Source of the DNA: Flavobacterium dankookense
GTDB taxonomy: Bacteria > Bacteroidota > Bacteroidia > Flavobacteriales > Flavobacteriaceae
Reading direction: 5' to 3'
Length of the DNA: 64,000 nt
Assembly: GCF_004362665.1 (NCBI RefSeq)
Contig: NZ_SNXR01000017.1
Location: 62,001-126,000 of the forward strand
Part shown: positions 1-64,000 of the stretch, in pieces
How the letters are laid out: each line of letters opens with the position of its first letter
Numbering within the stretch: position 1 is the stretch's first letter
Translations under genes and position numbers: made by a program
The notes under the pieces: generated by a model
What the model saw: the letters and a program-made list of their open reading frames with translations, nothing else
Database searches by the model: none
Told to the model about the DNA's origin: nothing

Positions 1-1
1 A

Positions 2-1072
2 AATTTTAGCTTAAATCCTGGCGGAACTACGACTACAACTTCTATTGTTGTAACACCATTAGATGGAGGAATTGGATCGGTTTTCAACGGACCAACAGCT
101 TCTGGAAGTACAACCCAACAATTAAGTTATAACATAACTGGATTAAATCCTGCTTCTTGCTATACTTACAGAGTTGAGGCAAGTAATAGCGCAGTAAGTC
201 TTGTGCAATCGCCAATAGAAATGTTTTGTACAAATGACGCTAATTTTAATAAAACTCCAATCTATCATTTTGAATTTAATGGAAACACTCAGGAAAAAAG
301 AGATGCTTCATTAGCATTTGGTAATCCAAACTCAGGGTTTGTAAATAACAACACAGCCATTCGTTTAAACAATAATGTACAAGCATTAAATCTACCCTTT
401 TTGCCTCAAGGGTTTAAACCAAGAACTGTTGCAATTAGAGTGTTTTTCGAGTCAGGTGCTTTATCGCAAACTAATAATGTTTTTAGTTATGGAACAGCAA
501 CAGCCAGCCAGTCATTTGGTTATGATCAAGAAACAGCTTCTCAAGCAAATCACTATTATTGGTCAAATGACAACATTTTTTCCAATCCAGTTAATTTTGG
601 AACGTACTATACTATGGTGTTTGTTTATGACGGACTTGACACAAGAATTTATAAAGATGGTATTCAGGTTGATATCAGTTCAAACACACCAAATACCGTT
701 GGGACACTATTTAGATTGGGTAGAACAACTACTGGTTTAGGAGGATTTTTTAATGGTAGAGTAGATGATTTACGAATTTATAATGATACGCTGAGTGCAA
801 CAGAAGTGGCAGTTTTAACCAATTCATTATCAAATAATGATTTTTCTAATAATTTGAACTTCAGTTTGTATCCAAATCCTGCAAATTCTATTGTAAACAT
901 AAATTTAGAAACCGAACTAAAATCAGTTGAAATCTATTCTTTACAGGGACAAAAAGTGATTTCAACAACCGAAAAACAAGTTAATGTTTCAAATCTTTCT
1001 AATGGAATTTATATGATTAGGGTAGAAGATGTTGATGGCTTGTCAAATACCAAAAAATTAGTCATCAAATAA
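2..1072 (+). CDS. T9SS type A sorting protein with LamG-like domain (5' partial)
   Basis: The reading frame is open from the first bases of the window, so this is the C-terminal part of a larger secreted protein. The first 65 residues look like the end of a fibronectin-III-like module (TGLNPASCYTYRVEASNS). Next comes a concanavalin/LamG-like jelly-roll domain of about 170 residues ending in GRVDDLRIYNDTLSATEV. The last 75 residues are a typical type A Por secretion domain (FSLYPNPANSIVNINL ... LSNGIYMIRVEDVDG ... KKLVIK). It is expected to cross the outer membrane by type IX secretion and to stay on the surface or be released. The binding partner cannot be named. A hairpin terminator follows directly. 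Confidence 0.85.
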   Translation, partial: NFSLNPGGTTTTTSIVVTPLDGGIGSVFNGPTASGSTTQQLSYNITGLNPASCYTYRVEASNSAVSLVQSPIEMFCTNDANFNKTPIYHFEFNGNTQEKRDASLAFGNPNSGFVNNNTAIRLNNNVQALNLPFLPQGFKPRTVAIRVFFESGALSQTNNVFSYGTATASQSFGYDQETASQANHYYWSNDNIFSNPVNFGTYYTMVFVYDGLDTRIYKDGIQVDISSNTPNTVGTLFRLGRTTTGLGGFFNGRVDDLRIYNDTLSATEVAVLTNSLSNNDFSNNLNFSLYPNPANSIVNINLETELKSVEIYSLQGQKVISTTEKQVNVSNLSNGIYMIRVEDVDGLSNTKKLVIK

Positions 1073-1082
1073 GTTATAATTA

Positions 1083-1116
1083 AAAAAGCGTAACTAATAA
1101 CTAGTTACGTTTTTTT
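1083..1116 (+). terminator. Rho-independent terminator of the T9SS gene
   Basis: Seven-bp arms CGTAACT (1089-1095) and AGTTACG (1103-1109) are followed by a run of T, 11 bases after the stop codon. An A run in front of the stem could make it work in both directions. Confidence 0.75.
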
Positions 1117-1253
1117 AAAAATAAGTTAATAAATTTTTTATGAAATATTTTATTAAATACAGATTAGAAGTGACAATATTTCTGATTTATAGTATAATTA
1201 TGGTTATAGCTTTTATGTTATTTGTATAACAAGTAGGTTGTTTTTTGATTGTT

Positions 1254-1279
1254 AAAACCAAGTATTTATGCTTGGTTTT
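1254..1279 (-). terminator. Hairpin at the 3' end of the FabH-like gene
   Basis: Arms AAAACCAAG (1254-1262) and CTTGGTTTT (1271-1279) form a 9-bp stem overlapping the stop codon of the leftward gene. The T stretch is part of the stem rather than a separate tail, so strength is uncertain. Confidence 0.5.
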
Positions 1280-2336
1280 ATATTTTATACACAATCGCAT
1301 TCACATTCATACCTGCGCCAACTGAGGCAAAAATAATAACATCACCTTTATTAAGTGAGTGATTTTCTAGTTCGCCTTTTACTAATAAATCATAAAGTGT
1401 AGGAACGGTGGCAACACTTGAGTTACCCAATTTATGAATACTCATCGGCATAATGCCTTCGGGAGTTGCTTGCCCAAATAGTTTGTAAAAACGGTTGATA
1501 ATCGCCTCGTCCATTTTTTCATTGGCTTGGTGAATAAGTATTTTTTTCACTTGGTCAATACCAATGCCGCTTTTATCTAAACACGATTTCATGGCTTTTG
1601 GCACATTGCTCAATGCAAATTCATAAATTTTTCTACCGTGCATTTTTATGTAGCGAACATCAGGATCATGGTCTTTGTTGAACGAGTTGCCAAAGAAAAG
1701 ATAGTAAGCTTCGTCATAAGTAAACGTAGCCGTTTCGTGTGCTAAAATACCGCCTTCTTCTTCTGTTGCTTCTATCACTGTAGCACCAGCACCATCGGAG
1801 TAAATCATGCTATCGCGGTCGTGCATATCAACCACGCGCGAAAGCGTTTCGGCACCAATAACCAAACATTTTTTTGCCATTCCGGCTTTGATAAACGCTT
1901 GGGCTTGTATCACGCCTTCAACCCAACCAGGGCAACCAAAAAGCATGTCATAGCAAACGCAACTTGGGTTTTTAATTCGCAAATTATATTTTACTCTAGT
2001 AGCTAGAGTAGGCAGCAAATCGGCTTGAATAGCTCCTTTTTTTACATCGCCAAAATTGTGTGCAAAAATGATATAATCTAACGTTTCAGCATCAATATTA
2101 GCAGCTTCAATAGCTCTTCGTGCCGCTATAGTAGCAATGTCAGAAGTAGTTAAATCGTCCGAAGCATAACGGCGTTCTTCAATACCTGTAATATCATAAA
2201 ATTTTTCGGTAATGACTTCATTCGGCAACAGAAAAGGACTTCCGTCGTCATTAAGAAAAATATGTTTGGTAAAATCATTATTAGTAACAATCTCTGTTGG
2301 AATATAGCTTCCTGAACCTGTTATTTTTATGTTCAT
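1278..2336 (-). CDS. FabH-like 3-oxoacyl-ACP synthase III family protein
   Basis: This 352-residue thiolase-fold condensing enzyme keeps the full KAS III triad: Cys135 in FGCPGW, His269 in LIHQANEKM and Asn305 in GNSSVATVP. The family forms C-C bonds between an acyl-CoA starter and a malonyl-ACP or acyl acceptor. The N-terminal NIKITGSGSYIP and C-terminal VIIFASVGAGMNVNAIVY strands are also canonical. A long insertion around residues 25-45 and the FGCPGW active-site context differ from housekeeping FabH. It may therefore be one of the secondary KAS III enzymes of Bacteroidetes rather than the fatty-acid initiator. It stands alone, with no fab operon beside it. The substrate is inferred only at family level. 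Confidence 0.8.
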   Translation of the reverse strand: MNIKITGSGSYIPTEIVTNNDFTKHIFLNDDGSPFLLPNEVITEKFYDITGIEERRYASDDLTTSDIATIAARRAIEAANIDAETLDYIIFAHNFGDVKKGAIQADLLPTLATRVKYNLRIKNPSCVCYDMLFGCPGWVEGVIQAQAFIKAGMAKKCLVIGAETLSRVVDMHDRDSMIYSDGAGATVIEATEEEGGILAHETATFTYDEAYYLFFGNSFNKDHDPDVRYIKMHGRKIYEFALSNVPKAMKSCLDKSGIGIDQVKKILIHQANEKMDEAIINRFYKLFGQATPEGIMPMSIHKLGNSSVATVPTLYDLLVKGELENHSLNKGDVIIFASVGAGMNVNAIVYKI

Positions 2337-2474
2337 TTTCTAAAGTTAATGAATGACAATATGTAAAATTACTAATTAAATATGAATTAGAGTTAAATTA
2401 ATTACTATGCGCGCATATAATTATTGTATTATCATTTTTTTTACAAAATATTGATAATTATTCAATAGTAATAC

Positions 2475-2506
2475 TTGTTTTTTTAATAAGTATTATAATA
2501 TTTTTG
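2475..2506 (+). promoter_or_regulatory. Bacteroidetes-type promoter for the small T9SS gene
   Basis: TTG (2475-2477), 21 bases, then TATTTTTG (2499-2506) match the TTG-N19-21-TAnnTTTG consensus of the Bacteroidetes primary sigma factor. Transcription would start near 2510, giving a leader of only about 11 bases before the ATG at 2521. Confidence 0.65.
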
Positions 2507-2520
2507 TAAAAAAAATAAAT

Positions 2521-3207
2521 ATGAAAAAAAATTACTTACTTTTTTGTTTACTTTCTTTTGTTTTATCCTATTCACAAAATGATATATGTGCAAACTCAAT
2601 TTCTTTAACTCCAAATACTAATTGTGTTACAACAACTGGAACATTTAGTGGTTCGAGTAATACAGGAACAACCACAGCATGTTCGCCAACATCATTACAA
2701 GATGTTTGGTATAGTTTTATTGCTACCGATCCAACGATGAGTGTACAATTAACCAATGGTGTAGGAGTAAATTTAGGAATGGAAATCCTGTCAGGTTCAT
2801 GTGCTGGAAGTAGTTTTGTATGTGATAACAGTTCGACTAGTACTTCGAGTGAGTTTTACTTGAATAATAATTTCACGGTTGGCGAAACCTATTTCATAAG
2901 AGTATATCACACCGAAGCAGTATTATTAACAACTTCTTTCAATATTTGTGTTCAAAATCCAACACTATCTATAGAAGAGAATGCTTTAAATCAATTCAAA
3001 ATATATCCAAATCCAGCTACTGATTTTATCGATATTCAATATGATGGTATTTTATCAAAGGTAGAAATATATGATAGTATTGGAAAAATTGTAGCCAAAA
3101 CAGATAAAAATAGGATTGATATTTCTAATTTATCAATAGGTATTTATTTAGTAAAAATTGTCAACCAAAATGGTGGGGTTAGTACCAAGCGAATAATCAA
3201 AAAGTAA
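2521..3207 (+). CDS. Small secreted protein with T9SS type A sorting domain
   Basis: The 228-residue product starts with a signal peptide (MKKNYLLFCLLSFVLSYS, cleavage about residue 18-19). A beta-rich domain (about 20-145) resembles the PPC-like jelly-roll modules of many Bacteroidetes surface proteins: it begins NDICANSISLTPN and contains SLQDVWYSFIAT and GETYFIRVYH. The C-terminal 75 residues are a type A Por domain (FKIYPNPATDFIDIQY ... LSIGIYLVKIVNQNGG ... KRIIKK). It has its own promoter and a bidirectional terminator, so it is monocistronic. A catalytic function is not apparent; binding or adhesion is only inferred. Confidence 0.8.
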   Translation: MKKNYLLFCLLSFVLSYSQNDICANSISLTPNTNCVTTTGTFSGSSNTGTTTACSPTSLQDVWYSFIATDPTMSVQLTNGVGVNLGMEILSGSCAGSSFVCDNSSTSTSSEFYLNNNFTVGETYFIRVYHTEAVLLTTSFNICVQNPTLSIEENALNQFKIYPNPATDFIDIQYDGILSKVEIYDSIGKIVAKTDKNRIDISNLSIGIYLVKIVNQNGGVSTKRIIKK

Positions 3208-3222
3208 CTATTAAAAAGTAAA

Positions 3223-3247
3223 AAAAACGGAATTTAGTTCCGTTTTT
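3223..3247. terminator. Bidirectional terminator between convergent genes
   Basis: Arms AAAAACGGAA (3223-3232) and TTCCGTTTTT (3238-3247) give a 10-bp stem with a 5-base loop and T/A runs on both sides. It can end both the T9SS gene on the left and the truncated hemoglobin gene on the right. Confidence 0.8.
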
Positions 3248-3251
3248 TTTA

Positions 3252-3623
3252 TTATTGATTGGCAATTTTTATTTGCATTACTGTAGCAATATTGAGAGCT
3301 TGGGTTTTTATTTGTTCCGCTTTGCTTCCTTTAAAGTTTTCATCAACGGTGGTATAAAAATGGTCAAGCCAAATGGTAAACAGCTCAGGCGACAGGTGTT
3401 CCTTAGCATTCACATCCAAGTGAATTTGCGTTAAATTGTTGGTATAACCGCCAGTACCCAAAATGGCCTGCGACCAAAACGTAACCAATATAGGCAAATG
3501 TTCCTCGAGTTTTATCTTAACTACTTCCGTAAAAATATAACTGATGGATTCGTCTGCCAGTAGCTTTTTGTAAAATGCTTCAACTAATAAGTATAAATCG
3601 TCTTGGGTTTGAATGTCGTTCAT
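3252..3623 (-). CDS. Group III truncated hemoglobin
   Basis: The 123-residue length and the pattern LVEAFYKKLLADESISYIF ... HLPILVTFWSQAILG ... LFTIWLDHFYTTVDENFKG fit the 2-over-2 globins of group III. Tyr18 sits in the B-helix region. His68 in the F region is the best candidate for the proximal heme ligand, with His76 as the alternative. Such proteins bind O2 or NO in the cytoplasm and are linked to nitrosative stress or redox chemistry. The gene stands alone, so context adds nothing about its role. The family call is firm; the physiological role is not known. Confidence 0.8.
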   Translation of the reverse strand: MNDIQTQDDLYLLVEAFYKKLLADESISYIFTEVVKIKLEEHLPILVTFWSQAILGTGGYTNNLTQIHLDVNAKEHLSPELFTIWLDHFYTTVDENFKGSKAEQIKTQALNIATVMQIKIANQ

Positions 3624-3712
3624 TGCAACTAAATAAAAGACAAAGTTACTCGAATTAGCAATTGATAAAAATGATTTATATCATTCTTTAGAAAATTGTC
3701 TTTGTTTGTGGG

Positions 3713-3731
3713 CACGGATTGCAAATCCGCG
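3713..3731. repeat. REP-like palindrome
   Basis: CGGATT-gca-AATCCG (3715-3729) is a perfect 6-bp stem with a 3-base loop, flanked by GC-rich bases (GCA...CGC and CTATCGGG) in an otherwise AT-rich gap. It looks like one unit of a repetitive extragenic palindrome. Only one copy is visible here. Confidence 0.4.
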
Positions 3732-3756
3732 CTATCGGGTATAATTTCTTTTTATT

Positions 3757-4455
3757 TTAACTATGCCATTTTATAATTCCAATTTTTTCATCGTTTTGTT
3801 GTATATTTTTGAATTTCATATTTTTAAAATTTTCTATGAATTCAACTTTTTTAATTACCTCGTAAATATTTAAATTTTCATTAAACTTATTTATATCTAT
3901 TTTTATTGATATAAAATCTTTTTCTTTGAAATTTGTTAAATCTGTACTCTCAATTTTGAATCTACTAAAAAAAGTAAAATACTTAAACCCACTCGATCCT
4001 AGTGTATAATTATTATATGAAAGTGTGTCAAAGTATCTGTGTCCGTATGGTGGATCAACATATTCAGGAACTTTTTCAAATAGCAAATTTAAATTACATT
4101 TAGTTTTTTGGTCATTTTTTACAATTAAAATTTCATTTAGTGAAAATGTCAATTTTTCTGTAGAAATATTTTTTATAATAAATTCAATCCAATATTCTTC
4201 ACTATTGGAATATTTAAACAGCCTTGTTAATTCTTCCAGATTTATATGCTCATCTTCTATTTGTCTTTCAACTTTTATATTTGAATGCTCAATTACTCCA
4301 ATCTCAGTAATGAGCTCATTAATTTTTTTCAATTTAAAGCTAAGGTTATCCATATCGGCATTTTCATTTTTTTGCTTATTAAATGCATATACAAAAGCAA
4401 CGAAAAATAATAGAAAAATTAACGAAGAAATTATAATTATTGCATTCACTATCAT
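3757..4455 (-). CDS. Membrane-anchored hypothetical protein
   Basis: I do not recognise this 232-residue protein. It has one N-terminal membrane segment (residues 3-26, IVNAIIIISSLIFLLFFVAF). A short coiled-coil-prone stretch follows (about 35-75, KLKKINELITEIGVIEHS). Then comes a hydrophilic, beta-rich domain (about 85-215) with the run EYWIEFIIKNISTEKLTFSL, which recalls immunoglobulin-like 'tissue/transport' folds only vaguely. It is the first gene downstream of the attC-like site at 4492-4625 on the same strand and starts about 40 bases after it. It could therefore be cargo of the same accessory island. A terminator is not evident. Confidence 0.55.
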   Translation of the reverse strand: MIVNAIIIISSLIFLLFFVAFVYAFNKQKNENADMDNLSFKLKKINELITEIGVIEHSNIKVERQIEDEHINLEELTRLFKYSNSEEYWIEFIIKNISTEKLTFSLNEILIVKNDQKTKCNLNLLFEKVPEYVDPPYGHRYFDTLSYNNYTLGSSGFKYFTFFSRFKIESTDLTNFKEKDFISIKIDINKFNENLNIYEVIKKVEFIENFKNMKFKNIQQNDEKIGIIKWHS

Positions 4456-4491
4456 AGTTTATTTTTTTGCGAATTTTTGGCAAATACTAGC

Positions 4492-4625
4492 AGCTAACGT
4501 TTTGCAGCTACAAGAAGTTGGCGATTTCGGAGACGTAAACTGTCTGCCACCACTGAACATGATACGAAGCACAAAACTTCATTGAACCACTGAACCGCCA
4601 ATTTCTTGTAGGTGCTGTTATACGC
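4492..4625 (-). mobile_element. attC-like integron recombination site
   Basis: Read on the minus strand, the 134-base segment begins GCGTATAAC (4625-4617) and ends ACGTTAGCT (4500-4492). These are the TAAC ... GTTA boundaries of an integron attC. Just inside lie long imperfect complementary arms: cgccaatttcttgtag (4596-4611) pairs with ctacaagaagttggcg (4508-4523) at 15 of 16 positions. A variable centre contains two GTTCAGTGG repeats. The site starts 5 bases after the RES gene's stop codon, where a cassette attC belongs. The outer boxes do not match the strict RYYYAAC/GTTRRRY consensus, and no integrase gene lies in the window, so the call is inferential. Confidence 0.55.
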
Positions 4626-5765
4626 TTTTTTATTCAATTGATTTGGGTTGAATTGATTCCAATATTCTTTCAATTTGTCCAAATTTAGTATTCTGATATG
4701 GTGCTTTTAAGTCTTCATTTACTTCAACTGTAATTGGTCGCATTGATATCTCCATTTCTTCTACTGGTATTTTTTCACTTGTCATTTGTGGCAATACTAA
4801 TGACGAATACATATATGAAATAGGATTTGTTAATTTGATATTCGCCTTTAGTTCATCACAAAATCCTTTATCCCTGCTTTTCTTTATCGGTATGACAAGG
4901 TTTGAAAAATTTCCAAAATGAAGTACAGGAATTTTACCATTGTATTTAGTAGAGAAAAATCTTACTCCATCAAGTTCTTTATGATTTACAATCCATTGCA
5001 ATAATAATTGCGGGATTATATATTCAGGTTTGAAGGGTGCTTCCCTATGAAATACTACATTTGATACTGCTGCTTGTAATGGCCAAGTTGCAATAAATTG
5101 GATTATTAGAAATGCTGACATTTCATCAATATCTCCATCTTTATCAAAACCAATAAACGATAATGCTTGACTAGTATGATTAAGATTTAAAAATTTAAGC
5201 TTACAATCTTTTAAGTCATAGCGAGAAAACTGAACTTTATCAAAATCAGGCTTGCCCAGTTCCTCCCAACATAGATAAGTTGAATTTGCTAAATAAAGAC
5301 ACGGAATCCCTGGTAAACTATACCTTTGAGAACTGACTAAATGTCTTTTTTCAAAAGGAATGTGAAACATTTCTTCTCTTTTAAAAAGAACATCAGAACC
5401 TATTCTTGCCCTATAAAATTGTTCAGGTTCTTTTATACTTGAAATGTTAGTCACGCCTTCCTTAATTAAAAGATATTTCTTTATTTGCTCAAGCCCCTCT
5501 TCAAATATTTTGTATGCACCTATTGTATCTCCATTTAAAAACGTCTTGATGGCATTAAGAATTGCTTTTGAAAGTTGTTCAATGTTGGGTTGAATTGTTT
5601 GCAACTTTTCCTTCAGTCTACCATCGAATGATTCTACTTCAGATAGGAATTTTTCAATTATTTCCTTTTGATGCAAAAGAAAGTCATCACCAATTCTAAC
5701 CTTTGGTATTTTAAAAAAATCTGAATTAAATCTTTTTTCGTTGGTCATTTTAAAATTGCACATAA
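4498..5765 (-). mobile_element. Presumptive integron gene cassette carrying the RES gene
   Basis: If the attC-like site is real, the cassette runs from the G|TT step at 5766/5765 (GTTATGTGC on the minus strand, 5766-5758) to the G|TT step at 4498/4497. Its 5' end, GTTATGTGC, is complementary at 7 of 9 positions to its own distal box GCGTATAAC (4625-4617). That is what a circularised cassette requires. The segment holds one gene and almost no spare DNA, again typical of cassettes. Confidence 0.45.
4630..5748 (-). CDS. RES-domain protein (putative NAD+-degrading toxin-like enzyme)
   Basis: The central part carries the RES signature: an Arg in FYRARIG (about residue 113 of the protein), RYSLPGIPCLYLANST with Arg and Ser, and a Glu pair in YLCWEELG (about 162). 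RES enzymes phosphorolyse or hydrolyse NAD+ and are usually toxins paired with a DUF2384 Xre antitoxin. The protein has a helical N-terminal region of about 100 residues and a C-terminal extension, making it longer (372 residues) than classic 150-230-residue RES toxins. I place the start at 5748 (MTNEKRF), because the upstream ATG at 5772 lies across the presumed cassette boundary GTTATGTGC. No canonical antitoxin is adjacent; the next gene upstream is an unrelated-looking helix-turn-helix protein. Confidence 0.65.
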   Translation of the reverse strand: MTNEKRFNSDFFKIPKVRIGDDFLLHQKEIIEKFLSEVESFDGRLKEKLQTIQPNIEQLSKAILNAIKTFLNGDTIGAYKIFEEGLEQIKKYLLIKEGVTNISSIKEPEQFYRARIGSDVLFKREEMFHIPFEKRHLVSSQRYSLPGIPCLYLANSTYLCWEELGKPDFDKVQFSRYDLKDCKLKFLNLNHTSQALSFIGFDKDGDIDEMSAFLIIQFIATWPLQAAVSNVVFHREAPFKPEYIIPQLLLQWIVNHKELDGVRFFSTKYNGKIPVLHFGNFSNLVIPIKKSRDKGFCDELKANIKLTNPISYMYSSLVLPQMTSEKIPVEEMEISMRPITVEVNEDLKAPYQNTKFGQIERILESIQPKSIE

Positions 5766-5788
5766 CTCGCATATAAGCGAATGTTCCG

Positions 5789-5806
5789 TTTGTAAATGTT
5801 TACAAA
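5789..5806. promoter_or_regulatory. Perfect 18-bp palindrome, candidate operator
   Basis: TTTGTAAA-TG-TTTACAAA is fully symmetric apart from the 2-base centre. A related half-site (CGTTTGTAAGCATTTG, 5817-5832) follows. It sits 3' of the helix-turn-helix gene and about 40 bases upstream of the RES gene start, where a regulator of the RES gene could bind. An AT-rich hairpin is the alternative reading. Confidence 0.4.
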
Positions 5807-5859
5807 TGCTTAGTGTCGTTTGTAAGCATTTGTTGTAAATATAAAAAAAATCCCAACAA

Positions 5860-6228
5860 CTAATCCGTTACTTTATGAATCCCTTTATAAACCTTCAATT
5901 GGGTTTCTAATGATTTTATGTATTCTTCCTTTTCTAGCAGTTGGACTTTCAGTGCTTTTTCGGCTTTGGTTTCATAGGGTATGTTGAGTTGTTCGCCTAG
6001 TTCCATCAAAAAATTGTGCTTCACTGCAAGGCTAATCCGCCAAAGGATATTAAACTGAAAGGATGGTTGCTTAAAATATTGGTTGAATGTAGTAGGTAAA
6101 ATACCTAAAAAAGTAGAAACGTACGATTTCTTTATTTTATTCTTTTCTACATGAAATTGAACGTAGTTACCCAAATGTTTTGGATCGCCTTTTCTTGTTT
6201 TTTGATATCGTTTGCTATTGTCAATCAT
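5860..6228 (-). CDS. Small helix-turn-helix protein with C-terminal coiled coil
   Basis: The 122-residue product has a basic N-terminus (KRYQKTRKGDPKHLGNYVQFHVEKNKIKK, shown here only as positions 6-34). A helix-turn-helix-like region follows at about 34-80, with SYVSTFLGILPTTFNQYFKQ fitting an Xre-type pair of helices. A charged coiled coil sits at about 90-118. It is probably a DNA-binding regulator. Its promoter is next to an array of ten 22-bp repeats, suggesting that it binds them. It lies upstream of the RES gene on the same strand but lacks the DUF2384 features of known RES antitoxins, so partnership is open. Confidence 0.6.
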   Translation of the reverse strand: MIDNSKRYQKTRKGDPKHLGNYVQFHVEKNKIKKSYVSTFLGILPTTFNQYFKQPSFQFNILWRISLAVKHNFLMELGEQLNIPYETKAEKALKVQLLEKEEYIKSLETQLKVYKGIHKVTD

Positions 6229-6250
6229 ACTTTTAGTGCTATTGTTGGAA

Positions 6251-6258
6251 CAAAAATA
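6251..6258 (-). promoter_or_regulatory. -7 box of the helix-turn-helix gene
   Basis: On the minus strand TATTTTTG (6258-6251) matches TAnnTTTG and would start transcription about 19 bases before the ATG at 6228. No clear TTG lies at -33. The 22-bp repeat array starts about 40 bases upstream, the normal place for activator or repressor sites. Confidence 0.5.
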
Positions 6259-6298
6259 ATAAAATAATCCATAAATAAAACTCTTTTTTACTTATTTG

Positions 6299-6518
6299 TT
6301 GGTTTTTATACCTAACTAAGTTGGTTATTATAACCAAATTAGTTGGTTGTTTTAACTAACTATATTAGTTGCTATAACCAGTATAGTTGGTTATTATAAC
6401 TAATTATATTGGTTGTTATACGTAATAAAATTAGTGCTTATAACTAAGCTAGTTGGTTGTTATAACTAACTATATTGGTTTTTATACATAAGTTACTTGG
6501 TTCTTATGCCATAGTTTT
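6299..6518. repeat. Ten tandem imperfect 22-bp repeats (iteron or operator array)
   Basis: Units begin at 6299, 6321, 6343, 6365, 6387, 6409, 6431, 6453, 6475 and 6497, every step exactly 22 bp. Consensus is TTGGTTnTTATAACTAAnTA plus two loose bases. Positions 8-17 (TTATAACTAA) are the best conserved; position 7 and position 18 are essentially free. Each unit is a near-palindrome: the copy at 6321-6337 has 8-bp arms around one base. A 22-bp period puts all copies on roughly the same face of the helix. The array is bounded by the promoter of the helix-turn-helix gene and the terminator of the next gene. No spacer variation of CRISPR type is present. Confidence 0.85.
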
Positions 6519-6571
6519 TATTTTTAAACATTGAAAATCAATTATTTAAAACTAAAATTTTAGGCATAAAA

Positions 6572-6595
6572 AAAGCGCCTCTTTCGAAGCGCTTT
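6572..6595 (-). terminator. Terminator of the orphan helical gene
   Basis: Arms AAAGCGC (6572-6578) and GCGCTTT (6589-6595) are followed on the minus strand by a long T run (complement of 6568-6574). It ends the leftward gene at 6616. Confidence 0.8.
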
Positions 6596-6615
6596 ACTTA
6601 ATAGTTTGTTGTTTT

Positions 6616-7107
6616 TTAGCTGTTTGGATCGGTTGCTGGTTTGCCCGGTCCGCCTTGTCCCGCAAAGCGTTGTTTTAACTGATTGTGAATTGCATCAGCA
6701 CCTGGAACACCAGCATCTGCGGCAGAACTAAATAGTTTGTACAGTGCTAGGGCAGAGGTATAGGCCTCGCTTCCAGCCAGTAGTTGGGTGTCTTCCAGCT
6801 TTTCTAATAATTGTTTTACTAGAATAATGATTTCGTCGAGCTGGGTAAACAAGGTCATGTCGTTTTGAATACTCGGAACCGATACATACGACGGAATGAG
6901 TTGCACATTGTTTACTCCAGCATGGATGGCGTCTTCGGTAAAAGCTTTGTTGTTAACATCAATAGCAGGTAACGCGATGCGCTCCTCAATGGTTAGCCCT
7001 GTAAGGAATGGCAGGTTGGTGTTGATGGTTTGAAGTGCGGTTTTAACGGCAGTGATTTGCGTTGTTGTTGCTGTAATGTTCATACGATTGTTAGATAAAT
7101 TTGACAT
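6616..7107 (-). CDS. Orphan cytoplasmic helical protein with Gly/Pro-rich tail
   Basis: I cannot assign this 163-residue protein to a named family. It has no signal peptide or membrane segment. Most of it is predicted helical (TQITAVKTALQTINTNLPFL; LDEIIILVKQLLEKLEDTQLL). The C-terminus is a low-complexity GQGGPGKPATDPNS tail. The start at 7107 gives MSNLSNN; MNITATT, eight residues on, is an alternative. It has its own terminator and sits beside the repeat array and the helix-turn-helix gene, so it may belong to the same accessory module. Confidence 0.5.
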   Translation of the reverse strand: MSNLSNNRMNITATTTQITAVKTALQTINTNLPFLTGLTIEERIALPAIDVNNKAFTEDAIHAGVNNVQLIPSYVSVPSIQNDMTLFTQLDEIIILVKQLLEKLEDTQLLAGSEAYTSALALYKLFSSAADAGVPGADAIHNQLKQRFAGQGGPGKPATDPNS

Positions 7108-7235
7108 ATAATAATTATTTATTTTTTAATGGGTAAAAAGTAAATCGTTTTTTTATAACGCAAATCCCTAAAATTGCCGTCACATCTTGATAAGTGATAT
7201 TATTTTTATTTCAAGTCATAAAACACAAAAAAAAA

Positions 7236-7268
7236 GGTTTCAAGTAAAAAACTTGAAACCCTTTTTTT
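7236..7268. terminator. Strong bidirectional terminator after gcvP
   Basis: A perfect 9-bp stem GGTTTCAAG (7236-7244) / CTTGAAACC (7252-7260) has an A run before it and a T run after it. On the minus strand it follows gcvP by about 90 bases. Confidence 0.8.
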
Positions 7269-7314
7269 TAGTGATTAATTATCAATGATTAATTACTAAT
7301 GATAAATCATTAAC

Positions 7315-7349
7315 CATTAATCATTAATCATTAATCATTAATCATTATT
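7315..7349. repeat. CATTAAT heptamer tandem repeat
   Basis: Four exact CATTAAT copies (7315, 7322, 7329, 7336) and a degenerate fifth run up to the gcvP stop codon. Looser copies extend leftward to about 7275. Slippage would alter only the 3' untranslated region. Confidence 0.75.
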
Positions 7350-10191
7350 ACATGTATGCCTCAATTGGCGCACAGCTGCAAACTAAATTTCTATCGCCAT
7401 ACGCTTCGTCCACACGACGCACTGTTGGCCAGAATTTATTTTCCGCAATATAATCAAGCGCAAAAGCCGCTTTCTCACGAGAATAAGGATAAACCCATTC
7501 GTCTGCAGTAATCATGGCTAGTGTATGTGGTGCATTTTTTAAGATGTTGTTTACGTCGTCTTTGGTTGACTCGGCAATTTCTTTTCTGATGGCAATCATT
7601 GCATCACAAAAACGGTCGAGCTCGGCTAAATCTTCGCTTTCAGTTGGTTCAATCATCAAAGTACCTGCCACTGGAAACGATACCGTTGGCGCATGGAAAC
7701 CATAGTCCATCAATCGTTTTGCAATATCGGTTACTTTAATACCGTTGTCTTCAAAGGCGCGACAATCTAAAATCATTTCGTGGGCTGCACGTCCCATTTC
7801 TCCTGAATATAAAATCGGGTAGTGCTCTTCCAAACGAACTTTCATATAGTTAGCGTTCAGGATAGCGTGTTGGGTAGCGCTTTTTAAACCTTCGGCACCA
7901 AGCATAGTGATATAACCATAAGAAATCAAACAAACCAATGCCGAACCATAAGGTGCCGCCGATATCGCCGTGATGGCTTGCTCGCCACCTGTTGGGATAA
8001 TTGGATTGGTTGGTAAAAACGGTACTAATTTTTCGTTTACACAAATAGGTCCAACGCCTGGTCCACCACCACCGTGAGGAATAGCAAAGGTTTTGTGTAG
8101 GTTCAAGTGACAAACATCTGCACCAATAGTAGCAGGATTGGTTAATCCTACTTGCGCATTCATGTTGGCACCATCCATATAAACCAAACCACCATTGTCG
8201 TGGATGATTTGGGTAATTTCGCAAATAGCGCTTTCAAATACACCATGCGTTGATGGATAGGTAACCATCAAAGCAGATAAATTAGCAGAGTGTTCAATAG
8301 CTTTTGCTCTTAAATCTTCTACATCAATATTACCGTTTTCCATCGTTTTGGTCACGATAATTTCCATACCTGCCATCGCTGCCGAAGCTGGATTTGTTCC
8401 GTGTGCCGAAGCTGGAATTAAACATACATTACGGTGGTTGTCGCCACGCGAAAGGTGATAAGCACGAATAGCCATCAAACCAGCATATTCGCCTTGCGCA
8501 CCCGAATTAGGTTGCAAAGTAGTGCCTGCAAAACCAGTAACAACGTTCAATTGATGTTCTAACTTTTTAAGCATAATTTGATAGCCTTCCGCTTGATCGA
8601 TAGGAGCAAACGGGTGAATGCTGTTCCAGTTTGCCATTGACAACGGAAGCATTTCGGCTGCTGCATTCAATTTCATCGTACAAGAACCCAACGAAATCAT
8701 CGAGTGGTTCAACGATAAATCTTTGCGCTCTAATTTTTTGATATAACGCATCAACTGGCTTTCCGAGTGATGGTTGTTAAACACTTCATGGGTTAAGAAC
8801 GATGAGGTTCTTTCTAGTGAAGTTGGGATATTGTTTGTTGAGGATAGTTCCGTTACTTGGAAACTTTCTTTTCCTGTTGCTTCCGCAAAAATGGCAATGA
8901 TTTGATTTAAATCAGTCAAAGATGTGGTTTCGTTCAGCGAAATAGAAATAGTTTCTGCATCAGGATAGAAGAAATTCACACCGTTTTTCTCTGCAATATT
9001 TTTCACATTAGCAGCATAAGCTTTCACCGAAATGGTATCGAAAAATGCAGTGTTTACATTATATACACCTAATTTATTAAGTGCATCAGCAAGAGTTACA
9101 GCTGAAGCGTGTACTTTATTAGCAATGTATTTTAATCCTTTTGGACCGTGATATACAGCATACATTCCTGCCATAACCGCCAGTAAAACTTGTGCCGTAC
9201 AGATGTTTGATGTAGCTTTTTCACGTTTGATGTGTTGCTCACGAGTTTGAAGCGCCATGCGTAATGCACGGTTTCCGTTGGTATCAATAGTAACGCCAAT
9301 GATTCTTCCTGGCATACTTCTTTTGTATTCTTCTTTAGTTGCAAAAAAAGCAGCGTGTGGTCCGCCATATCCCATCGGAATTCCAAAACGTTGTGAAGTT
9401 CCAACGACTACATCGGCACCCATTTCGCCTGGAGGTGTTAACTTCACTAACGATAAAATATCTGCGGCAACGGCAACTTTAATTTCTGCTGCTTTTGCTT
9501 TAGCGATGAAACCAGCATAATCATGTACTTGACCATACTTGCCTGGATACTGAAGAATGGCTCCAAAAAAGTCGGCAGAAAAATCAAAACTCTCGTGGTT
9601 GCCAACTACTAATTCTACACCAATTGGCGTAGAGCGTGTTTGCAATACAGAAAGTGTTTGTGGTAATATTTCTTCGGAAACGAAAAATTTGTTTACGTTG
9701 TTTTTCTTTTGGTCGCGTGTTCTAACGTCGAATAATAACGCCATGGCTTCGGCAGCAGCTGTTCCTTCATCAAGAAGTGAAGCATTTGCGATTTCCATTC
9801 CAGATAATTCGATAACCGTTGTTTGATAATTTAGAATAGCTTCTAAACGACCTTGTGCAATCTCGGCTTGATAAGGTGTATAAGCAGTGTACCAACCTGG
9901 GTTTTCAAAAATATTTCGTTGAATAACCGCAGGAACTATGGCTGGATGATAGCCCAAACCGATATACGATTTGAATACTTTATTCTTGTTTCCTAATTCT
10001 TGAATGTGAGTTAGGTATTCATATTCCGTCATTGGAGCGTCTAAGTCTAGGTCTTTTTTTAGACGGATGTTGTCTGGCACCGTTTCATAAATTAACTGGT
10101 CAAAACTTTCTACTCCGATGGTTTTAAACATTTGTTCTAGGTCGTTCTCACGTGGACCTATGTGGCGTAATGCAAAAGCGTCTGTTTTCAT
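7348..10191 (-). CDS. gcvP: Glycine dehydrogenase (decarboxylating), P-protein
   Basis: The PLP-dependent P-protein of the glycine cleavage system decarboxylates glycine and passes the aminomethyl group to the lipoyl arm of GcvH. The 947 residues match the single-chain (alpha-beta fused) form. The N-terminus [16 protein letters not shown] and the PLP-lysine motif [18 protein letters not shown] (about residue 695) are canonical. So are [15 protein letters not shown] and the C-terminal [17 protein letters not shown]. It is monocistronic; gcvH and gcvT are not nearby, which is common in Bacteroidetes. A -7 box (TACTTTTG) lies about 75 bases upstream. No glycine riboswitch was seen in the leader. 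Confidence 0.97.
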
Positions 10192-10506
10192 TAAAATGGA
10201 TGTTCTAAAAGTGGGTTTAGTTGTGCTTGTTCCGTTGTTGAACGGTATTGTTTTTTACGCCAACAAAAGTAATTATTAAAGTTCTAATTATTGGCTAAAC
10301 AAAGTCTAATATTTTGCTATTATTTATCAACTAAAGAGGTTGTTTATCAACAAAAAACATAAAATTCTTTCATTCTTTTATCGATAAAATTTGTTCCATT
10401 AGGTTATTTATCGAGATAAAAAGCGATACAACGATTTTAAGCCGTTTTATCAAAAGGTTACTAAAAAGTTATATAATTTCGGTTTGAATTTAATATTAAG
10501 TCAAAG
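10192..10506. other. Intergenic region between divergent gcvP and the CotH gene
   Basis: This 315-base gap holds the gcvP leader and -7 box on the left. On the right it has a perfect 14-bp palindrome TTTTATCGATAAAA (10376-10389) and two TTATCAAC elements (10324-10331, 10344-10351). A weak promoter-like TAATTTCG lies near 10472 before the CotH gene. No coding potential was seen. Confidence 0.6.
10264..10271 (-). promoter_or_regulatory. -7 box of gcvP
   Basis: On the minus strand TACTTTTG (10271-10264) matches TAnnTTTG, giving a leader of roughly 68 bases before the gcvP ATG. No TTG sits at the right distance upstream. Confidence 0.5.
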
Positions 10507-13500
10507 ATGAAAAAAATTACTTTATTGTTTTTACTATTGTTTTTTGGGTTCCAAGTGAGTGCACAAGGCATAGTTATAAACGAAATAATAACTTCTAATG
10601 CCGCAGTAATTACTGATGATGATGGAAGTTATGAAGATTGGGTAGAATTGTATAATACATCAGCTAGCCCAATAAATTTGGCGGGTTATGGATTGACCGA
10701 TTTAGCTTCAAATCCTTACCTATGGGTTTTTCCAGAATATTGGATGGAACCTGGAGAGCATTTATTAATTTGGTGTTCAGACAAGAACAGAACCGATATT
10801 AATTTTCCATTACACACTAATTTTAAAATCAGTTCGGGTGGAGAATCAATTACTTTAACGGATAGTAATGGTGTTATTGTTGATAGTTATCCAGCAGTGA
10901 TTATTCCACAAAATTACACTTATGGAAGACAAACGGATGGTTCGCCAACCTTTGTCATTTTTCCAGAACCAACTCCTGGCGAAAGCAATACTACTGAAGG
11001 ATTTTCAGAAGTGTTATCGGCGCCAACTTTTTCTGTTTCTGGTGGATTTTTTTCAGAAAGTTTTACTCTAACAATTAGTCATCCTGATCCAACTGTTACA
11101 ATTGTTTATACTACTGATGGTTCAGATCCAAGTATTGATAACCTTAATGGAACAACCTATCAATATAAAAATCAATATCCAATTGGTCTTGGAGAACTAC
11201 CTATTGATGAGTTTTCTACTAATAGTTTTAAATCCTTTCAATATACAGCACCATTGACCATAGAAGATAGAACGAGTCAACCCAATGATATTTCTACTAT
11301 ATCATCTACTTTTGATTTTGATCCTTCTTACTACATTCCTGATTATTCAATCTTTAAGGCTACAGTTGTTCGTGCTAGAGTATTTAAAGCGGGTGCATTA
11401 GAAAGTAAAATTGTAACGCAAACTTACATCGTTTCTCCAGAAGGAAACCAGAAATTTAGTATTCCGGTAGTATCAATCAGTGTGGATGAAAATAAATTTT
11501 TTGACTACAACGATGGAATTTATGTAGCAGGTGTTGATTTTGATAATTGGAGAGTAGCTAATCCAGACATTGGTGCCTTGTATTATTCAGAGTCAAACTA
11601 TGACCGCTCAGGCGATGCTACAGAGCAAGTGGGACATTTTAATTATTTTGTAAACGGAAACGAAGTTTTAAATCAACAAGTAGGAATCAGAATAAACGGC
11701 GGTGGTTCTCGTGCGTGGCAAAATAAGTCATTACGATTATATGCAAGACCTGAACTGGGTGCGGCTACATTTAATTATCCAATTTTTTCGGGTGAAAACT
11801 ATAATAGTTATAAACGATTAGTGTTGAGAAATTCTGGGAATGATTTTTTTAATACCTATTATAAAGATGCATTTACTCATGAATTAATTGAGAAAACAGG
11901 TCTAGATAATCAGGCATATCAGCCATCGGTTGTATTGTTAAATGGCGAATATTGGGGAATGTTAAACATAAGAGAAAGACTAGATAGGCATTACTTTGAG
12001 AGAAAATATGGGATTGTCGAACAAGATATAGAAATTCTTACAGATGCATATCAAGTGGATGAAGGAAGTGACACTCATTTTCAAGCGATGTATTCTTATT
12101 TAGAAAATAATTCTCTGGTAAATGCTTCGAATTATGATTACATAAAAACACAACTAGATGCCGATAATTTTAGAGATTATTTTATCACAAATATTTTTAT
12201 TCAAAATACAGATTGGCCAGGATGGAACACACTTTTTTGGAGAAAGAACACAACATTTAATCCTCAAGCACCCTACGGAAATGACGGAAGATGGAGAACA
12301 GCTATAAAAGATACTGATGCTGGATTTAGTTTAATGCTTGATATCAACGATCACAATACCTTAGAGTTTGCAACGGCTGTTGGCGGAACAGAGTGGCCAA
12401 ATCCTGAATGGTCAACTTTAATATTAAGACGATTATTAGAAAATAACGAGTTTAAACTTAGTTTTATAAACCGTTTTGCAGATATGATGAATACTTTTTT
12501 TCTGCCAGAACGTGTTATAGGTCTTTCCAATCAATTTGCGTCTGTAATTGAACCCGAAATTCAAGAACAAATCAACCGTTGGTCAGCACCTTCAAGTTAC
12601 ACTTGGTGGCAACAAAGTCAAGACGTAATAGAAAATTTTGCAACTGTCAGACCAAATATTCAAAGAGAACACATAAGAACAAAATTTGGTATTAGTGGCG
12701 ACATCAACGCTACTTTAAATGTAAGCGATGCTACTCATGGTTTTGTAAAAATCAATACTGTCGAAATCAATTCATCAACTCCAGGTGTAGCAGCCAATCC
12801 ATATCCTTGGACAGGAATTTATTTCCAAAACATTCCAGTTACTTTAAAAGCAGTTGCGCTACCTGGATTTGTATTCAGTCATTGGAGTGGCGATTCTAAC
12901 AGTACAGAAGCAGAAATCACTATCACTACAACTTCAAATTTTAGTGTAACGGCTAACTTTGTTCCAGATACTCTAGTTGAGGTAGAAGTGCCAATTTATT
13001 TCTGGATTTTTGATAGTACGGTAACAAATGATACACCATTAACAACATTAAATTCAAGATTTGAAGTTCCAGCCGAAGGTGTTTTACAGTATGAGTCGTG
13101 TTTGATTGGTTATCCTTTTGATGCTACTAGTCCAAATTGGAGAAAAGCATCTATGGAAAGAAGAAATAGCCCAACGGATATCAACTATATCCCAGAAGCG
13201 AATAGCAATATTCCTTTTGCAACATCAAATATGAGAGGTTTACAAATCAAACAACCTTTCCAAAATGGAACAAATGAAAACGCTATGATTTTTAATGTTT
13301 CAACTGCTGGTTACAAAGATATTAAGTTTGCTTTTGCAGCTAAAAATGAATTGGCTGCCGATGCTATCACCGTTGAATATTCAACAGTATCAGGAACACC
13401 AAGTTGGACATCGGCTGGTTTAGCACAAACATCCTATCCGTTAACTGCGGCTTACCAATTATTCAATGTTGATTTGTCTACTATCGTTGAAGCTGTAAAT

Positions 13501-13854
13501 AATGCTGATTTCAAAGTAAGACTACGTTTTACAGGTGCAAACATGACAGAAGATTTAGGAAACAGAGTTACATTTAATAATATAAGTGTTAAAGGAGTTT
13601 CATTAAACTTAAGTGTAAATGAAAACACAAAACTTAATTTCAAAGTTTTCCCAAATCCAGTGGCAGATATTTTAAATATTGTTCATCAATATGATTCAGT
13701 AGATTATAAATTATTTTCTATTGACGGAAAGTTGATACAAGCAGGTTTATTAATAAATCCTGAAATTAATGTGAATGGATTGCAACCAGGTATTTATATG
13801 GTTCAGTTTACAACTGATGGAAAGTCAGAAGTTAAGAAATTTATAAAAAAGTAA
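10507..13854 (+). CDS. Large T9SS protein: lamin-tail, chitobiase-like, CotH and InlB-like repeat domains
   Basis: The 1115-residue protein starts with a signal peptide (1-19, ending QVSA). A lamin-tail domain follows at about 22-150 (IVINEIITSNAAVITDDDGS ... DWVELYNT). A chitobiase C-terminal-like module is at about 185-215 (VTIVYTTDGSDPS). A CotH kinase-like domain spans about 320-690 (GIRINGGGSRAWQNKSLRLY; NIRERLDRHYFERKYG; AIKDTDAGFSLM). An InlB/BACON-like module is at about 770-820 (FVFSHWSGDSNSTEAEITIT). The type A Por domain closes it at 1045-1115. CotH proteins are atypical protein kinases in spores; in secreted bacteroidetal proteins the activity is unproven. It is a stand-alone gene ended by a very long hairpin. 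Confidence 0.85.
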   Translation: MKKITLLFLLLFFGFQVSAQGIVINEIITSNAAVITDDDGSYEDWVELYNTSASPINLAGYGLTDLASNPYLWVFPEYWMEPGEHLLIWCSDKNRTDINFPLHTNFKISSGGESITLTDSNGVIVDSYPAVIIPQNYTYGRQTDGSPTFVIFPEPTPGESNTTEGFSEVLSAPTFSVSGGFFSESFTLTISHPDPTVTIVYTTDGSDPSIDNLNGTTYQYKNQYPIGLGELPIDEFSTNSFKSFQYTAPLTIEDRTSQPNDISTISSTFDFDPSYYIPDYSIFKATVVRARVFKAGALESKIVTQTYIVSPEGNQKFSIPVVSISVDENKFFDYNDGIYVAGVDFDNWRVANPDIGALYYSESNYDRSGDATEQVGHFNYFVNGNEVLNQQVGIRINGGGSRAWQNKSLRLYARPELGAATFNYPIFSGENYNSYKRLVLRNSGNDFFNTYYKDAFTHELIEKTGLDNQAYQPSVVLLNGEYWGMLNIRERLDRHYFERKYGIVEQDIEILTDAYQVDEGSDTHFQAMYSYLENNSLVNASNYDYIKTQLDADNFRDYFITNIFIQNTDWPGWNTLFWRKNTTFNPQAPYGNDGRWRTAIKDTDAGFSLMLDINDHNTLEFATAVGGTEWPNPEWSTLILRRLLENNEFKLSFINRFADMMNTFFLPERVIGLSNQFASVIEPEIQEQINRWSAPSSYTWWQQSQDVIENFATVRPNIQREHIRTKFGISGDINATLNVSDATHGFVKINTVEINSSTPGVAANPYPWTGIYFQNIPVTLKAVALPGFVFSHWSGDSNSTEAEITITTTSNFSVTANFVPDTLVEVEVPIYFWIFDSTVTNDTPLTTLNSRFEVPAEGVLQYESCLIGYPFDATSPNWRKASMERRNSPTDINYIPEANSNIPFATSNMRGLQIKQPFQNGTNENAMIFNVSTAGYKDIKFAFAAKNELAADAITVEYSTVSGTPSWTSAGLAQTSYPLTAAYQLFNVDLSTIVEAVNNADFKVRLRFTGANMTEDLGNRVTFNNISVKGVSLNLSVNENTKLNFKVFPNPVADILNIVHQYDSVDYKLFSIDGKLIQAGLLINPEINVNGLQPGIYMVQFTTDGKSEVKKFIKK

Positions 13855-13884
13855 TTTTTAATTAGATAAAAGTTATTCTTTAGT

Positions 13885-13950
13885 CAACACTCAAAGGAAT
13901 AGATGAAAATTAAAACTAATTTTGTCTATTCCTTTGAGTGTTGTTTTTTT
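13885..13950 (+). terminator. Very long hairpin terminator
   Basis: CAACACTCAAAGGAATAG (13885-13902) pairs perfectly with CTATTCCTTTGAGTGTTG (13926-13943), 18 bp. Inner bases AAAATTA/TAATTTT extend the stem, and seven T follow (13944-13950). The stem is far longer than a normal terminator needs. Confidence 0.85.
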
Positions 13951-13964
13951 ACCTATTATATTGA

Positions 13965-14783
13965 TTGAAAACATTTAAAAAAATAGTTGATTTTTATATT
14001 AATAGCAGCATTCATGTCGCGTTATCTGTTTATGCGTTAACACGATTAACAGGTTGTTTGTTTGAAATTGAATTAATAGAAAACGTTTCTTCGTTTGCCT
14101 TTTTTGGAACAATCGTAGGATATAATTTTGTCAAATATGATGCTTTAGCTCGAAGTCAAAAACTCGAAATGCGCTTGGAATTGAAAGCGATTGCTGTTTT
14201 GAGTTTCTTCTCTTTATTGATGGCAGTGTATTGTTTTTTTTGGCTCGAACGGAATACACAATTCATTGCATCAGTGTTTTTGGGTATCACCTTGTTGTAC
14301 ACATTACCTTTTTTCCCAAATCGAAAAAATGCCCGAAATTGGGCTGGAATAAAAATTTACATTGTGGCTTTATGTTGGGTTGGCGTGACACTTTTTTTGC
14401 CGATAATCAATTCTAATTTACCTTTTACCCATTATGTTTTTTTGGTAGCAGCACAACGATTTATCTTAATTTTTGTACTGATTTTAATTTTCGAAATTAT
14501 CGATTTAAGATTGGATGATCCACATTTAAAAACCGTTCCGCAACAAATTGGTGTAACCAAAACCAAACGAGTAGGAGTTGTATTGATGGTTTTGTTTGTG
14601 TTGTTAGAATTTTTATCGACTGATTTTAGAATGGATTTTTTTGCTTTGAAATTGGCTTTGGCACTAACTACGATTTTGTTTTTGTTGTTTTCAAATGAAA
14701 ATAGGTCACGATATTATGCTTCTTTTTGGGTAGAAAGTATTCCGATTTTTTGGTGGTTATTTTTGGTGGTTTTAAATTATTAA
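13965..14783 (+). CDS. UbiA-like polytopic membrane protein
   Basis: About eight hydrophobic segments span 272 residues. Two acidic patches sit where UbiA prenyltransferases have theirs: NFVKYD (54-59, in place of NDxxDxxxD) and DLRLD within IIDLRLDDPHLKTVPQQIG (180-184, a full DxxxD followed by the usual T-x-P-x-x-G). UbiA enzymes move prenyl groups onto aromatic acceptors in the membrane. The first motif is degenerate, so the protein may be a divergent or inactive member. The start is TTG: an in-frame TGA ends immediately before it, and no ATG occurs in the next 65 codons. It converges on the next gene with essentially no gap. Confidence 0.6.
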   Translation: MKTFKKIVDFYINSSIHVALSVYALTRLTGCLFEIELIENVSSFAFFGTIVGYNFVKYDALARSQKLEMRLELKAIAVLSFFSLLMAVYCFFWLERNTQFIASVFLGITLLYTLPFFPNRKNARNWAGIKIYIVALCWVGVTLFLPIINSNLPFTHYVFLVAAQRFILIFVLILIFEIIDLRLDDPHLKTVPQQIGVTKTKRVGVVLMVLFVLLEFLSTDFRMDFFALKLALALTTILFLLFSNENRSRYYASFWVESIPIFWWLFLVVLNY

Positions 14784-15292
14784 ATTTCTAGTTCAAAATA
14801 GTTGTCATACTTTGACATTATTCTATAGATGTTTTTCCAGCAATAAGTAAAACCTTCATCTTTTTCAAATTCACTAAAAATTCCAAAATGAACTTCATCA
14901 ATTCCTATAGATTTTAGTTGACCAAAGAAATTTTTTAATAAATCTATTTCTAAAAGTTCATTTCGACTTTTTAATTCTGATAAATGAAAATAATCAAGTG
15001 GGATATCAAACTTTATTTCAATAAAATCTGTGTGGATAAAGAGTACTATTTCATCCAATTGTAGATGAAATCTCTTTTCAGGAATCAAAGTTGATTTTAC
15101 TGATACTAATCTTGCTTCTCCAGTTCCAATTGCATTATAAATTCTCTTCTTGAAAAACACTTTATCATCTATTTCAATTGACAATTTCATTTGTTTTGAT
15201 AGAAACTGACCCAAATTTTCAATATCTGACAAATCTAGTTCGTGCTTACAAACTATAAGTGGATGTTGATAGGTGTCCTCAAATTTATTCAT
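14780..15292 (-). CDS. Hypothetical protein, last gene of a three-gene operon
   Basis: I do not recognise this 170-residue soluble protein. It has no signal or membrane segment and alternates predicted strands and helices (EIVLFIHTDFIEIKFDIPLDYF; LLEIDLLKNFFGQLKSIGID). Its ATG overlaps the 3' end of the preceding gene by 8 bases, which implies translational coupling. Its own stop overlaps the 3' end of the convergent UbiA-like gene. Function is not assignable. Confidence 0.55.
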   Translation of the reverse strand: MNKFEDTYQHPLIVCKHELDLSDIENLGQFLSKQMKLSIEIDDKVFFKKRIYNAIGTGEARLVSVKSTLIPEKRFHLQLDEIVLFIHTDFIEIKFDIPLDYFHLSELKSRNELLEIDLLKNFFGQLKSIGIDEVHFGIFSEFEKDEGFTYCWKNIYRIMSKYDNYFELEI

Positions 15293-15863
15293 TTTGAATT
15301 GGTGTCCAGTTTAATTTTTCTTCAATCAATTTTCTAAAATGGGTTTGTATTTGAGGTGGAGTTCTACGAATATATTCTTCTGCTAAAGCACTTGTGTTGC
15401 CTTTTAATTCTTTTAGATATTCAATTCTATTATTAGGTTGAATTACACGAATAATTTTGCCTTTTTCATTTTTTACTTCCCAATTTTCACCCAAATTTGT
15501 CCAAATTACAGCATCAATATCTTTATGTTTTATCCAATCTAATATATTTTGTTTGAAAATAACATCATGCGAAAATTTATCTTTTGTTTTATCATAACTT
15601 CCAATACTACTTCTTCCTGAACCTTCTCTTACAGCTAAATTTAAAACAGCTTCTTCTACACTTTGATGATTTGATAAAGCATATAAAACAGGAACTTTTG
15701 CACCGTTTTCCGTAATAACTAAAGTTAGTCTTCCATCTTTTGAGATTCTTGAAAATTCAATTGGTAAAGTCGGACCATCTTTTTGCCATCCAAATACTTT
15801 GTCAAACTCTAATTCTTTGGGTTGCCAAATTAATGAACCCCAACCAAGGATTACTATTTTTAT
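15285..15863 (-). CDS. Conserved GWGSLIW-family protein lacking a canonical start codon
   Basis: A frame of about 192 codons is open from just after an in-frame TAA (15881-15879) to the stop at 15285. Translated from an ATA at 15863-15861 it begins (M)KIVILGWGSLIWQPKE and continues with DGPTLPIEFSRISKDGRLTL and LNLAVREGSGRSSIGSY. This resembles a widespread family of uncharacterised proteins whose GSL-type N-terminus recalls gamma-glutamylcyclotransferase folds. No ATG, GTG or TTG occurs in frame until a TTG at 15494, so about 120 conserved-looking codons precede any usual start. The ATA is where the ATG should be. It may be a start-lost pseudogene, an AUA/AUU-initiated gene, or a sequencing error. 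It starts 9 bases after the upstream stop and overlaps the next gene. Confidence 0.55.
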   Translation of the reverse strand: MKIVILGWGSLIWQPKELEFDKVFGWQKDGPTLPIEFSRISKDGRLTLVITENGAKVPVLYALSNHQSVEEAVLNLAVREGSGRSSIGSYDKTKDKFSHDVIFKQNILDWIKHKDIDAVIWTNLGENWEVKNEKGKIIRVIQPNNRIEYLKELKGNTSALAEEYIRRTPPQIQTHFRKLIEEKLNWTPIQNE

Positions 15864-15871
15864 AATATTAT

Positions 15872-16786
15872 TTATTGATTATCCCAAAATTCTGGATCTT
15901 GTTGGTCGAAATCAAGATTTTCATCATAATAGTCTTCCTCTACATTATTCCTCAAGCAATAATCTTCATCTATGCGATTTTCTATATAAAAATCATGTGA
16001 TGATTTTAAATATTCATGCAAAGTAGGATTGAAAAATTGTAAATTTTCCTTTAAAAATAAAATAAAATTATTTAAATTTTTTATTGATTTAATATTGAAA
16101 AGTCCGTCTTTTTTGTAAATACTTTTTAGTACTAATTTATATTTTAATTTGAATTCTTGTGAAATATTTTCTCTGCAAAAAATATCAATTAATGAATTTT
16201 TTTCAGGAAATATAGGGCTAGCTAGTTTTAAATCACTTTCTTTATAAATCCTGTGAAAATCTTCTAAACAACACAAACTAAATGGATTTATCATAAAAGA
16301 TGAGTAAAACATTTCAATTCTTTTTTCTTTATTCAGCTTTCCTAATGAGTATTTCACACAACTAAGCTCCAATTGATCATTAGATAATTCCAAATGCTTC
16401 AGACTTTCATTATTTTTGTTTTGCTTGAATAAAATTTGAGATATTAAGTAATTTCCAAATTCATCATTAATTATTTCAAGATACTTTTTTATTGAATCTA
16501 ATGATTCTTCAAGTGTGTCAATATTTTGACTTAAAACGAAAGATTTACAAAATAGATATTCATGATTATTTGTAGATTGATTTTTAAAAATTTCAATCAT
16601 ATGATTATTTTTTCTAATCCAAATTTCTAAAAAACAATAACAAGTAGTGTGTCTTATACTATCTTTTAAATATTCATAGCCTATTTCAAATTTGTTTTGA
16701 AGCATAAAATCGAAAGATTGTCTTAATAAATCTTTTCCTTTTTCTTCTTTGTTTTCTATTTTTAAAGAATTATTAACTATAATCAT
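15872..16786 (-). CDS. Hypothetical helical-repeat protein, first gene of the operon
   Basis: The 304-residue protein is rich in Asn, Lys, Leu and Phe and is almost wholly helical. Its regular two-helix periodicity (about residues 15-200) suggests TPR/SEL1-like repeats, for example RQSFDFMLQNKFEIGYEYLK and YLISQILFKQNKNNESLKHL. The C-terminus is strongly acidic with many Asp and Glu (EEDYYDENLDFDQQDPEFWD). No signal peptide. It leads two further unknown genes on the minus strand with a 9-base gap and then an overlap. A function cannot be given; a protein-interaction scaffold is the likeliest class. Confidence 0.5.
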   Translation of the reverse strand: MIIVNNSLKIENKEEKGKDLLRQSFDFMLQNKFEIGYEYLKDSIRHTTCYCFLEIWIRKNNHMIEIFKNQSTNNHEYLFCKSFVLSQNIDTLEESLDSIKKYLEIINDEFGNYLISQILFKQNKNNESLKHLELSNDQLELSCVKYSLGKLNKEKRIEMFYSSFMINPFSLCCLEDFHRIYKESDLKLASPIFPEKNSLIDIFCRENISQEFKLKYKLVLKSIYKKDGLFNIKSIKNLNNFILFLKENLQFFNPTLHEYLKSSHDFYIENRIDEDYCLRNNVEEDYYDENLDFDQQDPEFWDNQ

Positions 16787-16817
16787 TTTTTTATTTTCAT
16801 TTTTTCATAAATATTAA

Positions 16818-18845
16818 TTAAATCAACCCAGCTCGTTTCAACAAAGCATCCGCTTTCGGTTCTTGACCACGAAAACGTTTGTACAATTCCATAGGCAATT
16901 CGGTTCCGCCTTTTGAAAGTACGTTATCTTTAAATTTCGTTGCTACTTCCTTATTGAAAATACCTTGTTCTTGGAAATACGCAAACGCATCAGCATCCAA
17001 AACTTCTGCCCATTTATAACTGTAATATCCAGACGAATAACCACCAGCAAAAATATGCGAAAACGAAACGCTCATACAATTTTCAGCAACATCAGGATAT
17101 AATGCTGTACCTTCAAATGCCGCTTTCTCAAACGCTTTTACATCAGTAATTTCGGTTGGATTATTGCTGTGAAAAGCCATGTCTAAAAGCCCGAAACTCA
17201 ATTGACGCAATGTTGCCATGCCTTCTTGAAAACTCGCACTTTCCTTGATTTTTTCTACATATTCCTGCGGAATAATTTCTCCGGTTTCATAATGTTTGGC
17301 AAACAATGACAACGCTTCGGGTTCGTAACACCAGTTTTCCATCACTTGGCTTGGCAATTCCACAAAATCCCAATATACAGACGTTCCAGATAAACTTGGA
17401 TATACTGTGTTGGCTAACATTCCGTGTAATCCGTGACCAAATTCGTGGAATAATGTCGTTACTTCGTTAAAAGTAAGTAAAGATGGTTTTGTTTCGGTTG
17501 GTTTTGTAAAATTACAAACGTTGGAAATATGTGGTCGTTCGTTTTTTCCGTCTTTTATGTATTGTGATTTGAAACTCGTCATCCAAGCGCCATTTCGTTT
17601 TCCTGGTCGTGGAAAAAAGTCAGCGTAAAAAATGGCTACTAATGCTCCGAATTCGTCTTTTACTTCGTAAGTGGTAACTTCTTCGTGGTATTTGTCGATG
17701 TCAAAAACTTCGGTAAAGGTTAATCCGAATAATTTATTTGCAATGGTAAACGCGCCATTCAAGACATTTTCCAACTTAAAATAAGGTTTCAGTTTTTCAT
17801 CATCCAAATTGAATAGTTTCTGTTTCAATTTTTCAGAATAGTATGCGCCATCCCATTTTTCTAATTTTTCAATTCCGTCTAATGCTTTAGCGAAAGCAGT
17901 TAATTCAGCAAATTCACGTTCGGCTGCAGGTTTTGCTTTAACCAATAAATCATTTAAAAACGATTTAACTTTTTCAGGATTTTGCGCCATTCGTTCTTCT
18001 AAAACAAAGTGAGAATGGGTTTCATATCCTAATAAATTGGCTCGTTCAAAACGTAATTTTGCAATCTTTAATGTAATTTCTTGATTGTCAAATTCGTTGT
18101 TTTGAAATGCTTTTTTTCCAGCTGCTATAGCAATTTCTTTTCGCAACTCACGATTTTCGGCATAAGTTACAAATGGTAAATAACTTGGATGATCTAAGGT
18201 AAAAATCCATCCATCTAGATTTTTGCTTTTTGCTAACGATTTTGCGGCTTCAATTGTTCCTTCTGGCAAACCTTTTAAATCGTTTTCATTAGTAATATGA
18301 AGTTGATAATTATTAGTTTCTGCCAAAACATTTTCGCTGAAAGTCAGTTTTAGTTTAGCCAATTCAGTATCGATTTCGCGAAGTTTAGCTTTCTTTTCTT
18401 CCGATAATAAAGCACCGTTTCTAGAAAAACTTTTGAATTTTTTGTCTAGTAAAGTCGCTTGTTCTGTTGTAAGATTTAAAGTATTTTTTTGCTCGTAAAC
18501 CGATTTTATTCTTTTGAATAAATCTTCATTCAAAGTGATGTCGTTACTGAATTCGGTTAATAATGGCGTTACTTCTTGAGCGATTTTTTGCATTTCGTCA
18601 CAAGTTTCCGCCGAATTCAAATTGAAGAAAATCGATGATAATCGGTCTAATGCATCACCAGAAAAATCCAATGCTTCAATCGTGTTTTCGAATGTTGGAG
18701 TTTCTGGATTGTTGATAATAGCATCGATTTCTGCTTTTGCTTTCGCAATGTTTTCGATGAAAGCAGGTTTGTAATCTTCAATTTTAATTTGAGAAAATGG
18801 AGCAGTATCGTATTTTGTATTGAATTTTTGTGTTAGTATTTTCAT
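16818..18845 (-). CDS. M3 family metallopeptidase (oligopeptidase A / Dcp-like)
   Basis: A zinc endopeptidase or peptidyl-dipeptidase of about 675 residues with the M3 signature HEFGHGLHGM (near residue 465). A third ligand region follows (SGTSVYWDFVELPSQVMENW), as does the late GGYSSGYYSYKWAEVLDADAF typical of Dcp/PrlC proteins. These enzymes degrade short peptides in the cytoplasm or periplasm; no signal peptide is visible, so a cytoplasmic role is likelier. I chose the ATG at 18845 (MKILTQKFNTKYDT). The frame extends to a GTG seven codons upstream, but that lies inside a repeat-like element. Confidence 0.92.
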   Translation of the reverse strand: MKILTQKFNTKYDTAPFSQIKIEDYKPAFIENIAKAKAEIDAIINNPETPTFENTIEALDFSGDALDRLSSIFFNLNSAETCDEMQKIAQEVTPLLTEFSNDITLNEDLFKRIKSVYEQKNTLNLTTEQATLLDKKFKSFSRNGALLSEEKKAKLREIDTELAKLKLTFSENVLAETNNYQLHITNENDLKGLPEGTIEAAKSLAKSKNLDGWIFTLDHPSYLPFVTYAENRELRKEIAIAAGKKAFQNNEFDNQEITLKIAKLRFERANLLGYETHSHFVLEERMAQNPEKVKSFLNDLLVKAKPAAEREFAELTAFAKALDGIEKLEKWDGAYYSEKLKQKLFNLDDEKLKPYFKLENVLNGAFTIANKLFGLTFTEVFDIDKYHEEVTTYEVKDEFGALVAIFYADFFPRPGKRNGAWMTSFKSQYIKDGKNERPHISNVCNFTKPTETKPSLLTFNEVTTLFHEFGHGLHGMLANTVYPSLSGTSVYWDFVELPSQVMENWCYEPEALSLFAKHYETGEIIPQEYVEKIKESASFQEGMATLRQLSFGLLDMAFHSNNPTEITDVKAFEKAAFEGTALYPDVAENCMSVSFSHIFAGGYSSGYYSYKWAEVLDADAFAYFQEQGIFNKEVATKFKDNVLSKGGTELPMELYKRFRGQEPKADALLKRAGLI

Positions 18846-18847
18846 TT

Positions 18848-18935
18848 TTGTATCACAGAGTTTCACAAAGTTTTTTCACAAAGCTTCACAGAGATTTTTG
18901 TGTAACTCTGTGTTTAACTTCGTGTGACTTTGTGC
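18848..18935. repeat. Imperfect inverted repeat of CACAGAG/CACAAAG words
   Basis: Words CACAGAG, CACAAAG (left) and CTCTGTG, CTTTGTG (right) are arranged symmetrically around TTTTTGTGTAA. They can fold into a long interrupted hairpin between purE and the M3 gene. It resembles the low-complexity 'cacaaagttcacagag' elements scattered in flavobacterial genomes. Confidence 0.5.
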
Positions 18936-18937
18936 AA

Positions 18938-19426
18938 TTATATATTTTTCAATTCAGATGCAGCTTTATTTACCGCTTCTTTCAGACTTTCTTTGTAGAA
19001 AATAATTTTGTCTAGTACACATTTATCATGACTTCCGATGATTTGTGCGGCAAGAATTCCAGCGTTTTTTGCTCCGTTTAGCGCAACAGTTGCCACTGGA
19101 ACTCCACCAGGCATTTGCAATATCGACAAAACCGAATCCCAACCATCAATAGAATTACTCGATTTTACAGGAACACCAATTACAGGTAATGGTGACATCG
19201 AAGCGACCATTCCTGGTAAATGAGCTGCACCGCCAGCACCAGCAATAATTACTGAAACGCCACGAGTATGTGCATTTTTACTAAAATCAAATAATTTTTC
19301 GGGCGTTCTGTGTGCCGAAACGATATCTACTTCGGTTTCTATGTCAAATCCTTTTAAGATGTCGATGGCTTCTTGCATTACAGGCATATCTGAAATGGAA
19401 CCCATTATTATGGCTACTTTGCTCAT
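18938..19426 (-). CDS. purE: N5-carboxyaminoimidazole ribonucleotide mutase
   Basis: PurE moves the carboxyl group of N5-CAIR to C4, giving CAIR in de novo purine synthesis. The 162 residues match class I PurE: VAIIMGSISDMPVMQEA at the N-terminus, the conserved VSAHRTPEKLFDF, and GAGGAAHLPGMVAS with the phosphate-binding and catalytic His region. PVIGVPVKSS is also present. Its ATG overlaps the preceding small membrane gene by 4 bases, and purK lies upstream on the same strand. This is the usual purK-purE operon with one gene inserted. Confidence 0.97.
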   Translation of the reverse strand: MSKVAIIMGSISDMPVMQEAIDILKGFDIETEVDIVSAHRTPEKLFDFSKNAHTRGVSVIIAGAGGAAHLPGMVASMSPLPVIGVPVKSSNSIDGWDSVLSILQMPGGVPVATVALNGAKNAGILAAQIIGSHDKCVLDKIIFYKESLKEAVNKAASELKNI

Positions 19427-19701
19427 TTTTTTAATTGTTTAAATTTTAAGACTATGAATAAAATCAAACCAAGTAAATAATTATAAATTATACCTGTTTT
19501 ATATGTTCCATGTTGTAATTCTATACAACTTTCATTTTTTACTTGAAACTGATAATAGTATGTATACGGAAACCCTATTTCAAAATTTGGAAATGTATGA
19601 TTGGTTTTATTAGTAATTACTGAAATAATCAATGATAGAAATGATAAAACACAAAATGTGATTATTGAATAAAAACAGATATTTACAATTTTTCTAATCA
19701 T
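19423..19701 (-). CDS. Small two-segment membrane protein between purK and purE
   Basis: The 92-residue protein has two hydrophobic segments (about 4-28 and 70-86) around a polar loop of 40 residues containing two Cys and aromatic residues. I do not recognise it. It overlaps purE by 4 bases (ATGA-type coupling) and so is probably co-translated with it. It sits about 85 bases after purK. No link to purine synthesis is known. Confidence 0.45.
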   Translation of the reverse strand: MIRKIVNICFYSIITFCVLSFLSLIISVITNKTNHTFPNFEIGFPYTYYYQFQVKNESCIELQHGTYKTGIIYNYLLGLILFIVLKFKQLKK

Positions 19702-19786
19702 TTACACTAAGTTATGAGATTCTTCCTTCGTCAGAATGACAAGTTTGCGGTAAAATAAACTGCCAACTGCGACTGAAAACTGACCA

Positions 19787-20941
19787 CTAAATACTAATCA
19801 CTCTAATACTATTCTTCACTTCCTCAGCAATTTTTCTGGCTTCATCCATATTTTCATTTACAATCGTAACATGTCCCATTTTTCGGAAAGGTCTTGTTTC
19901 TCTTTTGCCGTAAATGTGTGGCGTTACACCATCAATTGCCATGATGTTGGAGATGTTTTCGTAAACTACTTGTCCCGAAAAACCTTCTTCACCAACCAAA
20001 TTTACCATAATTCCGGCAACTTTACTATTTGTATTTCCTAAAGGTAAATCTAAAATGGCACGTATATGATTTTCAAATTGCGAAGTATAACTCGCTTCAA
20101 TACTATAATGTCCCGAATTGTGTGGTCTTGGCGCAACTTCGTTAACCAAAATTTCGTCATTTTTGGTTTGAAACATTTCAACGGCTAATAATCCAACATG
20201 ATTGAAAGCTCCTGAAACTTTTAAGGCAATCTCGGTTGCTTTTTGAGCTACTTTTTCGTCAATACGAGCAGGACAAATTACATATTCTACTTGATTGGCT
20301 TCGGGATGAAATTCCATTTCCACTACAGGATAGGTTTTTACATCGCCAGAAACCGAACGTACAATAATCACAGCCAATTCATTTTTAAACGGAACCATTT
20401 GTTCTGCAATGCATTCTACGTCAGGTAGTTTCATTAAATCTATTGCAGAACGAACGATTTTTACACCATTTCCATCATATCCAAATTGAGCAGATTTCCA
20501 CACAAAAGGAAATTCTAATTCGTCTTTTTCTAGCGATTTTCTCAAATCATTTAAATCAATAAAACGCTGATGAGGTGAAGTTGGGATGTTGTTTTGAACA
20601 TAAAAATCCTTCTGGCGACCTTTGTTCTGAATTAATCGCAAGGTTTTTGGCGAAGGATAAACAGGTAAACCTTCTTCCTCTAGTTTATCTAAAGCATCAA
20701 GATTTACGTTTTCAATTTCGATAGTTAGCAGATTGACCATTTTACCAAATTTGTAAACGGTGTCAAAATCCATTAAACTTCCGTGAAAGAATTTTGTTGC
20801 GCCAAATTGACTTGGAGCTTCATCGCTTGGATCGAGAATATACGTTTGGATATCAAATTTTCGGGTTTCCGTCAATAGCATTTTGCCTAACTGTCCGCCA
20901 CCGAGAATTCCTAATTTAAAATCAGATGAGAAATAATTCAT
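19787..20941 (-). CDS. purK: 5-(carboxyamino)imidazole ribonucleotide synthase
   Basis: PurK is an ATP-grasp enzyme that makes N5-CAIR from AIR, ATP and bicarbonate and feeds PurE. Visible motifs are LGILGGGQLGKMLLTETRKF, FPFVWKSAQFGYDGNGVKIV, the ATP-grasp metal region VNEVAPRPHNSGHYSIEA, and GLLAVEMFQT. The length of 384 residues is usual. The start at 20941 (MNYFSSDFKLG) is chosen because a good promoter, TTG-N20-TATCTTTG, overlaps the upstream in-frame ATG at 20965. That ATG would not be transcribed. Confidence 0.96.
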   Translation of the reverse strand: MNYFSSDFKLGILGGGQLGKMLLTETRKFDIQTYILDPSDEAPSQFGATKFFHGSLMDFDTVYKFGKMVNLLTIEIENVNLDALDKLEEEGLPVYPSPKTLRLIQNKGRQKDFYVQNNIPTSPHQRFIDLNDLRKSLEKDELEFPFVWKSAQFGYDGNGVKIVRSAIDLMKLPDVECIAEQMVPFKNELAVIIVRSVSGDVKTYPVVEMEFHPEANQVEYVICPARIDEKVAQKATEIALKVSGAFNHVGLLAVEMFQTKNDEILVNEVAPRPHNSGHYSIEASYTSQFENHIRAILDLPLGNTNSKVAGIMVNLVGEEGFSGQVVYENISNIMAIDGVTPHIYGKRETRPFRKMGHVTIVNENMDEARKIAEEVKNSIRVISI

Positions 20942-20962
20942 TATGTTGTAGTTGTGTTTGCG

Positions 20963-20993
20963 CAAAGATAGTATTCAATTGAAAAAAGAACAA
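20963..20993 (-). promoter_or_regulatory. Promoter of the purK-purE operon
   Basis: On the minus strand TTG (20993-20991), 20 bases, then TATCTTTG (20970-20963) match the Bacteroidetes consensus fully. The predicted start lies about 17 bases before the purK ATG at 20941. Confidence 0.75.
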
Positions 20994-21010
20994 TTGATTA
21001 AGGGATAATT

Positions 21011-21559
21011 TTATCGGTCTATTTTTTTTAAAATGTTTCTTGTTACTGCTTTGTAAGCTGCGCTATGTTCAGAATAACCTTGTTGCAGTATGGTTTTTAA
21101 CTCGTCATGAACCCAATCGTATTTTTTTCCCAAAACAAATAATGTTTTAATTGTAGTGGCTTTTGTAGCTACTTTTTCATCACCAATTAACCAGTCCAAA
21201 CACGTTTCGAGTAGTTGAGTTTCCTGCATTTGGGTTAGTTTAATGCCGTTGGAACGATGATTACTTTTGGCAATAAACAAACAAATTTTTGACATTGGTC
21301 GGATGGCAGAATCGTTTTTTAGTTTTGGTAATACGTCACAAAAACCGTCTAAGTAAGGAACGATAAGTTTTAGTTTCCGTTCGCAGATTAATTCTAAAAT
21401 CCCACAGGCGTTGTGATGCGCTTTATCGTTTGGATTGAAAGCAACTTCAATAACTTTTTCAAGAAATTCAGTATTGCGCAAAGCCAAATTCCTATTTTGC
21501 TCTCTGTCTTTGCGATAGCAAGTGCAGTTGGAAATATTTTTATAGTAGTCCACATTCAT
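21011..21559 (-). CDS. HEAT-repeat-like hypothetical protein
   Basis: The 182-residue protein is fully helical, with paired helices typical of HEAT/ARM repeats: ALRNTEFLEKVIEVAFNPND, CGILELICERKLKLIVPYLD, TKATTIKTLFVLGKKYDWV. It has no catalytic motif. Similar proteins are common next to purine genes in Flavobacterium and are sometimes mislabelled as adenylosuccinate lyase, which this clearly is not. The ATG at 21559 (MNVDYYKN) is preferred over a TTG eight codons earlier. It is divergent from hpt, and the two share a 96-base intergenic region. Confidence 0.6.
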   Translation of the reverse strand: MNVDYYKNISNCTCYRKDREQNRNLALRNTEFLEKVIEVAFNPNDKAHHNACGILELICERKLKLIVPYLDGFCDVLPKLKNDSAIRPMSKICLFIAKSNHRSNGIKLTQMQETQLLETCLDWLIGDEKVATKATTIKTLFVLGKKYDWVHDELKTILQQGYSEHSAAYKAVTRNILKKIDR

Positions 21560-21624
21560 TTTGTAAATATATCTATTTTGCAAAAAAGTCGTAATAACTT
21601 AGTACTTAATCTTTACTACTTCCT

Positions 21625-21632
21625 TAAATTTG
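21625..21632 (+). promoter_or_regulatory. -7 box of hpt
   Basis: TAAATTTG matches TAnnTTTG and lies 24 bases before the hpt ATG at 21656, predicting a leader of about 20 bases. No TTG is found at -33. Confidence 0.55.
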
Positions 21633-21655
21633 CAACTTATTTTAATTCAAAAAAA

Positions 21656-22186
21656 ATGATACACCTTCACGATAAAACCTTTGAGCCATTTATTTCTTCC
21701 GGTGAAATAGATTTTGCAATTGCTAATATGGCAAAACAAATGGATGATGATTTCTTTGACGATGTGCCTGTTTTTGTTGGTGTTTTAAACGGTGCTTTTA
21801 TGGTAATGGGAGATTTGATGAAAAAATACCGTGGCATGTGTGAAGTTAGTTTTGTAAAAATGGCTTCCTATGAAGGTACACAAACAACCAACGAAGTAAA
21901 GCAATTGATAGGTTTAAATCAAGATTTAACAGGAAGAACCGTTGTAATCGTAGAAGATATTGTAGATACTGGAAACACCGTTGAAGAATTAAAAGCCATT
22001 TTCAAAGAGAAAAACGTGAAACACTTAAAAATTGCTACGCTTTTCTTCAAGCCAGAAGCATACAAAAAAGACATCAAACTTGATTATGTTGGTATTCGAA
22101 TTCCAAATAAATTTATCGTTGGTTATGGTTTGGACTACGATGGTCTTGGAAGAAACCTACCAGACGTTTACCAATTAGCACAATAA
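21656..22186 (+). CDS. hpt: Hypoxanthine phosphoribosyltransferase
   Basis: Purine salvage enzyme joining hypoxanthine (or guanine) to PRPP. The 176 residues contain the PRPP-binding motif VVIVEDIVDTGNTV and the N-terminal PVFVGVLNGAFMVMGDLM. The flexible-loop region SFVKMASYEGTQTT and the purine-contact region YVGIRIPNKFIVGYGLDYDG are also present. The frame is open far upstream, but the ATG at 21656 follows the -7 box and an A-rich stretch and gives the family's normal N-terminus. adk follows 60 bases later on the same strand. Confidence 0.94.
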   Translation: MIHLHDKTFEPFISSGEIDFAIANMAKQMDDDFFDDVPVFVGVLNGAFMVMGDLMKKYRGMCEVSFVKMASYEGTQTTNEVKQLIGLNQDLTGRTVVIVEDIVDTGNTVEELKAIFKEKNVKHLKIATLFFKPEAYKKDIKLDYVGIRIPNKFIVGYGLDYDGLGRNLPDVYQLAQ

Positions 22187-22246
22187 TTTTACAATTTTAA
22201 TAATCTAACACTCTAGAAATCTAGAAATCTAACAATCTAAACAAAA

Positions 22247-22819
22247 ATGATTAACATCGTTCTTTTCGGAAAACCAGGTGCAGGAAAAGGCACACAAGCT
22301 GAATTTTTAAAAGAAAAATACAATCTAACTCACTTATCTACAGGAGATATTTTTAGATACAACATAAAAAACAATACTGATTTAGGACAACTAGCCAAAA
22401 CCTTCATGGACAAAGGCGATTTAGTTCCAGATGAAGTAACCATCCAAATGCTTCAAAGCGAAGTAGATAAAAACCCACAATCGGCTGGATTTTTATTTGA
22501 CGGTTTCCCAAGAACATTGGCACAAGCTGCTGCTTTAGATAAATTTTTAGAAACAAAAGACCAATCCATTACAGCAACTGTAGCATTAGAAGCTGATGAT
22601 GAAATATTGGTAGCCAGATTATTAGAGCGTGGAAAAACTTCAGGAAGACCTGACGATCAAGACGAAGAAAAAATCCGAAATAGATACCAAGAATACAACG
22701 AAAAAACCGCACCTTTGATGGATTATTATAAAGCGCAGGAAAAGTTTCATGCTGTCAATGGAATTGGTTCCATCGAAGAAGTTACAAAAAGATTGAGTAA
22801 AGTAATAGATAATTTGTAA
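22247..22819 (+). CDS. adk: Adenylate kinase (short form)
   Basis: Interconverts ATP + AMP and 2 ADP. Motifs are the P-loop GKPGAGKGTQ (7-16), STGDIFR (AMP binding), GFPRT (about 86-90) and ERGKTSGRPDDQDEEKIRNR. At 190 residues it lacks the long LID insertion and the four-Cys zinc site, as in short bacterial and cytosolic forms. It follows hpt, grouping nucleotide salvage functions. The intergenic DNA has short TCTAGAAA repeats but no obvious promoter, so co-transcription with hpt is likely. Confidence 0.96.
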   Translation: MINIVLFGKPGAGKGTQAEFLKEKYNLTHLSTGDIFRYNIKNNTDLGQLAKTFMDKGDLVPDEVTIQMLQSEVDKNPQSAGFLFDGFPRTLAQAAALDKFLETKDQSITATVALEADDEILVARLLERGKTSGRPDDQDEEKIRNRYQEYNEKTAPLMDYYKAQEKFHAVNGIGSIEEVTKRLSKVIDNL

Positions 22820-22858
22820 TTTAGTAAAAACTTTTTAGGTTAACCAAATATATTTCAA

Positions 22859-24133
22859 TTGGAAATTTTTATAATTTTTCTCCTTATTTTATTGAATGGA
22901 GTTTTCTCAATGTCAGAGATTGCGCTGATTTCCGCAAGGAAAAGTCGTCTCGAAAGTGCAGCAAAAAAAGGAAACACCAACGCAAAAGTAGCATTAGATT
23001 TAGCTAATTCTCCAAATAAATTTCTCTCCACAGTTCAAATCGGAATCACCCTAATCGGAATTTTAACTGGTCTTTATTCAGGCGATAAAATCACCGACGA
23101 TGTCAAACTATTTTTTGATGGTTTTGTGTCGTTACAACCATATTCTCAAAGTATAGCCGTTGGAGTAGTGGTAGTCGTTTTAACATTTTTCTCTTTAGTT
23201 TTAGGCGAACTATTACCAAAACGAATTGGATTAAATTATCCCGAAGCCATTGCAAAAGCTGTAGCCGTTCCTATGAAAATGGTTTCAATTGTCACAGCAC
23301 CGTTCATTTGGTTGTTGACCGTTTCTACCGATTTTGTTTTGAACGTTTTTAAAATAAAACCAACTGCCGACGGAAAAGTAACCGAAGAAGAAATCAAAGC
23401 CATCATAAAAGAAAGTGCCGAAAGTGGTGAAGTGCAAGAAATTGAACAAGACATCGTGGAACGCGTCTTCCATATCGGCGATAGAAAAGTAAACTCCTTA
23501 ATGACACACCGCCAGTGGATAGTGTACCTTTCTACAGATGACACCATCGAAGAATTAAAGGAAAAAGTACTTGGTGAACTTCACTCGGTTTATCCTGTGT
23601 GTAACGAAAATCTTGACGAAGTACAAGGTGTCGTTTTGTTGAAAGACCTCTTTTCAAACTTTGAAAAAGGAAACTTCGATCTAACAAAAATCACCAAAGA
23701 ACCCGTTTATTTAATCGAACACACTTCGGCATACAAAGCACTCGAAAATTTCAAAAAATCAAAAGTACATTATGCCTTCGTTACCGATGAATATGGCATT
23801 TTTCAAGGAATAATTACGCTAAACGATATATTAGAAGCACTCGTTGGCGATGCTGCTGATTTTGATGAAGACGAATACCAATTGCTATCTCGCGAAGATG
23901 GAACTTGGCTCGTTGACGGATTGTATTCACTACACGATTTCCTCACGTACTTCGATATGGATGAAATTACAAACGATTATGACGTAACCACAGTAAGCGG
24001 ATTAATCATGACCGAAATGGGCAAAATCCCAACACAAGGTGAAAAACTTATTTGGAACAAACTAGAACTTGAAATCATCGATATGGATGGCGTTAAGATA
24101 GACAAAGTACTAGTAAAATCAATAACTGAATAA
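22859..24133 (+). CDS. CNNM/CorC family transporter-associated protein (hemolysin-like)
   Basis: The 424-residue protein has an N-terminal DUF21/CNNM membrane domain (about 1-190, starting EIFIIFLLILLNGVFSMSEIALISARKSR). Two CBS motifs follow (about 210-330; VYLSTDDTIEELKEKVLGEL and HYAFVTDEYGIFQGIITLND). A CorC/HlyC transporter-associated domain closes it (about 345-424, GTWLVDGLYSLHDFLTYFD). Family members are implicated in Mg2+ or Co2+ efflux; the hemolysin name is historical. The start is TTG at 22859, needed to keep the first membrane helix. A dispersed structured repeat follows the gene. Confidence 0.88.
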   Translation: MEIFIIFLLILLNGVFSMSEIALISARKSRLESAAKKGNTNAKVALDLANSPNKFLSTVQIGITLIGILTGLYSGDKITDDVKLFFDGFVSLQPYSQSIAVGVVVVVLTFFSLVLGELLPKRIGLNYPEAIAKAVAVPMKMVSIVTAPFIWLLTVSTDFVLNVFKIKPTADGKVTEEEIKAIIKESAESGEVQEIEQDIVERVFHIGDRKVNSLMTHRQWIVYLSTDDTIEELKEKVLGELHSVYPVCNENLDEVQGVVLLKDLFSNFEKGNFDLTKITKEPVYLIEHTSAYKALENFKKSKVHYAFVTDEYGIFQGIITLNDILEALVGDAADFDEDEYQLLSREDGTWLVDGLYSLHDFLTYFDMDEITNDYDVTTVSGLIMTEMGKIPTQGEKLIWNKLELEIIDMDGVKIDKVLVKSITE

Positions 24134-24141
24134 AAAAATTA

Positions 24142-24236
24142 GGAGCGAATGGTTCGGGCAATGAGTAAACCATAATCCTGCTTTTCGTTACAATCTTTTT
24201 TTTCAAAAAAGGATTTCCACTACAATCAGGGCTAAA
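24142..24236 (+). repeat. Composite dispersed repeat, copy A
   Basis: Flanks are GGAGCGAATGGTTCGGG and GGATTTCCACTACAATCAGGGCTAAA. The middle is a simple loop TCTTTTTTTTCAAAAAAGGA. The segments CTTTTCGTTACAATC and GATTTCCACTACAATC are shared with the other copies (30454, 37006, 38079, 60988, 62365). It lies between two rightward genes. Confidence 0.8.
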
Positions 24237-24315
24237 CAGCTAGCCATAAAAATAAAATAAAAGTCAGTTAGATAATTTTTCAATACAGAAATCTAACAAT
24301 TTAAAATCAAAAAAA

Positions 24316-25350
24316 ATGACTGAGGGCAATTTCGTAGACTACGTAAAAATATACGTTTCTTCTGGAAAAGGAGGAAAAGGCTCATCACACCTTCACCGTG
24401 AAAAATTCATCGAAAAAGGCGGACCAGATGGCGGCGATGGTGGTCGTGGTGGACATATCATTCTGAAAGGAAATAAAGGTCTTTGGACATTATTTCACTT
24501 AAAATTTGCCCGTCACGTAAAAGCCGGACACGGTGGCGATGGTGGAAGTTCTAGAAGCACAGGTCACGATGGCGAAGATAAAATCATCGAAGTGCCATTA
24601 GGAACGGTAGTTCGCGATAAAGAAACCGACGAAATCCTTTTTGAAATCACCGAACACGGCGAAGAGCGCATTCTAATCAAAGGAGGAAAAGGTGGACTTG
24701 GAAACTGGCACTTTAGAAGTTCCACAAACCAAACACCGCGCTATGCACAACCTGGTATGCCTGCCGAAGAACTAGACGTAGTTCTAGAACTTAAAGTACT
24801 TGCAGATGTTGGTTTAGTAGGTTTTCCTAATGCAGGAAAATCAACCCTATTGTCAGTGTTAACTTCCGCAAAACCTAAGATTGCTGATTATCCGTTTACT
24901 ACTTTAAAACCCAATTTAGGAATTGTAGCTTACCGCGATTTTCAATCGTTCGTAATTGCAGATATTCCCGGAATTATAGAAGGCGCAGCCGAAGGAAAAG
25001 GTCTAGGGCATTATTTCTTACGTCACATTGAGCGCAACTCCACTTTGTTGTTTCTCGTTCCAGCGGATGCCGATGATATCAAAAAAGAATACGATATTCT
25101 CCTTGACGAACTCCGTCGATACAATCCTGAAATGCTCGACAAAGATAGACTGATAGTGGTTTCTAAAAGCGATATGCTAGACGACGAACTAAAAGCCGAA
25201 ATGAAAAAAGAACTCGACAAAACCTTCAAAGGAATTCCTTATCTGTTCATTTCCTCAGTAGCCAACCAAGGTCTAACGGAACTGAAAGACAAACTCTGGC
25301 AAATGCTCAACATCGATACCGAAGAGCCTGAAAACAGCCACGGAATATAA
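24316..25350 (+). CDS. obg: Obg family GTPase (ribosome assembly)
   Basis: Obg assists late 50S ribosome assembly and stress control. The glycine-rich Obg fold fills residues 1-160 ([32 protein letters not shown]). The GTPase domain has G1 GFPNAGKST (about 170), G3 DIPGIIEG and G4 VSKSD. The 344 residues end without the long C-terminal Obg-only domain, as in other Bacteroidetes. A terminator follows at once. Confidence 0.96.
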
Positions 25351-25354
25351 AACA

Positions 25355-25382
25355 AAATCCCAGCATTGCTGGGATTTTTTAA
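25355..25382 (+). terminator. Terminator of obg
   Basis: AAATCCCAGC (25355-25364) and GCTGGGATTT (25368-25377) form a 10-bp stem with a 3-base loop and a T tail. Confidence 0.9.
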
Positions 25383-25471
25383 TTTACTTAAAACTTTCTA
25401 TTGAAAGAATAGTTTAGAAAATGTTTTATGAAGTGATGTTTGTAATCTCTTTACTTAAACTTTTGATGTTT

Positions 25472-25999
25472 TTAATCCCAAAAATTAATTATAGCATTAA
25501 ATTGTTCTTCATTATTTCCTTGATTTTCATATTTGTATAAATTATCCCAATATAGTACACCTCCGATTTTTACAAAAACTTTATAATATCCTTTCTCTAA
25601 ATCACCTATATTCAAGCTAATACCATTTGAAGATTGTCCGTTGATAGAAAAATTTGAATTCGATACAATTAATTGTTCAGCATACAAACTTGAATTTAAA
25701 ATACTACTGAAGTCCACGTTTTGATGTATTTTTTGGGGATTCGATTTCACAAACCAAATGTCGGTTATATTTTCTTGTGAAGAAATGGAAATAACTTGAT
25801 TTGCGGGGTTGGGATAAACCACAAACGAATTATTTACTAAAACATTTGGATTCCCAAGTTGCAACGGTGTATCGTCTGAAGTCTCTCTAAAATTAATTCC
25901 AGTTACTAAATTTAGTGCAGTTTTGCCTAGATTGTTGTTTTCATCTTCGTTGCAGCTCAAGGATAAAATGGTAACTAAAATTAACAGTGATTTTTTCAT
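25472..25999 (-). CDS. Small lipoprotein with Por-domain-like core
   Basis: A lipoprotein signal (MKKSLLILVTILSLSC, lipid Cys at 16) is followed by NEDENNN, a typical bacteroidetal export linker. The body contains FVVYPNPANQVISISS, the start motif of type A Por domains, then strands ending KGYYKVFVKIGG. Unlike secreted T9SS cargo, the motif is in the middle and the protein ends with NAIINFWD. It is therefore probably an outer-membrane lipoprotein with a fold related to the sorting domain rather than cargo. Role unknown. Confidence 0.6.
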   Translation of the reverse strand: MKKSLLILVTILSLSCNEDENNNLGKTALNLVTGINFRETSDDTPLQLGNPNVLVNNSFVVYPNPANQVISISSQENITDIWFVKSNPQKIHQNVDFSSILNSSLYAEQLIVSNSNFSINGQSSNGISLNIGDLEKGYYKVFVKIGGVLYWDNLYKYENQGNNEEQFNAIINFWD

Positions 26000-26170
26000 A
26001 GTGATATGAAGTATTTTTTAGATTGTTAAAAATGTTTGCGAATGAACGTTAGACTAAACGAAGTAACGATAAATCTCTACTGAATTGTAAATATATAAAT
26101 TAATTTTCGGCAAATGAAAAACCAATTCACACATTGTTTTTAATGCATTTTACAACTAATTATTTGAACA

Positions 26171-26644
26171 TCAATTTTCTTTTTCAAATTCGAAAGGTAT
26201 CGTCATCCCATCTCCAGAAACCACTGCGCTAAACGCATTACCTTTATTGGTATATTCAATACGTTTTGGAAACTCGTTGAGGTTGTTTTCAAAAACAAAC
26301 GAACGCTCATCAACTTTAGACAGTTTGAATACAGTTGGTTGCGTGTCTTCTTTCCCAGTAACGGCAAACTCCCAAAGAGTATCTGTCTTACTTAACCTAA
26401 CATTCTCTTTCCAAACAGTGTCTTTCTCAAGCAAAGTGTAACCTATTCCAATAAATTCCGTGTTGCTTTTCTTTTCCCAACGTTCAAAAGTTTGCTTCCC
26501 ATCCTGGTCATTTTTTCTAATCCAATTCCCCACGAGCCAATCAAACTCGGTTTTGTTAGTCTCAACCTTTTGTACCGTCGTGTCTTCCGTTTTTTTACAA
26601 GAAAAGAAAATAGAAATAATCAAAAGTAATGTCAGTCGTTTCAT
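26171..26644 (-). CDS. DUF6265-like lipoprotein
   Basis: The signal MKRLTLLLIISIFFSC (lipid Cys 16) precedes a 130-residue lipocalin-like beta domain. It starts FDWLVGNWIRKNDQDGKQTF and continues ERWEKKSNTEFIGIGYTL, a pattern shared by small secreted bacteroidetal proteins of the DUF6265 type. No catalytic residues are known for the family. The gene is single, with an unrelated methyltransferase upstream on the same strand. Confidence 0.6.
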   Translation of the reverse strand: MKRLTLLLIISIFFSCKKTEDTTVQKVETNKTEFDWLVGNWIRKNDQDGKQTFERWEKKSNTEFIGIGYTLLEKDTVWKENVRLSKTDTLWEFAVTGKEDTQPTVFKLSKVDERSFVFENNLNEFPKRIEYTNKGNAFSAVVSGDGMTIPFEFEKEN

Positions 26645-26729
26645 TTTTAGTTAGTTTATTTTTTCTTTTTAAAAGGTATTATTTAAGTTACTAGACTTTC
26701 CATAAAGGAACTCAAAGCTTAAATCCATA

Positions 26730-27365
26730 CTATCGTTTATTTTCAGCAATTATGATCGTATGTACTTCTTCTGTTTTATCATTTTTCTCATAACGTTTTC
26801 GTATCAAATTTTGATTTCCAAAATGATTACGGTCTAACAGATTAGTTAAGTGCTCTAAATTATGATAATAAAAGTAAGTTCTATCACCGCTACTACCTTG
26901 CTGATAACCAGATTTTTCTTTTTCACCTTCAACAAAACTTAAGTATATTACCCCATTTTTGTTTAGCAAGTTTTTACAATTGACTACAAACTTTTCAACA
27001 TCCAATTCAGATAAATAAGGCAAACAAAAACCACAAACAATTCCATCAAACCTAGACGTAATAGTTTCAATCTTTCTACTGTCAACCAATTCAAATTTTG
27101 CAGTCGGGCAATTTCTTTTTGCCAATTCAATCATGTTAGGTGAAATGTCAGTTCCTAGAATTTCTAAATCGGGTCTTTTTGCCAAAAAATATCTTGTTAT
27201 GTTACCTGGACCACAACCAATTTCCAATACCGTAGATTTTTTTTTCGACAATAAATCGCAAAACACGTCATAAGTATCGTTATACAAATCCAAATCCATG
27301 AACTTATCTTCGTATAGTTTTGCTACTTTATCCCAAGTTTCAAATGTTTCTAAATATTTATCCAT
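26730..27365 (-). CDS. Class I SAM-dependent methyltransferase
   Basis: The 211-residue protein shows the Rossmann motifs of class I methyltransferases. Motif I is VLEIGCGPGNITRYF (about 45-59), followed by the acidic strand ILGTDISPNMIELA. Motif IV is FDGIVCGFCLPYLSE, and then NLLNKNGVIYLSF. The acceptor substrate cannot be inferred; small-molecule methyltransferases of the Methyltransf_25 type look most alike. Start codon ATG at 27365; the next gene upstream is on the same strand after a 65-base gap. Confidence 0.8.
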   Translation of the reverse strand: MDKYLETFETWDKVAKLYEDKFMDLDLYNDTYDVFCDLLSKKKSTVLEIGCGPGNITRYFLAKRPDLEILGTDISPNMIELAKRNCPTAKFELVDSRKIETITSRFDGIVCGFCLPYLSELDVEKFVVNCKNLLNKNGVIYLSFVEGEKEKSGYQQGSSGDRTYFYYHNLEHLTNLLDRNHFGNQNLIRKRYEKNDKTEEVHTIIIAENKR

Positions 27366-27430
27366 TTCTGTTTTTTTTTAGCACACGAATAATGTTTTAC
27401 AATAGGGTTATTGGTTCGTTGCTTTTTTGA

Positions 27431-27748
27431 TTAATTATTCTCAAATAGTTTTTTTCCGTTTTTCCAACTAATTAAGTCAACTTGATTCATTCGTTTGAAT
27501 TGAATTTTAGATGAAATTTTTTTTGATTGTTTCATTGCTTCTACATGTATTCCATTGCGATAAAAAGTATTAATTTCATTTTCACTCTCCCATAATGTCA
27601 TTGTATACCAAACTTTTAAATTCCAATTCCCAGTTACTTTATAATCTTTACATCCTGATTTTTTAAGTTCATTAATAATTTGCCCATTGAATTTAAAAAA
27701 CTCGATTAACTTTGAGTAAGAGTTCAACTCTATTTTAGTTATTGACAA
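27431..27748 (-). CDS. Small dimeric alpha/beta-barrel (ABM/DUF3291-like) protein
   Basis: The 105 residues contain the layout of monooxygenase-like ferredoxin folds: KVWYTMTLWESENEINTFYRNGIHVEAMKQSKK. The conserved W-ES pair and the late His of the group are present (quoted here in part). Such proteins may be oxygenases or simple binding proteins. The frame begins at a TTG at 27748 and no better ATG is available, so the exact N-terminus is unsure. It forms a pair with the methyltransferase downstream. Confidence 0.5.
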   Translation of the reverse strand: MSITKIELNSYSKLIEFFKFNGQIINELKKSGCKDYKVTGNWNLKVWYTMTLWESENEINTFYRNGIHVEAMKQSKKISSKIQFKRMNQVDLISWKNGKKLFENN

Positions 27749-28184
27749 TATAATTTTAGGGATTTTTTTTAATAAAAATTAAAATATATCTAGTCGCTTT
27801 GAGCAGCACTAAATTAATAATTTCATCTTTATCTTCTCAAATCTACAAAATTCTCAGACATGATAATTACGGTTTTCCACAAACAATTGATTTTTACAAA
27901 ACGGTATCAACAAACTTGTCATGCCGTAGAGATCTCATTTAAAAGTATCAAATCTCCTCATAAATGACAAAAGATGTGTCGGAAATAATAACTAACAATA
28001 AATTATATATTGAAATAACAATTTTTACTCCCAACTAAATCGTTTTCGTTTTAACAAAATTTTAATTCCATTTCATCAAAAAAAAGTATCTTCGCACCGC
28101 TTTTAGTTACTTTTGAAAGTGTAACATTTTCAAACAGTCTCAGACTACTAGTATTCAATCTATTACTAATTATATTTTTTTACA
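27749..28184. other. 436-base intergenic region
   Basis: No gene is visible. It holds a fragment TGTCATGCCGTAGAGATCTC (27918-27937) related to repeat elements elsewhere in the window, with a partner-like AAATCTCCTCATAAATGACA (27949-27968) that could fold back on it. The promoter region of the S46 peptidase is at its right end. Confidence 0.6.
28087..28094 (+). promoter_or_regulatory. Probable -7 box of the S46 peptidase gene
   Basis: TATCTTCG followed by CACC differs by one base from TAnnTTTG. It is the only such element upstream and would give a leader of nearly 90 bases. Confidence 0.35.
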
Positions 28185-30335
28185 ATGAAGAAAATTGTTT
28201 TATCCTTAATTGCAGGGATTATGCTTACGCCAATGAGTGTAAAAGCTGACGAGGGAATGTGGTTCCTAATGTTCCTTGAGCGTTTAAACCACCGCGATAT
28301 GCAAAAAATGGGCTTGCAACTAACAGCCGAAGAAATTTACAGCATCAACAACCACAGTTTGAAAGACGCAATCGTGCAATTCAACGGTGGATGTACAGCT
28401 GAAATCGTTTCTAAAGACGGTCTAGTATTAACCAATCACCACTGTGGTTATGATGCTATTGCTGAACTTTCAACTGCAGAGAAAAACCTATTGAAAGATG
28501 GTTTTTGGGCAGAAAACAGAAAGTCAGAAATAAAACCATCTAGTTTATTCGTTCGTTTCTTCGTTCGTATGGATGATGTTTCTAAAAGAATTTTATCAAA
28601 AGTAAACCCTTCAATGAGCGAAGCTGATAGAGAAAAAGCAATCAATCAAGAAATTGCTGCTATCGAAAAAGAAAACAACGAAGGCGGAAAATATACCGTA
28701 TCCGTTCGTCCTTTCTTTCAAGGAAACGAATACTACTACTTCGTATATCAAGATTATAAAGACGTTCGTCTAGTTGGAACTCCACCAGAAAGCTTAGGAA
28801 AATTTGGTGGCGATACAGACAACTGGGAATGGCCACGTCACACTGCCGATTTCTCTATGTTCCGTGTGTATGCCAACGCTGATGGTTCGCCAGCAGAATA
28901 CTCAGAAAACAACGTTCCTTTAAAACCAAAACACTACTTACCAGTAAACATCGGTGGAGTGAAAGAGAACGACTATGCCATGATTTTAGGTTATCCAGGA
29001 AGAACCAACCGTTGGATGCCAGCAGGTGGAATTGAGCAAAACGTTAAGTTTGCTTATCCTGCATGGGTTGAAGGTGCAAAAACAGGTATGGACAACATGA
29101 AAAAATATATGGATCAAAGTGATGCTTTGAACTTAATATATGCTTCTAAATATGCTAGCACGGCCAACTACTGGAAAAACCGTCAAGGAATGATTGATGC
29201 ATTATCAAAATTTGGTACAGCAAAAACAAAAGCAGCACAAGAAAAGAAATTCAACGCTTGGGCTAACAAACCAGCCAACAAAGCAAAATATGGCAACGTA
29301 GTTGAAAACATCAACAAATTCTATGGTTTAACTAACGAAAAATCAAGACACGACAACTACATGCAACAATTATTCAGAACGACTTCTTTCGGAACTATCG
29401 GAAGAACACTAGGTCGTCAATTGGATGCATACGTAAAAGCAGATGCTGCAAAACGCGCTCAACTTGCACCAGCTATCGAAGAAATGGCTACAGAAATGTA
29501 CAAAGAAATTCATATTCCTGCAGAGAAAGATTTGTTAGCAGCTCAATTGAAATTATACGCTACAAAAGCAACAGGATATGCAATTGCGCCAGCTGTAAAG
29601 AAAATCGGTGACGAAAACAATAACGATTTTACTAAATACGTAAACGCAGCATTTGATTTAAGTATCTTCACATCAATGGATAGAATTAAAGCGTTCTTAG
29701 CTATTCCAAACCAAGCAATGCTAGAAAGCGATCCGCTTTATACGTTGACTAACGATATGATTACACACTTCAATACAAAATCAGACGAAATCACCAAAGC
29801 ACAAAACGATTATAGTGCTTCATTCCGTCTATTAGTAGAAGGTTTAAGAGAGTCAAAAATCGGTACAATCAAATATCCAGACGCTAACTCAACTTTGCGT
29901 TTAACTTATGGAAAAGTACGTTCGTTACCTGCAGACAAGCGTAATGATGCAACTATTAACAACTACACAACGCTTGCAGGACAAGTTAAAAAATACAAAA
30001 AAGGCGATCAAGAATTCGACCTTCCAGTAAAAGTTCTTGAAATGCAAAAAGATAAAAACTACGGTCGTTATGCTGACAAAGACGGTTCACTACACGTAAA
30101 CTTCTTAACAGACAATGACATCACAGGAGGAAACTCAGGTTCACCAGTACTTAACGGAAAAGGAGAATTAATCGGTCTAGCTTTCGACGGAAACATCGAA
30201 GCAATGGCTGGCGACGTAATCTTCGACGCAAAATTACAAAGAACCATAAACGTAGATATCCGTTACGTATTGTGGGTAATCGAGAACTTCTCGGGTGCAA
30301 AACACATCGTTGACGAAATGACATTGGTGAAATAA
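28185..30335 (+). CDS. S46 family dipeptidyl-peptidase, DPP7-like
   Basis: The 716-residue secreted serine peptidase has a signal peptide (1-21, ending SVKA). Triad residues are His85/86 in LTNHHCGYDA, Asp222 in WPRHTADFSMF and Ser651 in TGGNSGSPV. S46 enzymes release dipeptides from peptide N-termini in the periplasm for amino-acid nutrition. Eighteen residues after the Ser is Gly669 (AFDGNIEAM). That position is Gly in DPP7, which prefers hydrophobic P1, and Arg in DPP11, which prefers acidic P1, so DPP7-type specificity is inferred. It is monocistronic with its own terminator. Confidence 0.93.
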   Translation: MKKIVLSLIAGIMLTPMSVKADEGMWFLMFLERLNHRDMQKMGLQLTAEEIYSINNHSLKDAIVQFNGGCTAEIVSKDGLVLTNHHCGYDAIAELSTAEKNLLKDGFWAENRKSEIKPSSLFVRFFVRMDDVSKRILSKVNPSMSEADREKAINQEIAAIEKENNEGGKYTVSVRPFFQGNEYYYFVYQDYKDVRLVGTPPESLGKFGGDTDNWEWPRHTADFSMFRVYANADGSPAEYSENNVPLKPKHYLPVNIGGVKENDYAMILGYPGRTNRWMPAGGIEQNVKFAYPAWVEGAKTGMDNMKKYMDQSDALNLIYASKYASTANYWKNRQGMIDALSKFGTAKTKAAQEKKFNAWANKPANKAKYGNVVENINKFYGLTNEKSRHDNYMQQLFRTTSFGTIGRTLGRQLDAYVKADAAKRAQLAPAIEEMATEMYKEIHIPAEKDLLAAQLKLYATKATGYAIAPAVKKIGDENNNDFTKYVNAAFDLSIFTSMDRIKAFLAIPNQAMLESDPLYTLTNDMITHFNTKSDEITKAQNDYSASFRLLVEGLRESKIGTIKYPDANSTLRLTYGKVRSLPADKRNDATINNYTTLAGQVKKYKKGDQEFDLPVKVLEMQKDKNYGRYADKDGSLHVNFLTDNDITGGNSGSPVLNGKGELIGLAFDGNIEAMAGDVIFDAKLQRTINVDIRYVLWVIENFSGAKHIVDEMTLVK

Positions 30336-30377
30336 TCAATCCTGCAAGGTTTTCATAGCCTTGTAGGTTTATATAAT

Positions 30378-30412
30378 AAACTCCGAACTATATTAGTTCG
30401 GAGTTTTTTTTA
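30378..30412 (+). terminator. Terminator of the S46 peptidase gene
   Basis: AAACTCCGAACT (30378-30389) and AGTTCGGAGTTT (30395-30406) give a 12-bp stem with a 5-base loop and a T tail. Confidence 0.9.
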
Positions 30413-30453
30413 TACATTATTTTGTCATTCCGTAGGAATCCCATCTTTTTTTT

Positions 30454-30588
30454 AGAGCGAATCATTCGGGATGTATCAGCAATCCATTTTCCCGCTTTCC
30501 GTTTCAATCTTTTTCGTCAGTTCGAGTTTTGGATTTAACCAAAGTATCGAGAACACGAAAAAGGATTTCCACTACAATCGGGGCTAAA
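30454..30588 (+). repeat. Composite dispersed repeat, copy B
   Basis: The outer parts (AGAGCGAATCATTCGGG, CCCGCTTTCCGTTTCAATC, GGATTTCCACTACAATCGGGGCTAAA) match the other copies. The loop is enlarged by a 43-base insert (30515-30557) bounded by TTTTTCGT and ACGAAAAA and containing GTTCGAG ... TCGAGAAC. The 343-base gap 30336-30678 otherwise holds the terminator, a TGTCATTCCGTAGGAATCCC fragment (30423-30442) and the next promoter. Confidence 0.8.
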
Positions 30589-30653
30589 CGGGATTTGAAT
30601 TGAATTTATGTTAACTTCTTCATCACTTATATTAAAATCCAATTCCAATTTGT

Positions 30654-30661
30654 TATTTTTG
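30654..30661 (+). promoter_or_regulatory. -7 box of the TPR gene
   Basis: TATTTTTG matches TAnnTTTG, 17 bases before the ATG at 30679. No TTG lies at -33. Confidence 0.5.
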
Positions 30662-30678
30662 ACCAATACTAGTATAAC

Positions 30679-31365
30679 ATGAAAAGCTTAACCATTTTCT
30701 TCATTCTAATCACCTTCAATATGATGGCTGAAACTGATTTTGACAAAGCTGAAAAGCTATACAAAGCCGAGAAGTACGAGCAAGCAAAACCATTGCTAGA
30801 AACGGTAATAAAAGAAAACCCAAACCACTACAAAGCCATCGAATACCTTGGCGACATAGCAGGTCATCAAAAACAATGGGATGCTTCAATAACTTATTAC
30901 ACCAAACTCAAAAATCAATTTCCAAAGAATGCAAACTATTGGTATAAATATGGCGGTTCAATGGGAATGAAAGCCAAGTCAGTCAATAAATTCAAAGCTC
31001 TCGGAATGATAGACGACATCGAAGGTTCTTTTCTAAAAGCCGCAGAATTAGATAAAAAACACATCGAAACACGTTGGGCTTTGGTCATGCTCTACATCGA
31101 ATTACCAGGAATCATTGGCGGAAGCGAGAAAAAAGCATTAAAATATTCAGATGAATTAATGAATCTTTCCAAAGTTGATGGACATCTTTCCAAAGGTTAC
31201 ATTGACGAGTATTTCAGTAGATACAAAAAAGCAGAAGTAAATTATTTAAAAGCCCACGAAATTGGTAACTCAAAAACCACTTTTCAAAAACTTTATAATT
31301 TATATTTGAACAAATTAAAAGACAAAGCGAAAGCAACTAAGTTAAAAGAACAATTCGAAAAATAG
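30679..31365 (+). CDS. Secreted or periplasmic TPR protein
   Basis: A signal peptide (MKSLTIFFILITFNMMA) precedes 210 residues of tetratricopeptide repeats. Examples are DFDKAEKLYKAEKYEQAKPL, NHYKAIEYLGDIAGHQKQWD and TKLKNQFPKNANYWYKYGGS. TPR solenoids bind partner proteins or peptides, here outside the cytoplasm. Nothing in the neighbourhood identifies a partner. An mpl-like gene follows after 87 bases that include octamer repeats. Confidence 0.8.
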   Translation: MKSLTIFFILITFNMMAETDFDKAEKLYKAEKYEQAKPLLETVIKENPNHYKAIEYLGDIAGHQKQWDASITYYTKLKNQFPKNANYWYKYGGSMGMKAKSVNKFKALGMIDDIEGSFLKAAELDKKHIETRWALVMLYIELPGIIGGSEKKALKYSDELMNLSKVDGHLSKGYIDEYFSRYKKAEVNYLKAHEIGNSKTTFQKLYNLYLNKLKDKAKATKLKEQFEK

Positions 31366-31414
31366 GTTAAAAGGTTATGGGTTTATAAGTTTACAAGGCA
31401 TTGTGTCTAAAATT

Positions 31415-31446
31415 CATAAACTCATAAACTCATAAACTCATAAACT
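31415..31446. repeat. Four tandem CATAAACT octamers
   Basis: Exact copies start at 31415, 31423, 31431 and 31439, ending 7 bases before the mpl start codon. Copy-number change would alter the leader length of mpl. Confidence 0.85.
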
Positions 31447-31452
31447 TTACAA

Positions 31453-32808
31453 ATGAGAACACATTTCATAGCAATCGGCGGAGCAGCCATGCACAATCTA
31501 GCACTAGCATTACACAATAAAGGATACCAAGTTACAGGAAGTGATGACGCCATATTTGAACCATCAAAATCACGTTTAGAAAAAAAAGGTTTATTGCCAG
31601 TTGAAATGGGTTGGTTTCCCGAAAAAATTACGCAAGACATTGAAGCAATCATTTTAGGAATGCACGCCAAAGCAGACAATCCAGAGTTGTTAAAAGCTAA
31701 AGAATTAGGTTTGAAAATCTACTCATATCCCGAATTTTTATACGAACAATCTAAAAATAAAACCCGAGTTGTAATTGGTGGTTCACACGGAAAGACTACC
31801 ATAACTTCAATGATTTTGCACGTAATGCATTATCATAATATCGAAGTAGATTACATGGTTGGCGCGCAATTGGAAGGTTTTGACACCATGGTTCATCTTA
31901 CAGAAACCAACGATTTTATTGTGCTTGAAGGCGATGAATATTTGTCTTCTCCAATTGACAGACGACCAAAATTTCATTTGTATCAACCTAATATTGCATT
32001 ACTTTCTGGAATTGCTTGGGATCATATTAATGTGTTTCCAACGTTTGATAATTATGTGGAACAATTTGAAATTTTTGTAAATCAAATTACTAAAGGAGGA
32101 ATTCTAGTCTATAACGAAGAAGATGAAACTGTAAAAAAAGTAGCCGAAGAAACTACAAATACTATAAGACGTTTACCATATGCAACACCAAGTTATTCTG
32201 TAGAAGACGGAACAACATTATTAGAAACTCCAGAAGGTCCAATGCCAATCGAAGTTTTTGGAGCACACAATCTAAATAACTTGGCTGGTGCCAAATGGAT
32301 TTGCCAAAACATGGGCGTTGACGAAGCCGATTTCTATGAAGCCATTGCCAGTTTTAAAGGCGCAAGCAAACGTCTAGAAAAAATCGCCGAGGGAAAAGGA
32401 AAAGTGGCTTATAAAGATTTTGCCCATTCACCAAGCAAAGTTTCAGCAACAACCAAAGCGGTTAAAAATCAATATCCTGATAGAAAATTAATTGCTTGTT
32501 TAGAATTACACACTTACAGTAGTTTGAATGCCGAATTTCTAAAAGAATATCAAAACGCACTTGACGCAGCCGATGTTGCCGTAGTTTTCTATTCGCCAGA
32601 TGCGGTAAAAATTAAGCAATTAGAAGAAGTAACTTACGACCAAATTGCGCAATCATTTCAAAGAGAAGATTTAATTGTTTACACCAATCCAGCCGATTTT
32701 AAGAATTTCTTATTTAGTCAAAATTTTGATAATTCTGCTTTATTATTAATGAGTTCTGGGAATTACGGTGGATTGAATTTTGATGAAGTGAAGGAGTTGG
32801 TGAAGTAA
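31453..32808 (+). CDS. mpl: Mur ligase, UDP-MurNAc:tripeptide ligase type
   Basis: The 451-residue protein has the three Mur-ligase domains. The N-terminus is HFIAIGGAAMHNLALALHNK, with the GGAAM variant of Mpl rather than the GIGG of MurC. The ATP-binding loop is VIGGSHGKTTITSM, followed by the central YLSSPIDRRPKFHLYQPNIA. The C-terminal domain has KDFAHSPSKVSATTKAVKNQ. Mpl attaches recycled L-Ala-gamma-D-Glu-meso-DAP to UDP-MurNAc in the cytoplasm. MurC is the alternative, but the N-terminal motif and the sugar-binding region favour Mpl. Confidence 0.85.
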   Translation: MRTHFIAIGGAAMHNLALALHNKGYQVTGSDDAIFEPSKSRLEKKGLLPVEMGWFPEKITQDIEAIILGMHAKADNPELLKAKELGLKIYSYPEFLYEQSKNKTRVVIGGSHGKTTITSMILHVMHYHNIEVDYMVGAQLEGFDTMVHLTETNDFIVLEGDEYLSSPIDRRPKFHLYQPNIALLSGIAWDHINVFPTFDNYVEQFEIFVNQITKGGILVYNEEDETVKKVAEETTNTIRRLPYATPSYSVEDGTTLLETPEGPMPIEVFGAHNLNNLAGAKWICQNMGVDEADFYEAIASFKGASKRLEKIAEGKGKVAYKDFAHSPSKVSATTKAVKNQYPDRKLIACLELHTYSSLNAEFLKEYQNALDAADVAVVFYSPDAVKIKQLEEVTYDQIAQSFQREDLIVYTNPADFKNFLFSQNFDNSALLLMSSGNYGGLNFDEVKELVK

Positions 32809-32820
32809 GATGTTTTTTTT

Positions 32821-32883
32821 CATTTCGACGAAGGAGAAATCACACTCGTAATTTTTTTATACGATTTCTGCTTCGTCGAAATG
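32821..32883. repeat. 21-bp inverted repeat, probable bidirectional terminator
   Basis: The arm 32821-32841 (CATTTCGACGAAGGAGAAAT plus C) pairs with 32863-32883 at 20 of 21 positions around a 21-base AT-rich loop. It lies between convergent mpl and DUF1287 genes with T/A runs outside. Fragments of the same word family recur in this window. Confidence 0.8.
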
Positions 32884-32891
32884 ACAAAGTA

Positions 32892-33497
32892 CTACTTTCC
32901 ATAATTAAAATGCCCAACAATTTTCCAGCTAAACAAGCAATCTTCTAAAACTTGTCCTCCGCCAATATTATGCACTATCATTGGATTTCCGTTGCTCGAT
33001 TTTTTATGAGTTACAATTCCAATGTGAGGTAATTTTCCGCCGATCATCCAAGTTACAATTTCGCCAGTTTTATAATCGTTTGGATTATCTGAAACTTCCA
33101 GTTTTTTGCCTTTTCGAATAAAGAAAACTTCAAGATTGGGAACTCTTCTATGGTCAATATTAGTATCAGTTTTTTTCAAACCCCATTTGGTTGGATAATT
33201 TGAAAAATTAGCTTTCATATCTTCGTGGACTTTTTTTTGTAAATCAATATCAAGTTTTCGATAAGCACGAATGATAACATCACTACAAACTCCAGTTTTT
33301 GGAGGAACATCACCATTGGGGTATTTTATCGAAACATAATCTGGCGTGTAAACGATACTTTCATCAATGATGGAAATAGCCGCATTAGAAAGTTTTTCTT
33401 CAAACGAATTTGGCTTAGGATTTAGAATGGTTTTTTCTTTTTTTTGCCCACAAGTTAAAAAACTTAAGATAATTAGTATAAAATAAAATCGTTTCAT
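32892..33497 (-). CDS. DUF1287 lipoprotein
   Basis: Lipoprotein signal MKRFYFILIILSFLTC (Cys 16). The 180-residue domain carries the DUF1287 pattern YTPDYVSIKYPNGDVPPKTG, CSDVIIRAYRKLDIDLQK, DHRRVPNLEVFFIRKGK and PHIGIVTHKKS. The conserved Cys-Ser-Asp, Asp-His-Arg and His residues suggest an NlpC/P60-like papain fold that could cleave or bind cell-wall peptides. The enzyme activity is inferred from fold resemblance only. It converges on mpl, another peptidoglycan-related gene. Confidence 0.8.
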   Translation of the reverse strand: MKRFYFILIILSFLTCGQKKEKTILNPKPNSFEEKLSNAAISIIDESIVYTPDYVSIKYPNGDVPPKTGVCSDVIIRAYRKLDIDLQKKVHEDMKANFSNYPTKWGLKKTDTNIDHRRVPNLEVFFIRKGKKLEVSDNPNDYKTGEIVTWMIGGKLPHIGIVTHKKSSNGNPMIVHNIGGGQVLEDCLFSWKIVGHFNYGK

Positions 33498-33550
33498 ATA
33501 TTTAGCCTTTTATTTACAAAACGTAAATATTACTATTTTAGTATAGAAAA

Positions 33551-34240
33551 GTGGAACAAAATTTTTCAATAAAAAACTGGGCAGAAGACGATAAGCCTCG
33601 CGAAAAGTTAATGCTGAAAGGGAAACAAACTTTAAGCGATGCTGAGTTAGTCGCTATTTTAATCGGTTCAGGAAGTCGAAATGAAAGTGCGGTTTCACTG
33701 AGCAAAAGAATTCTAGCAAGCGTTGATAATAATCTGAATGCTTTAGGCAAACTATCATTAAAACAATTGATGGAGTTCAAAGGAATAGGCGAGGCAAAAG
33801 CCATTTCGATTGTAGCAGCAATGGAATTAGGAAGAAGACGTAGAACAGAAGAAACAGTTGAACTTAGCAAAATAACTTCAAGCAAAGCGGTTTTTGAAAT
33901 TATGCAACCTATAATTGGCGAACTACCACATGAAGAGTTTTGGGTACTTTATTTGAATAATTCCAACAAAGTAATTTATAAATCACAACTTTCTAAAGGC
34001 GGAATAACAGGTACTGTTGTAGATATTCGATTGATTTTTAAAACTGCATTTGAGCAAAATGCAACATCAATTATTTTGACACACAATCATCCTTCTGGAA
34101 AATTAATTGCAAGCGATGCGGATAAAGAAATTACTAAAAAGCTTAAATTTGCAGGAGAACAAGTTGACATTAAAGTGCTAGACCATGTGATTATCACAGA
34201 AAAAAGCTATCTGAGTTTTCAAGACGAAGGAATTTTTTAA
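33551..34240 (+). CDS. radC: RadC family JAB-domain protein
   Basis: The 229-residue protein has an N-terminal helix-hairpin-helix-like region (SLKQLMEFKGIGEAKAISIV) and a C-terminal JAMM metalloprotease-like domain. The metal motif is LTHNHPSGKLIASDAD, with the upstream Glu in LPHEEFWVLYLN. RadC is widely annotated as a DNA-repair factor, but its biochemical role is not settled. The start is GTG (33551). It is followed after 3 bases by yjjG and then by a further gene, forming a tight three-gene operon. Confidence 0.93.
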   Translation: MEQNFSIKNWAEDDKPREKLMLKGKQTLSDAELVAILIGSGSRNESAVSLSKRILASVDNNLNALGKLSLKQLMEFKGIGEAKAISIVAAMELGRRRRTEETVELSKITSSKAVFEIMQPIIGELPHEEFWVLYLNNSNKVIYKSQLSKGGITGTVVDIRLIFKTAFEQNATSIILTHNHPSGKLIASDADKEITKKLKFAGEQVDIKVLDHVIITEKSYLSFQDEGIF

Positions 34241-34243
34241 AAC

Positions 34244-34927
34244 ATGAATACGATTACCGATATATTTTTTGACCTCGATCATACGCTTTGGGATTTTGAT
34301 AAAAATTCTGTTTTAGCATTTGATAAAATTTTCAAAGCAAATCATCCAACGATTGACACCAACCAATTTGTAGAAATTTATGCACCAATAAATCAAGCTT
34401 GTTGGAAGTTGTATCAAGTAGATAAAATTACTCATGATGAACTGCGTTATCAACGATTAAAGCAGACATTTGATATTTTAAATTATTCAATTTCAGATGA
34501 CGAAATAGACCAAATTTCAATTGATTACATTGAGTTTTTGCCGGATAATAATTTGCTTTTCGATGGAGCAAAAGAACTTTTAGACTATTTGTTCCCAAAA
34601 TACAATTTGCATATTATTACCAATGGTTTTGCTGAAGTTCAAAACAGAAAACTTAAAAATTCAGGTATTGAAAGTTATTTCAAGACTATAACTGACTCTG
34701 AAAAAGCTGGTGTAAAAAAACCACATCCAAATATATTTGAATTTGCCTTATCTTTGGCTAATACAAATAAAGAAAACGCTATTATGATTGGCGATTGCAT
34801 TGAAGCTGATGTGAAAGGAGCAATTGATTTTGGTATGAGAGCGATTTTATTTGACGAAAAAAACAATAATACTTTTAAGGATGTTGAAAAAATCAATCAT
34901 CTTTTGGAATTAAAAAAAATAGTATAA
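34244..34927 (+). CDS. yjjG: YjjG-type HAD nucleotidase
   Basis: HAD-superfamily hydrolase of 227 residues. Motif I is FFDLDHTLWDFDKN (Asp10, Asp12). Motif II is IITNGFAEVQNRKL. The Lys motif is AGVKKPHPNIFEFAL and motif IV is MIGDCIEADVKGA. YjjG enzymes hydrolyse non-canonical pyrimidine nucleotides, cleaning the dNTP pool. It is in operon with radC, so a genome-maintenance role would fit. The substrate is family-level inference. Confidence 0.88.
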   Translation: MNTITDIFFDLDHTLWDFDKNSVLAFDKIFKANHPTIDTNQFVEIYAPINQACWKLYQVDKITHDELRYQRLKQTFDILNYSISDDEIDQISIDYIEFLPDNNLLFDGAKELLDYLFPKYNLHIITNGFAEVQNRKLKNSGIESYFKTITDSEKAGVKKPHPNIFEFALSLANTNKENAIMIGDCIEADVKGAIDFGMRAILFDEKNNNTFKDVEKINHLLELKKIV

Positions 34928-34928
34928 A

Positions 34929-35663
34929 ATGAAACGATTTCTATTGTTGATTATTTTATTTGTTTACAACTTAACTGTCGCACAAAACATTAACGATTAT
35001 AAATATGTCATTGTTCCAGCAAAGTTTGATGCCTTTAAAGAACCAAATAAGTATAATTTAAATGTAAACACCAAACTGTTATTACAAAAATATGGTTTTG
35101 AGGTTTTTATGATTGACGATGAATTGCCAACTGAAATTGCTGATAGCAGATGTAAGGCACTATTTGCAGACGTTATTGAGGAAAAAGCTTTAATGATTTC
35201 TAAGCTAAAAATTGTGCTAAAAGATTGTAAAGACAAAGTTGTTTATGAAACGGCTGTTGGAAAAAGTAGAGAAAAAGATTTTAAAGTTTCATACAATCTT
35301 GCTTTTCGTGATGCGGCAAAGTCATTTGAGACTTTGAATTATAAATATAACGGCGGAAACGAAATAGCTGTTACAACGGAAGAAAAGCAAGAACCAAAAG
35401 AGGAAAGTAAAATCTACAGCCTAGAAACCAATCCAGAAAATTCAGAAATTTTCTTTTTTGCACAACCTATTACCAACGGTTTTCAAATTGTAAATAGCGA
35501 ACCAAGAGTAATCATGCGATTGTTTAATACTTCACAAAAAGGCGTTTTTATTGCAATTAGAGGAGACGAAAAAGGAATAGTAATTACTAAAAACGGCAAA
35601 TGGTTTTTTGAAAACTATGTCGATGGAAAATTACTTTCAGAACCAATAAATATTAGGTTTTAA
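34929..35663 (+). CDS. Exported hypothetical protein
   Basis: The 244-residue protein has a signal peptide (MKRFLLLIILFVYNLTVA). An alpha/beta domain follows (about 20-140) with KYVIVPAKFDAFKEPNKYNL, LLLQKYGFEVFMIDDELPTE and DRCKA-like strands. This layout occurs in many uncharacterised flavobacterial periplasmic proteins. A beta-rich tail runs from about 160 to 244. It starts 1 base after the yjjG stop and so is translationally linked to it. No function is assigned. Confidence 0.65.
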   Translation: MKRFLLLIILFVYNLTVAQNINDYKYVIVPAKFDAFKEPNKYNLNVNTKLLLQKYGFEVFMIDDELPTEIADSRCKALFADVIEEKALMISKLKIVLKDCKDKVVYETAVGKSREKDFKVSYNLAFRDAAKSFETLNYKYNGGNEIAVTTEEKQEPKEESKIYSLETNPENSEIFFFAQPITNGFQIVNSEPRVIMRLFNTSQKGVFIAIRGDEKGIVITKNGKWFFENYVDGKLLSEPINIRF

Positions 35664-35697
35664 CTTGAAACTTTAAACTCGAAACCCGCAACTTTTT

Positions 35698-36975
35698 CTA
35701 ATACCCATATTTATCCTTCCAACGATTTTTCAAAAAAGTTCGCAACTCATTTTCGCGAGCATTGTTTCCTGGTTTGTAAAAAGCCGTTTGTTTGAGTTCG
35801 TCGGGTAAATATTCTTGCTCCGAAAAGTTATTCGGATAATTATGCGAATATTGGTATTCTTCGCCATAACCCAATTCTTTCATCAATTTAGTTGGCGCAT
35901 TTCTTAGATGAATCGGAACCGATAAATCTCCAGTTTGTTTAACAATAGCTTGTGCTTCGCCAATTGCCATATAACTTGCATTGCTTTTTGGTGAAGTTGC
36001 CAAATATATAGCACATTGGCTCAAAATAATTCTACTCTCAGGATTTCCAATCGTTGAAACCGCTTGAAACGTATTATTTGCCATAATAAAAGCTGTTGGA
36101 TTGGCATTGCCAACATCTTCGCTGGACAAAATCAACATTCGTCTCGCAATGAATTTTACATCTTCGCCACCTTCAATCATTCGAGCTAACCAATAAACAG
36201 CACCGTTTGGATCACTACCGCGAATTGATTTGATAAACGCCGAAACAATATCATAATGTTGTTCACCAGTTTTGTCATATAAAACCGTGTTTTGCTGCAC
36301 CAAATCCAAAACTTTTTGATTGGTAATCAAAATTTCTTCTTCAGCGCTTGCGTTTACAATCAGTTCAAAAATATTTAGTAGTTTGCGTCCATCACCGCCA
36401 GAAAGTCGCAACAACGCTTCCGATTCTTCGATTTCTATTTTTTTGGTGGCTAAAACCGTGTCAATTTTCATAGCTCGGTCCAACAAAGCCAGCAAATCGT
36501 CTTTAGAAAACGGATTTAAAACATACACCTGACAACGTGACAATAACGCCGGAATAACCTCAAAACTCGGATTTTCGGTCGTGGCACCAATCAAAGTAAC
36601 CCAGCCTTTTTCCACTGCTGCAAGAAGTGAATCTTGCTGTGATTTACTAAAACGATGAATCTCATCAATAAACAAAATCGGATTTTTTGCCGTAAACAAT
36701 CCACCACTTTGTTTGGCTTTTTCAATCACATCGCGAATGTCTTTAACACCACTATTTATCGCACTTAATTCATAAAACGGACGATTACTTTGCTTCGCAA
36801 TAATTTGCGCCAAAGTCGTTTTTCCAGTTCCGGGCGAACCCCAAAAAATCATCGACGGAATAATTCCTCTCGAAATCTGTTGCGTCAACGAGCCATTTTC
36901 GCCAACCAAATGTAGCTGACTGATATAATCTTCCAATCGTTGTGGTCTGATACGTTCTGCAAGTGGTGCTTCCAT
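35698..36975 (-). CDS. rarA: Replication-associated recombination protein A
   Basis: AAA+ ATPase of 425 residues related to clamp-loader subunits; RarA/MgsA acts at stalled replication forks with SSB. Motifs are Walker [12 protein letters not shown] (about 46-56), Walker [11 protein letters not shown], sensor 1 [11 protein letters not shown], and the arginine-finger/sensor-2 region [13 protein letters not shown]. The MgsA C-terminal domain is also present ([34 protein letters not shown]). The gene is divergent from the rhomboid gene, with a composite repeat in between. Confidence 0.95.
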
Positions 36976-37005
36976 GGCGTAAAAATAAGGTTTTTAATTT
37001 TTTTT

Positions 37006-37137
37006 GGAGCGAAACATTCGGGCTTTTTTAAATCATTTTCCCGCTGTTCGTTTCAATCTGTCATTGCGAGGAACGAAGCAATCTCATCAAATTTTTGGTT
37101 GCGCAATGACAGGATTTCCACTTCCATCGGGGCTAAA
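37006..37137 (+). repeat. Composite dispersed repeat, copy C (with nested element)
   Basis: The flanks match the family (GGAGCGAAACATTCGGG, CCCGCTGTTCGTTTCAATC, GGATTTCCACTTCCATCGGG). The apical loop is replaced by a second repeat at 37059-37111. That insert is bounded by TGTCATTGCG and CGCAATGACA and contains AGGAACGAAGCAATCTCATC. The same nested unit, same relative orientation, is in copy F. The 304-base gap 36976-37279 holds this copy and the promoter of the rhomboid gene. Confidence 0.85.
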
Positions 37138-37228
37138 ATTCAAACTTTTGGCTTCTTTTACAGTTTGTGAACTTTATGGTTAAAAATCAAAGTCAACTGA
37201 CAAAATAGCATTAAATAATTTTTGGTTG

Positions 37229-37236
37229 TATTTTTG
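37229..37236 (+). promoter_or_regulatory. -7 box of the rhomboid gene
   Basis: TATTTTTG matches TAnnTTTG and predicts a leader of about 40 bases before the ATG at 37280. No TTG is seen at -33. Confidence 0.45.
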
Positions 37237-37279
37237 ATAAACCATAAACGCATCTAGCTAGTCGAAGTGTTTTAACATA

Positions 37280-38071
37280 ATGCATAACAACGAAATCAAC
37301 CATTTTAAATTTACACCTTCTGTTTGGATAGTACCAACATTTTTGTTGCTACTCGTTTGGTTGGTGTTTTTTATCGAACATAAATTTAATATCAATTTAG
37401 TACAACACGGCATTTTCCCGAGAACGTTCTCAGGATTACAAGGTGTTTTGTTCAGTCCATTTTTGCATGGCGATTTATCACATATTAGCAATAACAGTTT
37501 TCCTCTATTTATTTTAACGGCAGCTTTGATTTATTTCTATCGCGATATTTCGTTGAAAGTGCTTTTTTATGGCATATTGTTTTCGGGATTAATCACTTGG
37601 ATTATTGGTAGAAGTTCGTATCATATTGGTGCCAGCGGATTGATTTATGTATTGGTTTCCTTCATTTTCTTTAAAGGAATGATGACGCAATATTTCCGAT
37701 TGATGGCTTTGTCGTTGACAGTTGTAATGATTTATGGCGGAATGGTTTGGTATGTTTTTCCAAGCGAAGAACTATCGTTGGGAAAATCTATTTCTTGGGA
37801 AGGACATTTGGCTGGGTTTTTAACTGGTTTTGCTTTTGCGGTTTTGTTCAAAACACCCGATTATAAAGAATCCATAAAATACGAATGGGAAAAACCCGAT
37901 TTCAATCCAATGGAAGATGCATTTATGAAACGATTTGATGAAAATGGAAACTTTGTAAATCCTCCAAAACCTGAAGAACTTGAGGTTGTTGATGAAGAAG
38001 TTTTTCCGCCAAAAGTGAATTATATTTATGTTTTTAAACAAACCACAGACGATAACAAAAAAGCAGAATAG
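37280..38071 (+). CDS. Rhomboid family intramembrane serine protease
   Basis: Six membrane helices lie in the first 190 residues. The catalytic Ser is in HIGASGLIYVL (about residue 119) and the His in EGHLAGFLTG (about 175), the Ser-His dyad of rhomboids. An Asn/His-rich helix (HGDLSHISNNSFPLFI) supplies the oxyanion residues. The 70-residue hydrophilic tail (about 195-263) is acidic and proline-containing. Such proteases cleave membrane-anchored substrates; the targets here are not known. Confidence 0.92.
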   Translation: MHNNEINHFKFTPSVWIVPTFLLLLVWLVFFIEHKFNINLVQHGIFPRTFSGLQGVLFSPFLHGDLSHISNNSFPLFILTAALIYFYRDISLKVLFYGILFSGLITWIIGRSSYHIGASGLIYVLVSFIFFKGMMTQYFRLMALSLTVVMIYGGMVWYVFPSEELSLGKSISWEGHLAGFLTGFAFAVLFKTPDYKESIKYEWEKPDFNPMEDAFMKRFDENGNFVNPPKPEELEVVDEEVFPPKVNYIYVFKQTTDDNKKAE

Positions 38072-38078
38072 TTGTTTT

Positions 38079-38190
38079 TTTAGCCCCGATTGAAGTGAAA
38101 ATAAAAAATGCTTCCATGGTTTGGAAGCATTTTTTATTGTAACGAAAAGCGGGAAAACGGTTTACTGATAAATCCCGAGCGATTCGCTTC
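38079..38190 (-). repeat. Composite dispersed repeat, copy D
   Basis: This copy is inverted relative to A-C: TTTAGCCCCGATTGAAGTG at the left, GTAACGAAAAGCGGGAAAA in the middle and CCCGAGCGATTCGCTTC at the right. Its loop is a terminator-like hairpin, AAATGCTTCCATGGTTTGGAAGCATTT (38105-38131) plus T. It sits between convergent genes and may terminate both. Confidence 0.8.
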
Positions 38191-38206
38191 AAATTATCTT
38201 TAAATT

Positions 38207-38941
38207 TTAACTTCTCTGTCTCACAGTTTCATACAAAAACGCGCCGCAAGCTACGGAAACATTGAGCGAACCGATTGTGCCGAACATTGGTAACTTGGCT
38301 TTCGCATCTACAATTTTTAAAACTGATGGATTGATGCCTCGATCTTCACTTCCCATGATGATGGCAACGGGTTCGTTTAATGAAATATCGTAAATACTAT
38401 CTTCTGTTTTTTCGGTGGCAGCAACGGTTTTGATTCCGCTTCCTTGAAGGTAAAAAATGGCGTCTTTGATGTGGTCAACTTTGCAAATTGGTACATTGAA
38501 AACTGCTCCAGCCGAGGTTTTTACGGTGTCACCATTTACTGGTGCAGAACCAGTTTTTTGAACAATAATGCCGTCAACTCCTGTACATTCTGCTGTTCTG
38601 ATGATGGCACCAAAATTTCGAGCATCGCTTAGCTGGTCAAGGATTAAAAACAATGGCATTTTTCCGCTCTCGACAACGCTGTCAACTAAAGTTTCCAGTT
38701 TTACAAACGAAATAGGAGCGATGGTTGCCACTGCACCTTGGTGATTATTTGGGGTTAATCGGTTTAGTTTTTCAACAGGAACGTAACTGAAATTGATGCT
38801 GTTTTTTTTCATCGTTTTCATTAATTCTTGCATCAATTCGCCTTGTGCATCGCTTTGAATAAAGACTTTGTCGATTTCTTTTCCAGCCGAAATGGCTTCA
38901 ATTATTGCTCTAATTCCGAAGATTTGGTTTTCTTTTTCCAT
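38207..38941 (-). CDS. rlmB: 23S rRNA (guanosine-2'-O-)-methyltransferase RlmB
   Basis: SPOUT methyltransferase of 244 residues that modifies G2251 of 23S rRNA. It has the N-terminal substrate-binding domain (IFGIRAIIEAISAGKEIDKV). The trefoil-knot motifs are LDQLSDARNFGAIIRTAECT, AIIMGSEDRGINPSVLK and IGSLNVSVACGAFLYE. A -7 box, TACCTTTG (38953-38946 on the minus strand), ends only 4 bases before the ATG. The transcript is therefore predicted to be leaderless or nearly so. Confidence 0.94.
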   Translation of the reverse strand: MEKENQIFGIRAIIEAISAGKEIDKVFIQSDAQGELMQELMKTMKKNSINFSYVPVEKLNRLTPNNHQGAVATIAPISFVKLETLVDSVVESGKMPLFLILDQLSDARNFGAIIRTAECTGVDGIIVQKTGSAPVNGDTVKTSAGAVFNVPICKVDHIKDAIFYLQGSGIKTVAATEKTEDSIYDISLNEPVAIIMGSEDRGINPSVLKIVDAKAKLPMFGTIGSLNVSVACGAFLYETVRQRS

Positions 38942-38945
38942 GCGG

Positions 38946-38953
38946 CAAAGGTA
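38946..38953 (-). promoter_or_regulatory. -7 box abutting the rlmB start codon
   Basis: TACCTTTG (minus strand) matches TAnnTTTG and is separated from the ATG by CCGC only. The initiation point would fall on or next to the AUG. Confidence 0.5.
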
Positions 38954-38993
38954 AACTTTTTTAAGAAGTTTAAAAGGTTATGTGTTTAAGAGT

Positions 38994-40652
38994 TTAAAAG
39001 TTTGCTTTTAAGCTGATATGAACAATCGAATTAGATAGTTTTGCGGTTTGCTCTTTGGTACTTCCGTTGGCATAAATTAGGTTGAATAATCCGTTTTTGG
39101 TTTGAAGTCCAATGCCAAAACCAAGTCCTAATAAAGTGTTGCTAGTATTCGAAGTGTTGTCTTTAAAATAGCCATAATCAATAATGGAATGCGCATAAAG
39201 GTTTGGTGAAAGCACATAGCGATATTCGGTTAAAATGGAAGTCAATAGATTTCCTTGTAGTGAATTTTCGTTAAATCCACGAATAGAATTGATGCCGCCA
39301 AATCTAAAAAGTTCATTGACTAGATAGGTATTGCTTTGCAAATAAAAATTCTGCGATTTGATATTGATGACGTTTTTATCGTTCAAATAGAGGTTATGCC
39401 TAAAAAGTAAATTTCCAAAAAACTGGATGGTGTTTTCGATATTTGATTCTCGTTTTCCAGTTCCAAATTTGATTTCAAAATGGGTTTTTTCGGGAAAAAG
39501 AAAATCATCAATTTTGAAGTTGGTGTATTCAAAGCCTGTAGTGTAAAATGTGCTTTCAAAATCACTTAACGAAAAGGTGTTTACGTTTTGAATATCGCTC
39601 GATTCATTGGACTGATAACCAATATAAGCTCGTGTTGTATAATTGAAATAGTAACCTAAATCCAAAGCAGTTCGCGTATTTTGAAATGTACTGTCTTGTT
39701 TGAAAATATTTAAATTGGCTTTTATTCCAAATGGACTTTTGAAAATATATGGAATTTCGGCACCAAGATTAAAGGTTCGTTGTTCTTGACCGTCACTTTT
39801 CCAAAATAGCGAAAGTTTCTCGCCCGAATTTAAAACGTTGTTTAAAATAAGGTCGACATAACCGCTGAAAACCACTTTGTCTTGCTCATCATTAGTAAAG
39901 CCAATATAGCCGTCAAAAGAATTTGCTTTGGCTTTTTCTAGATAAACATATATTTTGGTAGAGTCTTGGGTAAATAAAATTTCAGGATATTTGGTTTGCT
40001 TTACAAAACGGTATTTTTCGATATCGTTGTGAAGTTTTTCCAGAGTTTGTTGATTGAAAACTTTGTTTTTGTATAATCGAATTAAATTCTTTTTGTGACT
40101 TTCCGGAAATTTATCAACACCATTAATAACGATGTTGTTGACTTGTCTTTTTTTTCCCGTATAGATTTTTAGATCGGCTTTGATGAAATTATTTTCCCGT
40201 TCGATATTTTCAAGCGAAACTTTGCTCGTGGAATAACCTTTGGTTTCGAGTTTTTTTATAATCGCATTCAGAAAAGTTTCGCTTTCGGTTACAGAGATTA
40301 TAATTGGATTTTGGTCAGGAAGCAATTCGTTTAATTCATTTTCCTTATCTATATATATATGTATCGATTTTGTTTGTTTGCCGATACTGTAATGAAATCT
40401 AAAAACTGAGTCATTTTCTTTTTTGTTTTCCAATTCTTGAAAATCATAAAAACCAAGTTGTGTTAGTTTTTTGGCAAACAAGACATTTTCATCAAGAATA
40501 TTTTTCACACTCGAGTGTTTTGTTTTGTATCCGATAGAGTCGATTGTTTTTAACTCGTTTTCTTTTTCGGAAGTTATTTTTAAATAGAAATTTTGACCAA
40601 ATATAATTTGGTTACAAAGAATAAAAAGTAATATAAAAAAAAATCTTTTCAA
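38994..40652 (-). CDS. Omp85/TamA-like outer-membrane protein
   Basis: The 552-residue protein has a signal peptide (MKRFFFILLFILCNQIIFG). POTRA-like periplasmic domains follow (about 90-250; IVINGVDKFPESHKKNLIRL is typical). The C-terminal beta barrel (about 260-552) has alternating aromatic strands, the late LFRFGGINSIRGFNENSLQG motif of Omp85 proteins (R-G-F/Y), and a terminal Phe. Members insert or secrete outer-membrane proteins. It is shorter than BamA and lacks its five POTRAs, so a TamA-like accessory role is inferred. The start codon is TTG at 40652. Confidence 0.8.
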   Translation of the reverse strand: MKRFFFILLFILCNQIIFGQNFYLKITSEKENELKTIDSIGYKTKHSSVKNILDENVLFAKKLTQLGFYDFQELENKKENDSVFRFHYSIGKQTKSIHIYIDKENELNELLPDQNPIIISVTESETFLNAIIKKLETKGYSTSKVSLENIERENNFIKADLKIYTGKKRQVNNIVINGVDKFPESHKKNLIRLYKNKVFNQQTLEKLHNDIEKYRFVKQTKYPEILFTQDSTKIYVYLEKAKANSFDGYIGFTNDEQDKVVFSGYVDLILNNVLNSGEKLSLFWKSDGQEQRTFNLGAEIPYIFKSPFGIKANLNIFKQDSTFQNTRTALDLGYYFNYTTRAYIGYQSNESSDIQNVNTFSLSDFESTFYTTGFEYTNFKIDDFLFPEKTHFEIKFGTGKRESNIENTIQFFGNLLFRHNLYLNDKNVINIKSQNFYLQSNTYLVNELFRFGGINSIRGFNENSLQGNLLTSILTEYRYVLSPNLYAHSIIDYGYFKDNTSNTSNTLLGLGFGIGLQTKNGLFNLIYANGSTKEQTAKLSNSIVHISLKANF

Positions 40653-40751
40653 GAGGAATGATTATTCAGTTTCAAATTAACGTAAAAAATCAATCTTTAG
40701 TATTAGAAATTTATTTAAAAATAATCTATTTGAAAATTAATGAATTAAGAT

Positions 40752-40781
40752 TTGTTTTGGTAAAAATAATTACTACATTTG
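40752..40781 (+). promoter_or_regulatory. Promoter of the rpsL ribosomal operon
   Basis: TTG (40752-40754), 19 bases, then TACATTTG (40774-40781) match the Bacteroidetes consensus exactly. A leader of about 50 bases precedes the rpsL ATG at 40835. This is the only strong promoter seen upstream of rpsN. Confidence 0.8.
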
Positions 40782-40834
40782 CAACCCCTTAAAATAGGGT
40801 AAATTTATAAACAAGTAATTTTTAGTATTTAATT

Positions 40835-41218
40835 ATGCCAACTATTCAACAATTAGTAAGAACAGGAAGAACTCAGATCACTAAGAAGAGTAAATCGGTT
40901 GCTTTAGATTCTTGTCCTCAAAGAAGAGGTGTTTGTACGCGTGTTTACACTACAACTCCAAAAAAACCAAACTCTGCAATGCGTAAAGTAGCGCGTGTAC
41001 GTTTGACTAATGGAAATGAAGTGAATGCTTACATCCCAGGAGAAGGACACAATCTACAAGAGCACTCGATAGTATTAGTGCGAGGCGGAAGAGTAAAAGA
41101 TTTACCAGGAGTTAGATACCACATCGTTCGTGGTGCGCTTGATACCTCAGGTGTAGCAGGAAGAACGCAACGTAGATCTAAGTATGGTGCAAAACGTCCA
41201 AAAGAGGCGAAAAAGTAA
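40835..41218 (+). CDS. rpsL: Ribosomal protein S12
   Basis: S12 (127 residues) sits at the 30S decoding centre and helps control accuracy. The loop [18 protein letters not shown] contains Lys at the classical streptomycin-sensitive position, and the second loop [16 protein letters not shown] is unchanged. It is first in the operon rpsL-rpsG-fusA-rpsJ, directly behind the consensus promoter. Confidence 0.98.
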
Positions 41219-41247
41219 TTTTTAAAACTTTTATTTAAAGAAAAGAC

Positions 41248-41724
41248 ATGAGAAAAAGAGCAGCAAAGAAAAGACCTCTTTTACCAGATCCAAGGTTTAA
41301 TGATCAATTGGTAACACGTTTTGTAAACAACTTAATGTGGGATGGTAAAAAATCTACAGCTTTTAAAGTATTTTATGATGCAATTGACATCGTAGAAGCG
41401 AAAAAGAATAATGATGAGAAAACATCATTAGAAGTTTGGAAAGATGCATTGACAAATGTTATGCCTCACGTAGAAGTACGTAGTCGTAGAGTTGGTGGAG
41501 CAACATTCCAAATTCCAATGCAAATTCGTCCAGACAGAAAAATTTCTATGGCTATGAAGTGGATGCTTCTATATGCTCGTAGAAGAAATGAGAAATCTAT
41601 GGCTCAAAAACTAGCTTCTGAAATTTTAGCTGCTGCTAAAGAAGAAGGTGCTGCTGTTAAAAAGAGAATGGATACTCACAAGATGGCTGAAGCAAACAAA
41701 GCGTTCTCACATTTTAGATTTTAA
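41248..41724 (+). CDS. rpsG: Ribosomal protein S7
   Basis: S7 (158 residues) nucleates assembly of the 30S head. It begins [19 protein letters not shown] and has the rRNA-binding [20 protein letters not shown] and [20 protein letters not shown] regions. It lies 29 bases after rpsL and 10 bases before fusA, in one transcription unit. Confidence 0.98.
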
Positions 41725-41734
41725 TTCATAAGAA

Positions 41735-43891
41735 ATGGCTAGAGATTTAAAATTAACTAGAAATATTGGTATTGCAGCTCACATTGACGCTGGAAAAACT
41801 ACCACTACTGAGCGTATATTATTTTATACTGGAAAATCACACAAAATTGGTGAAGTACATGATGGTGCTGCAACAATGGACTGGATGGCGCAAGAGCAAG
41901 AAAGAGGTATTACAATTACTTCGGCTGCAACAACTTGTGAATGGAGTTTTCCAACTGAACAAGGTAAGCCATTACCAACTTCACAAGATTATCACTTCAA
42001 TATTATTGATACTCCAGGACACGTTGACTTTACCGTAGAGGTTAACCGTTCATTACGTGTACTTGATGGTTTGGTTTTCTTATTTTCTGCAGTTGATGGT
42101 GTTGAGCCACAATCTGAAACTAACTGGAGACTTGCTGATCAGTATAGAGTTCCACGCATGGGATTCGTAAATAAAATGGACCGTCAAGGTTCAAACTTCT
42201 TAGCTGTTTGTCAACAAGTAAGAGATATGTTAAAGTCAAATGCTGTTGCAATTACTTTGCCAATTGGTGAAGAAAATGACTTCAAAGGAGTAGTTGATTT
42301 AGTTAAAAACCAAGCTATCGTTTGGCATGATGCAACTCAAGGGGCAACTTTTGATATTGTTGAAATTCCAGCTGATATGGTTGCAGAAGTTAAAGAATAC
42401 AGAGATATCCTTATTGAAGCAGTTGCTGATTATGATGAAAATCTTCTTGATAAATACATGGAAGATCCAGATTCTATCACTGAGGATGAAATCAATACGG
42501 CTTTAAGAGCAGCTACAATCGATATGGCTATCATTCCTATGATTGCTGGTTCTTCTTTTAAAAATAAAGGAGTTCAATTCATGTTAGATGCTGTTTGTAA
42601 GTATTTACCATCTCCATTAGATAAAGAAGGTATTGAAGGAATTCACCCTGATGATGCTGAATTATTAGAGGAAGATCAAAAGAAAATCTTACGTCGTCCA
42701 GATGTAAAAGAGCCGTTCGCAGCTTTAGCATTTAAAATTGCTACTGACCCTTATGTTGGTCGTTTAGCTTTTTTCCGTGCTTATTCAGGTCGTTTAGATG
42801 CAGGTTCATATATTTTGAACACTCGTTCAGGAAACAAAGAAAGAATTTCGCGTATCTACCAAATGCACGCTAACAAGCAAAATCCAATCGATTATATCGA
42901 AGCTGGAGATATTGGAGCAGCAGTTGGATTTAAAGATATCAAGACTGGAGACACAATGTGTGATGAAAAACACCCAATTATTCTTGAGTCAATGAAATTC
43001 CCTGCACCAGTAATTGGTATCGCTATTGAACCAAAAACTAAAGCAGATGTTGATAAAATGGGTATGGCTTTAGCTAAATTAGCTGAAGAAGATCCAACAT
43101 TTACAGTGAGAACAGATGAAGCATCAGGTCAAACTATCATTTCAGGGATGGGTGAGTTACACTTAGATATCCTTGTAGATAGAATGAAACGTGAATTCAA
43201 AGTTGAAGTAAACCAAGGTGAACCTCAGGTTGAATACAAAGAAGCTTTTACAAAATCTGCTCAACACAGAGAAACGTACAAAAAACAATCTGGAGGTCGT
43301 GGTAAATTCGGTGATATCGTATTTAGACTTGAGCCAGCAGATGAAGTTGACGGTAAAACTCCGGTTGGATTACAGTTTGTTAACGAAGTAAAAGGTGGTA
43401 ACGTTCCTAAAGAATATATTCCATCTGTTGAAAAAGGTTTCCGTGAAGCTATGAAAACTGGTCCTTTAGCAGGATATCAAGTTGATAGTTTGAAAGTAAC
43501 TTTATTGGACGGATCTTTCCACCCAGTCGATTCAGATGCGCTTTCTTTTGAGTTAGCTGCTAGAATGGGTTATAGAGAAGTTGCAAAAGCGGCTGGTGCT
43601 ATAATTCTTGAGCCTATAATGAAAATGGAAGTTATTACACCTGAAGAAAACATGGGAGATATCGTTGGTGATATTAACCGTCGTAGAGGTCAAGTAAACG
43701 ATATGGGTGACAGAAATGGTGCTAAAACTATTAAGGCTGATGTTCCATTGTCAGAAATGTTCGGTTATGTAACAACATTAAGAACGCTTTCATCTGGTAG
43801 AGCGACATCTACTATGGAATTTTCTCACTATGCAGAAACACCTTCAAATATATCTGAAGCAGTTATTAAAAAAGCAAAAGGAAACGCATAA
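41735..43891 (+). CDS. fusA: Elongation factor G
   Basis: Translocation GTPase of 718 residues. G1 is [20 protein letters not shown]2 is [12 protein letters not shown]3 is [12 protein letters not shown] and G4 is [10 protein letters not shown]. Domain IV carries [16 protein letters not shown] and [20 protein letters not shown]. It is followed by rpsJ without a tuf gene between. This organization is usual in Bacteroidetes, where tuf is elsewhere. Confidence 0.98.
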
Positions 43892-43902
43892 TTTTTATCA
43901 AT

Positions 43903-44208
43903 ATGAGTCAAAAAATTAGAATAAAATTGAAATCTTACGATCACATGTTGGTAGATAAGTCTGCTGAAAAGATTGTAAAAACTGTAAAAAGTACTGGTGC
44001 TGTTGTAACTGGACCTATTCCGTTGCCAACTCACAAAAAAATATTTACTGTATTACGTTCTCCACACGTTAATAAAAAAGCGAGAGAGCAGTTTGAAGTA
44101 AGTTCTTATAAAAGATTATTAGATATTTATTCTTCATCTTCAAAAACTATTGATGCTCTTATGAAACTAGAGTTACCAAGTGGTGTTGAAGTAGAGATTA
44201 AAGTTTAA
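43903..44208 (+). CDS. rpsJ: Ribosomal protein S10
   Basis: S10 (NusE) of 101 residues: [20 protein letters not shown] at the N-terminus and [20 protein letters not shown] in the conserved loop. It is both a 30S head protein and a transcription antitermination partner of NusB. It is 11 bases behind fusA and is separated from rplC by 108 bases containing a 16-bp hairpin. Confidence 0.98.
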
Positions 44209-44230
44209 TTACTTTTTAAAAATTAAGTTT

Positions 44231-44266
44231 TAAGTATTAGAACTATTCAAATAGTTCTAATACTTA
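44231..44266 (+). promoter_or_regulatory. 16-bp perfect hairpin between rpsJ and rplC
   Basis: TAAGTATTAGAACTAT (44231-44246) and ATAGTTCTAATACTTA (44251-44266) are perfectly complementary with a 4-base loop. Only a weak T stretch follows (ATTCTTTATG), and no TAnnTTTG promoter is found before rplC. It could be an attenuator, an RNase processing site or an autoregulatory target rather than a full terminator. Confidence 0.6.
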
Positions 44267-44316
44267 ATTCTTTATGAATGAATAACAAAATTTTATTAAT
44301 TAATAATTAGTTTATT

Positions 44317-44934
44317 ATGTCTGGGTTAATTGGAAAAAAAATCGGCATGACTAGCATTTTCGATGAAAACGGGAAGAATATTCCTTGTACAGTAATCGAG
44401 GCTGGACCTTGTGTCGTTACCCAAGTCAGAACCAATGAGGTTGACGGGTATGCAGCTCTTCAACTTGGTTTCGATGACAAAACAGAAAAACACGCAACTA
44501 AAGCTGATTTAGGTCACTTTAAAAAAGCGGGAACTTCTGCAAAAAAGAAAGTCGTTGAATTCCAAGGGTTTGAAGAAAATTACAAATTAGGTGATAATAT
44601 TACCGTGGAAGTATTCAGCGAAGGAGAATTTGTTGATGTACAAGGTGTATCAAAAGGAAAAGGTTTTCAAGGTGTTGTTAAACGTCACGGTTTTGGTGGT
44701 GTTGGTCAAGCTACACATGGACAACACAACCGTTTGAGAGCACCAGGTTCTGTAGGAGCATCTTCTTATCCATCACGTGTTTTCAAAGGAATGCGTATGG
44801 CAGGAAGAATGGGAGGTGATAATGTGAAAGTACAAAATCTTAGAGTTTTAAAAGTAGTAGCTGAAAAGAATCTACTTGTTGTTAAAGGAGCTATTCCTGG
44901 ATGCAAAAACTCTTACGTAATCATTCAGAAGTAA
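44317..44934 (+). CDS. rplC: Ribosomal protein L3
   Basis: L3 (205 residues) is an early 50S assembly protein whose extension reaches the peptidyl-transferase centre. The start [20 protein letters not shown] and the central [20 protein letters not shown] with [20 protein letters not shown] are canonical. The Gln target of PrmB methylation lies in the latter region. Its stop codon overlaps the rplD start by one base (TAATG). Confidence 0.98.
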
Positions 44935-45563
44935 TGGAAGTAAAAGTTATAGATATCAACGGAAAAGATACTGGTAGAAAAGTTCAACTTTCTGACTCGG
45001 TATTCGGTATTGAACCAAATAATCATGCAGTTTATCTTGATGTTAAGCAATACTTAGCAAATCAAAGACAAGGAACGCACAAAGCAAAAGAAAGAGCTGA
45101 AGTTGCTGGTTCTACGCGTAAGATTAAAAAACAAAAAGGTACAGGTACTGCTCGTGCAGGATCAAAGAAAAGTCCATTATTCAAAGGTGGAGGAACTGTT
45201 TTTGGTCCAAGACCAAGAAGCTATTCTTTCAAATTGAACAAAACGGTAAAAAGATTAGCAAGAAAATCTGCTTTCTCGATAAAAGCAAAAGAATCAAATT
45301 TAGTAGTTGTGGAAGACTTTAATTTTGAAACACCAAACACTAAGAATTTTATTAATGTTTTGAAAGCTTTAGGTTTAGAAAACAAAAAATCTTTATTTGT
45401 GTTGGGTGAATCAAATAAAAATGTATATTTGTCGTCACGCAATTTAAAAGCATCTAGCGTAGTAACTAACTCAGAATTAAGTACTTACGAGATTTTAAAT
45501 GCAAATAATTTAGTTCTTTTAGAAGGATCTTTAGAAGGAATTGAAGAAAATTTAAGCAAATAA
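44934..45563 (+). CDS. rplD: Ribosomal protein L4
   Basis: L4 (209 residues) lines the peptide exit tunnel. The start at 44934 ([17 protein letters not shown]) is chosen over an in-frame ATG at 44901 inside rplC, because it gives the usual N-terminus and a 1-base TAATG overlap. The tunnel loop has [20 protein letters not shown] and [14 protein letters not shown]. Confidence 0.97.
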
Positions 45564-45569
45564 TAGATC

Positions 45570-45860
45570 ATGAGTATAATAATTAAGCCTATCATAACAG
45601 AAAAAATCACTAAAGAAGGTGAGGTTTTCAACCGTTTTGGTTTTGTTGTTGATAAAAAAGCTAACAAAGTTCAGATTAAGAAAGCTGTTGAAGCTGCTTA
45701 TGGAATTTCTGTAGTTTCTGTTAACACGATGAATTATAGAGCTGATAGAACTACTAAATACACAAAAAGTGGTTTGATTAGCGGTAAAACAAATGCTTTC
45801 AAAAAAGCAGTTGTACAAGTAAAAGAAGGAGAAACAATAGATTTTTATAATAATATCTAA
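45570..45860 (+). CDS. rplW: Ribosomal protein L23
   Basis: L23 (96 residues) stands at the exit-tunnel rim and docks trigger factor and SRP. It shows IIIKPIITEKITKEGEVFNR and FVVDKKANKVQIKKAVEAAY. Six bases separate it from rplD and six from rplB. Confidence 0.97.
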   Translation: MSIIIKPIITEKITKEGEVFNRFGFVVDKKANKVQIKKAVEAAYGISVVSVNTMNYRADRTTKYTKSGLISGKTNAFKKAVVQVKEGETIDFYNNI

Positions 45861-45866
45861 TAGAAA

Positions 45867-46691
45867 ATGTCAGTTAGAAAATTAAAACCTATTACCCCTG
45901 GTCAGCGTTTTAGAGTTGTGAATGGTTTTGACGCCATCACGACTGATAAGCCGGAGCGTTCATTGATCGCACCGATAAAAAACTCAGGTGGTAGAAATAG
46001 TCAAGGAAAAATGACCATGCGTTATACAGGCGGTGGTCACAAACAAAGGTATCGTATCATTGATTTCAAAAGAACTAAAGTAGGAATTCCTGCTATAGTG
46101 AAATCAATCGAGTATGATCCAAACAGAACTGCTTTTATCGCATTATTGTGGTATGTTGATGGAGAGAAAACGTATATCGTTGCTCAAAACGGATTACAAG
46201 TAGGACAAACTGTTGTATCTGGTGAAGGTGCAGCTCCTGAAATCGGAAATACTTTGCCTTTGAGTAAAATTCCTTTAGGAACTGTAATTTCTTGTATTGA
46301 ATTACGCCCAGGACAAGGAGCTACTATTGCTAGAAGCGCTGGAACTTTTGCTCAATTAATGGCAAGAGATGGTAAATACGCAACAATTAAAATGCCGTCA
46401 GGAGAAACAAGATTAATCTTGTTGACTTGTTCAGCTACAATTGGAGCAGTATCTAACTCAGACCACCAATTAATTGTATCTGGTAAAGCAGGTAGAAGCA
46501 GATGGTTAGGTAGAAGACCAAGAACAAGACCGGTAGCAATGAACCCTGTCGATCACCCAATGGGTGGTGGTGAAGGACGTTCTTCTGGAGGTCACCCACG
46601 TTCTAGAAAAGGTCTTCCTGCTAAAGGTTATAGAACTCGTTCTAAAGTTAACCCGAGTAACAAGTATATTGTAGAACGCAGAAAGAAATAA
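45867..46691 (+). CDS. rplB: Ribosomal protein L2
   Basis: L2 (274 residues) supports subunit joining and peptidyl transfer. It has the N-terminal [19 protein letters not shown] and [18 protein letters not shown]. The C-terminal signature is [20 protein letters not shown], with the conserved His of the transferase-region loop. Confidence 0.98.
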
Positions 46692-46697
46692 TAAGAC

Positions 46698-46976
46698 ATG
46701 GCACGTTCATTAAAAAAAGGACCTTTTGTACACTATAAATTAGATAAGAAAGTTCAGGAAAATATTGCTGGTGGAAATAAAGGTGTGGTTAAGACTTGGT
46801 CTAGAGCATCTATGATTACTCCAGATTTCGTTGGACAAACTATCGCAGTTCACAATGGTCGCCAATTCGTTCCGGTTTATGTAACTGAGAACATGGTAGG
46901 ACACAAATTAGGAGAGTTTTCACCAACAAGATCATTTAGAGGTCACGCTGGAGCAAAAAATAAAGGTAAAAAATAA
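46698..46976 (+). CDS. rpsS: Ribosomal protein S19
   Basis: S19 (92 residues) lies in the 30S head and contacts S13 and the A site. [19 protein letters not shown] and [20 protein letters not shown] are textbook S19, as is [18 protein letters not shown]. Confidence 0.98.
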
Positions 46977-46982
46977 GAAGCA

Positions 46983-47393
46983 ATGGGAGTTCGTAAAAGA
47001 GAAACAGCAGATGCGAGAAAAGAGGCTAATAAGTCTATAGCTTTCGCGAAATTGAATAACTGCCCTACTTCACCTAGAAAAATGCGCTTAGTAGCGGACT
47101 TGGTAAGAGGTCAGAAAGTGGAAAGAGCTTTAAATATTTTAAGATTTAGCTCAAAAGAAGCTTCAAGAAAATTAGAAAAACTATTGTTATCTGCTATCAA
47201 CAATTGGGAGCAGAAAAATAGTGATGGTAATGTTGCTGAAGCAGGCTTATTCGTAAAAACAATTACTGTAGATGGTGGAATGATGTTAAAAAGACTTCGT
47301 CCAGCTCCTCAGGGAAGAGCACACAGAATTAGAAAACGTTCTAATCACGTTACAATCGTATTAGGACAATTAGATAACACACAAAGCAATTAA
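46983..47393 (+). CDS. rplV: Ribosomal protein L22
   Basis: L22 (136 residues) contributes the beta-hairpin that narrows the exit tunnel and influences macrolide binding. The tail [20 protein letters not shown] is canonical. The N-terminus carries a 15-residue basic extension ([15 protein letters not shown]) compared with shorter homologues, common in flavobacteria. Confidence 0.97.
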
Positions 47394-47398
47394 TTAAG

Positions 47399-48154
47399 AT
47401 GGGACAAAAGACAAATCCAATTGGAAACAGACTTGGTATCATCAGAGGATGGGATTCAAACTGGTATGGTGGAAATGATTACGGCGATAAAATCGCTGAA
47501 GATTATAAAATCAGAAAGTATATCCATGCTCGTTTATCAAAAGCTAGTGTATCAAAAGTAATCATCGAGAGAACTTTGAAACTTGTAACCGTTACTATCA
47601 CTACTGCTAGACCTGGTATTATTATCGGAAAAGGTGGTCAAGAGGTAGACAAGTTGAAAGAAGAACTTAAGAAAGTTACTGACAAAGAGGTTCAAATCAA
47701 CATCTTTGAAATTAAAAGACCTGAATTAGATGCTTACTTAGTTGGAACTAGTATTGCACGTCAAATCGAAAGCCGCATTTCATACAGAAGAGCTATTAAA
47801 ATGGCTATCGCAGCAGCAATGCGTATGAATGCAGAAGGTATTAAAGTTTTGATTTCTGGTCGTTTGAACGGAGCGGAAATGGCACGTTCGGAACAATTCA
47901 AAGAAGGTAGAATTCCTCTATCAACTTTCAGAGCCGATATTGATTATGCTTTGGCTGAAGCACATACTACTTATGGTAGAATGGGTATCAAGGTATGGAT
48001 CATGAAAGGTGAAGTTTACGGAAAACGTGATTTATCTCCACTTGTTGGAATGGATAAAAAACAAGCTTCTGGTGGCAAAGGTGGTGATGCTCCAAGAGGA
48101 GACAGAAAACCATTCAACAAAGGTGGTAAACCAGATGCACGTAAAAGAAAGTAA
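47399..48154 (+). CDS. rpsC: Ribosomal protein S3
   Basis: S3 (251 residues) forms part of the mRNA entry pore. [20 protein letters not shown], the KH-domain GXXG motif within [20 protein letters not shown], and [19 protein letters not shown] are all present. The C-terminus is extended by a basic Gly-rich tail ([19 protein letters not shown]). Confidence 0.98.
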
Positions 48155-48173
48155 TTTTTTAAATTAAAGAAAA

Positions 48174-48599
48174 ATGTTACAGCCTAAAAGAACAAAATAC
48201 CGTAAGGTACAAAAGGGTAGAATGAAAGGTGTTTCTCAAAGAGGACACATGCTTTCAAGTGGAATGTTTGGAATTAAATCTGTACATGAAAATGGTGTAT
48301 TTTTAACTTCACGTCAAATTGAAGCTGCACGTATTGCTGCAACTCGTTACATGAAGAGAGAAGGGCAATTATGGATTAATGTATTTCCAGATAAACCTAT
48401 CACAAAGAAACCTCTTGAGGTACGTATGGGTAAAGGTAAAGGTGCAGTCGAATATTGGGCTGCAGTTGTAAAACCAGGAAAAATCATGTTTGAAGTTGGT
48501 GGAGTTCCTCTATCAGTTGCGAAAGAAGCTTTGCGTCTTGCTGCACAAAAACTTCCAGTAAAAACTAAATTTGTAGTTGCTAGAGATTTCGAAGCATAA
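48174..48599 (+). CDS. rplP: Ribosomal protein L16
   Basis: L16 (141 residues) organises the A-site tRNA elbow region of the 50S. It starts [19 protein letters not shown] and has [19 protein letters not shown]. The 3' end is followed by rpmC after 13 bases. Confidence 0.98.
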
Positions 48600-48612
48600 T
48601 CAAAAAAATATT

Positions 48613-48804
48613 ATGAAACAATCAGAAATTATCAATCTATCTGCAGCTGAGTTACAAGTGAAACTTACTGAATTGAGAAAAGCTTATATGGATTTAAAAT
48701 CTACACATGCTATTTCTCCAATTGCCAATCCACTTCAAATTAGAAGTGCTAGAAGAGCTGTTGCTAGAGTAGCAACCGAGCTAACTAAAAGAGAGTTACA
48801 ATAA
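48613..48804 (+). CDS. rpmC: Ribosomal protein L29
   Basis: L29 (63 residues), an exit-tunnel rim protein. I place the start at 48613 ([18 protein letters not shown]); the frame is open further back into rplP, but that part is not L29-like. Two long helices and the conserved [19 protein letters not shown] segment support the call. Confidence 0.96.
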
Positions 48805-48823
48805 TTGTATGCTAGCTGAAAAG

Positions 48824-49081
48824 ATGGAAAAAAGAAATTTAAGAAAAGAGAGAATTGGTGTTGTTACCAGCAATAAAATGGATAAGTCTATTGTAGTTGC
48901 TGAAGAAAGAAGAGTAAAACACCCATTATACGGTAAGTTCGTGTTGAAAACTAAAAAGTATCATGCACACGACGAAACAAACGACTGTAACATTGGTGAT
49001 ACAGTAAAGATCATGGAAACAAGACCTTTATCAAAAACTAAATGTTGGAGATTAGTTGAAATCATTGAAAGAGCTAAGTAA
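48824..49081 (+). CDS. rpsQ: Ribosomal protein S17
   Basis: S17 (85 residues), an OB-fold protein needed early in 30S assembly. The start at 48824 ([18 protein letters not shown]) gives the family's usual N-terminus; an ATG at 48809 would add five residues. [20 protein letters not shown] and [19 protein letters not shown] are conserved. Confidence 0.95.
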
Positions 49082-49083
49082 TT

Positions 49084-49452
49084 ATGGTACAACAAGAATC
49101 AAGATTAAAAGTAGCAGATAACACAGGAGCAAAAGAAGTTTTGACTATCCGTGTTTTAGGAGGAACGAAACGTCGTTATGCCTCTGTTGGAGATAAAATT
49201 GTAGTATCAATTAAAGATGCAACACCAAACGGAAACGTAAAAAAAGGTGCTGTTTCAACTGCAGTTGTTGTACGTACCAAAAAAGAAGTGAGAAGAGCTG
49301 ATGGTTCTTATATCCGTTTCGATGACAATGCATGTGTTTTATTGAACGCTGCAGGAGAAATGAGAGGAACTCGTGTTTTTGGTCCAGTTGCGAGAGAACT
49401 TCGTGAAAAACAATTCATGAAAATTGTATCATTAGCACCTGAGGTGCTTTAA
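49084..49452 (+). CDS. rplN: Ribosomal protein L14
   Basis: L14 (122 residues) lies at the subunit interface. [20 protein letters not shown], the [20 protein letters not shown] stretch and [20 protein letters not shown] match exactly. Two bases separate it from rpsQ. Confidence 0.98.
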
Positions 49453-49464
49453 TTCGTTTGTAAA

Positions 49465-49779
49465 ATGATAAAGCTAAAAATAAAATCAGGAGACACAGTA
49501 ACAGTTATTGCTGGCGACCACAAAGGTTCAGAAGGTAAAGTTTTACGTGTTGACCGTGAGAAAAACAAAGCAATCGTTGAAGGTGTAAACATGGTTTCAA
49601 AACATACAAAACCAAGTGCAAAAAACCCTCAAGGAGGAATTGTTAAGAAAGAAGCTCCAATACATATTTCAAATATTGCTCTACTTGATCCAAAGTCAAA
49701 AAAAGCAACTAAAGTTGGAACTAAAGTAGAAGGAGATAAGAAAGTAAGATTTTCAAAAAAATCTAATCAAGTATTATAG
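49465..49779 (+). CDS. rplX: Ribosomal protein L24
   Basis: L24 (104 residues) is an assembly initiator with a KOW domain. [20 protein letters not shown] and [20 protein letters not shown] are visible, followed by the conserved [20 protein letters not shown]. Confidence 0.97.
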
Positions 49780-49781
49780 TT

Positions 49782-50333
49782 ATGGCATATACACCTAGAC
49801 TTAAGCAAGAATATAAGGACAGAGTAATCTCTGCACTTAAAGAAGAATTCGGTTATAAAAACGTAATGCAAGTTCCTAAATTGGAAAAAATCGTTTTAAG
49901 CCGTGGAGTTGGAGCAGCAGTATCTGATAAAAAGCTTGTTGACTATGCAGTTGATGAGTTAACAAAAGTTACTGGACAAAAAGCAGTACCTACAATCTCT
50001 AAAAAAGACGTTGCGTCTTTTAAATTGAGAAAAGGTATGCCTATTGGTGCGAAAGTAACTCTTAGAGGAGAAAGAATGTATGAGTTTTTAGATAGACTTA
50101 TTACATCATCTTTACCACGTGTTAGAGACTTTAGCGGTATCAAAGCAACTGGTTTTGACGGAAGAGGTAATTATAACCTTGGTGTTACTGAGCAAATCAT
50201 TTTCCCTGAAATTGATATTGATAAAGTAAACAAAATATCAGGTTTAGATATTACATTCGTAACATCTGCAAACACAGATAAAGAAGCAAAATCATTATTA
50301 GCGGAATTAGGTTTACCTTTTAAAAAGAATTAA
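49782..50333 (+). CDS. rplE: Ribosomal protein L5
   Basis: L5 (183 residues) binds 5S rRNA and contacts P-site t[23 protein letters not shown], the [20 protein letters not shown] loop, and [20 protein letters not shown] identify it. It overlaps nothing and is 3 bases from rpsN. Confidence 0.98.
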
Positions 50334-50336
50334 GAC

Positions 50337-50606
50337 ATGGCTAAAGAATCAATGAAAGCCCGTGAGGTTAAAAGAGCAAACACGGTAGCAAAGTATGCTG
50401 AGAAAAGAAAAGCTTTATTAGAAGCTGGAGATTACGAAGGTTTACAAAAATTACCAAAAAATGCTTCACCAGTTCGTATGCACAATCGTTGCAAATTAAC
50501 CGGAAGACCAAGAGGTTATATGCGTCAATTCGGTATTTCACGTGTTACATTCCGTGAAATGGCTAATCAAGGGTTAATACCAGGAGTTAAAAAAGCTTCT
50601 TGGTAA
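50337..50606 (+). CDS. rpsN: Ribosomal protein S14 (long, zinc-free type)
   Basis: S14 of 89 residues with the C-terminal [20 protein letters not shown] and [17 protein letters not shown]. Only one Cys is present, so the CxxC...CxxC zinc site of the short type is absent. The spacing to rpsH is 104 bases, far longer than elsewhere in the cluster, and contains a promoter-like sequence. Confidence 0.97.
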
Positions 50607-50630
50607 TCTCGTAAAAAGTTATTACTTTTG
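50600..50630 (+). promoter_or_regulatory. Internal promoter between rpsN and rpsH
   Basis: TTG (50600-50602), 20 bases, then TACTTTTG (50623-50630) match the Bacteroidetes consensus. It would start a second transcript about 75 bases before rpsH. The TTG lies inside the last codons of rpsN. Confidence 0.6.
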
Positions 50631-50710
50631 CAAACCAAAAAATAATTTTAATTGGTTAAAGGTTCATTTGGTGAGTACCTCTTGAAAACCATAACCGCAA
50701 ATTTATACAA

Positions 50711-51109
50711 ATGTATACAGATCCAATTGCAGATTATCTTACGAGAGTTAGAAATGCAGTGATGGCAAACCACAAAGTGGTTGAAATCCCGGCTTCTAAT
50801 TTGAAAAAAGAAATCACAAAGATTTTATTCGATCAAGGATATATCTTAAGCTACAAATTTGAAGATAGTACAGTTCAAGGCACTATCAAAATCGCTTTAA
50901 AGTATGATAAAGATACTAAAGAGCCTGTAATCAAAGATATCCAAAGAATTAGTAAACCAGGTTTACGTAAATATGCTGGCGCATCAAAATTGCCTAGAAT
51001 CCTTAATGGATTAGGAATTGCTATTGTTTCAACTTCAAAAGGTTTAATGACTGGGAAGCAAGCTAAGCAATTAAATGTTGGTGGAGAAGTAATTTGCTAC
51101 GTATACTAA
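50711..51109 (+). CDS. rpsH: Ribosomal protein S8
   Basis: S8 (132 residues) is a primary 16S rRNA binder and, in E. coli, the translational repressor of this operon. [40 protein letters not shown] and the [20 protein letters not shown] end are canonical. It may be the first gene of the transcript from the internal promoter. Confidence 0.98.
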
Positions 51110-51125
51110 TAAAAACAGTTAAACA

Positions 51126-51668
51126 ATGTCAAGAATAGGTAAAAATCCAATTTCAATTCCTGCTGGTGTTACTGTTGAAGTTAGTGAAACAGTAATTACA
51201 GTTAAAGGAAAATTAGGTCAACTAACACAGGATTACGCAGATGTAACAGTGAAAGTTGAAGAAGGTCAACTAGTTGTAGAAAGACCATCTGATAGTAAAG
51301 ATCATAGAGCAAAACACGGATTATACAGATCATTAATCAATAATATGATTGTGGGTGTATCTGAAGGTTTTACAAAAGAGTTAGAATTGGTTGGAGTAGG
51401 TTACAGAGCTTCAAACCAAGGTCAAAAATTAGACTTAGCATTGGGTTTTTCTCACAATATAGTTTTAGAAGTTGCTCCAGAAGTAAAACTTGAAACAATT
51501 TCTGAGAAAGGTAAAAACCCAATCGTGAAGTTAACATCTTTCGACAAACAATTAATCGGGCAAATCGCTGCTAAAATCAGAGGTTTCCGTAAGCCAGAAC
51601 CTTACAAAGGTAAAGGTGTTAAGTTTGTTGGTGAAGTATTAAGAAGAAAAGCAGGTAAATCAGCGTAA
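51126..51668 (+). CDS. rplF: Ribosomal protein L6
   Basis: L6 (180 residues) lies near the factor-binding region. [20 protein letters not shown] and the second repeat's [19 protein letters not shown] are diagnostic. Confidence 0.98.
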
Positions 51669-51679
51669 AAAGTAGTATT

Positions 51680-52033
51680 ATGTCATTAACAAAAACTGAA
51701 AGAAGACAAAGAATTAAATTCAGAATCAGAAAGATTGTTAGCGGTACTGCTGCTAAACCAAGACTATCTGTATTCAGAAGTAATAAAGAAATCTATGCAC
51801 AACTAATTGATGATGTGAATGGAGTAACTTTATTAGCTGCTTCATCTAAAGATAAAGGAGTAAATATTAAAGGTACAAACGTTGAAGTAGCTGCAGCAGT
51901 TGGAAAACTAGCAGCTGAAAAAGCGTTAAAAGCCGGAATTGACACAGTAACTTTTGATAGAGGAGGTTATTTATATCACGGTCGTATTAAATCATTAGCG
52001 GAAGGCGCAAGAGCGGCTGGACTTAAATTCTAA
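51680..52033 (+). CDS. rplR: Ribosomal protein L18
   Basis: L18 (117 residues) carries 5S rRNA into the 50[21 protein letters not shown] and [20 protein letters not shown] are conserved; the ARAAGLKF end is complete. Confidence 0.98.
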
Positions 52034-52039
52034 GAAATT

Positions 52040-52564
52040 ATGTATAACGGATACAAAAATGTAGAGTTAGTAAAACCTAGTGGTCTTGAGTTAAAAGATC
52101 GTTTGGTAAGTGTTAATCGTGTTACCAAAGTAACAAAAGGAGGTAGAGCTTTTGGCTTTTCTGCAATTGTTGTTGTTGGTGATGAAAACGGTGTTGTTGG
52201 ACATGGTTTAGGAAAATCTAAGGACGTTTCAGAAGCTATTGCTAAAGCAGTAGAAGATGCAAAGAAAAACTTAGTTAGAATTCCTTTAAGTGGACAATCT
52301 GTACCTCACGAACAAAAAGGAAAATTTGGTGGAGCAGCTGTTTTTTTAATGCCTGCATCTCATGGTACTGGAGTAATTGCTGGTGGAGCTGTTCGTTCAG
52401 TTCTTGAATCAGTTGGTATTCATGATGTATTGTCAAAATCACAAGGTTCATCAAATCCTCACAACGTGGTAAAAGCAACTTTTGATGCTTTATTGCAAAT
52501 GAGAAGTGCTGTTACTGTTGCAAAACAAAGAGGTATTTCTTTAGAAAAAGTATTTAAAGGTTAA
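52040..52564 (+). CDS. rpsE: Ribosomal protein S5
   Basis: S5 (174 residues) affects decoding accuracy and mRNA entry. [40 protein letters not shown] and [20 protein letters not shown] are present. The spectinomycin-contact loop region (RVTKVTKGG) looks wild type. Confidence 0.98.
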
Positions 52565-52576
52565 TTCAAGGAAATT

Positions 52577-52759
52577 ATGGCTAAATTATTAGTAAAACAA
52601 GTAAGAAGCAAAATCAATTGTCCTCTTACACAAAAAAGAGGATTAGAGGCTTTAGGTCTTCGTAAAATGGGACAAGTTGTGGAGCATGATTCAAATCCAG
52701 CTATCCTTGGAATGATAAATAAAGTTAAACACTTAGTTTCCGTAGAGGAAGTTAAATAA
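52577..52759 (+). CDS. rpmD: Ribosomal protein L30
   Basis: L30 (60 residues): [20 protein letters not shown] and [20 protein letters not shown] identify this small 50S protein between rpsE and rplO. Confidence 0.97.
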
Positions 52760-52770
52760 CAATTATAGTT

Positions 52771-53223
52771 ATGAATTTAAGTAACTTACAACCTGCTGAA
52801 GGTTCTACACATAATCAAAACAAAAGATTAGGTAGAGGAGAAGGTTCTGGAAAAGGTGGCACTGCTGCAAGAGGACACAAAGGAGCTAAATCTCGTTCTG
52901 GTTATTCTAAAAAAATTGGTTTTGAAGGAGGACAAATGCCACTTCAAAGACGTGTGCCTAAGTTTGGTTTCACAAACGTCAATCGTAAGGAATACCAAGG
53001 AATTAATCTTGATTCTCTTCAATTATTAGTTGATAACGGAACAGTTACAGATACTGTAGATTTCTCAGTGTTTGTTGAAAATCGTTTAGCAACTAAAAAC
53101 GAAATGGTTAAGATTTTAGGAAGAGGTGAACTAAAAGCAAAATTAAAAGTAACTGCTCACAAATTTACAGCTACTGCAAAAGCCGCTATCGAAGCTGCTG
53201 GTGGAGAAGTTGTAACATTATAA
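52771..53223 (+). CDS. rplO: Ribosomal protein L15
   Basis: L15 (150 residues), a late assembly protein with a long basic N-terminal extension. NKRLGRGEGSGKGGTAARGH and KIGFEGGQMPLQRRVPKFGF are characteristic. It is followed by secY after 10 bases. Confidence 0.98.
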   Translation: MNLSNLQPAEGSTHNQNKRLGRGEGSGKGGTAARGHKGAKSRSGYSKKIGFEGGQMPLQRRVPKFGFTNVNRKEYQGINLDSLQLLVDNGTVTDTVDFSVFVENRLATKNEMVKILGRGELKAKLKVTAHKFTATAKAAIEAAGGEVVTL

Positions 53224-53233
53224 TATTATAACA

Positions 53234-54577
53234 ATGAAGAAGTTTTTTGAATCATTAAATAATGTTTGGAAAATAGAAGAACTAAGAAATAGAATTGGTA
53301 TGACACTACTTCTATTATTAGTTTACCGATTTGGAGCGCATGTAACTCTACCAGGTATTGATGCAACGCAATTGAACAGTTTAGCTGGTCAAACAGAAAA
53401 TGGTATTGGTTCAATACTAGATATGTTTACTGGTGGAGCTTTTTCAAAAGCATCAGTATTTGCTTTAGGAATAATGCCTTATATTTCGGCTTCAATTGTT
53501 GTACAATTAATGGGTATTGCTATACCATACCTTCAAAAACTACAAAAAGATGGTGAAAGTGGTAGAAAAAAATTAAATCAAATAACACGCTGGTTGACTA
53601 TTGGTATTACTTTGGTTCAAGGTCCAGGTTATATCTACAACTTGTATAGAACATTACCAAGTAATGCTTTCTTGTTAGGATTTGATTCTTTCTCATTCTT
53701 ATTCTCTTCAGTATTAATACTTACTACAGGTACAATATTTGCCATGTGGTTAGGAGAAAAAATCACTGATAAAGGAATTGGTAATGGTATTTCATTACTT
53801 ATTATGGTTGGTATATTAGCAAGATTACCACAAGCATTATTACAAGAATTCACTTCTAAAGTTACCAATAATAACGGTGGTCCAATGCTATTAGTATTTG
53901 AAGTTATCGTATGGTTATTAGTGATTATTGCATGTGTACTTTTAGTAATGGCAGTTAGAAAAATACCAGTTCAATATGCTCGTCGTACAACAGCTGGTGA
54001 TTTTGAACAAGATGCTATGGGTGGAAACAGACAATGGATTCCATTAAAATTAAATGCATCAGGAGTGATGCCAATCATTTTTGCTCAAGCAATCATGTTT
54101 ATTCCTGCTGCTTTAGCTGGACTTTCAAATTCTGAAACTTCTCAATCTATTGCAGGTGAATTTAGTAATATGTTTGGTTTTTGGTATAATTTTGTTTTTG
54201 CATTATTGATATTGATTTTCACGTATTTTTACACTGCAATTACAGTACCTACAAATAAAATGGCTGATGATTTAAAAAGAAGTGGCGGTTTCATTCCAGG
54301 TGTTAAACCAGGTGTTGAAACAGGAGATTTTCTTGATAAAATCATGTCTTTAATAACATTCCCTGGCGCATTATTTCTTGCTCTAATTGCTGTGTTCCCA
54401 GCTATTGTTGTTAGTCTTGATGTTCAACAATCATGGGCTATGTTTTACGGTGGAACTTCACTAATCATTATGGTTGGTGTTGCTATCGATACTATTCAAC
54501 AAATAAATACTTATTTACTGAATAAACACTATGACGGATTGATGAAGAGTGGTAAAAATAGAAAAGCAGTAGCTTAA
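53234..54577 (+). CDS. secY: Preprotein translocase channel SecY
   Basis: Ten-helix channel of the Sec translocon (447 residues). RNRIGMTLLLLLVYRFGAHV, GIMPYISASIVVQLMGIAIP, KLQKDGESGRKKLNQITRW and GNGISLLIMVGILARLPQAL are recognisable. The cytoplasmic loop PVQYARRTTAGDFEQDAMGG contacts the ribosome or SecA. Its place between rplO and infA is the standard spc-operon position. Confidence 0.98.
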   Translation: MKKFFESLNNVWKIEELRNRIGMTLLLLLVYRFGAHVTLPGIDATQLNSLAGQTENGIGSILDMFTGGAFSKASVFALGIMPYISASIVVQLMGIAIPYLQKLQKDGESGRKKLNQITRWLTIGITLVQGPGYIYNLYRTLPSNAFLLGFDSFSFLFSSVLILTTGTIFAMWLGEKITDKGIGNGISLLIMVGILARLPQALLQEFTSKVTNNNGGPMLLVFEVIVWLLVIIACVLLVMAVRKIPVQYARRTTAGDFEQDAMGGNRQWIPLKLNASGVMPIIFAQAIMFIPAALAGLSNSETSQSIAGEFSNMFGFWYNFVFALLILIFTYFYTAITVPTNKMADDLKRSGGFIPGVKPGVETGDFLDKIMSLITFPGALFLALIAVFPAIVVSLDVQQSWAMFYGGTSLIIMVGVAIDTIQQINTYLLNKHYDGLMKSGKNRKAVA

Positions 54578-54583
54578 TTTTTT

Positions 54584-54799
54584 ATGGCAAAACAATCAGC
54601 AATAGAACAAGACGGATCAATAATCGAAGCATTGTCAAATGCAATGTTCCGTGTAGAATTAGAAAACGGACATATTGTAATTGCTCATATTTCTGGTAAA
54701 ATGCGTATGCATTATATTAAATTGTTACCTGGTGACAAAGTGAAACTAGAAATGAGCCCTTACGATTTGTCAAAAGCAAGAATTACTTATAGATATTAA
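54584..54799 (+). CDS. infA: Translation initiation factor IF-1
   Basis: IF-1 (71 residues), an OB-fold factor that occupies the 30S A site. [20 protein letters not shown] and [20 protein letters not shown] are conserved, with the end [11 protein letters not shown]. It is 6 bases after secY. Confidence 0.98.
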
Positions 54800-54809
54800 A
54801 AGTATTACA

Positions 54810-54926
54810 ATGAAAGTAAGAGCATCAGTAAAAAAAAGAAGTGCCGAGTGTATTATTGTACGCAGAAAAGGCAGATTATACGTAATCAACAAAAAGAATC
54901 CTAGATTTAAACAAAGACAAGGATAG
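54810..54926 (+). CDS. rpmJ: Ribosomal protein L36 (zinc-free form)
   Basis: A 38-residue protein running from [20 protein letters not shown] to PRFKQRQG. The start (ATG 54810) and stop (TAG 54924-54926) fit between infA and rpsM. Classical L36 holds zinc with three Cys and one His; here only one Cys (residue 14) remains, so it is of the C-minus type. Confidence 0.95.
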
Positions 54927-54928
54927 TT

Positions 54929-55303
54929 ATGGCAAGAATAGCAGGGGTAGATATCCCAAAAAACAAAAGAGGAGTTATCGCTTTAACCTATATCTTCGGA
55001 ATTGGTAAAAGTAGAGCAATTGAGATTTTAGAAAAAGCTCAAGTAAGCCAAGATAAAAAAGTTCAAGATTGGAATGACGACGAAATCGGAGGAATTCGTG
55101 ATGCAGTTTCTTATTTCAAAATTGAAGGTGAACTTCGTTCAGAAGTTTCACTACACATCAAACGTTTAATGGACATTGGATGTTACAGAGGAATTCGTCA
55201 TAGATCAGGTCTTCCATTAAGAGGACAAAGAACTAAGAACAACTCTAGAACAAGAAAAGGTAAAAGAAAAACTGTTGCTAACAAGAAAAAAGCAACTAAA
55301 TAA
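54929..55303 (+). CDS. rpsM: Ribosomal protein S13
   Basis: S13 (124 residues) bridges to the 50S and P-site t[23 protein letters not shown], the helix-two-turn-helix [18 protein letters not shown] and the tail [20 protein letters not shown] are conserved. It starts 2 bases after rpmJ. Confidence 0.98.
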
Positions 55304-55311
55304 TAAATAGT

Positions 55312-55695
55312 ATGGCTAAAACGACTGCAAAAAAACGTAAAGTTATCGTAGAATCAACGGGTGAAGCACATATTAATGCAACCTTTAATAACATCATCAT
55401 TTCGTTAACAAACAAAAAAGGTGAAGTTATCTCTTGGTCTTCAGCTGGGAAAATGGGCTTTAGAGGTTCTAAAAAGAACACTCCATACGCAGCTCAAATG
55501 GCGGCAGAAGATTGTGGAAAAGTTGCTTTAGAAGCTGGACTTAAAAAAGTAAAAGTTTATGTAAAAGGACCAGGTAATGGACGTGAGTCTGCTATCAGAT
55601 CTATACATAACTCAGGAATTGAAGTAACTGAAATTATTGACGTTACTCCAATGCCACACAATGGATGTCGTCCTCCTAAAAGACGTAGAGTATAA
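55312..55695 (+). CDS. rpsK: Ribosomal protein S11
   Basis: S11 (127 residues) sits on the 30S platform. [40 protein letters not shown] and [18 protein letters not shown] are canonical. It is followed by 80 bases of structured DNA before rpsD. Confidence 0.98.
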
Positions 55696-55708
55696 TTATA
55701 GTATAATC

Positions 55709-55762
55709 AAGATAGAACAATGATTATCGAAGGATTCGACCTGAATTCATAATCTCTATCTT
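55709..55762 (+). promoter_or_regulatory. Structured leader before rpsD, putative S4 autoregulatory RNA
   Basis: Three nested helices are visible. AAGATAG (55709-55715) pairs with CTATCTT (55756-55762), GATTAT (55722-55727) with ATAATC (55749-55754), and GGATTC (55732-55737) with GAATTC (55743-55748) with one G-T pair. The internal bulges are asymmetric. S4 represses its own operon in E. coli, and S4 leader candidates have been proposed for flavobacteria. The match is inferred from position and shape only. Confidence 0.55.
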
Positions 55763-55775
55763 AAAACAATTTAAA

Positions 55776-56381
55776 ATGGCAAGATATACTGGTCCAAGTA
55801 CAAGAATTGCTCGTAAATTTGGCGAAGCAATATTCGGAGAAGACAAAGCCTTCGAAAAAAGAAATTATCCTCCTGGACAACACGGGATGGCAAAAAAAAG
55901 AGGTAAAAAATCTGAATACGCTGTCCAATTGATGGAAAAGCAAAAAGCTAAATACTCTTACGGTATTTTAGAAAAACAATTCAGAAACCTTTTTGAAAAA
56001 GCAGCAGCTTCTAAAGGAGTAACAGGTGAAATCCTTTTACAATTATGTGAAGCTAGATTAGATAACGTTGTTTATAGAATGGGAATTGCACCTTCAAGAA
56101 GAGCTGCAAGACAAATCGTTTCTCACCGTCACATCACTGTGAATGGAGAATTGGTTAATATTCCATCTTACCACCTAAAACCAGGTGACAAAGTTGCTGT
56201 TCGTGAAAAATCTAAATCTGTTGAAGCTATCGAACGTTCATTAGCTAACTCTTCTCATGTTTATGAGTGGATCACTTGGAACAACGATACTAAAGAAGGT
56301 ACTTTTGTTTCTGTTCCTCAAAGACTTCAAATTCCAGAAAACATTAAAGAACAATTAATCGTAGAGTTGTACAACAAATAA
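55776..56381 (+). CDS. rpsD: Ribosomal protein S4
   Basis: S4 (201 residues) is a primary 16S rRNA binder and, in many bacteria, a translational repressor. [20 protein letters not shown] and the S4 RNA-binding domain [20 protein letters not shown] with [20 protein letters not shown] are clear. The usual N-terminal zinc Cys cluster is missing. rpoA follows 21 bases later. Confidence 0.98.
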
Positions 56382-56402
56382 TAATTGACATCAGTCTAAA
56401 TT

Positions 56403-57395
56403 ATGGCAATATTTAATTTTCAGAAGCCCGATAAAGTTATCATGATCGATTCAACCGATTTTGAAGGTAAGTTTGAATTCAGACCTTTAGAACCAGGATA
56501 CGGATTGACCGTTGGTAATGCACTTAGAAGAGTTTTACTTTCTGCGTTAGAAGGTTATGCTATCACTTCGGTTCGTATCGAAGGTGTTGAGCATGAGTTT
56601 TCTACTATTTCAGGAGTTGTTGAAGATGTTACTGAAATTATCCTTAATCTTAAACAAGTACGTTTCAAACGTCAAATAGAAGATGTAGATAATGAAACAG
56701 TTTCTATCTCAATCTCAGGAAAAGACCAAATTACAGCTGGTGATTTTCAAAAATTCATCTCTGGTTTTCAAGTATTGAATCCAGAACTTGTAATTTGTAA
56801 TCTTGACAGCAAAGTTAACTTGAATATGGAATTAACTATCGAGAAAGGTCGTGGTTATGTTCCAGCTGAGGAAAACAAAAAACAAAACGCAGCAATTGGT
56901 ACTATATTTACAGACTCAATTTTTACTCCAGTAAAAAACGTAAAATATGCTATTGAAAATTTCCGTGTTGAGCAAAAAACAGATTATGAAAAATTAGTTT
57001 TCGAAATTAAAACTGATGGTTCAATCAATCCAAAAGATGCTTTGACTGAAGCTGCCAAAGTTTTAATTCACCACTTTATGTTATTCTCAGATGAGAGAAT
57101 TACTTTAGAAGCTGATGAAATTGCTCAAACAGAATCATACGATGAAGAATCATTACACATGCGTCAGTTGTTAAAAACAAAACTTGTTGACATGGACTTA
57201 TCAGTAAGAGCTTTAAACTGTTTGAAAGCAGCCGAAGTTGATACACTTGGAGATCTTGTATCTTTCAACAAAAATGACCTTATGAAATTCCGTAATTTTG
57301 GTAAAAAATCGCTAACAGAGTTAGACGAATTAGTAGCCAATAAGAACTTAACATTCGGAATGGATTTAGGAAAATACAAATTAGATAAAGAATAA
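56403..57395 (+). CDS. rpoA: RNA polymerase alpha subunit
   Basis: Alpha (330 residues) dimerises to start RNA polymerase assembly. The N-terminal domain has [20 protein letters not shown]. The C-terminal domain (about 255-330) has [20 protein letters not shown] and [19 protein letters not shown], the UP-element and activator-contact surface. It is located between rpsD and rplQ as usual. Confidence 0.98.
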
Positions 57396-57458
57396 ATTAC
57401 TTCATATTTTGCGCTCCGATAGCGGATTGAAGCAAGATGAAGGTTAAAAAAAAACGTC

Positions 57459-57974
57459 ATGAGACACGGAAAAAAAGTAAATCATTTAAGCAGACAGACT
57501 GGACATAGAAAATCTATGTTAGCTAATATGGCTTGTTCTCTAATCGAGCACAAACGTATTAATACAACTGTTGCTAAAGCAAAAGCGCTTAAACAATTCG
57601 TTGAGCCGCTAGTTACAAAGTCAAAAGAAGACACTACACACAACCGTCGTATTGTTTTTGCTTACCTACGTAACAAATATGCAGTAACTGAATTATTCAG
57701 AGAAGTAGCAGCAAAAGTAGGCGATCGTCCAGGTGGTTATACTCGTATCATCAAGTTAGGAAACCGTCTTGGAGATAACGCTGATATGGCAATGATTGAG
57801 CTAGTTGATTTCAACGAACTTTACAATGGTGGTAAAAAAGAAGAGAAAAAAGCCAAAAGCCGTCGTGGTGGAAAAGCTAAAAAGGAAACTACTGCTGCAC
57901 CAGTTGCCGATGCAACTACAGCACCAGAAGCACCAGAAACTTCTCCTGAAGAAACTACTGATAAAGCGGAATAA
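57459..57974 (+). CDS. rplQ: Ribosomal protein L17 with extended C-terminus
   Basis: L17 core at residues 1-120 ([40 protein letters not shown]). A basic stretch follows, then a 35-residue acidic Ala/Thr/Glu/Pro tail ([20 protein letters not shown]). E. coli L17 ends near 127 residues; such tails are common in Bacteroidetes and probably disordered. It closes the ribosomal cluster with a terminator. Confidence 0.97.
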
Positions 57975-57995
57975 TGAATTCACAATCATAAATAT

Positions 57996-58028
57996 AAAGG
58001 ATAAACAAATTTTTGTTTATCCTTTTTT
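57996..58028 (+). terminator. Terminator of the ribosomal protein cluster
   Basis: AAAGGATAAAC (57996-58006) and GTTTATCCTTT (58015-58025) form an 11-bp stem extended by AAA/TTT, followed by T. The remaining bases to 58234 are very AT-rich and show nothing else. Confidence 0.85.
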
Positions 58029-58234
58029 TATACTTACTAATTGTTTTTTTAACTTATTATGGTTTTGATATGGTATTATTGATTTACAATATACGTTTAT
58101 ACTAATTCTTATTAAAGTTGTTAAATTAATTTAATCTCCTTTTTCTCTCGTATTTATTTTATAAATTGCTTTATAATTCTATTTTTAGCTTATAAATTTA
58201 AATTTAGAATGATTTTTATATTAAATGAATTATC

Positions 58235-60949
58235 ATGCTCATCAATTTTTTTATTTATCGTTCAAGATATAATCTATTTATGATTATATTTTTTATATCT
58301 TTTCTCAGCTTCTCTCAAAATGAAACTGATCATTGGTATTTTGGTAAAAATGGTGGAATAGATTTTGGAAATGGTGAAGTTGAAGTTTTAGAAGATAGTA
58401 GCATGGTTACACCTGCTGGTTGTTCAAGTATTTCTGATGATGATGGTAACTTAATGTTTTACACTAATGGTCAAACGGTGTGGAACAAAAATCATCAAAT
58501 AATGACAAATGGTGAAGGTTTGTCAGGTGAAATTGATGGCATCCAATCGGCAATTATCGTTCCAAAACCTAATGATAATTCAACATATTATATTTTTTAC
58601 ACAAGAGAAAACGTACAGATAAGTCCCATTTATTTTTTATCAGGAATTTATTATTCAGAAGTTAAGTTTAATACACAAAATCCTTTGGGTTTCTTAACCG
58701 AAAATAAGGATATTAGAATTGCAGAAGTTGCATCTACTTCTAGAATTGCCGCAATTCATCACTCAGAGAGTAATGCTATTCGAGTAGTTTGTATAACAAA
58801 ACCTGATCCAGTTTTTGGATACATTATTCAAGAAGGAGAATTTATATATAGGATTTTTAATGTTACAGTAAGTGGTGTAGATCTAACACCTGTAAAGAGA
58901 GTAATAAATGAAAGTTTAGGAAAACTTGGTGCTATGAAAATTGCACCTGATGCTAGTTTCCTGGCTTTTGCTGATAGTGTTAATCAAAAAGTTTATTTTT
59001 ATGAGTATGATAATGACTCCATTAATTTTCAGCTTTATTATATTTTACCGACAATTCCAGCCTTTGGAGTGTTTTTAAATCCCTACGGTATTGAGTTTTC
59101 TCAAGACTCTAAGATTTTTTATTATACTGGGGGAAATTATATTGTACAGTTTGCTTATAGAGAATTGGGAGGAATGGAACCTGTTGATTATTTTCTAATT
59201 CCTATATCAAACCCAGGTTCAATTCAATTGGCTAGAAATGGTAAAATATATGTAGCTCAAGGTGATATGGTCAGTCCAACAAGTCATATAGGAGTAATTA
59301 ATAACCCAGAAATGAAAGGGTCAGAATGTAATTATAGTCCAGCTCATATTCAGTTTGAAAACGCTAGCTCAACTAAAGGATTGCCTTTATTTGTTGCATC
59401 TTATTTAAGAAGTAGAATTATTCCTTCAAAAGACAATTGTGTTGATGTAGCTTTCAGTTTTGAATTAGATGCTTACAGAGTAATTCTTTCAGTTCTTTGG
59501 GATTTTGGAGATGGAACTACATCATCTGATTTTAATCCAACACACCTTTTTAGTACTCCAGGAAAACATAAAGTAAAAGCTAGGATTGTTATGGATAATA
59601 ATCAAGCGGTTACATTGTACAAAGATGTTGTAGCTTATCCGTTACCTGATTTACCGCCAAACCAAACTCTTTCTCAATGTGATACTGATGGTGATAATAT
59701 TTCGGTTTTTAATCTTGAAAATATAAAAGATTTTACTGATGATATAGATTCAGATTACACATATACGTTTTATCATAATTTATCGGATGCCAACAGTGAT
59801 ACTAATCAAATTCAAGATTATCTTCACTATACTAATCAAACAAATCCTGAAGAAATTTTTGTAAAAATTGTTAGTTCAAACGGATGTGTAACAATAACCA
59901 ATTTTTTTATTGAAAATTATCAAGCTAATACATTACCGATACGAACAATGTATGTTTGTGAAAATTCTGATGCTATTGAAAATAATTCTCAGGGACAATT
60001 CAATATAGGATTTAAAGAAACAGATATTAGAGATGAGCTAGGAATTCCAGCCGATTTCACGATAACATTCTATGCAAACTTAGTTGACGCTCAAACAAAA
60101 ATTAATCCATTAGAAAGATATTTTATATCACCAACAACAATAATTTGGGTAAGAATTGAAGATGAAAGTAACAACTGTTTTGGAGTTATTCCTTTCAATG
60201 CTGTTGTTAATTCAAACATTAACCTGAATATAGATAGCAATTATACTATCTGTGATCCAAGTATGCAACCGCCAATAATTCTTGATGGAGGAAACGGAAT
60301 GACCTCTTGGTTATGGGGAAATCAAGGAGGAAATATCCTTTCAACACAAAGATTTTATCAACCTATACAGCAAGGTGATTATTCAATAACAGTAACTAAA
60401 CTAGAAAATGGATTAATTTGTTCGGCATCAAAACCATTTAGCGTTACAAAAGTGACGATACCTGAGTTTGTCAATATAAAAGCAAACGATGGAGAAGTTT
60501 CTCTAACTGTAAGCGGAAACAGTGTTTATGAATTTTCATTAGATGGATCAAACTATTATGGTTCAGGAAATTCATATAATTTTATTGGTGTTGGAGCGGG
60601 AATTCATACGGTTTATGTAAAAGACATCAATAATTGCGAAAAAATTATTACTACAGAAGTTTATCTGATGAACATACCAAAATTTTTCTCCCCAAATGAA
60701 GATGGAATTAACGACCATTGGAAAATTAAAGGATTGTCTAGAAAATTTTATTCAAGTGCAGAAATACTAATTTTTGATCGATATGGAACAATTTTACACA
60801 AAATGGATATGCAACAAAATCAATTTGGCTGGTCAGGAGTTAAAAATGACCGAAAGCTACCAGCTACAGATTATTGGTACACATTAACATTGGTCGATCT
60901 TCAAGGCAAACAAACAATTAAAAAAGGACATTTCAGCCTAATCAGATAA
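58235..60949 (+). CDS. Large T9SS type B (gliding-motility C-terminal domain) PKD protein
   Basis: The 904-residue surface protein has a signal peptide ending about residue 27 (IIFFISFLSFS); an internal ATG at 58280 is an alternative start. The N-terminal 350 residues look like a repeat-rich beta-propeller-type region (YFGKNGGIDFGNG ... LMFYTNGQTVWNKNHQIMTN), often seen before PKD domains. A PKD domain lies at about 400-460 (SVLWDFGDGTTSSDFNPTHL). Ig-like segments follow. The type B sorting domain is at about 815-904 (FFSPNEDGINDHWKIKGLSR ... TDYWYTLTLVDLQGKQTIKK). Type B cargo is handled by the T9SS with a PorP/SprF-type partner. No partner gene is adjacent, and the gene interrupts rplQ-carA. 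Confidence 0.85.
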   Translation: MLINFFIYRSRYNLFMIIFFISFLSFSQNETDHWYFGKNGGIDFGNGEVEVLEDSSMVTPAGCSSISDDDGNLMFYTNGQTVWNKNHQIMTNGEGLSGEIDGIQSAIIVPKPNDNSTYYIFYTRENVQISPIYFLSGIYYSEVKFNTQNPLGFLTENKDIRIAEVASTSRIAAIHHSESNAIRVVCITKPDPVFGYIIQEGEFIYRIFNVTVSGVDLTPVKRVINESLGKLGAMKIAPDASFLAFADSVNQKVYFYEYDNDSINFQLYYILPTIPAFGVFLNPYGIEFSQDSKIFYYTGGNYIVQFAYRELGGMEPVDYFLIPISNPGSIQLARNGKIYVAQGDMVSPTSHIGVINNPEMKGSECNYSPAHIQFENASSTKGLPLFVASYLRSRIIPSKDNCVDVAFSFELDAYRVILSVLWDFGDGTTSSDFNPTHLFSTPGKHKVKARIVMDNNQAVTLYKDVVAYPLPDLPPNQTLSQCDTDGDNISVFNLENIKDFTDDIDSDYTYTFYHNLSDANSDTNQIQDYLHYTNQTNPEEIFVKIVSSNGCVTITNFFIENYQANTLPIRTMYVCENSDAIENNSQGQFNIGFKETDIRDELGIPADFTITFYANLVDAQTKINPLERYFISPTTIIWVRIEDESNNCFGVIPFNAVVNSNINLNIDSNYTICDPSMQPPIILDGGNGMTSWLWGNQGGNILSTQRFYQPIQQGDYSITVTKLENGLICSASKPFSVTKVTIPEFVNIKANDGEVSLTVSGNSVYEFSLDGSNYYGSGNSYNFIGVGAGIHTVYVKDINNCEKIITTEVYLMNIPKFFSPNEDGINDHWKIKGLSRKFYSSAEILIFDRYGTILHKMDMQQNQFGWSGVKNDRKLPATDYWYTLTLVDLQGKQTIKKGHFSLIR

Positions 60950-60987
60950 AAAAAATCAAAAGCTCTCCAATAATGAGGACTTTTTTT

Positions 60988-61085
60988 GGAGCGAAAGTCT
61001 AGGAAATACCAGCAAGCCATTTTCCCGCTTTCCGTTACAATCTTGCCTTAAAAAGGCAAGGATTTCCACTACAATCGGGGCTAAA
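60988..61085 (+). repeat. Composite dispersed repeat, copy E
   Basis: GGAGCGAAAGTCTAGG, CCCGCTTTCCGTTACAATC and GGATTTCCACTACAATCGGG are the family blocks. The loop is the compact hairpin TTGCCTTAAAAAGGCAAG. It lies just after the T9SS type B gene. Confidence 0.85.
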
Positions 61086-61149
61086 GAAGAAACAAATGGA
61101 ATGTTTATAAACTTTAATAAATCGACTATATAATTAAATATGATTACTC

Positions 61150-61157
61150 TAAATTTG
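61150..61157 (+). promoter_or_regulatory. -7 box of carA
   Basis: TAAATTTG followed by CA matches TAnnTTTG. It predicts a leader of about 70 bases that includes an unusually GC-rich stretch (ACGAGCGAAGCGACCGC). No TTG at -33. Confidence 0.55.
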
Positions 61158-61233
61158 CAACTACAACAACTAAATACAAATGACACGAGCGAAGCGACCG
61201 CATTTGACCGTTAAAAAACAATAACTACAACAA

Positions 61234-62355
61234 ATGAAATACACAACACGACCACAAGCACTACTACTACTAGCTGACGGAACCATTTTTTACGGAAAAT
61301 CTATTGGAATTTCAGGAAAAACTTTTGGAGAAGTTTGCTTCAATACTGGAATGACAGGCTATCAAGAAATCTTTACCGATCCATCTTATTTTGGACAAAT
61401 AATGGTTGCCACCAATCCACATATCGGAAATTACGGAGTAAACGCCGAAGAAGTAGAATCAGAAAAAATCATGATTTCTGGATTAGTTTGTAAAAATTTT
61501 AGTTTCAATCACTCTCGTCCAAATTCAGAAAGTAATCTATATGACTATTTCGAAAAACAAAATCTAATCTGTATTTCTGATGTTGATACAAGAGCTTTAG
61601 TGAGTTACATTCGCGATAATGGCGCGCAAAACGCAGTTATTTGCACCGATGGAACTCCAATCGACGAATTAAAAGAATTATTGATTAAGGTTCCAGATAT
61701 GAAAGGTTTGGAATTAGCTTCAAAAGTTTCGGTTACTGAACCTTACTTTTTTGGTGATGAAAATGCTACTTATAAAATCTCAGCATTGGATTTAGGTATC
61801 AAAAGAAACATTCTAAGAAATCTAGCTAAAAGAGACTGTTACATAAAAGTTTTTCCATACAACGCAACTTTTGAAGAGTTGCAATCATTCAATCCAGATG
61901 GTTATTTCTTGTCAAATGGTCCAGGCGATCCTGAGCCTTTAGAAGGTGTGATTAATGTGGCAAAGCAAATCATTAATTCTGATAAACCTGTTTTTGGCAT
62001 TTGTCTTGGGCATCAAATTATTGGTTTAGCAAATGGAATTTCTACCTATAAAATGTTCAACGGTCATCGTGGAATTAACCATCCAATTATGAATGTATTG
62101 AGTGGAAAAGGTGAAATAACATCTCAAAATCACGGTTTTGCCGTAAACAGAGAAGAACTTGAAAACCATGCTGATGTAGAAATTACACATTATCATTTGA
62201 ATGACAATACCGTTGCTGGAATGCGAATGAAATCGAAGTCGTGTTTCTCGGTTCAATATCATCCTGAAGCAAGTCCTGGACCACACGATTCGTCGTATCT
62301 TTTTGATGAATTTGTTACCAATATCAAAAAAGCCAAAAGTTTACAAACGGTTTAA
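61234..62355 (+). CDS. carA: Carbamoyl-phosphate synthase small subunit
   Basis: Glutaminase subunit (373 residues) that supplies ammonia to CarB for arginine and pyrimidine synthesis. The N-terminal domain has LLLADGTIFYGKSIGISGKT and FNTGMTGYQEIFTDPSYFGQ. The class I amidotransferase domain has the nucleophile Cys in VFGICLGHQIIGLA (about residue 257) and the His-Glu pair in QYHPEASPGPHDS. carB is not adjacent; eno follows, as in other flavobacteria. Confidence 0.97.
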   Translation: MKYTTRPQALLLLADGTIFYGKSIGISGKTFGEVCFNTGMTGYQEIFTDPSYFGQIMVATNPHIGNYGVNAEEVESEKIMISGLVCKNFSFNHSRPNSESNLYDYFEKQNLICISDVDTRALVSYIRDNGAQNAVICTDGTPIDELKELLIKVPDMKGLELASKVSVTEPYFFGDENATYKISALDLGIKRNILRNLAKRDCYIKVFPYNATFEELQSFNPDGYFLSNGPGDPEPLEGVINVAKQIINSDKPVFGICLGHQIIGLANGISTYKMFNGHRGINHPIMNVLSGKGEITSQNHGFAVNREELENHADVEITHYHLNDNTVAGMRMKSKSCFSVQYHPEASPGPHDSSYLFDEFVTNIKKAKSLQTV

Positions 62356-62364
62356 GGTTTATCA

Positions 62365-62498
62365 TTTAGCCCCGATTGTAGTGGAAATCCTGTCATTGCG
62401 TTTCTAATTTTTGATGAGATTGCCTCGTTCCTCGCAATGACAGATTGAAACGAAAAGCGGGAAAATGGATTGCTGAAACTAACCAAGCCATTCACTTC
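62365..62498 (-). repeat. Composite dispersed repeat, copy F (with nested element)
   Basis: Inverted copy: TTTAGCCCCGATTGTAGTGG at the left, GATTGAAACGAAAAGCGGG on the right. Its loop is the nested TGTCATTGCG ... CGCAATGACA unit (62391-62442), the same as in copy C and in the same relative orientation. Confidence 0.85.
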
Positions 62499-62575
62499 AT
62501 AAAAACTCAAAAACACTAAAACGTTTGCGTTAATAACATTAGCGAAAATTGTGAAATTGATAAAAAAAGATAGAA

Positions 62576-62583
62576 TATATTTG
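62576..62583 (+). promoter_or_regulatory. -7 box of eno
   Basis: TATATTTG matches TAnnTTTG, 45 bases before the ATG at 62628. The nearest TTG (62557-62559) is 16 bases upstream, shorter than the usual 19-21. Confidence 0.5.
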
Positions 62584-62624
62584 TAATTATTCTTAAAACA
62601 AACCATAAAAATCTAATATCGTAA

Positions 62625-63920
<1,296 letters not shown>

Positions 63921-63956
63921 TAAAAAGGAAAGATAAATTTATATTTATAAATAAAA

Positions 63957-63984
63957 AAAGGGTAAACATTTGTTTACCCTTTTA
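63957..63984 (+). terminator. Terminator of eno
   Basis: AAAGGGTAAAC (63957-63967) and GTTTACCCTTT (63972-63982) form an 11-bp stem with a 4-base loop and flanking A and T runs. Confidence 0.9.
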
Positions 63985-64000
63985 TGGTTTTAAAATAACA

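Follow-up and report, generated by a model that had tools for sequence, protein, structure and literature searches.

A 22-bp tandem array in Flavobacterium dankookense is a probable multi-site operator of the neighbouring helix-turn-helix protein and part of an apparently widespread module

The main finding of this work is that a tandem array located between two small genes of Flavobacterium dankookense is quite probably an in-phase multi-site operator, bound by the neighbouring helix-turn-helix (HTH) protein at its own promoter (Table 1; the window is the whole stretch of 64,000 nucleotides that was analysed). To judge from sequence comparisons, dimers of the adjoining 122-aa HTH/coiled-coil protein would bind the array at in-phase sites set two helical turns from one another. 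Lined up along the same face of the helix, they would build a nucleoprotein patch directly upstream of the HTH-gene promoter. Since such a patch would lie by that promoter, the HTH protein most likely controls its own expression, and it probably has further targets in the solo arrays that match in sequence; binding by the HTH protein, its cooperativity, its autoregulation and its action at solo arrays are what we infer from the evidence below. Array, orphan gene and, in one branch, HTH gene constitute a module that is apparently widespread in Bacteroidota and seemingly undescribed: no description of it was found in the open-licence PubMed Central literature, which is weak evidence of novelty.

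Table 1. Features of the module in the window, with positions counted from its first letter.
Feature	Position	Strand	Basis
Tandem array of ten imperfect palindromic units, exactly 22 bp each	6299..6518	.	Period statistics and Tandem Repeats Finder
Gene of a 122-aa Cro/C1-type HTH protein with C-terminal coiled-coil helix, likely array reader	5860..6228	-	Open frame, profiles, structure model, residue statistics
TAnnTTTG -7-like box of the HTH gene (TATTTTTG)	6251..6258	-	Starts 30 nt before the start codon
Gene of a 163-aa orphan, predicted all-helical, no known family; conserved partner of 21/22-bp arrays	6616..7107	-	Open frame, model, downstream-array counts
Terminator-like GC hairpin and T run, between orphan stop codon and array	6570..6597	-	By eye

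The array of the window is real and far above chance. Its units start at 6299, 6321, 6343, 6365, 6387, 6409, 6431, 6453, 6475 and 6497, the last ending at 6518, and identity at lag 22 peaks at 0.66 (176 positions), compared with a window mean of 0.275 (sd 0.044) and with 0.40 at the next-best place within the 64 kb; Tandem Repeats Finder called it at periods 22, 44 and 66. An earlier reading of the sequence alone had described ten repeats at an exact, indel-free 22-bp period, which the unit starts and the lag-22 identity bear out, and near-palindromic units, which are indeed imperfect palindromes of the type AACCAAnnnnnTTGGTT. The same reading placed the anchor TTGGTT or TTAGTT in all ten units; it is found in nine, the unit at 6431 having TTAGTG. 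A CRISPR-like or repeat-spacer arrangement was not found in the window array, where similarity spans the whole 22-bp unit and spacers are absent. A separate heptamer array, ATTAATC in 10.6 copies, is located at 7274-7347 of the window, at the end of the gcvP gene.

Given the position of the box before the HTH start, which is of the TAnnTTTG type known from Bacteroidota promoters, the array edge at 6299 lies about 41 bp upstream of it, in agreement with the roughly 40 bp first proposed. Among 58 HTH upstream regions only 16, against 6 percent in shuffles, had a TAnnTTTG box at a distance of 15-100 bp from the gene, as a rule near -30, so that in those cases the array is upstream of the promoter. 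In the module the orphan gene comes first, followed by a terminator-like hairpin, the array and, in one branch, the HTH gene, with one direction throughout; the hairpins were seen by eye in some modules only.

The association of arrays with both genes was examined in several sets of loci. When 299 Flavobacterium genomes were searched with a pattern, 127 gave matches, for the most part no more than the reversed control did; 16 of these were chosen by eye, ten rich in matches and six poor in them as a contrast, and a broader profile matched 10 of the 16, namely the ten match-rich ones. This gave a first set of 33 array loci, five of them from the window's own genome. Scanning periods 8-70 over 429 kb returned 22, 44 or 66 at 32 of the 33 loci and 65 at the remaining one (L117), along with four other periodic stretches (periods 8, 14, 14 and 42); because these loci were fetched by a 22-bp profile match, their period is partly a matter of selection, from which the sets found by protein are free. 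An intact HTH homologue adjoined 16 of the 33 arrays, starting 19-71 bp from the array and directed away from it, one array had a broken homologue and 16 were solo, while an orphan homologue was located on the opposite side of the array at nine loci. Locus L117 has another tandem array at 8964-9256, with a period of 42 (21-type), behind a terminator-like hairpin; the gene before it is alpha/beta-hydrolase-like by eye, not an orphan homologue.

In the protein search of the same 299 genomes, HTH homologues occurred in 31, orphan homologues in 35 and both in 24 (Fisher p = 5e-21); six genomes (G003, G065, G078, G133, G156 and G177) had the HTH gene and no orphan match even with wider profiles. 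Of 47 distinct HTH upstream regions in Flavobacterium, one was too short, and 43 of the other 46 contained a 21/22-type array within 600 bp (best lag of the 21/22 type, z of at least 4.5 over shuffles), the regions lacking a clear array being L153, L157 and L169. For HTH genes found by protein alone the count was 28 of 31, the other 15 of the 46 coming from array-fetched loci. Orphan homologues were present in 29 of 345 Bacteroidota genomes and in 20 of 160 genera, and a peptide pattern gave 31 loci in named genomes. Of 105 non-identical orphan genes followed by 250 bp or more of sequence, 88 had a 21/22-type array within 800 bp downstream, although in five of these the best stretch was more than 450 bp from the gene; the 17 misses include L203 (a weak 22-bp signal), L280 (a split orphan that entered the count twice) and, from the window's own genome, the copy at C2. 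Control genes of the same loci, more than 1 kb from every module gene and known array, had an array upstream in 3 of 260 cases and downstream in 4 of 260. The suspicion, voiced from sequence alone, that the orphan gene is involved is thus well founded: it belongs to the same unit as the array (88/105 against 4/260).

Spacing is the constant of these arrays. After double entries and near-identical copies had been dropped from 85 extracted arrays (periods 20-23 permitted), 76 distinct arrays remained, of which 43 repeat at 22 bp and 33 at 21 bp, and 577 of their 579 unit spacings were 21 or 22 bp, the two exceptions being 23 bp and both in L275. The unit matrix was read at one fixed period per array, so that regular arrays are favoured, and arrays mixing 21 and 22 (best lag 43, 64 or 65, as in L188) were scarcely captured. 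Two helical turns of B-DNA take about 21 bp, which places the sites of an array on the same side of the DNA. The unit sequences differ completely between modules while the spacing holds, and the proposal of selection on spacing is supported by these counts. A dyad-symmetric unit consensus (p<=0.05) was obtained for 45 of the 76. As a family-wide signature, the 22-bp consensus TTGGTTnTTATAACTAAnTA that had been suggested for searching related genomes does not serve, being merely one among many array sequences; in fact profile R1, tried as one consensus for the whole family, matched only 5 of 150 genomes, because unit sequence turns over, and protein searches found more. The idea that the arrays are coding was rejected as well: open frames cross some 21-bp arrays, yet 22-bp arrays cannot hold a frame.

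The structure model of the window HTH protein (pLDDT 82.6; helices 19-29, 34-41, 45-53, 59-69 and 73-81) predicts a five-helix domain of the Cro/C1 (XRE) type. Foldseek placed HipB, C.Esp1396I and P22 c2 nearest to it, with probability of about 1.0, E of 0.01-0.1 (best 0.012) and TM by target of about 0.6-0.7. HTH_26 (PF13443) was matched by 12 of 35 family members and HTH_3 by 10 of 35; the window protein itself had no match to PF13443. Family searches with HTH and orphan proteins returned nothing beyond generic or isolated weak matches, and IMG/VR contained no HTH relatives. The 380-aa protein adjoining the HTH gene (window:4630-5772) has a sub-threshold match to the RES domain (E 0.17).

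Because orphan and HTH proteins diverge to different degrees, full modules can be used to ask which of them the array follows, and 39 were compared (L280 entered twice). In 82 pairs the orphans were at least 0.8 identical, and among these array similarity correlated with HTH identity at rho 0.81 and with orphan identity at 0.20. Over all pairs, the partial correlation of array and HTH given the orphan was 0.28, a value reached by none of 500 permutations, and that of array and orphan given the HTH was -0.09; the HTH evolves faster than the orphan, and permutation removes this bias and the dependence between pairs only partly. Array similarity exceeded 0.4 in all 15 HTH pairs above 90 percent identity, in 67 percent of 18 pairs at 80-90 percent and in 8 percent of 93 pairs at 60-70 percent. 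Three genomes with two modules each illustrate the point: their orphans are 85-89 percent identical, their HTH proteins 66 percent, and their arrays unrelated (similarity 0.09-0.16; L119/L205, L126/L204 and L128/L203). An exception is L121 against L123, with HTH proteins 87 percent identical but an array similarity of 0.33. Among 56 HTH proteins (201 pairs), the residues that best predicted array similarity were N49 and T46, both inside the predicted recognition helix (helix 3, 45-53), followed by K31, Y8 and K33. The region 43-56 stood above the rest (p = 0.002) and helix 2 came second, although some top positions, such as Y8 and I61, fall outside the recognition helix; the module pairs are non-independent, which makes the residue p-values a guide only. 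This co-variation is the pattern expected if the HTH protein binds the units, and, with recognition-helix residues as the best predictors, it marks the HTH protein as the most likely array reader. The claim that the array is a multi-site target of the adjoining HTH protein therefore gains support from its position (43/46 upstream, control 3/260) and from the way in which it tracks that protein, best of all at the recognition helix.

The genome of F. dankookense itself contains eight arrays, four HTH genes and five orphan genes. A DNA search found two arrays similar to that of the window and a sequence profile added two, so that the arrays reached through array sequence are that of the window on contig C7, the solo arrays on C9 and at C2:56k and, at C3:295k and C1:383k, the arrays of paralogues, while C1:140k, C3:414k and C4:28k lie beside orphan genes. 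About four 22-bp units of a different palindrome (CCCTAAT...ATTAGG-like) were observed downstream of the HTH gene at C1 (L038:4029-4131). The solo arrays of the first set proved to resemble the HTH-linked ones: each of the 12 comparable ones has a similarity of at least 0.80 to one HTH-linked array in its genome, the other four of the 16 standing outside the comparison because their genomes have no HTH-linked array (L135, L136 and L137) or because the array was not extracted (L117). The window array matches L005 and L006 at 0.93, and L121 matches L122 at 0.83, both of the latter having GGCTAA where the window array has AACCAA. Other array pairs of one genome go down to 0.24-0.5, and mean similarity was 0.64 over 80 same-genome pairs (a few of them self-comparisons under two names) against 0.46 over 1700 different-genome pairs. 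Orthologous arrays across species also reach 0.9, being as alike as those within a genome, so that descent can explain part of the match of the solo arrays. Since the array sequences of paralogous modules differ, several such circuits could coexist in one genome with little cross-talk. All 16 solo arrays lie upstream of at least one open frame, some of these frames being short. Eight of 10 neighbouring proteins scanned were identified (a BON-domain protein, an LD-carboxypeptidase, a cytosine methylase, an ABC permease, a glycosidase, a leucyl-tRNA synthetase, an HNH protein and a solute-binding protein), and they form no coherent functional set.

The module is wider than one HTH gene, because arrays persist beside the orphan where no HTH gene is found. 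Behind the array, an HTH homologue was present in 36 of the 88 orphan-array modules and not found in 52, nor was one found anywhere in 15 of the 17 genomes tested that have orphan modules or solo arrays; G005, G010 and G288 are genomes that have solo arrays and no HTH homologue. Therefore, the HTH protein cannot be the sole array reader. In the 52 HTH-less modules the first downstream frame of at least 120 aa had the same direction in 20, the opposite one in 21 and was out of reach in 11, and this mixed direction indicates that the arrays there do not just serve as operators for the promoter that follows. The sequence-only reading had asked, as a check that could refute it, whether arrays always adjoin an HTH homologue, and they do not, given the 16 solo loci of the first set and the 52 modules just described; it stands for the array itself, for its probable role as an HTH operator and for the membership of the orphan gene. 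Among 60 relatives of the genome, none was close enough to count as a strain of the same kind. No recurring Pfam family was found among 116 downstream neighbours, nor a replication initiator (Rep) or replicon near the arrays, as far as the 25 listed of 106 neighbour families go. The module adjoins gcvP in the window, L121 and L123, and L193 and L224 have a globin gene with gcvP-fragment-like sequence (by eye) beyond it on the opposite strand; a gcvP site shared by HTH and non-HTH modules was considered, and as the neighbourhood is the same but the arrangement differs, no claim was drawn. At L283:6072-8847 the orphan and a 21-bp array are followed by a large gene, SIR2-domain-like by eye, and some other modules adjoin methyltransferase-like or Cas4-like genes. 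A link with defence genes, hinted at by such single neighbours, was not borne out by the families listed: PADLOC-DB genes showed no evident excess in 116 downstream against 107 upstream neighbours (25 families listed of 149 and 152).

The orphan protein is modelled as all helical, with one helix of 55 residues (pLDDT 85.7). Foldseek gave no convincing PDB match (best E 0.7), and the best hit of VIA-align against 115 chains had Z 4.2 over 52 residues, which does not amount to proof that the predicted fold is new. No consistent match was found in Pfam, NCBIfam, PHROGs and PDB, and no relatives among 72,556 plasmid records, in the phage collections searched or in IMG/VR. In a rival reading the array is a centromere-like or anchoring site, on which the HTH protein would be an adaptor and the orphan would act on the complex to position, pair or maintain DNA, much like StbA or the pair of KfrA and KfrC on plasmids, autoregulation being secondary. 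The gene order of helical protein, repetitive operator and HTH/coiled-coil protein resembles kfrC-operator-kfrA as outlined in PMC7783346, about ten in-phase sites exceed what a simple operator needs, and orphan and HTH co-occur in the 24 genomes already mentioned. However, the modules appear to be chromosomal and are several per genome (all copies examined sit in genome assemblies, among them draft contigs of either possible type), the plasmid, phage and viral collections just named hold no relatives for the orphan, no NTPase or partition gene was recognised beside the module, and 52 of 88 orphan-array modules have no HTH gene, all of which makes an anchoring function rather unlikely.

A less probable alternative is a selfish mobile repeat unit, in which orphan and array would be copied together, the array serving the copying and solo arrays being relics. 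Blocks of 1.2 to 1.8 kb have been copied to different places inside single genomes (L212/L213, L288/L228 and L262/L273), although the left end of the L288/L228 block may extend into similar neighbouring gene ends; the L212/L213 blocks end in a hairpin. The unit L273:4656-5905, from a Chitinophagales MAG, looks like a small mobile unit, with imperfect inverted repeats at its bounds (35 bp at 86 percent by BLAST, perhaps 50 bp by eye) and the same left end in its second copy, L262. Arrays in G005 and G288 lacking both HTH and orphan gene, and the diverse genes around modules, also agree with mobility. Nevertheless, no transposase was recognised in the units, inverted repeats were seen in one unit only (L273), the viral and plasmid collections gave no match, and spacing and HTH co-variation would be left unexplained. 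The earlier suggestion of an unrecognised mobile unit that includes the orphan gene is accordingly supported in part, as the orphan is in the array's unit and copied units exist. A role of the array as RNA, its transcript forming a string of hairpins, is very improbable and was rejected: the window array folds better than shuffled sequence (z -4.7 on the minus and -7.5 on the plus strand), one co-varying pair appeared in the first 13 arrays, and G-T mismatches rarer than A-C on the module strand (604 against 815) lean to the opposite strand, but any palindromic array folds, arm co-variation was lost over 85 arrays (above expectation in 34), column-permuted controls showed no strand preference (mean z -2.4 and -2.1, 69 arrays, although the absolute energy favours the antisense strand in 47 of them), and Rfam 15 found no family in 5800-7400, two miRNA matches being far below gathering score.

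The operator bound by its neighbouring HTH protein remains our preferred reading, and it makes these modules a rich natural series of small DNA-binding proteins, each with its tandem operator, in which the sequences of both partners have been replaced repeatedly and the spacing of 21 or 22 bp retained. Both the evolution of HTH specificity alongside its sites and the gain from ten in-phase sites over one become testable. More tentatively, the modules could constitute a Bacteroidota-wide chromosomal address system, in which the two-turn-spaced array would be the address, a fast-diverging HTH or other protein the reader and the conserved helical protein the effector; copied modules would each have their own address, and satellite arrays would mark other genes.

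Several known systems can be compared with the module. HipB, C.Esp1396I and P22 c2 share with its HTH protein the predicted HTH-domain fold; such Cro/C1-type repressors bind few operators, whereas the module has about ten tandem sites at a constant distance of two turns, and its HTH protein ends in a coiled coil. Plasmid iterons, too, are tandem repeats of about 20-22 bp recognised by the product of a nearby gene; unlike them, the module has no recognised Rep protein or replicon and several arrays per chromosome. In the repeats described in PMC4679880 the unit is the 7-bp TAACTGA, different from the module arrays. StbA of plasmid R388, as described in PMC3098194, binds a direct-repeat array near its promoter, and its motif also occurs in small numbers elsewhere at promoters; the module would resemble it in a repeat array bound near the promoter of its reader and in further arrays elsewhere, but the stbDRs form two groups, each of five 9-bp repeats with 2 bp between them, and serve plasmid stability. 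A comparable layout is that of KfrA/KfrC of the IncU plasmid RA3 where, following PMC7783346, an HTH protein with a helical tail has a repetitive operator at its own promoter, and the gene upstream encodes the alpha-helical partner KfrC. KfrA is a plasmid-borne protein of about 350 aa with five 9-bp direct repeats (PMC7783346), whereas the module has 21/22-bp palindromic units, an HTH protein of about 120 aa, an apparently chromosomal location and multiple copies per genome, and its orphan and array occur also without the HTH gene. A protein with its own repetitive operator is the known kind to which we assign the module, and the unexplained remainder may be new in kind.
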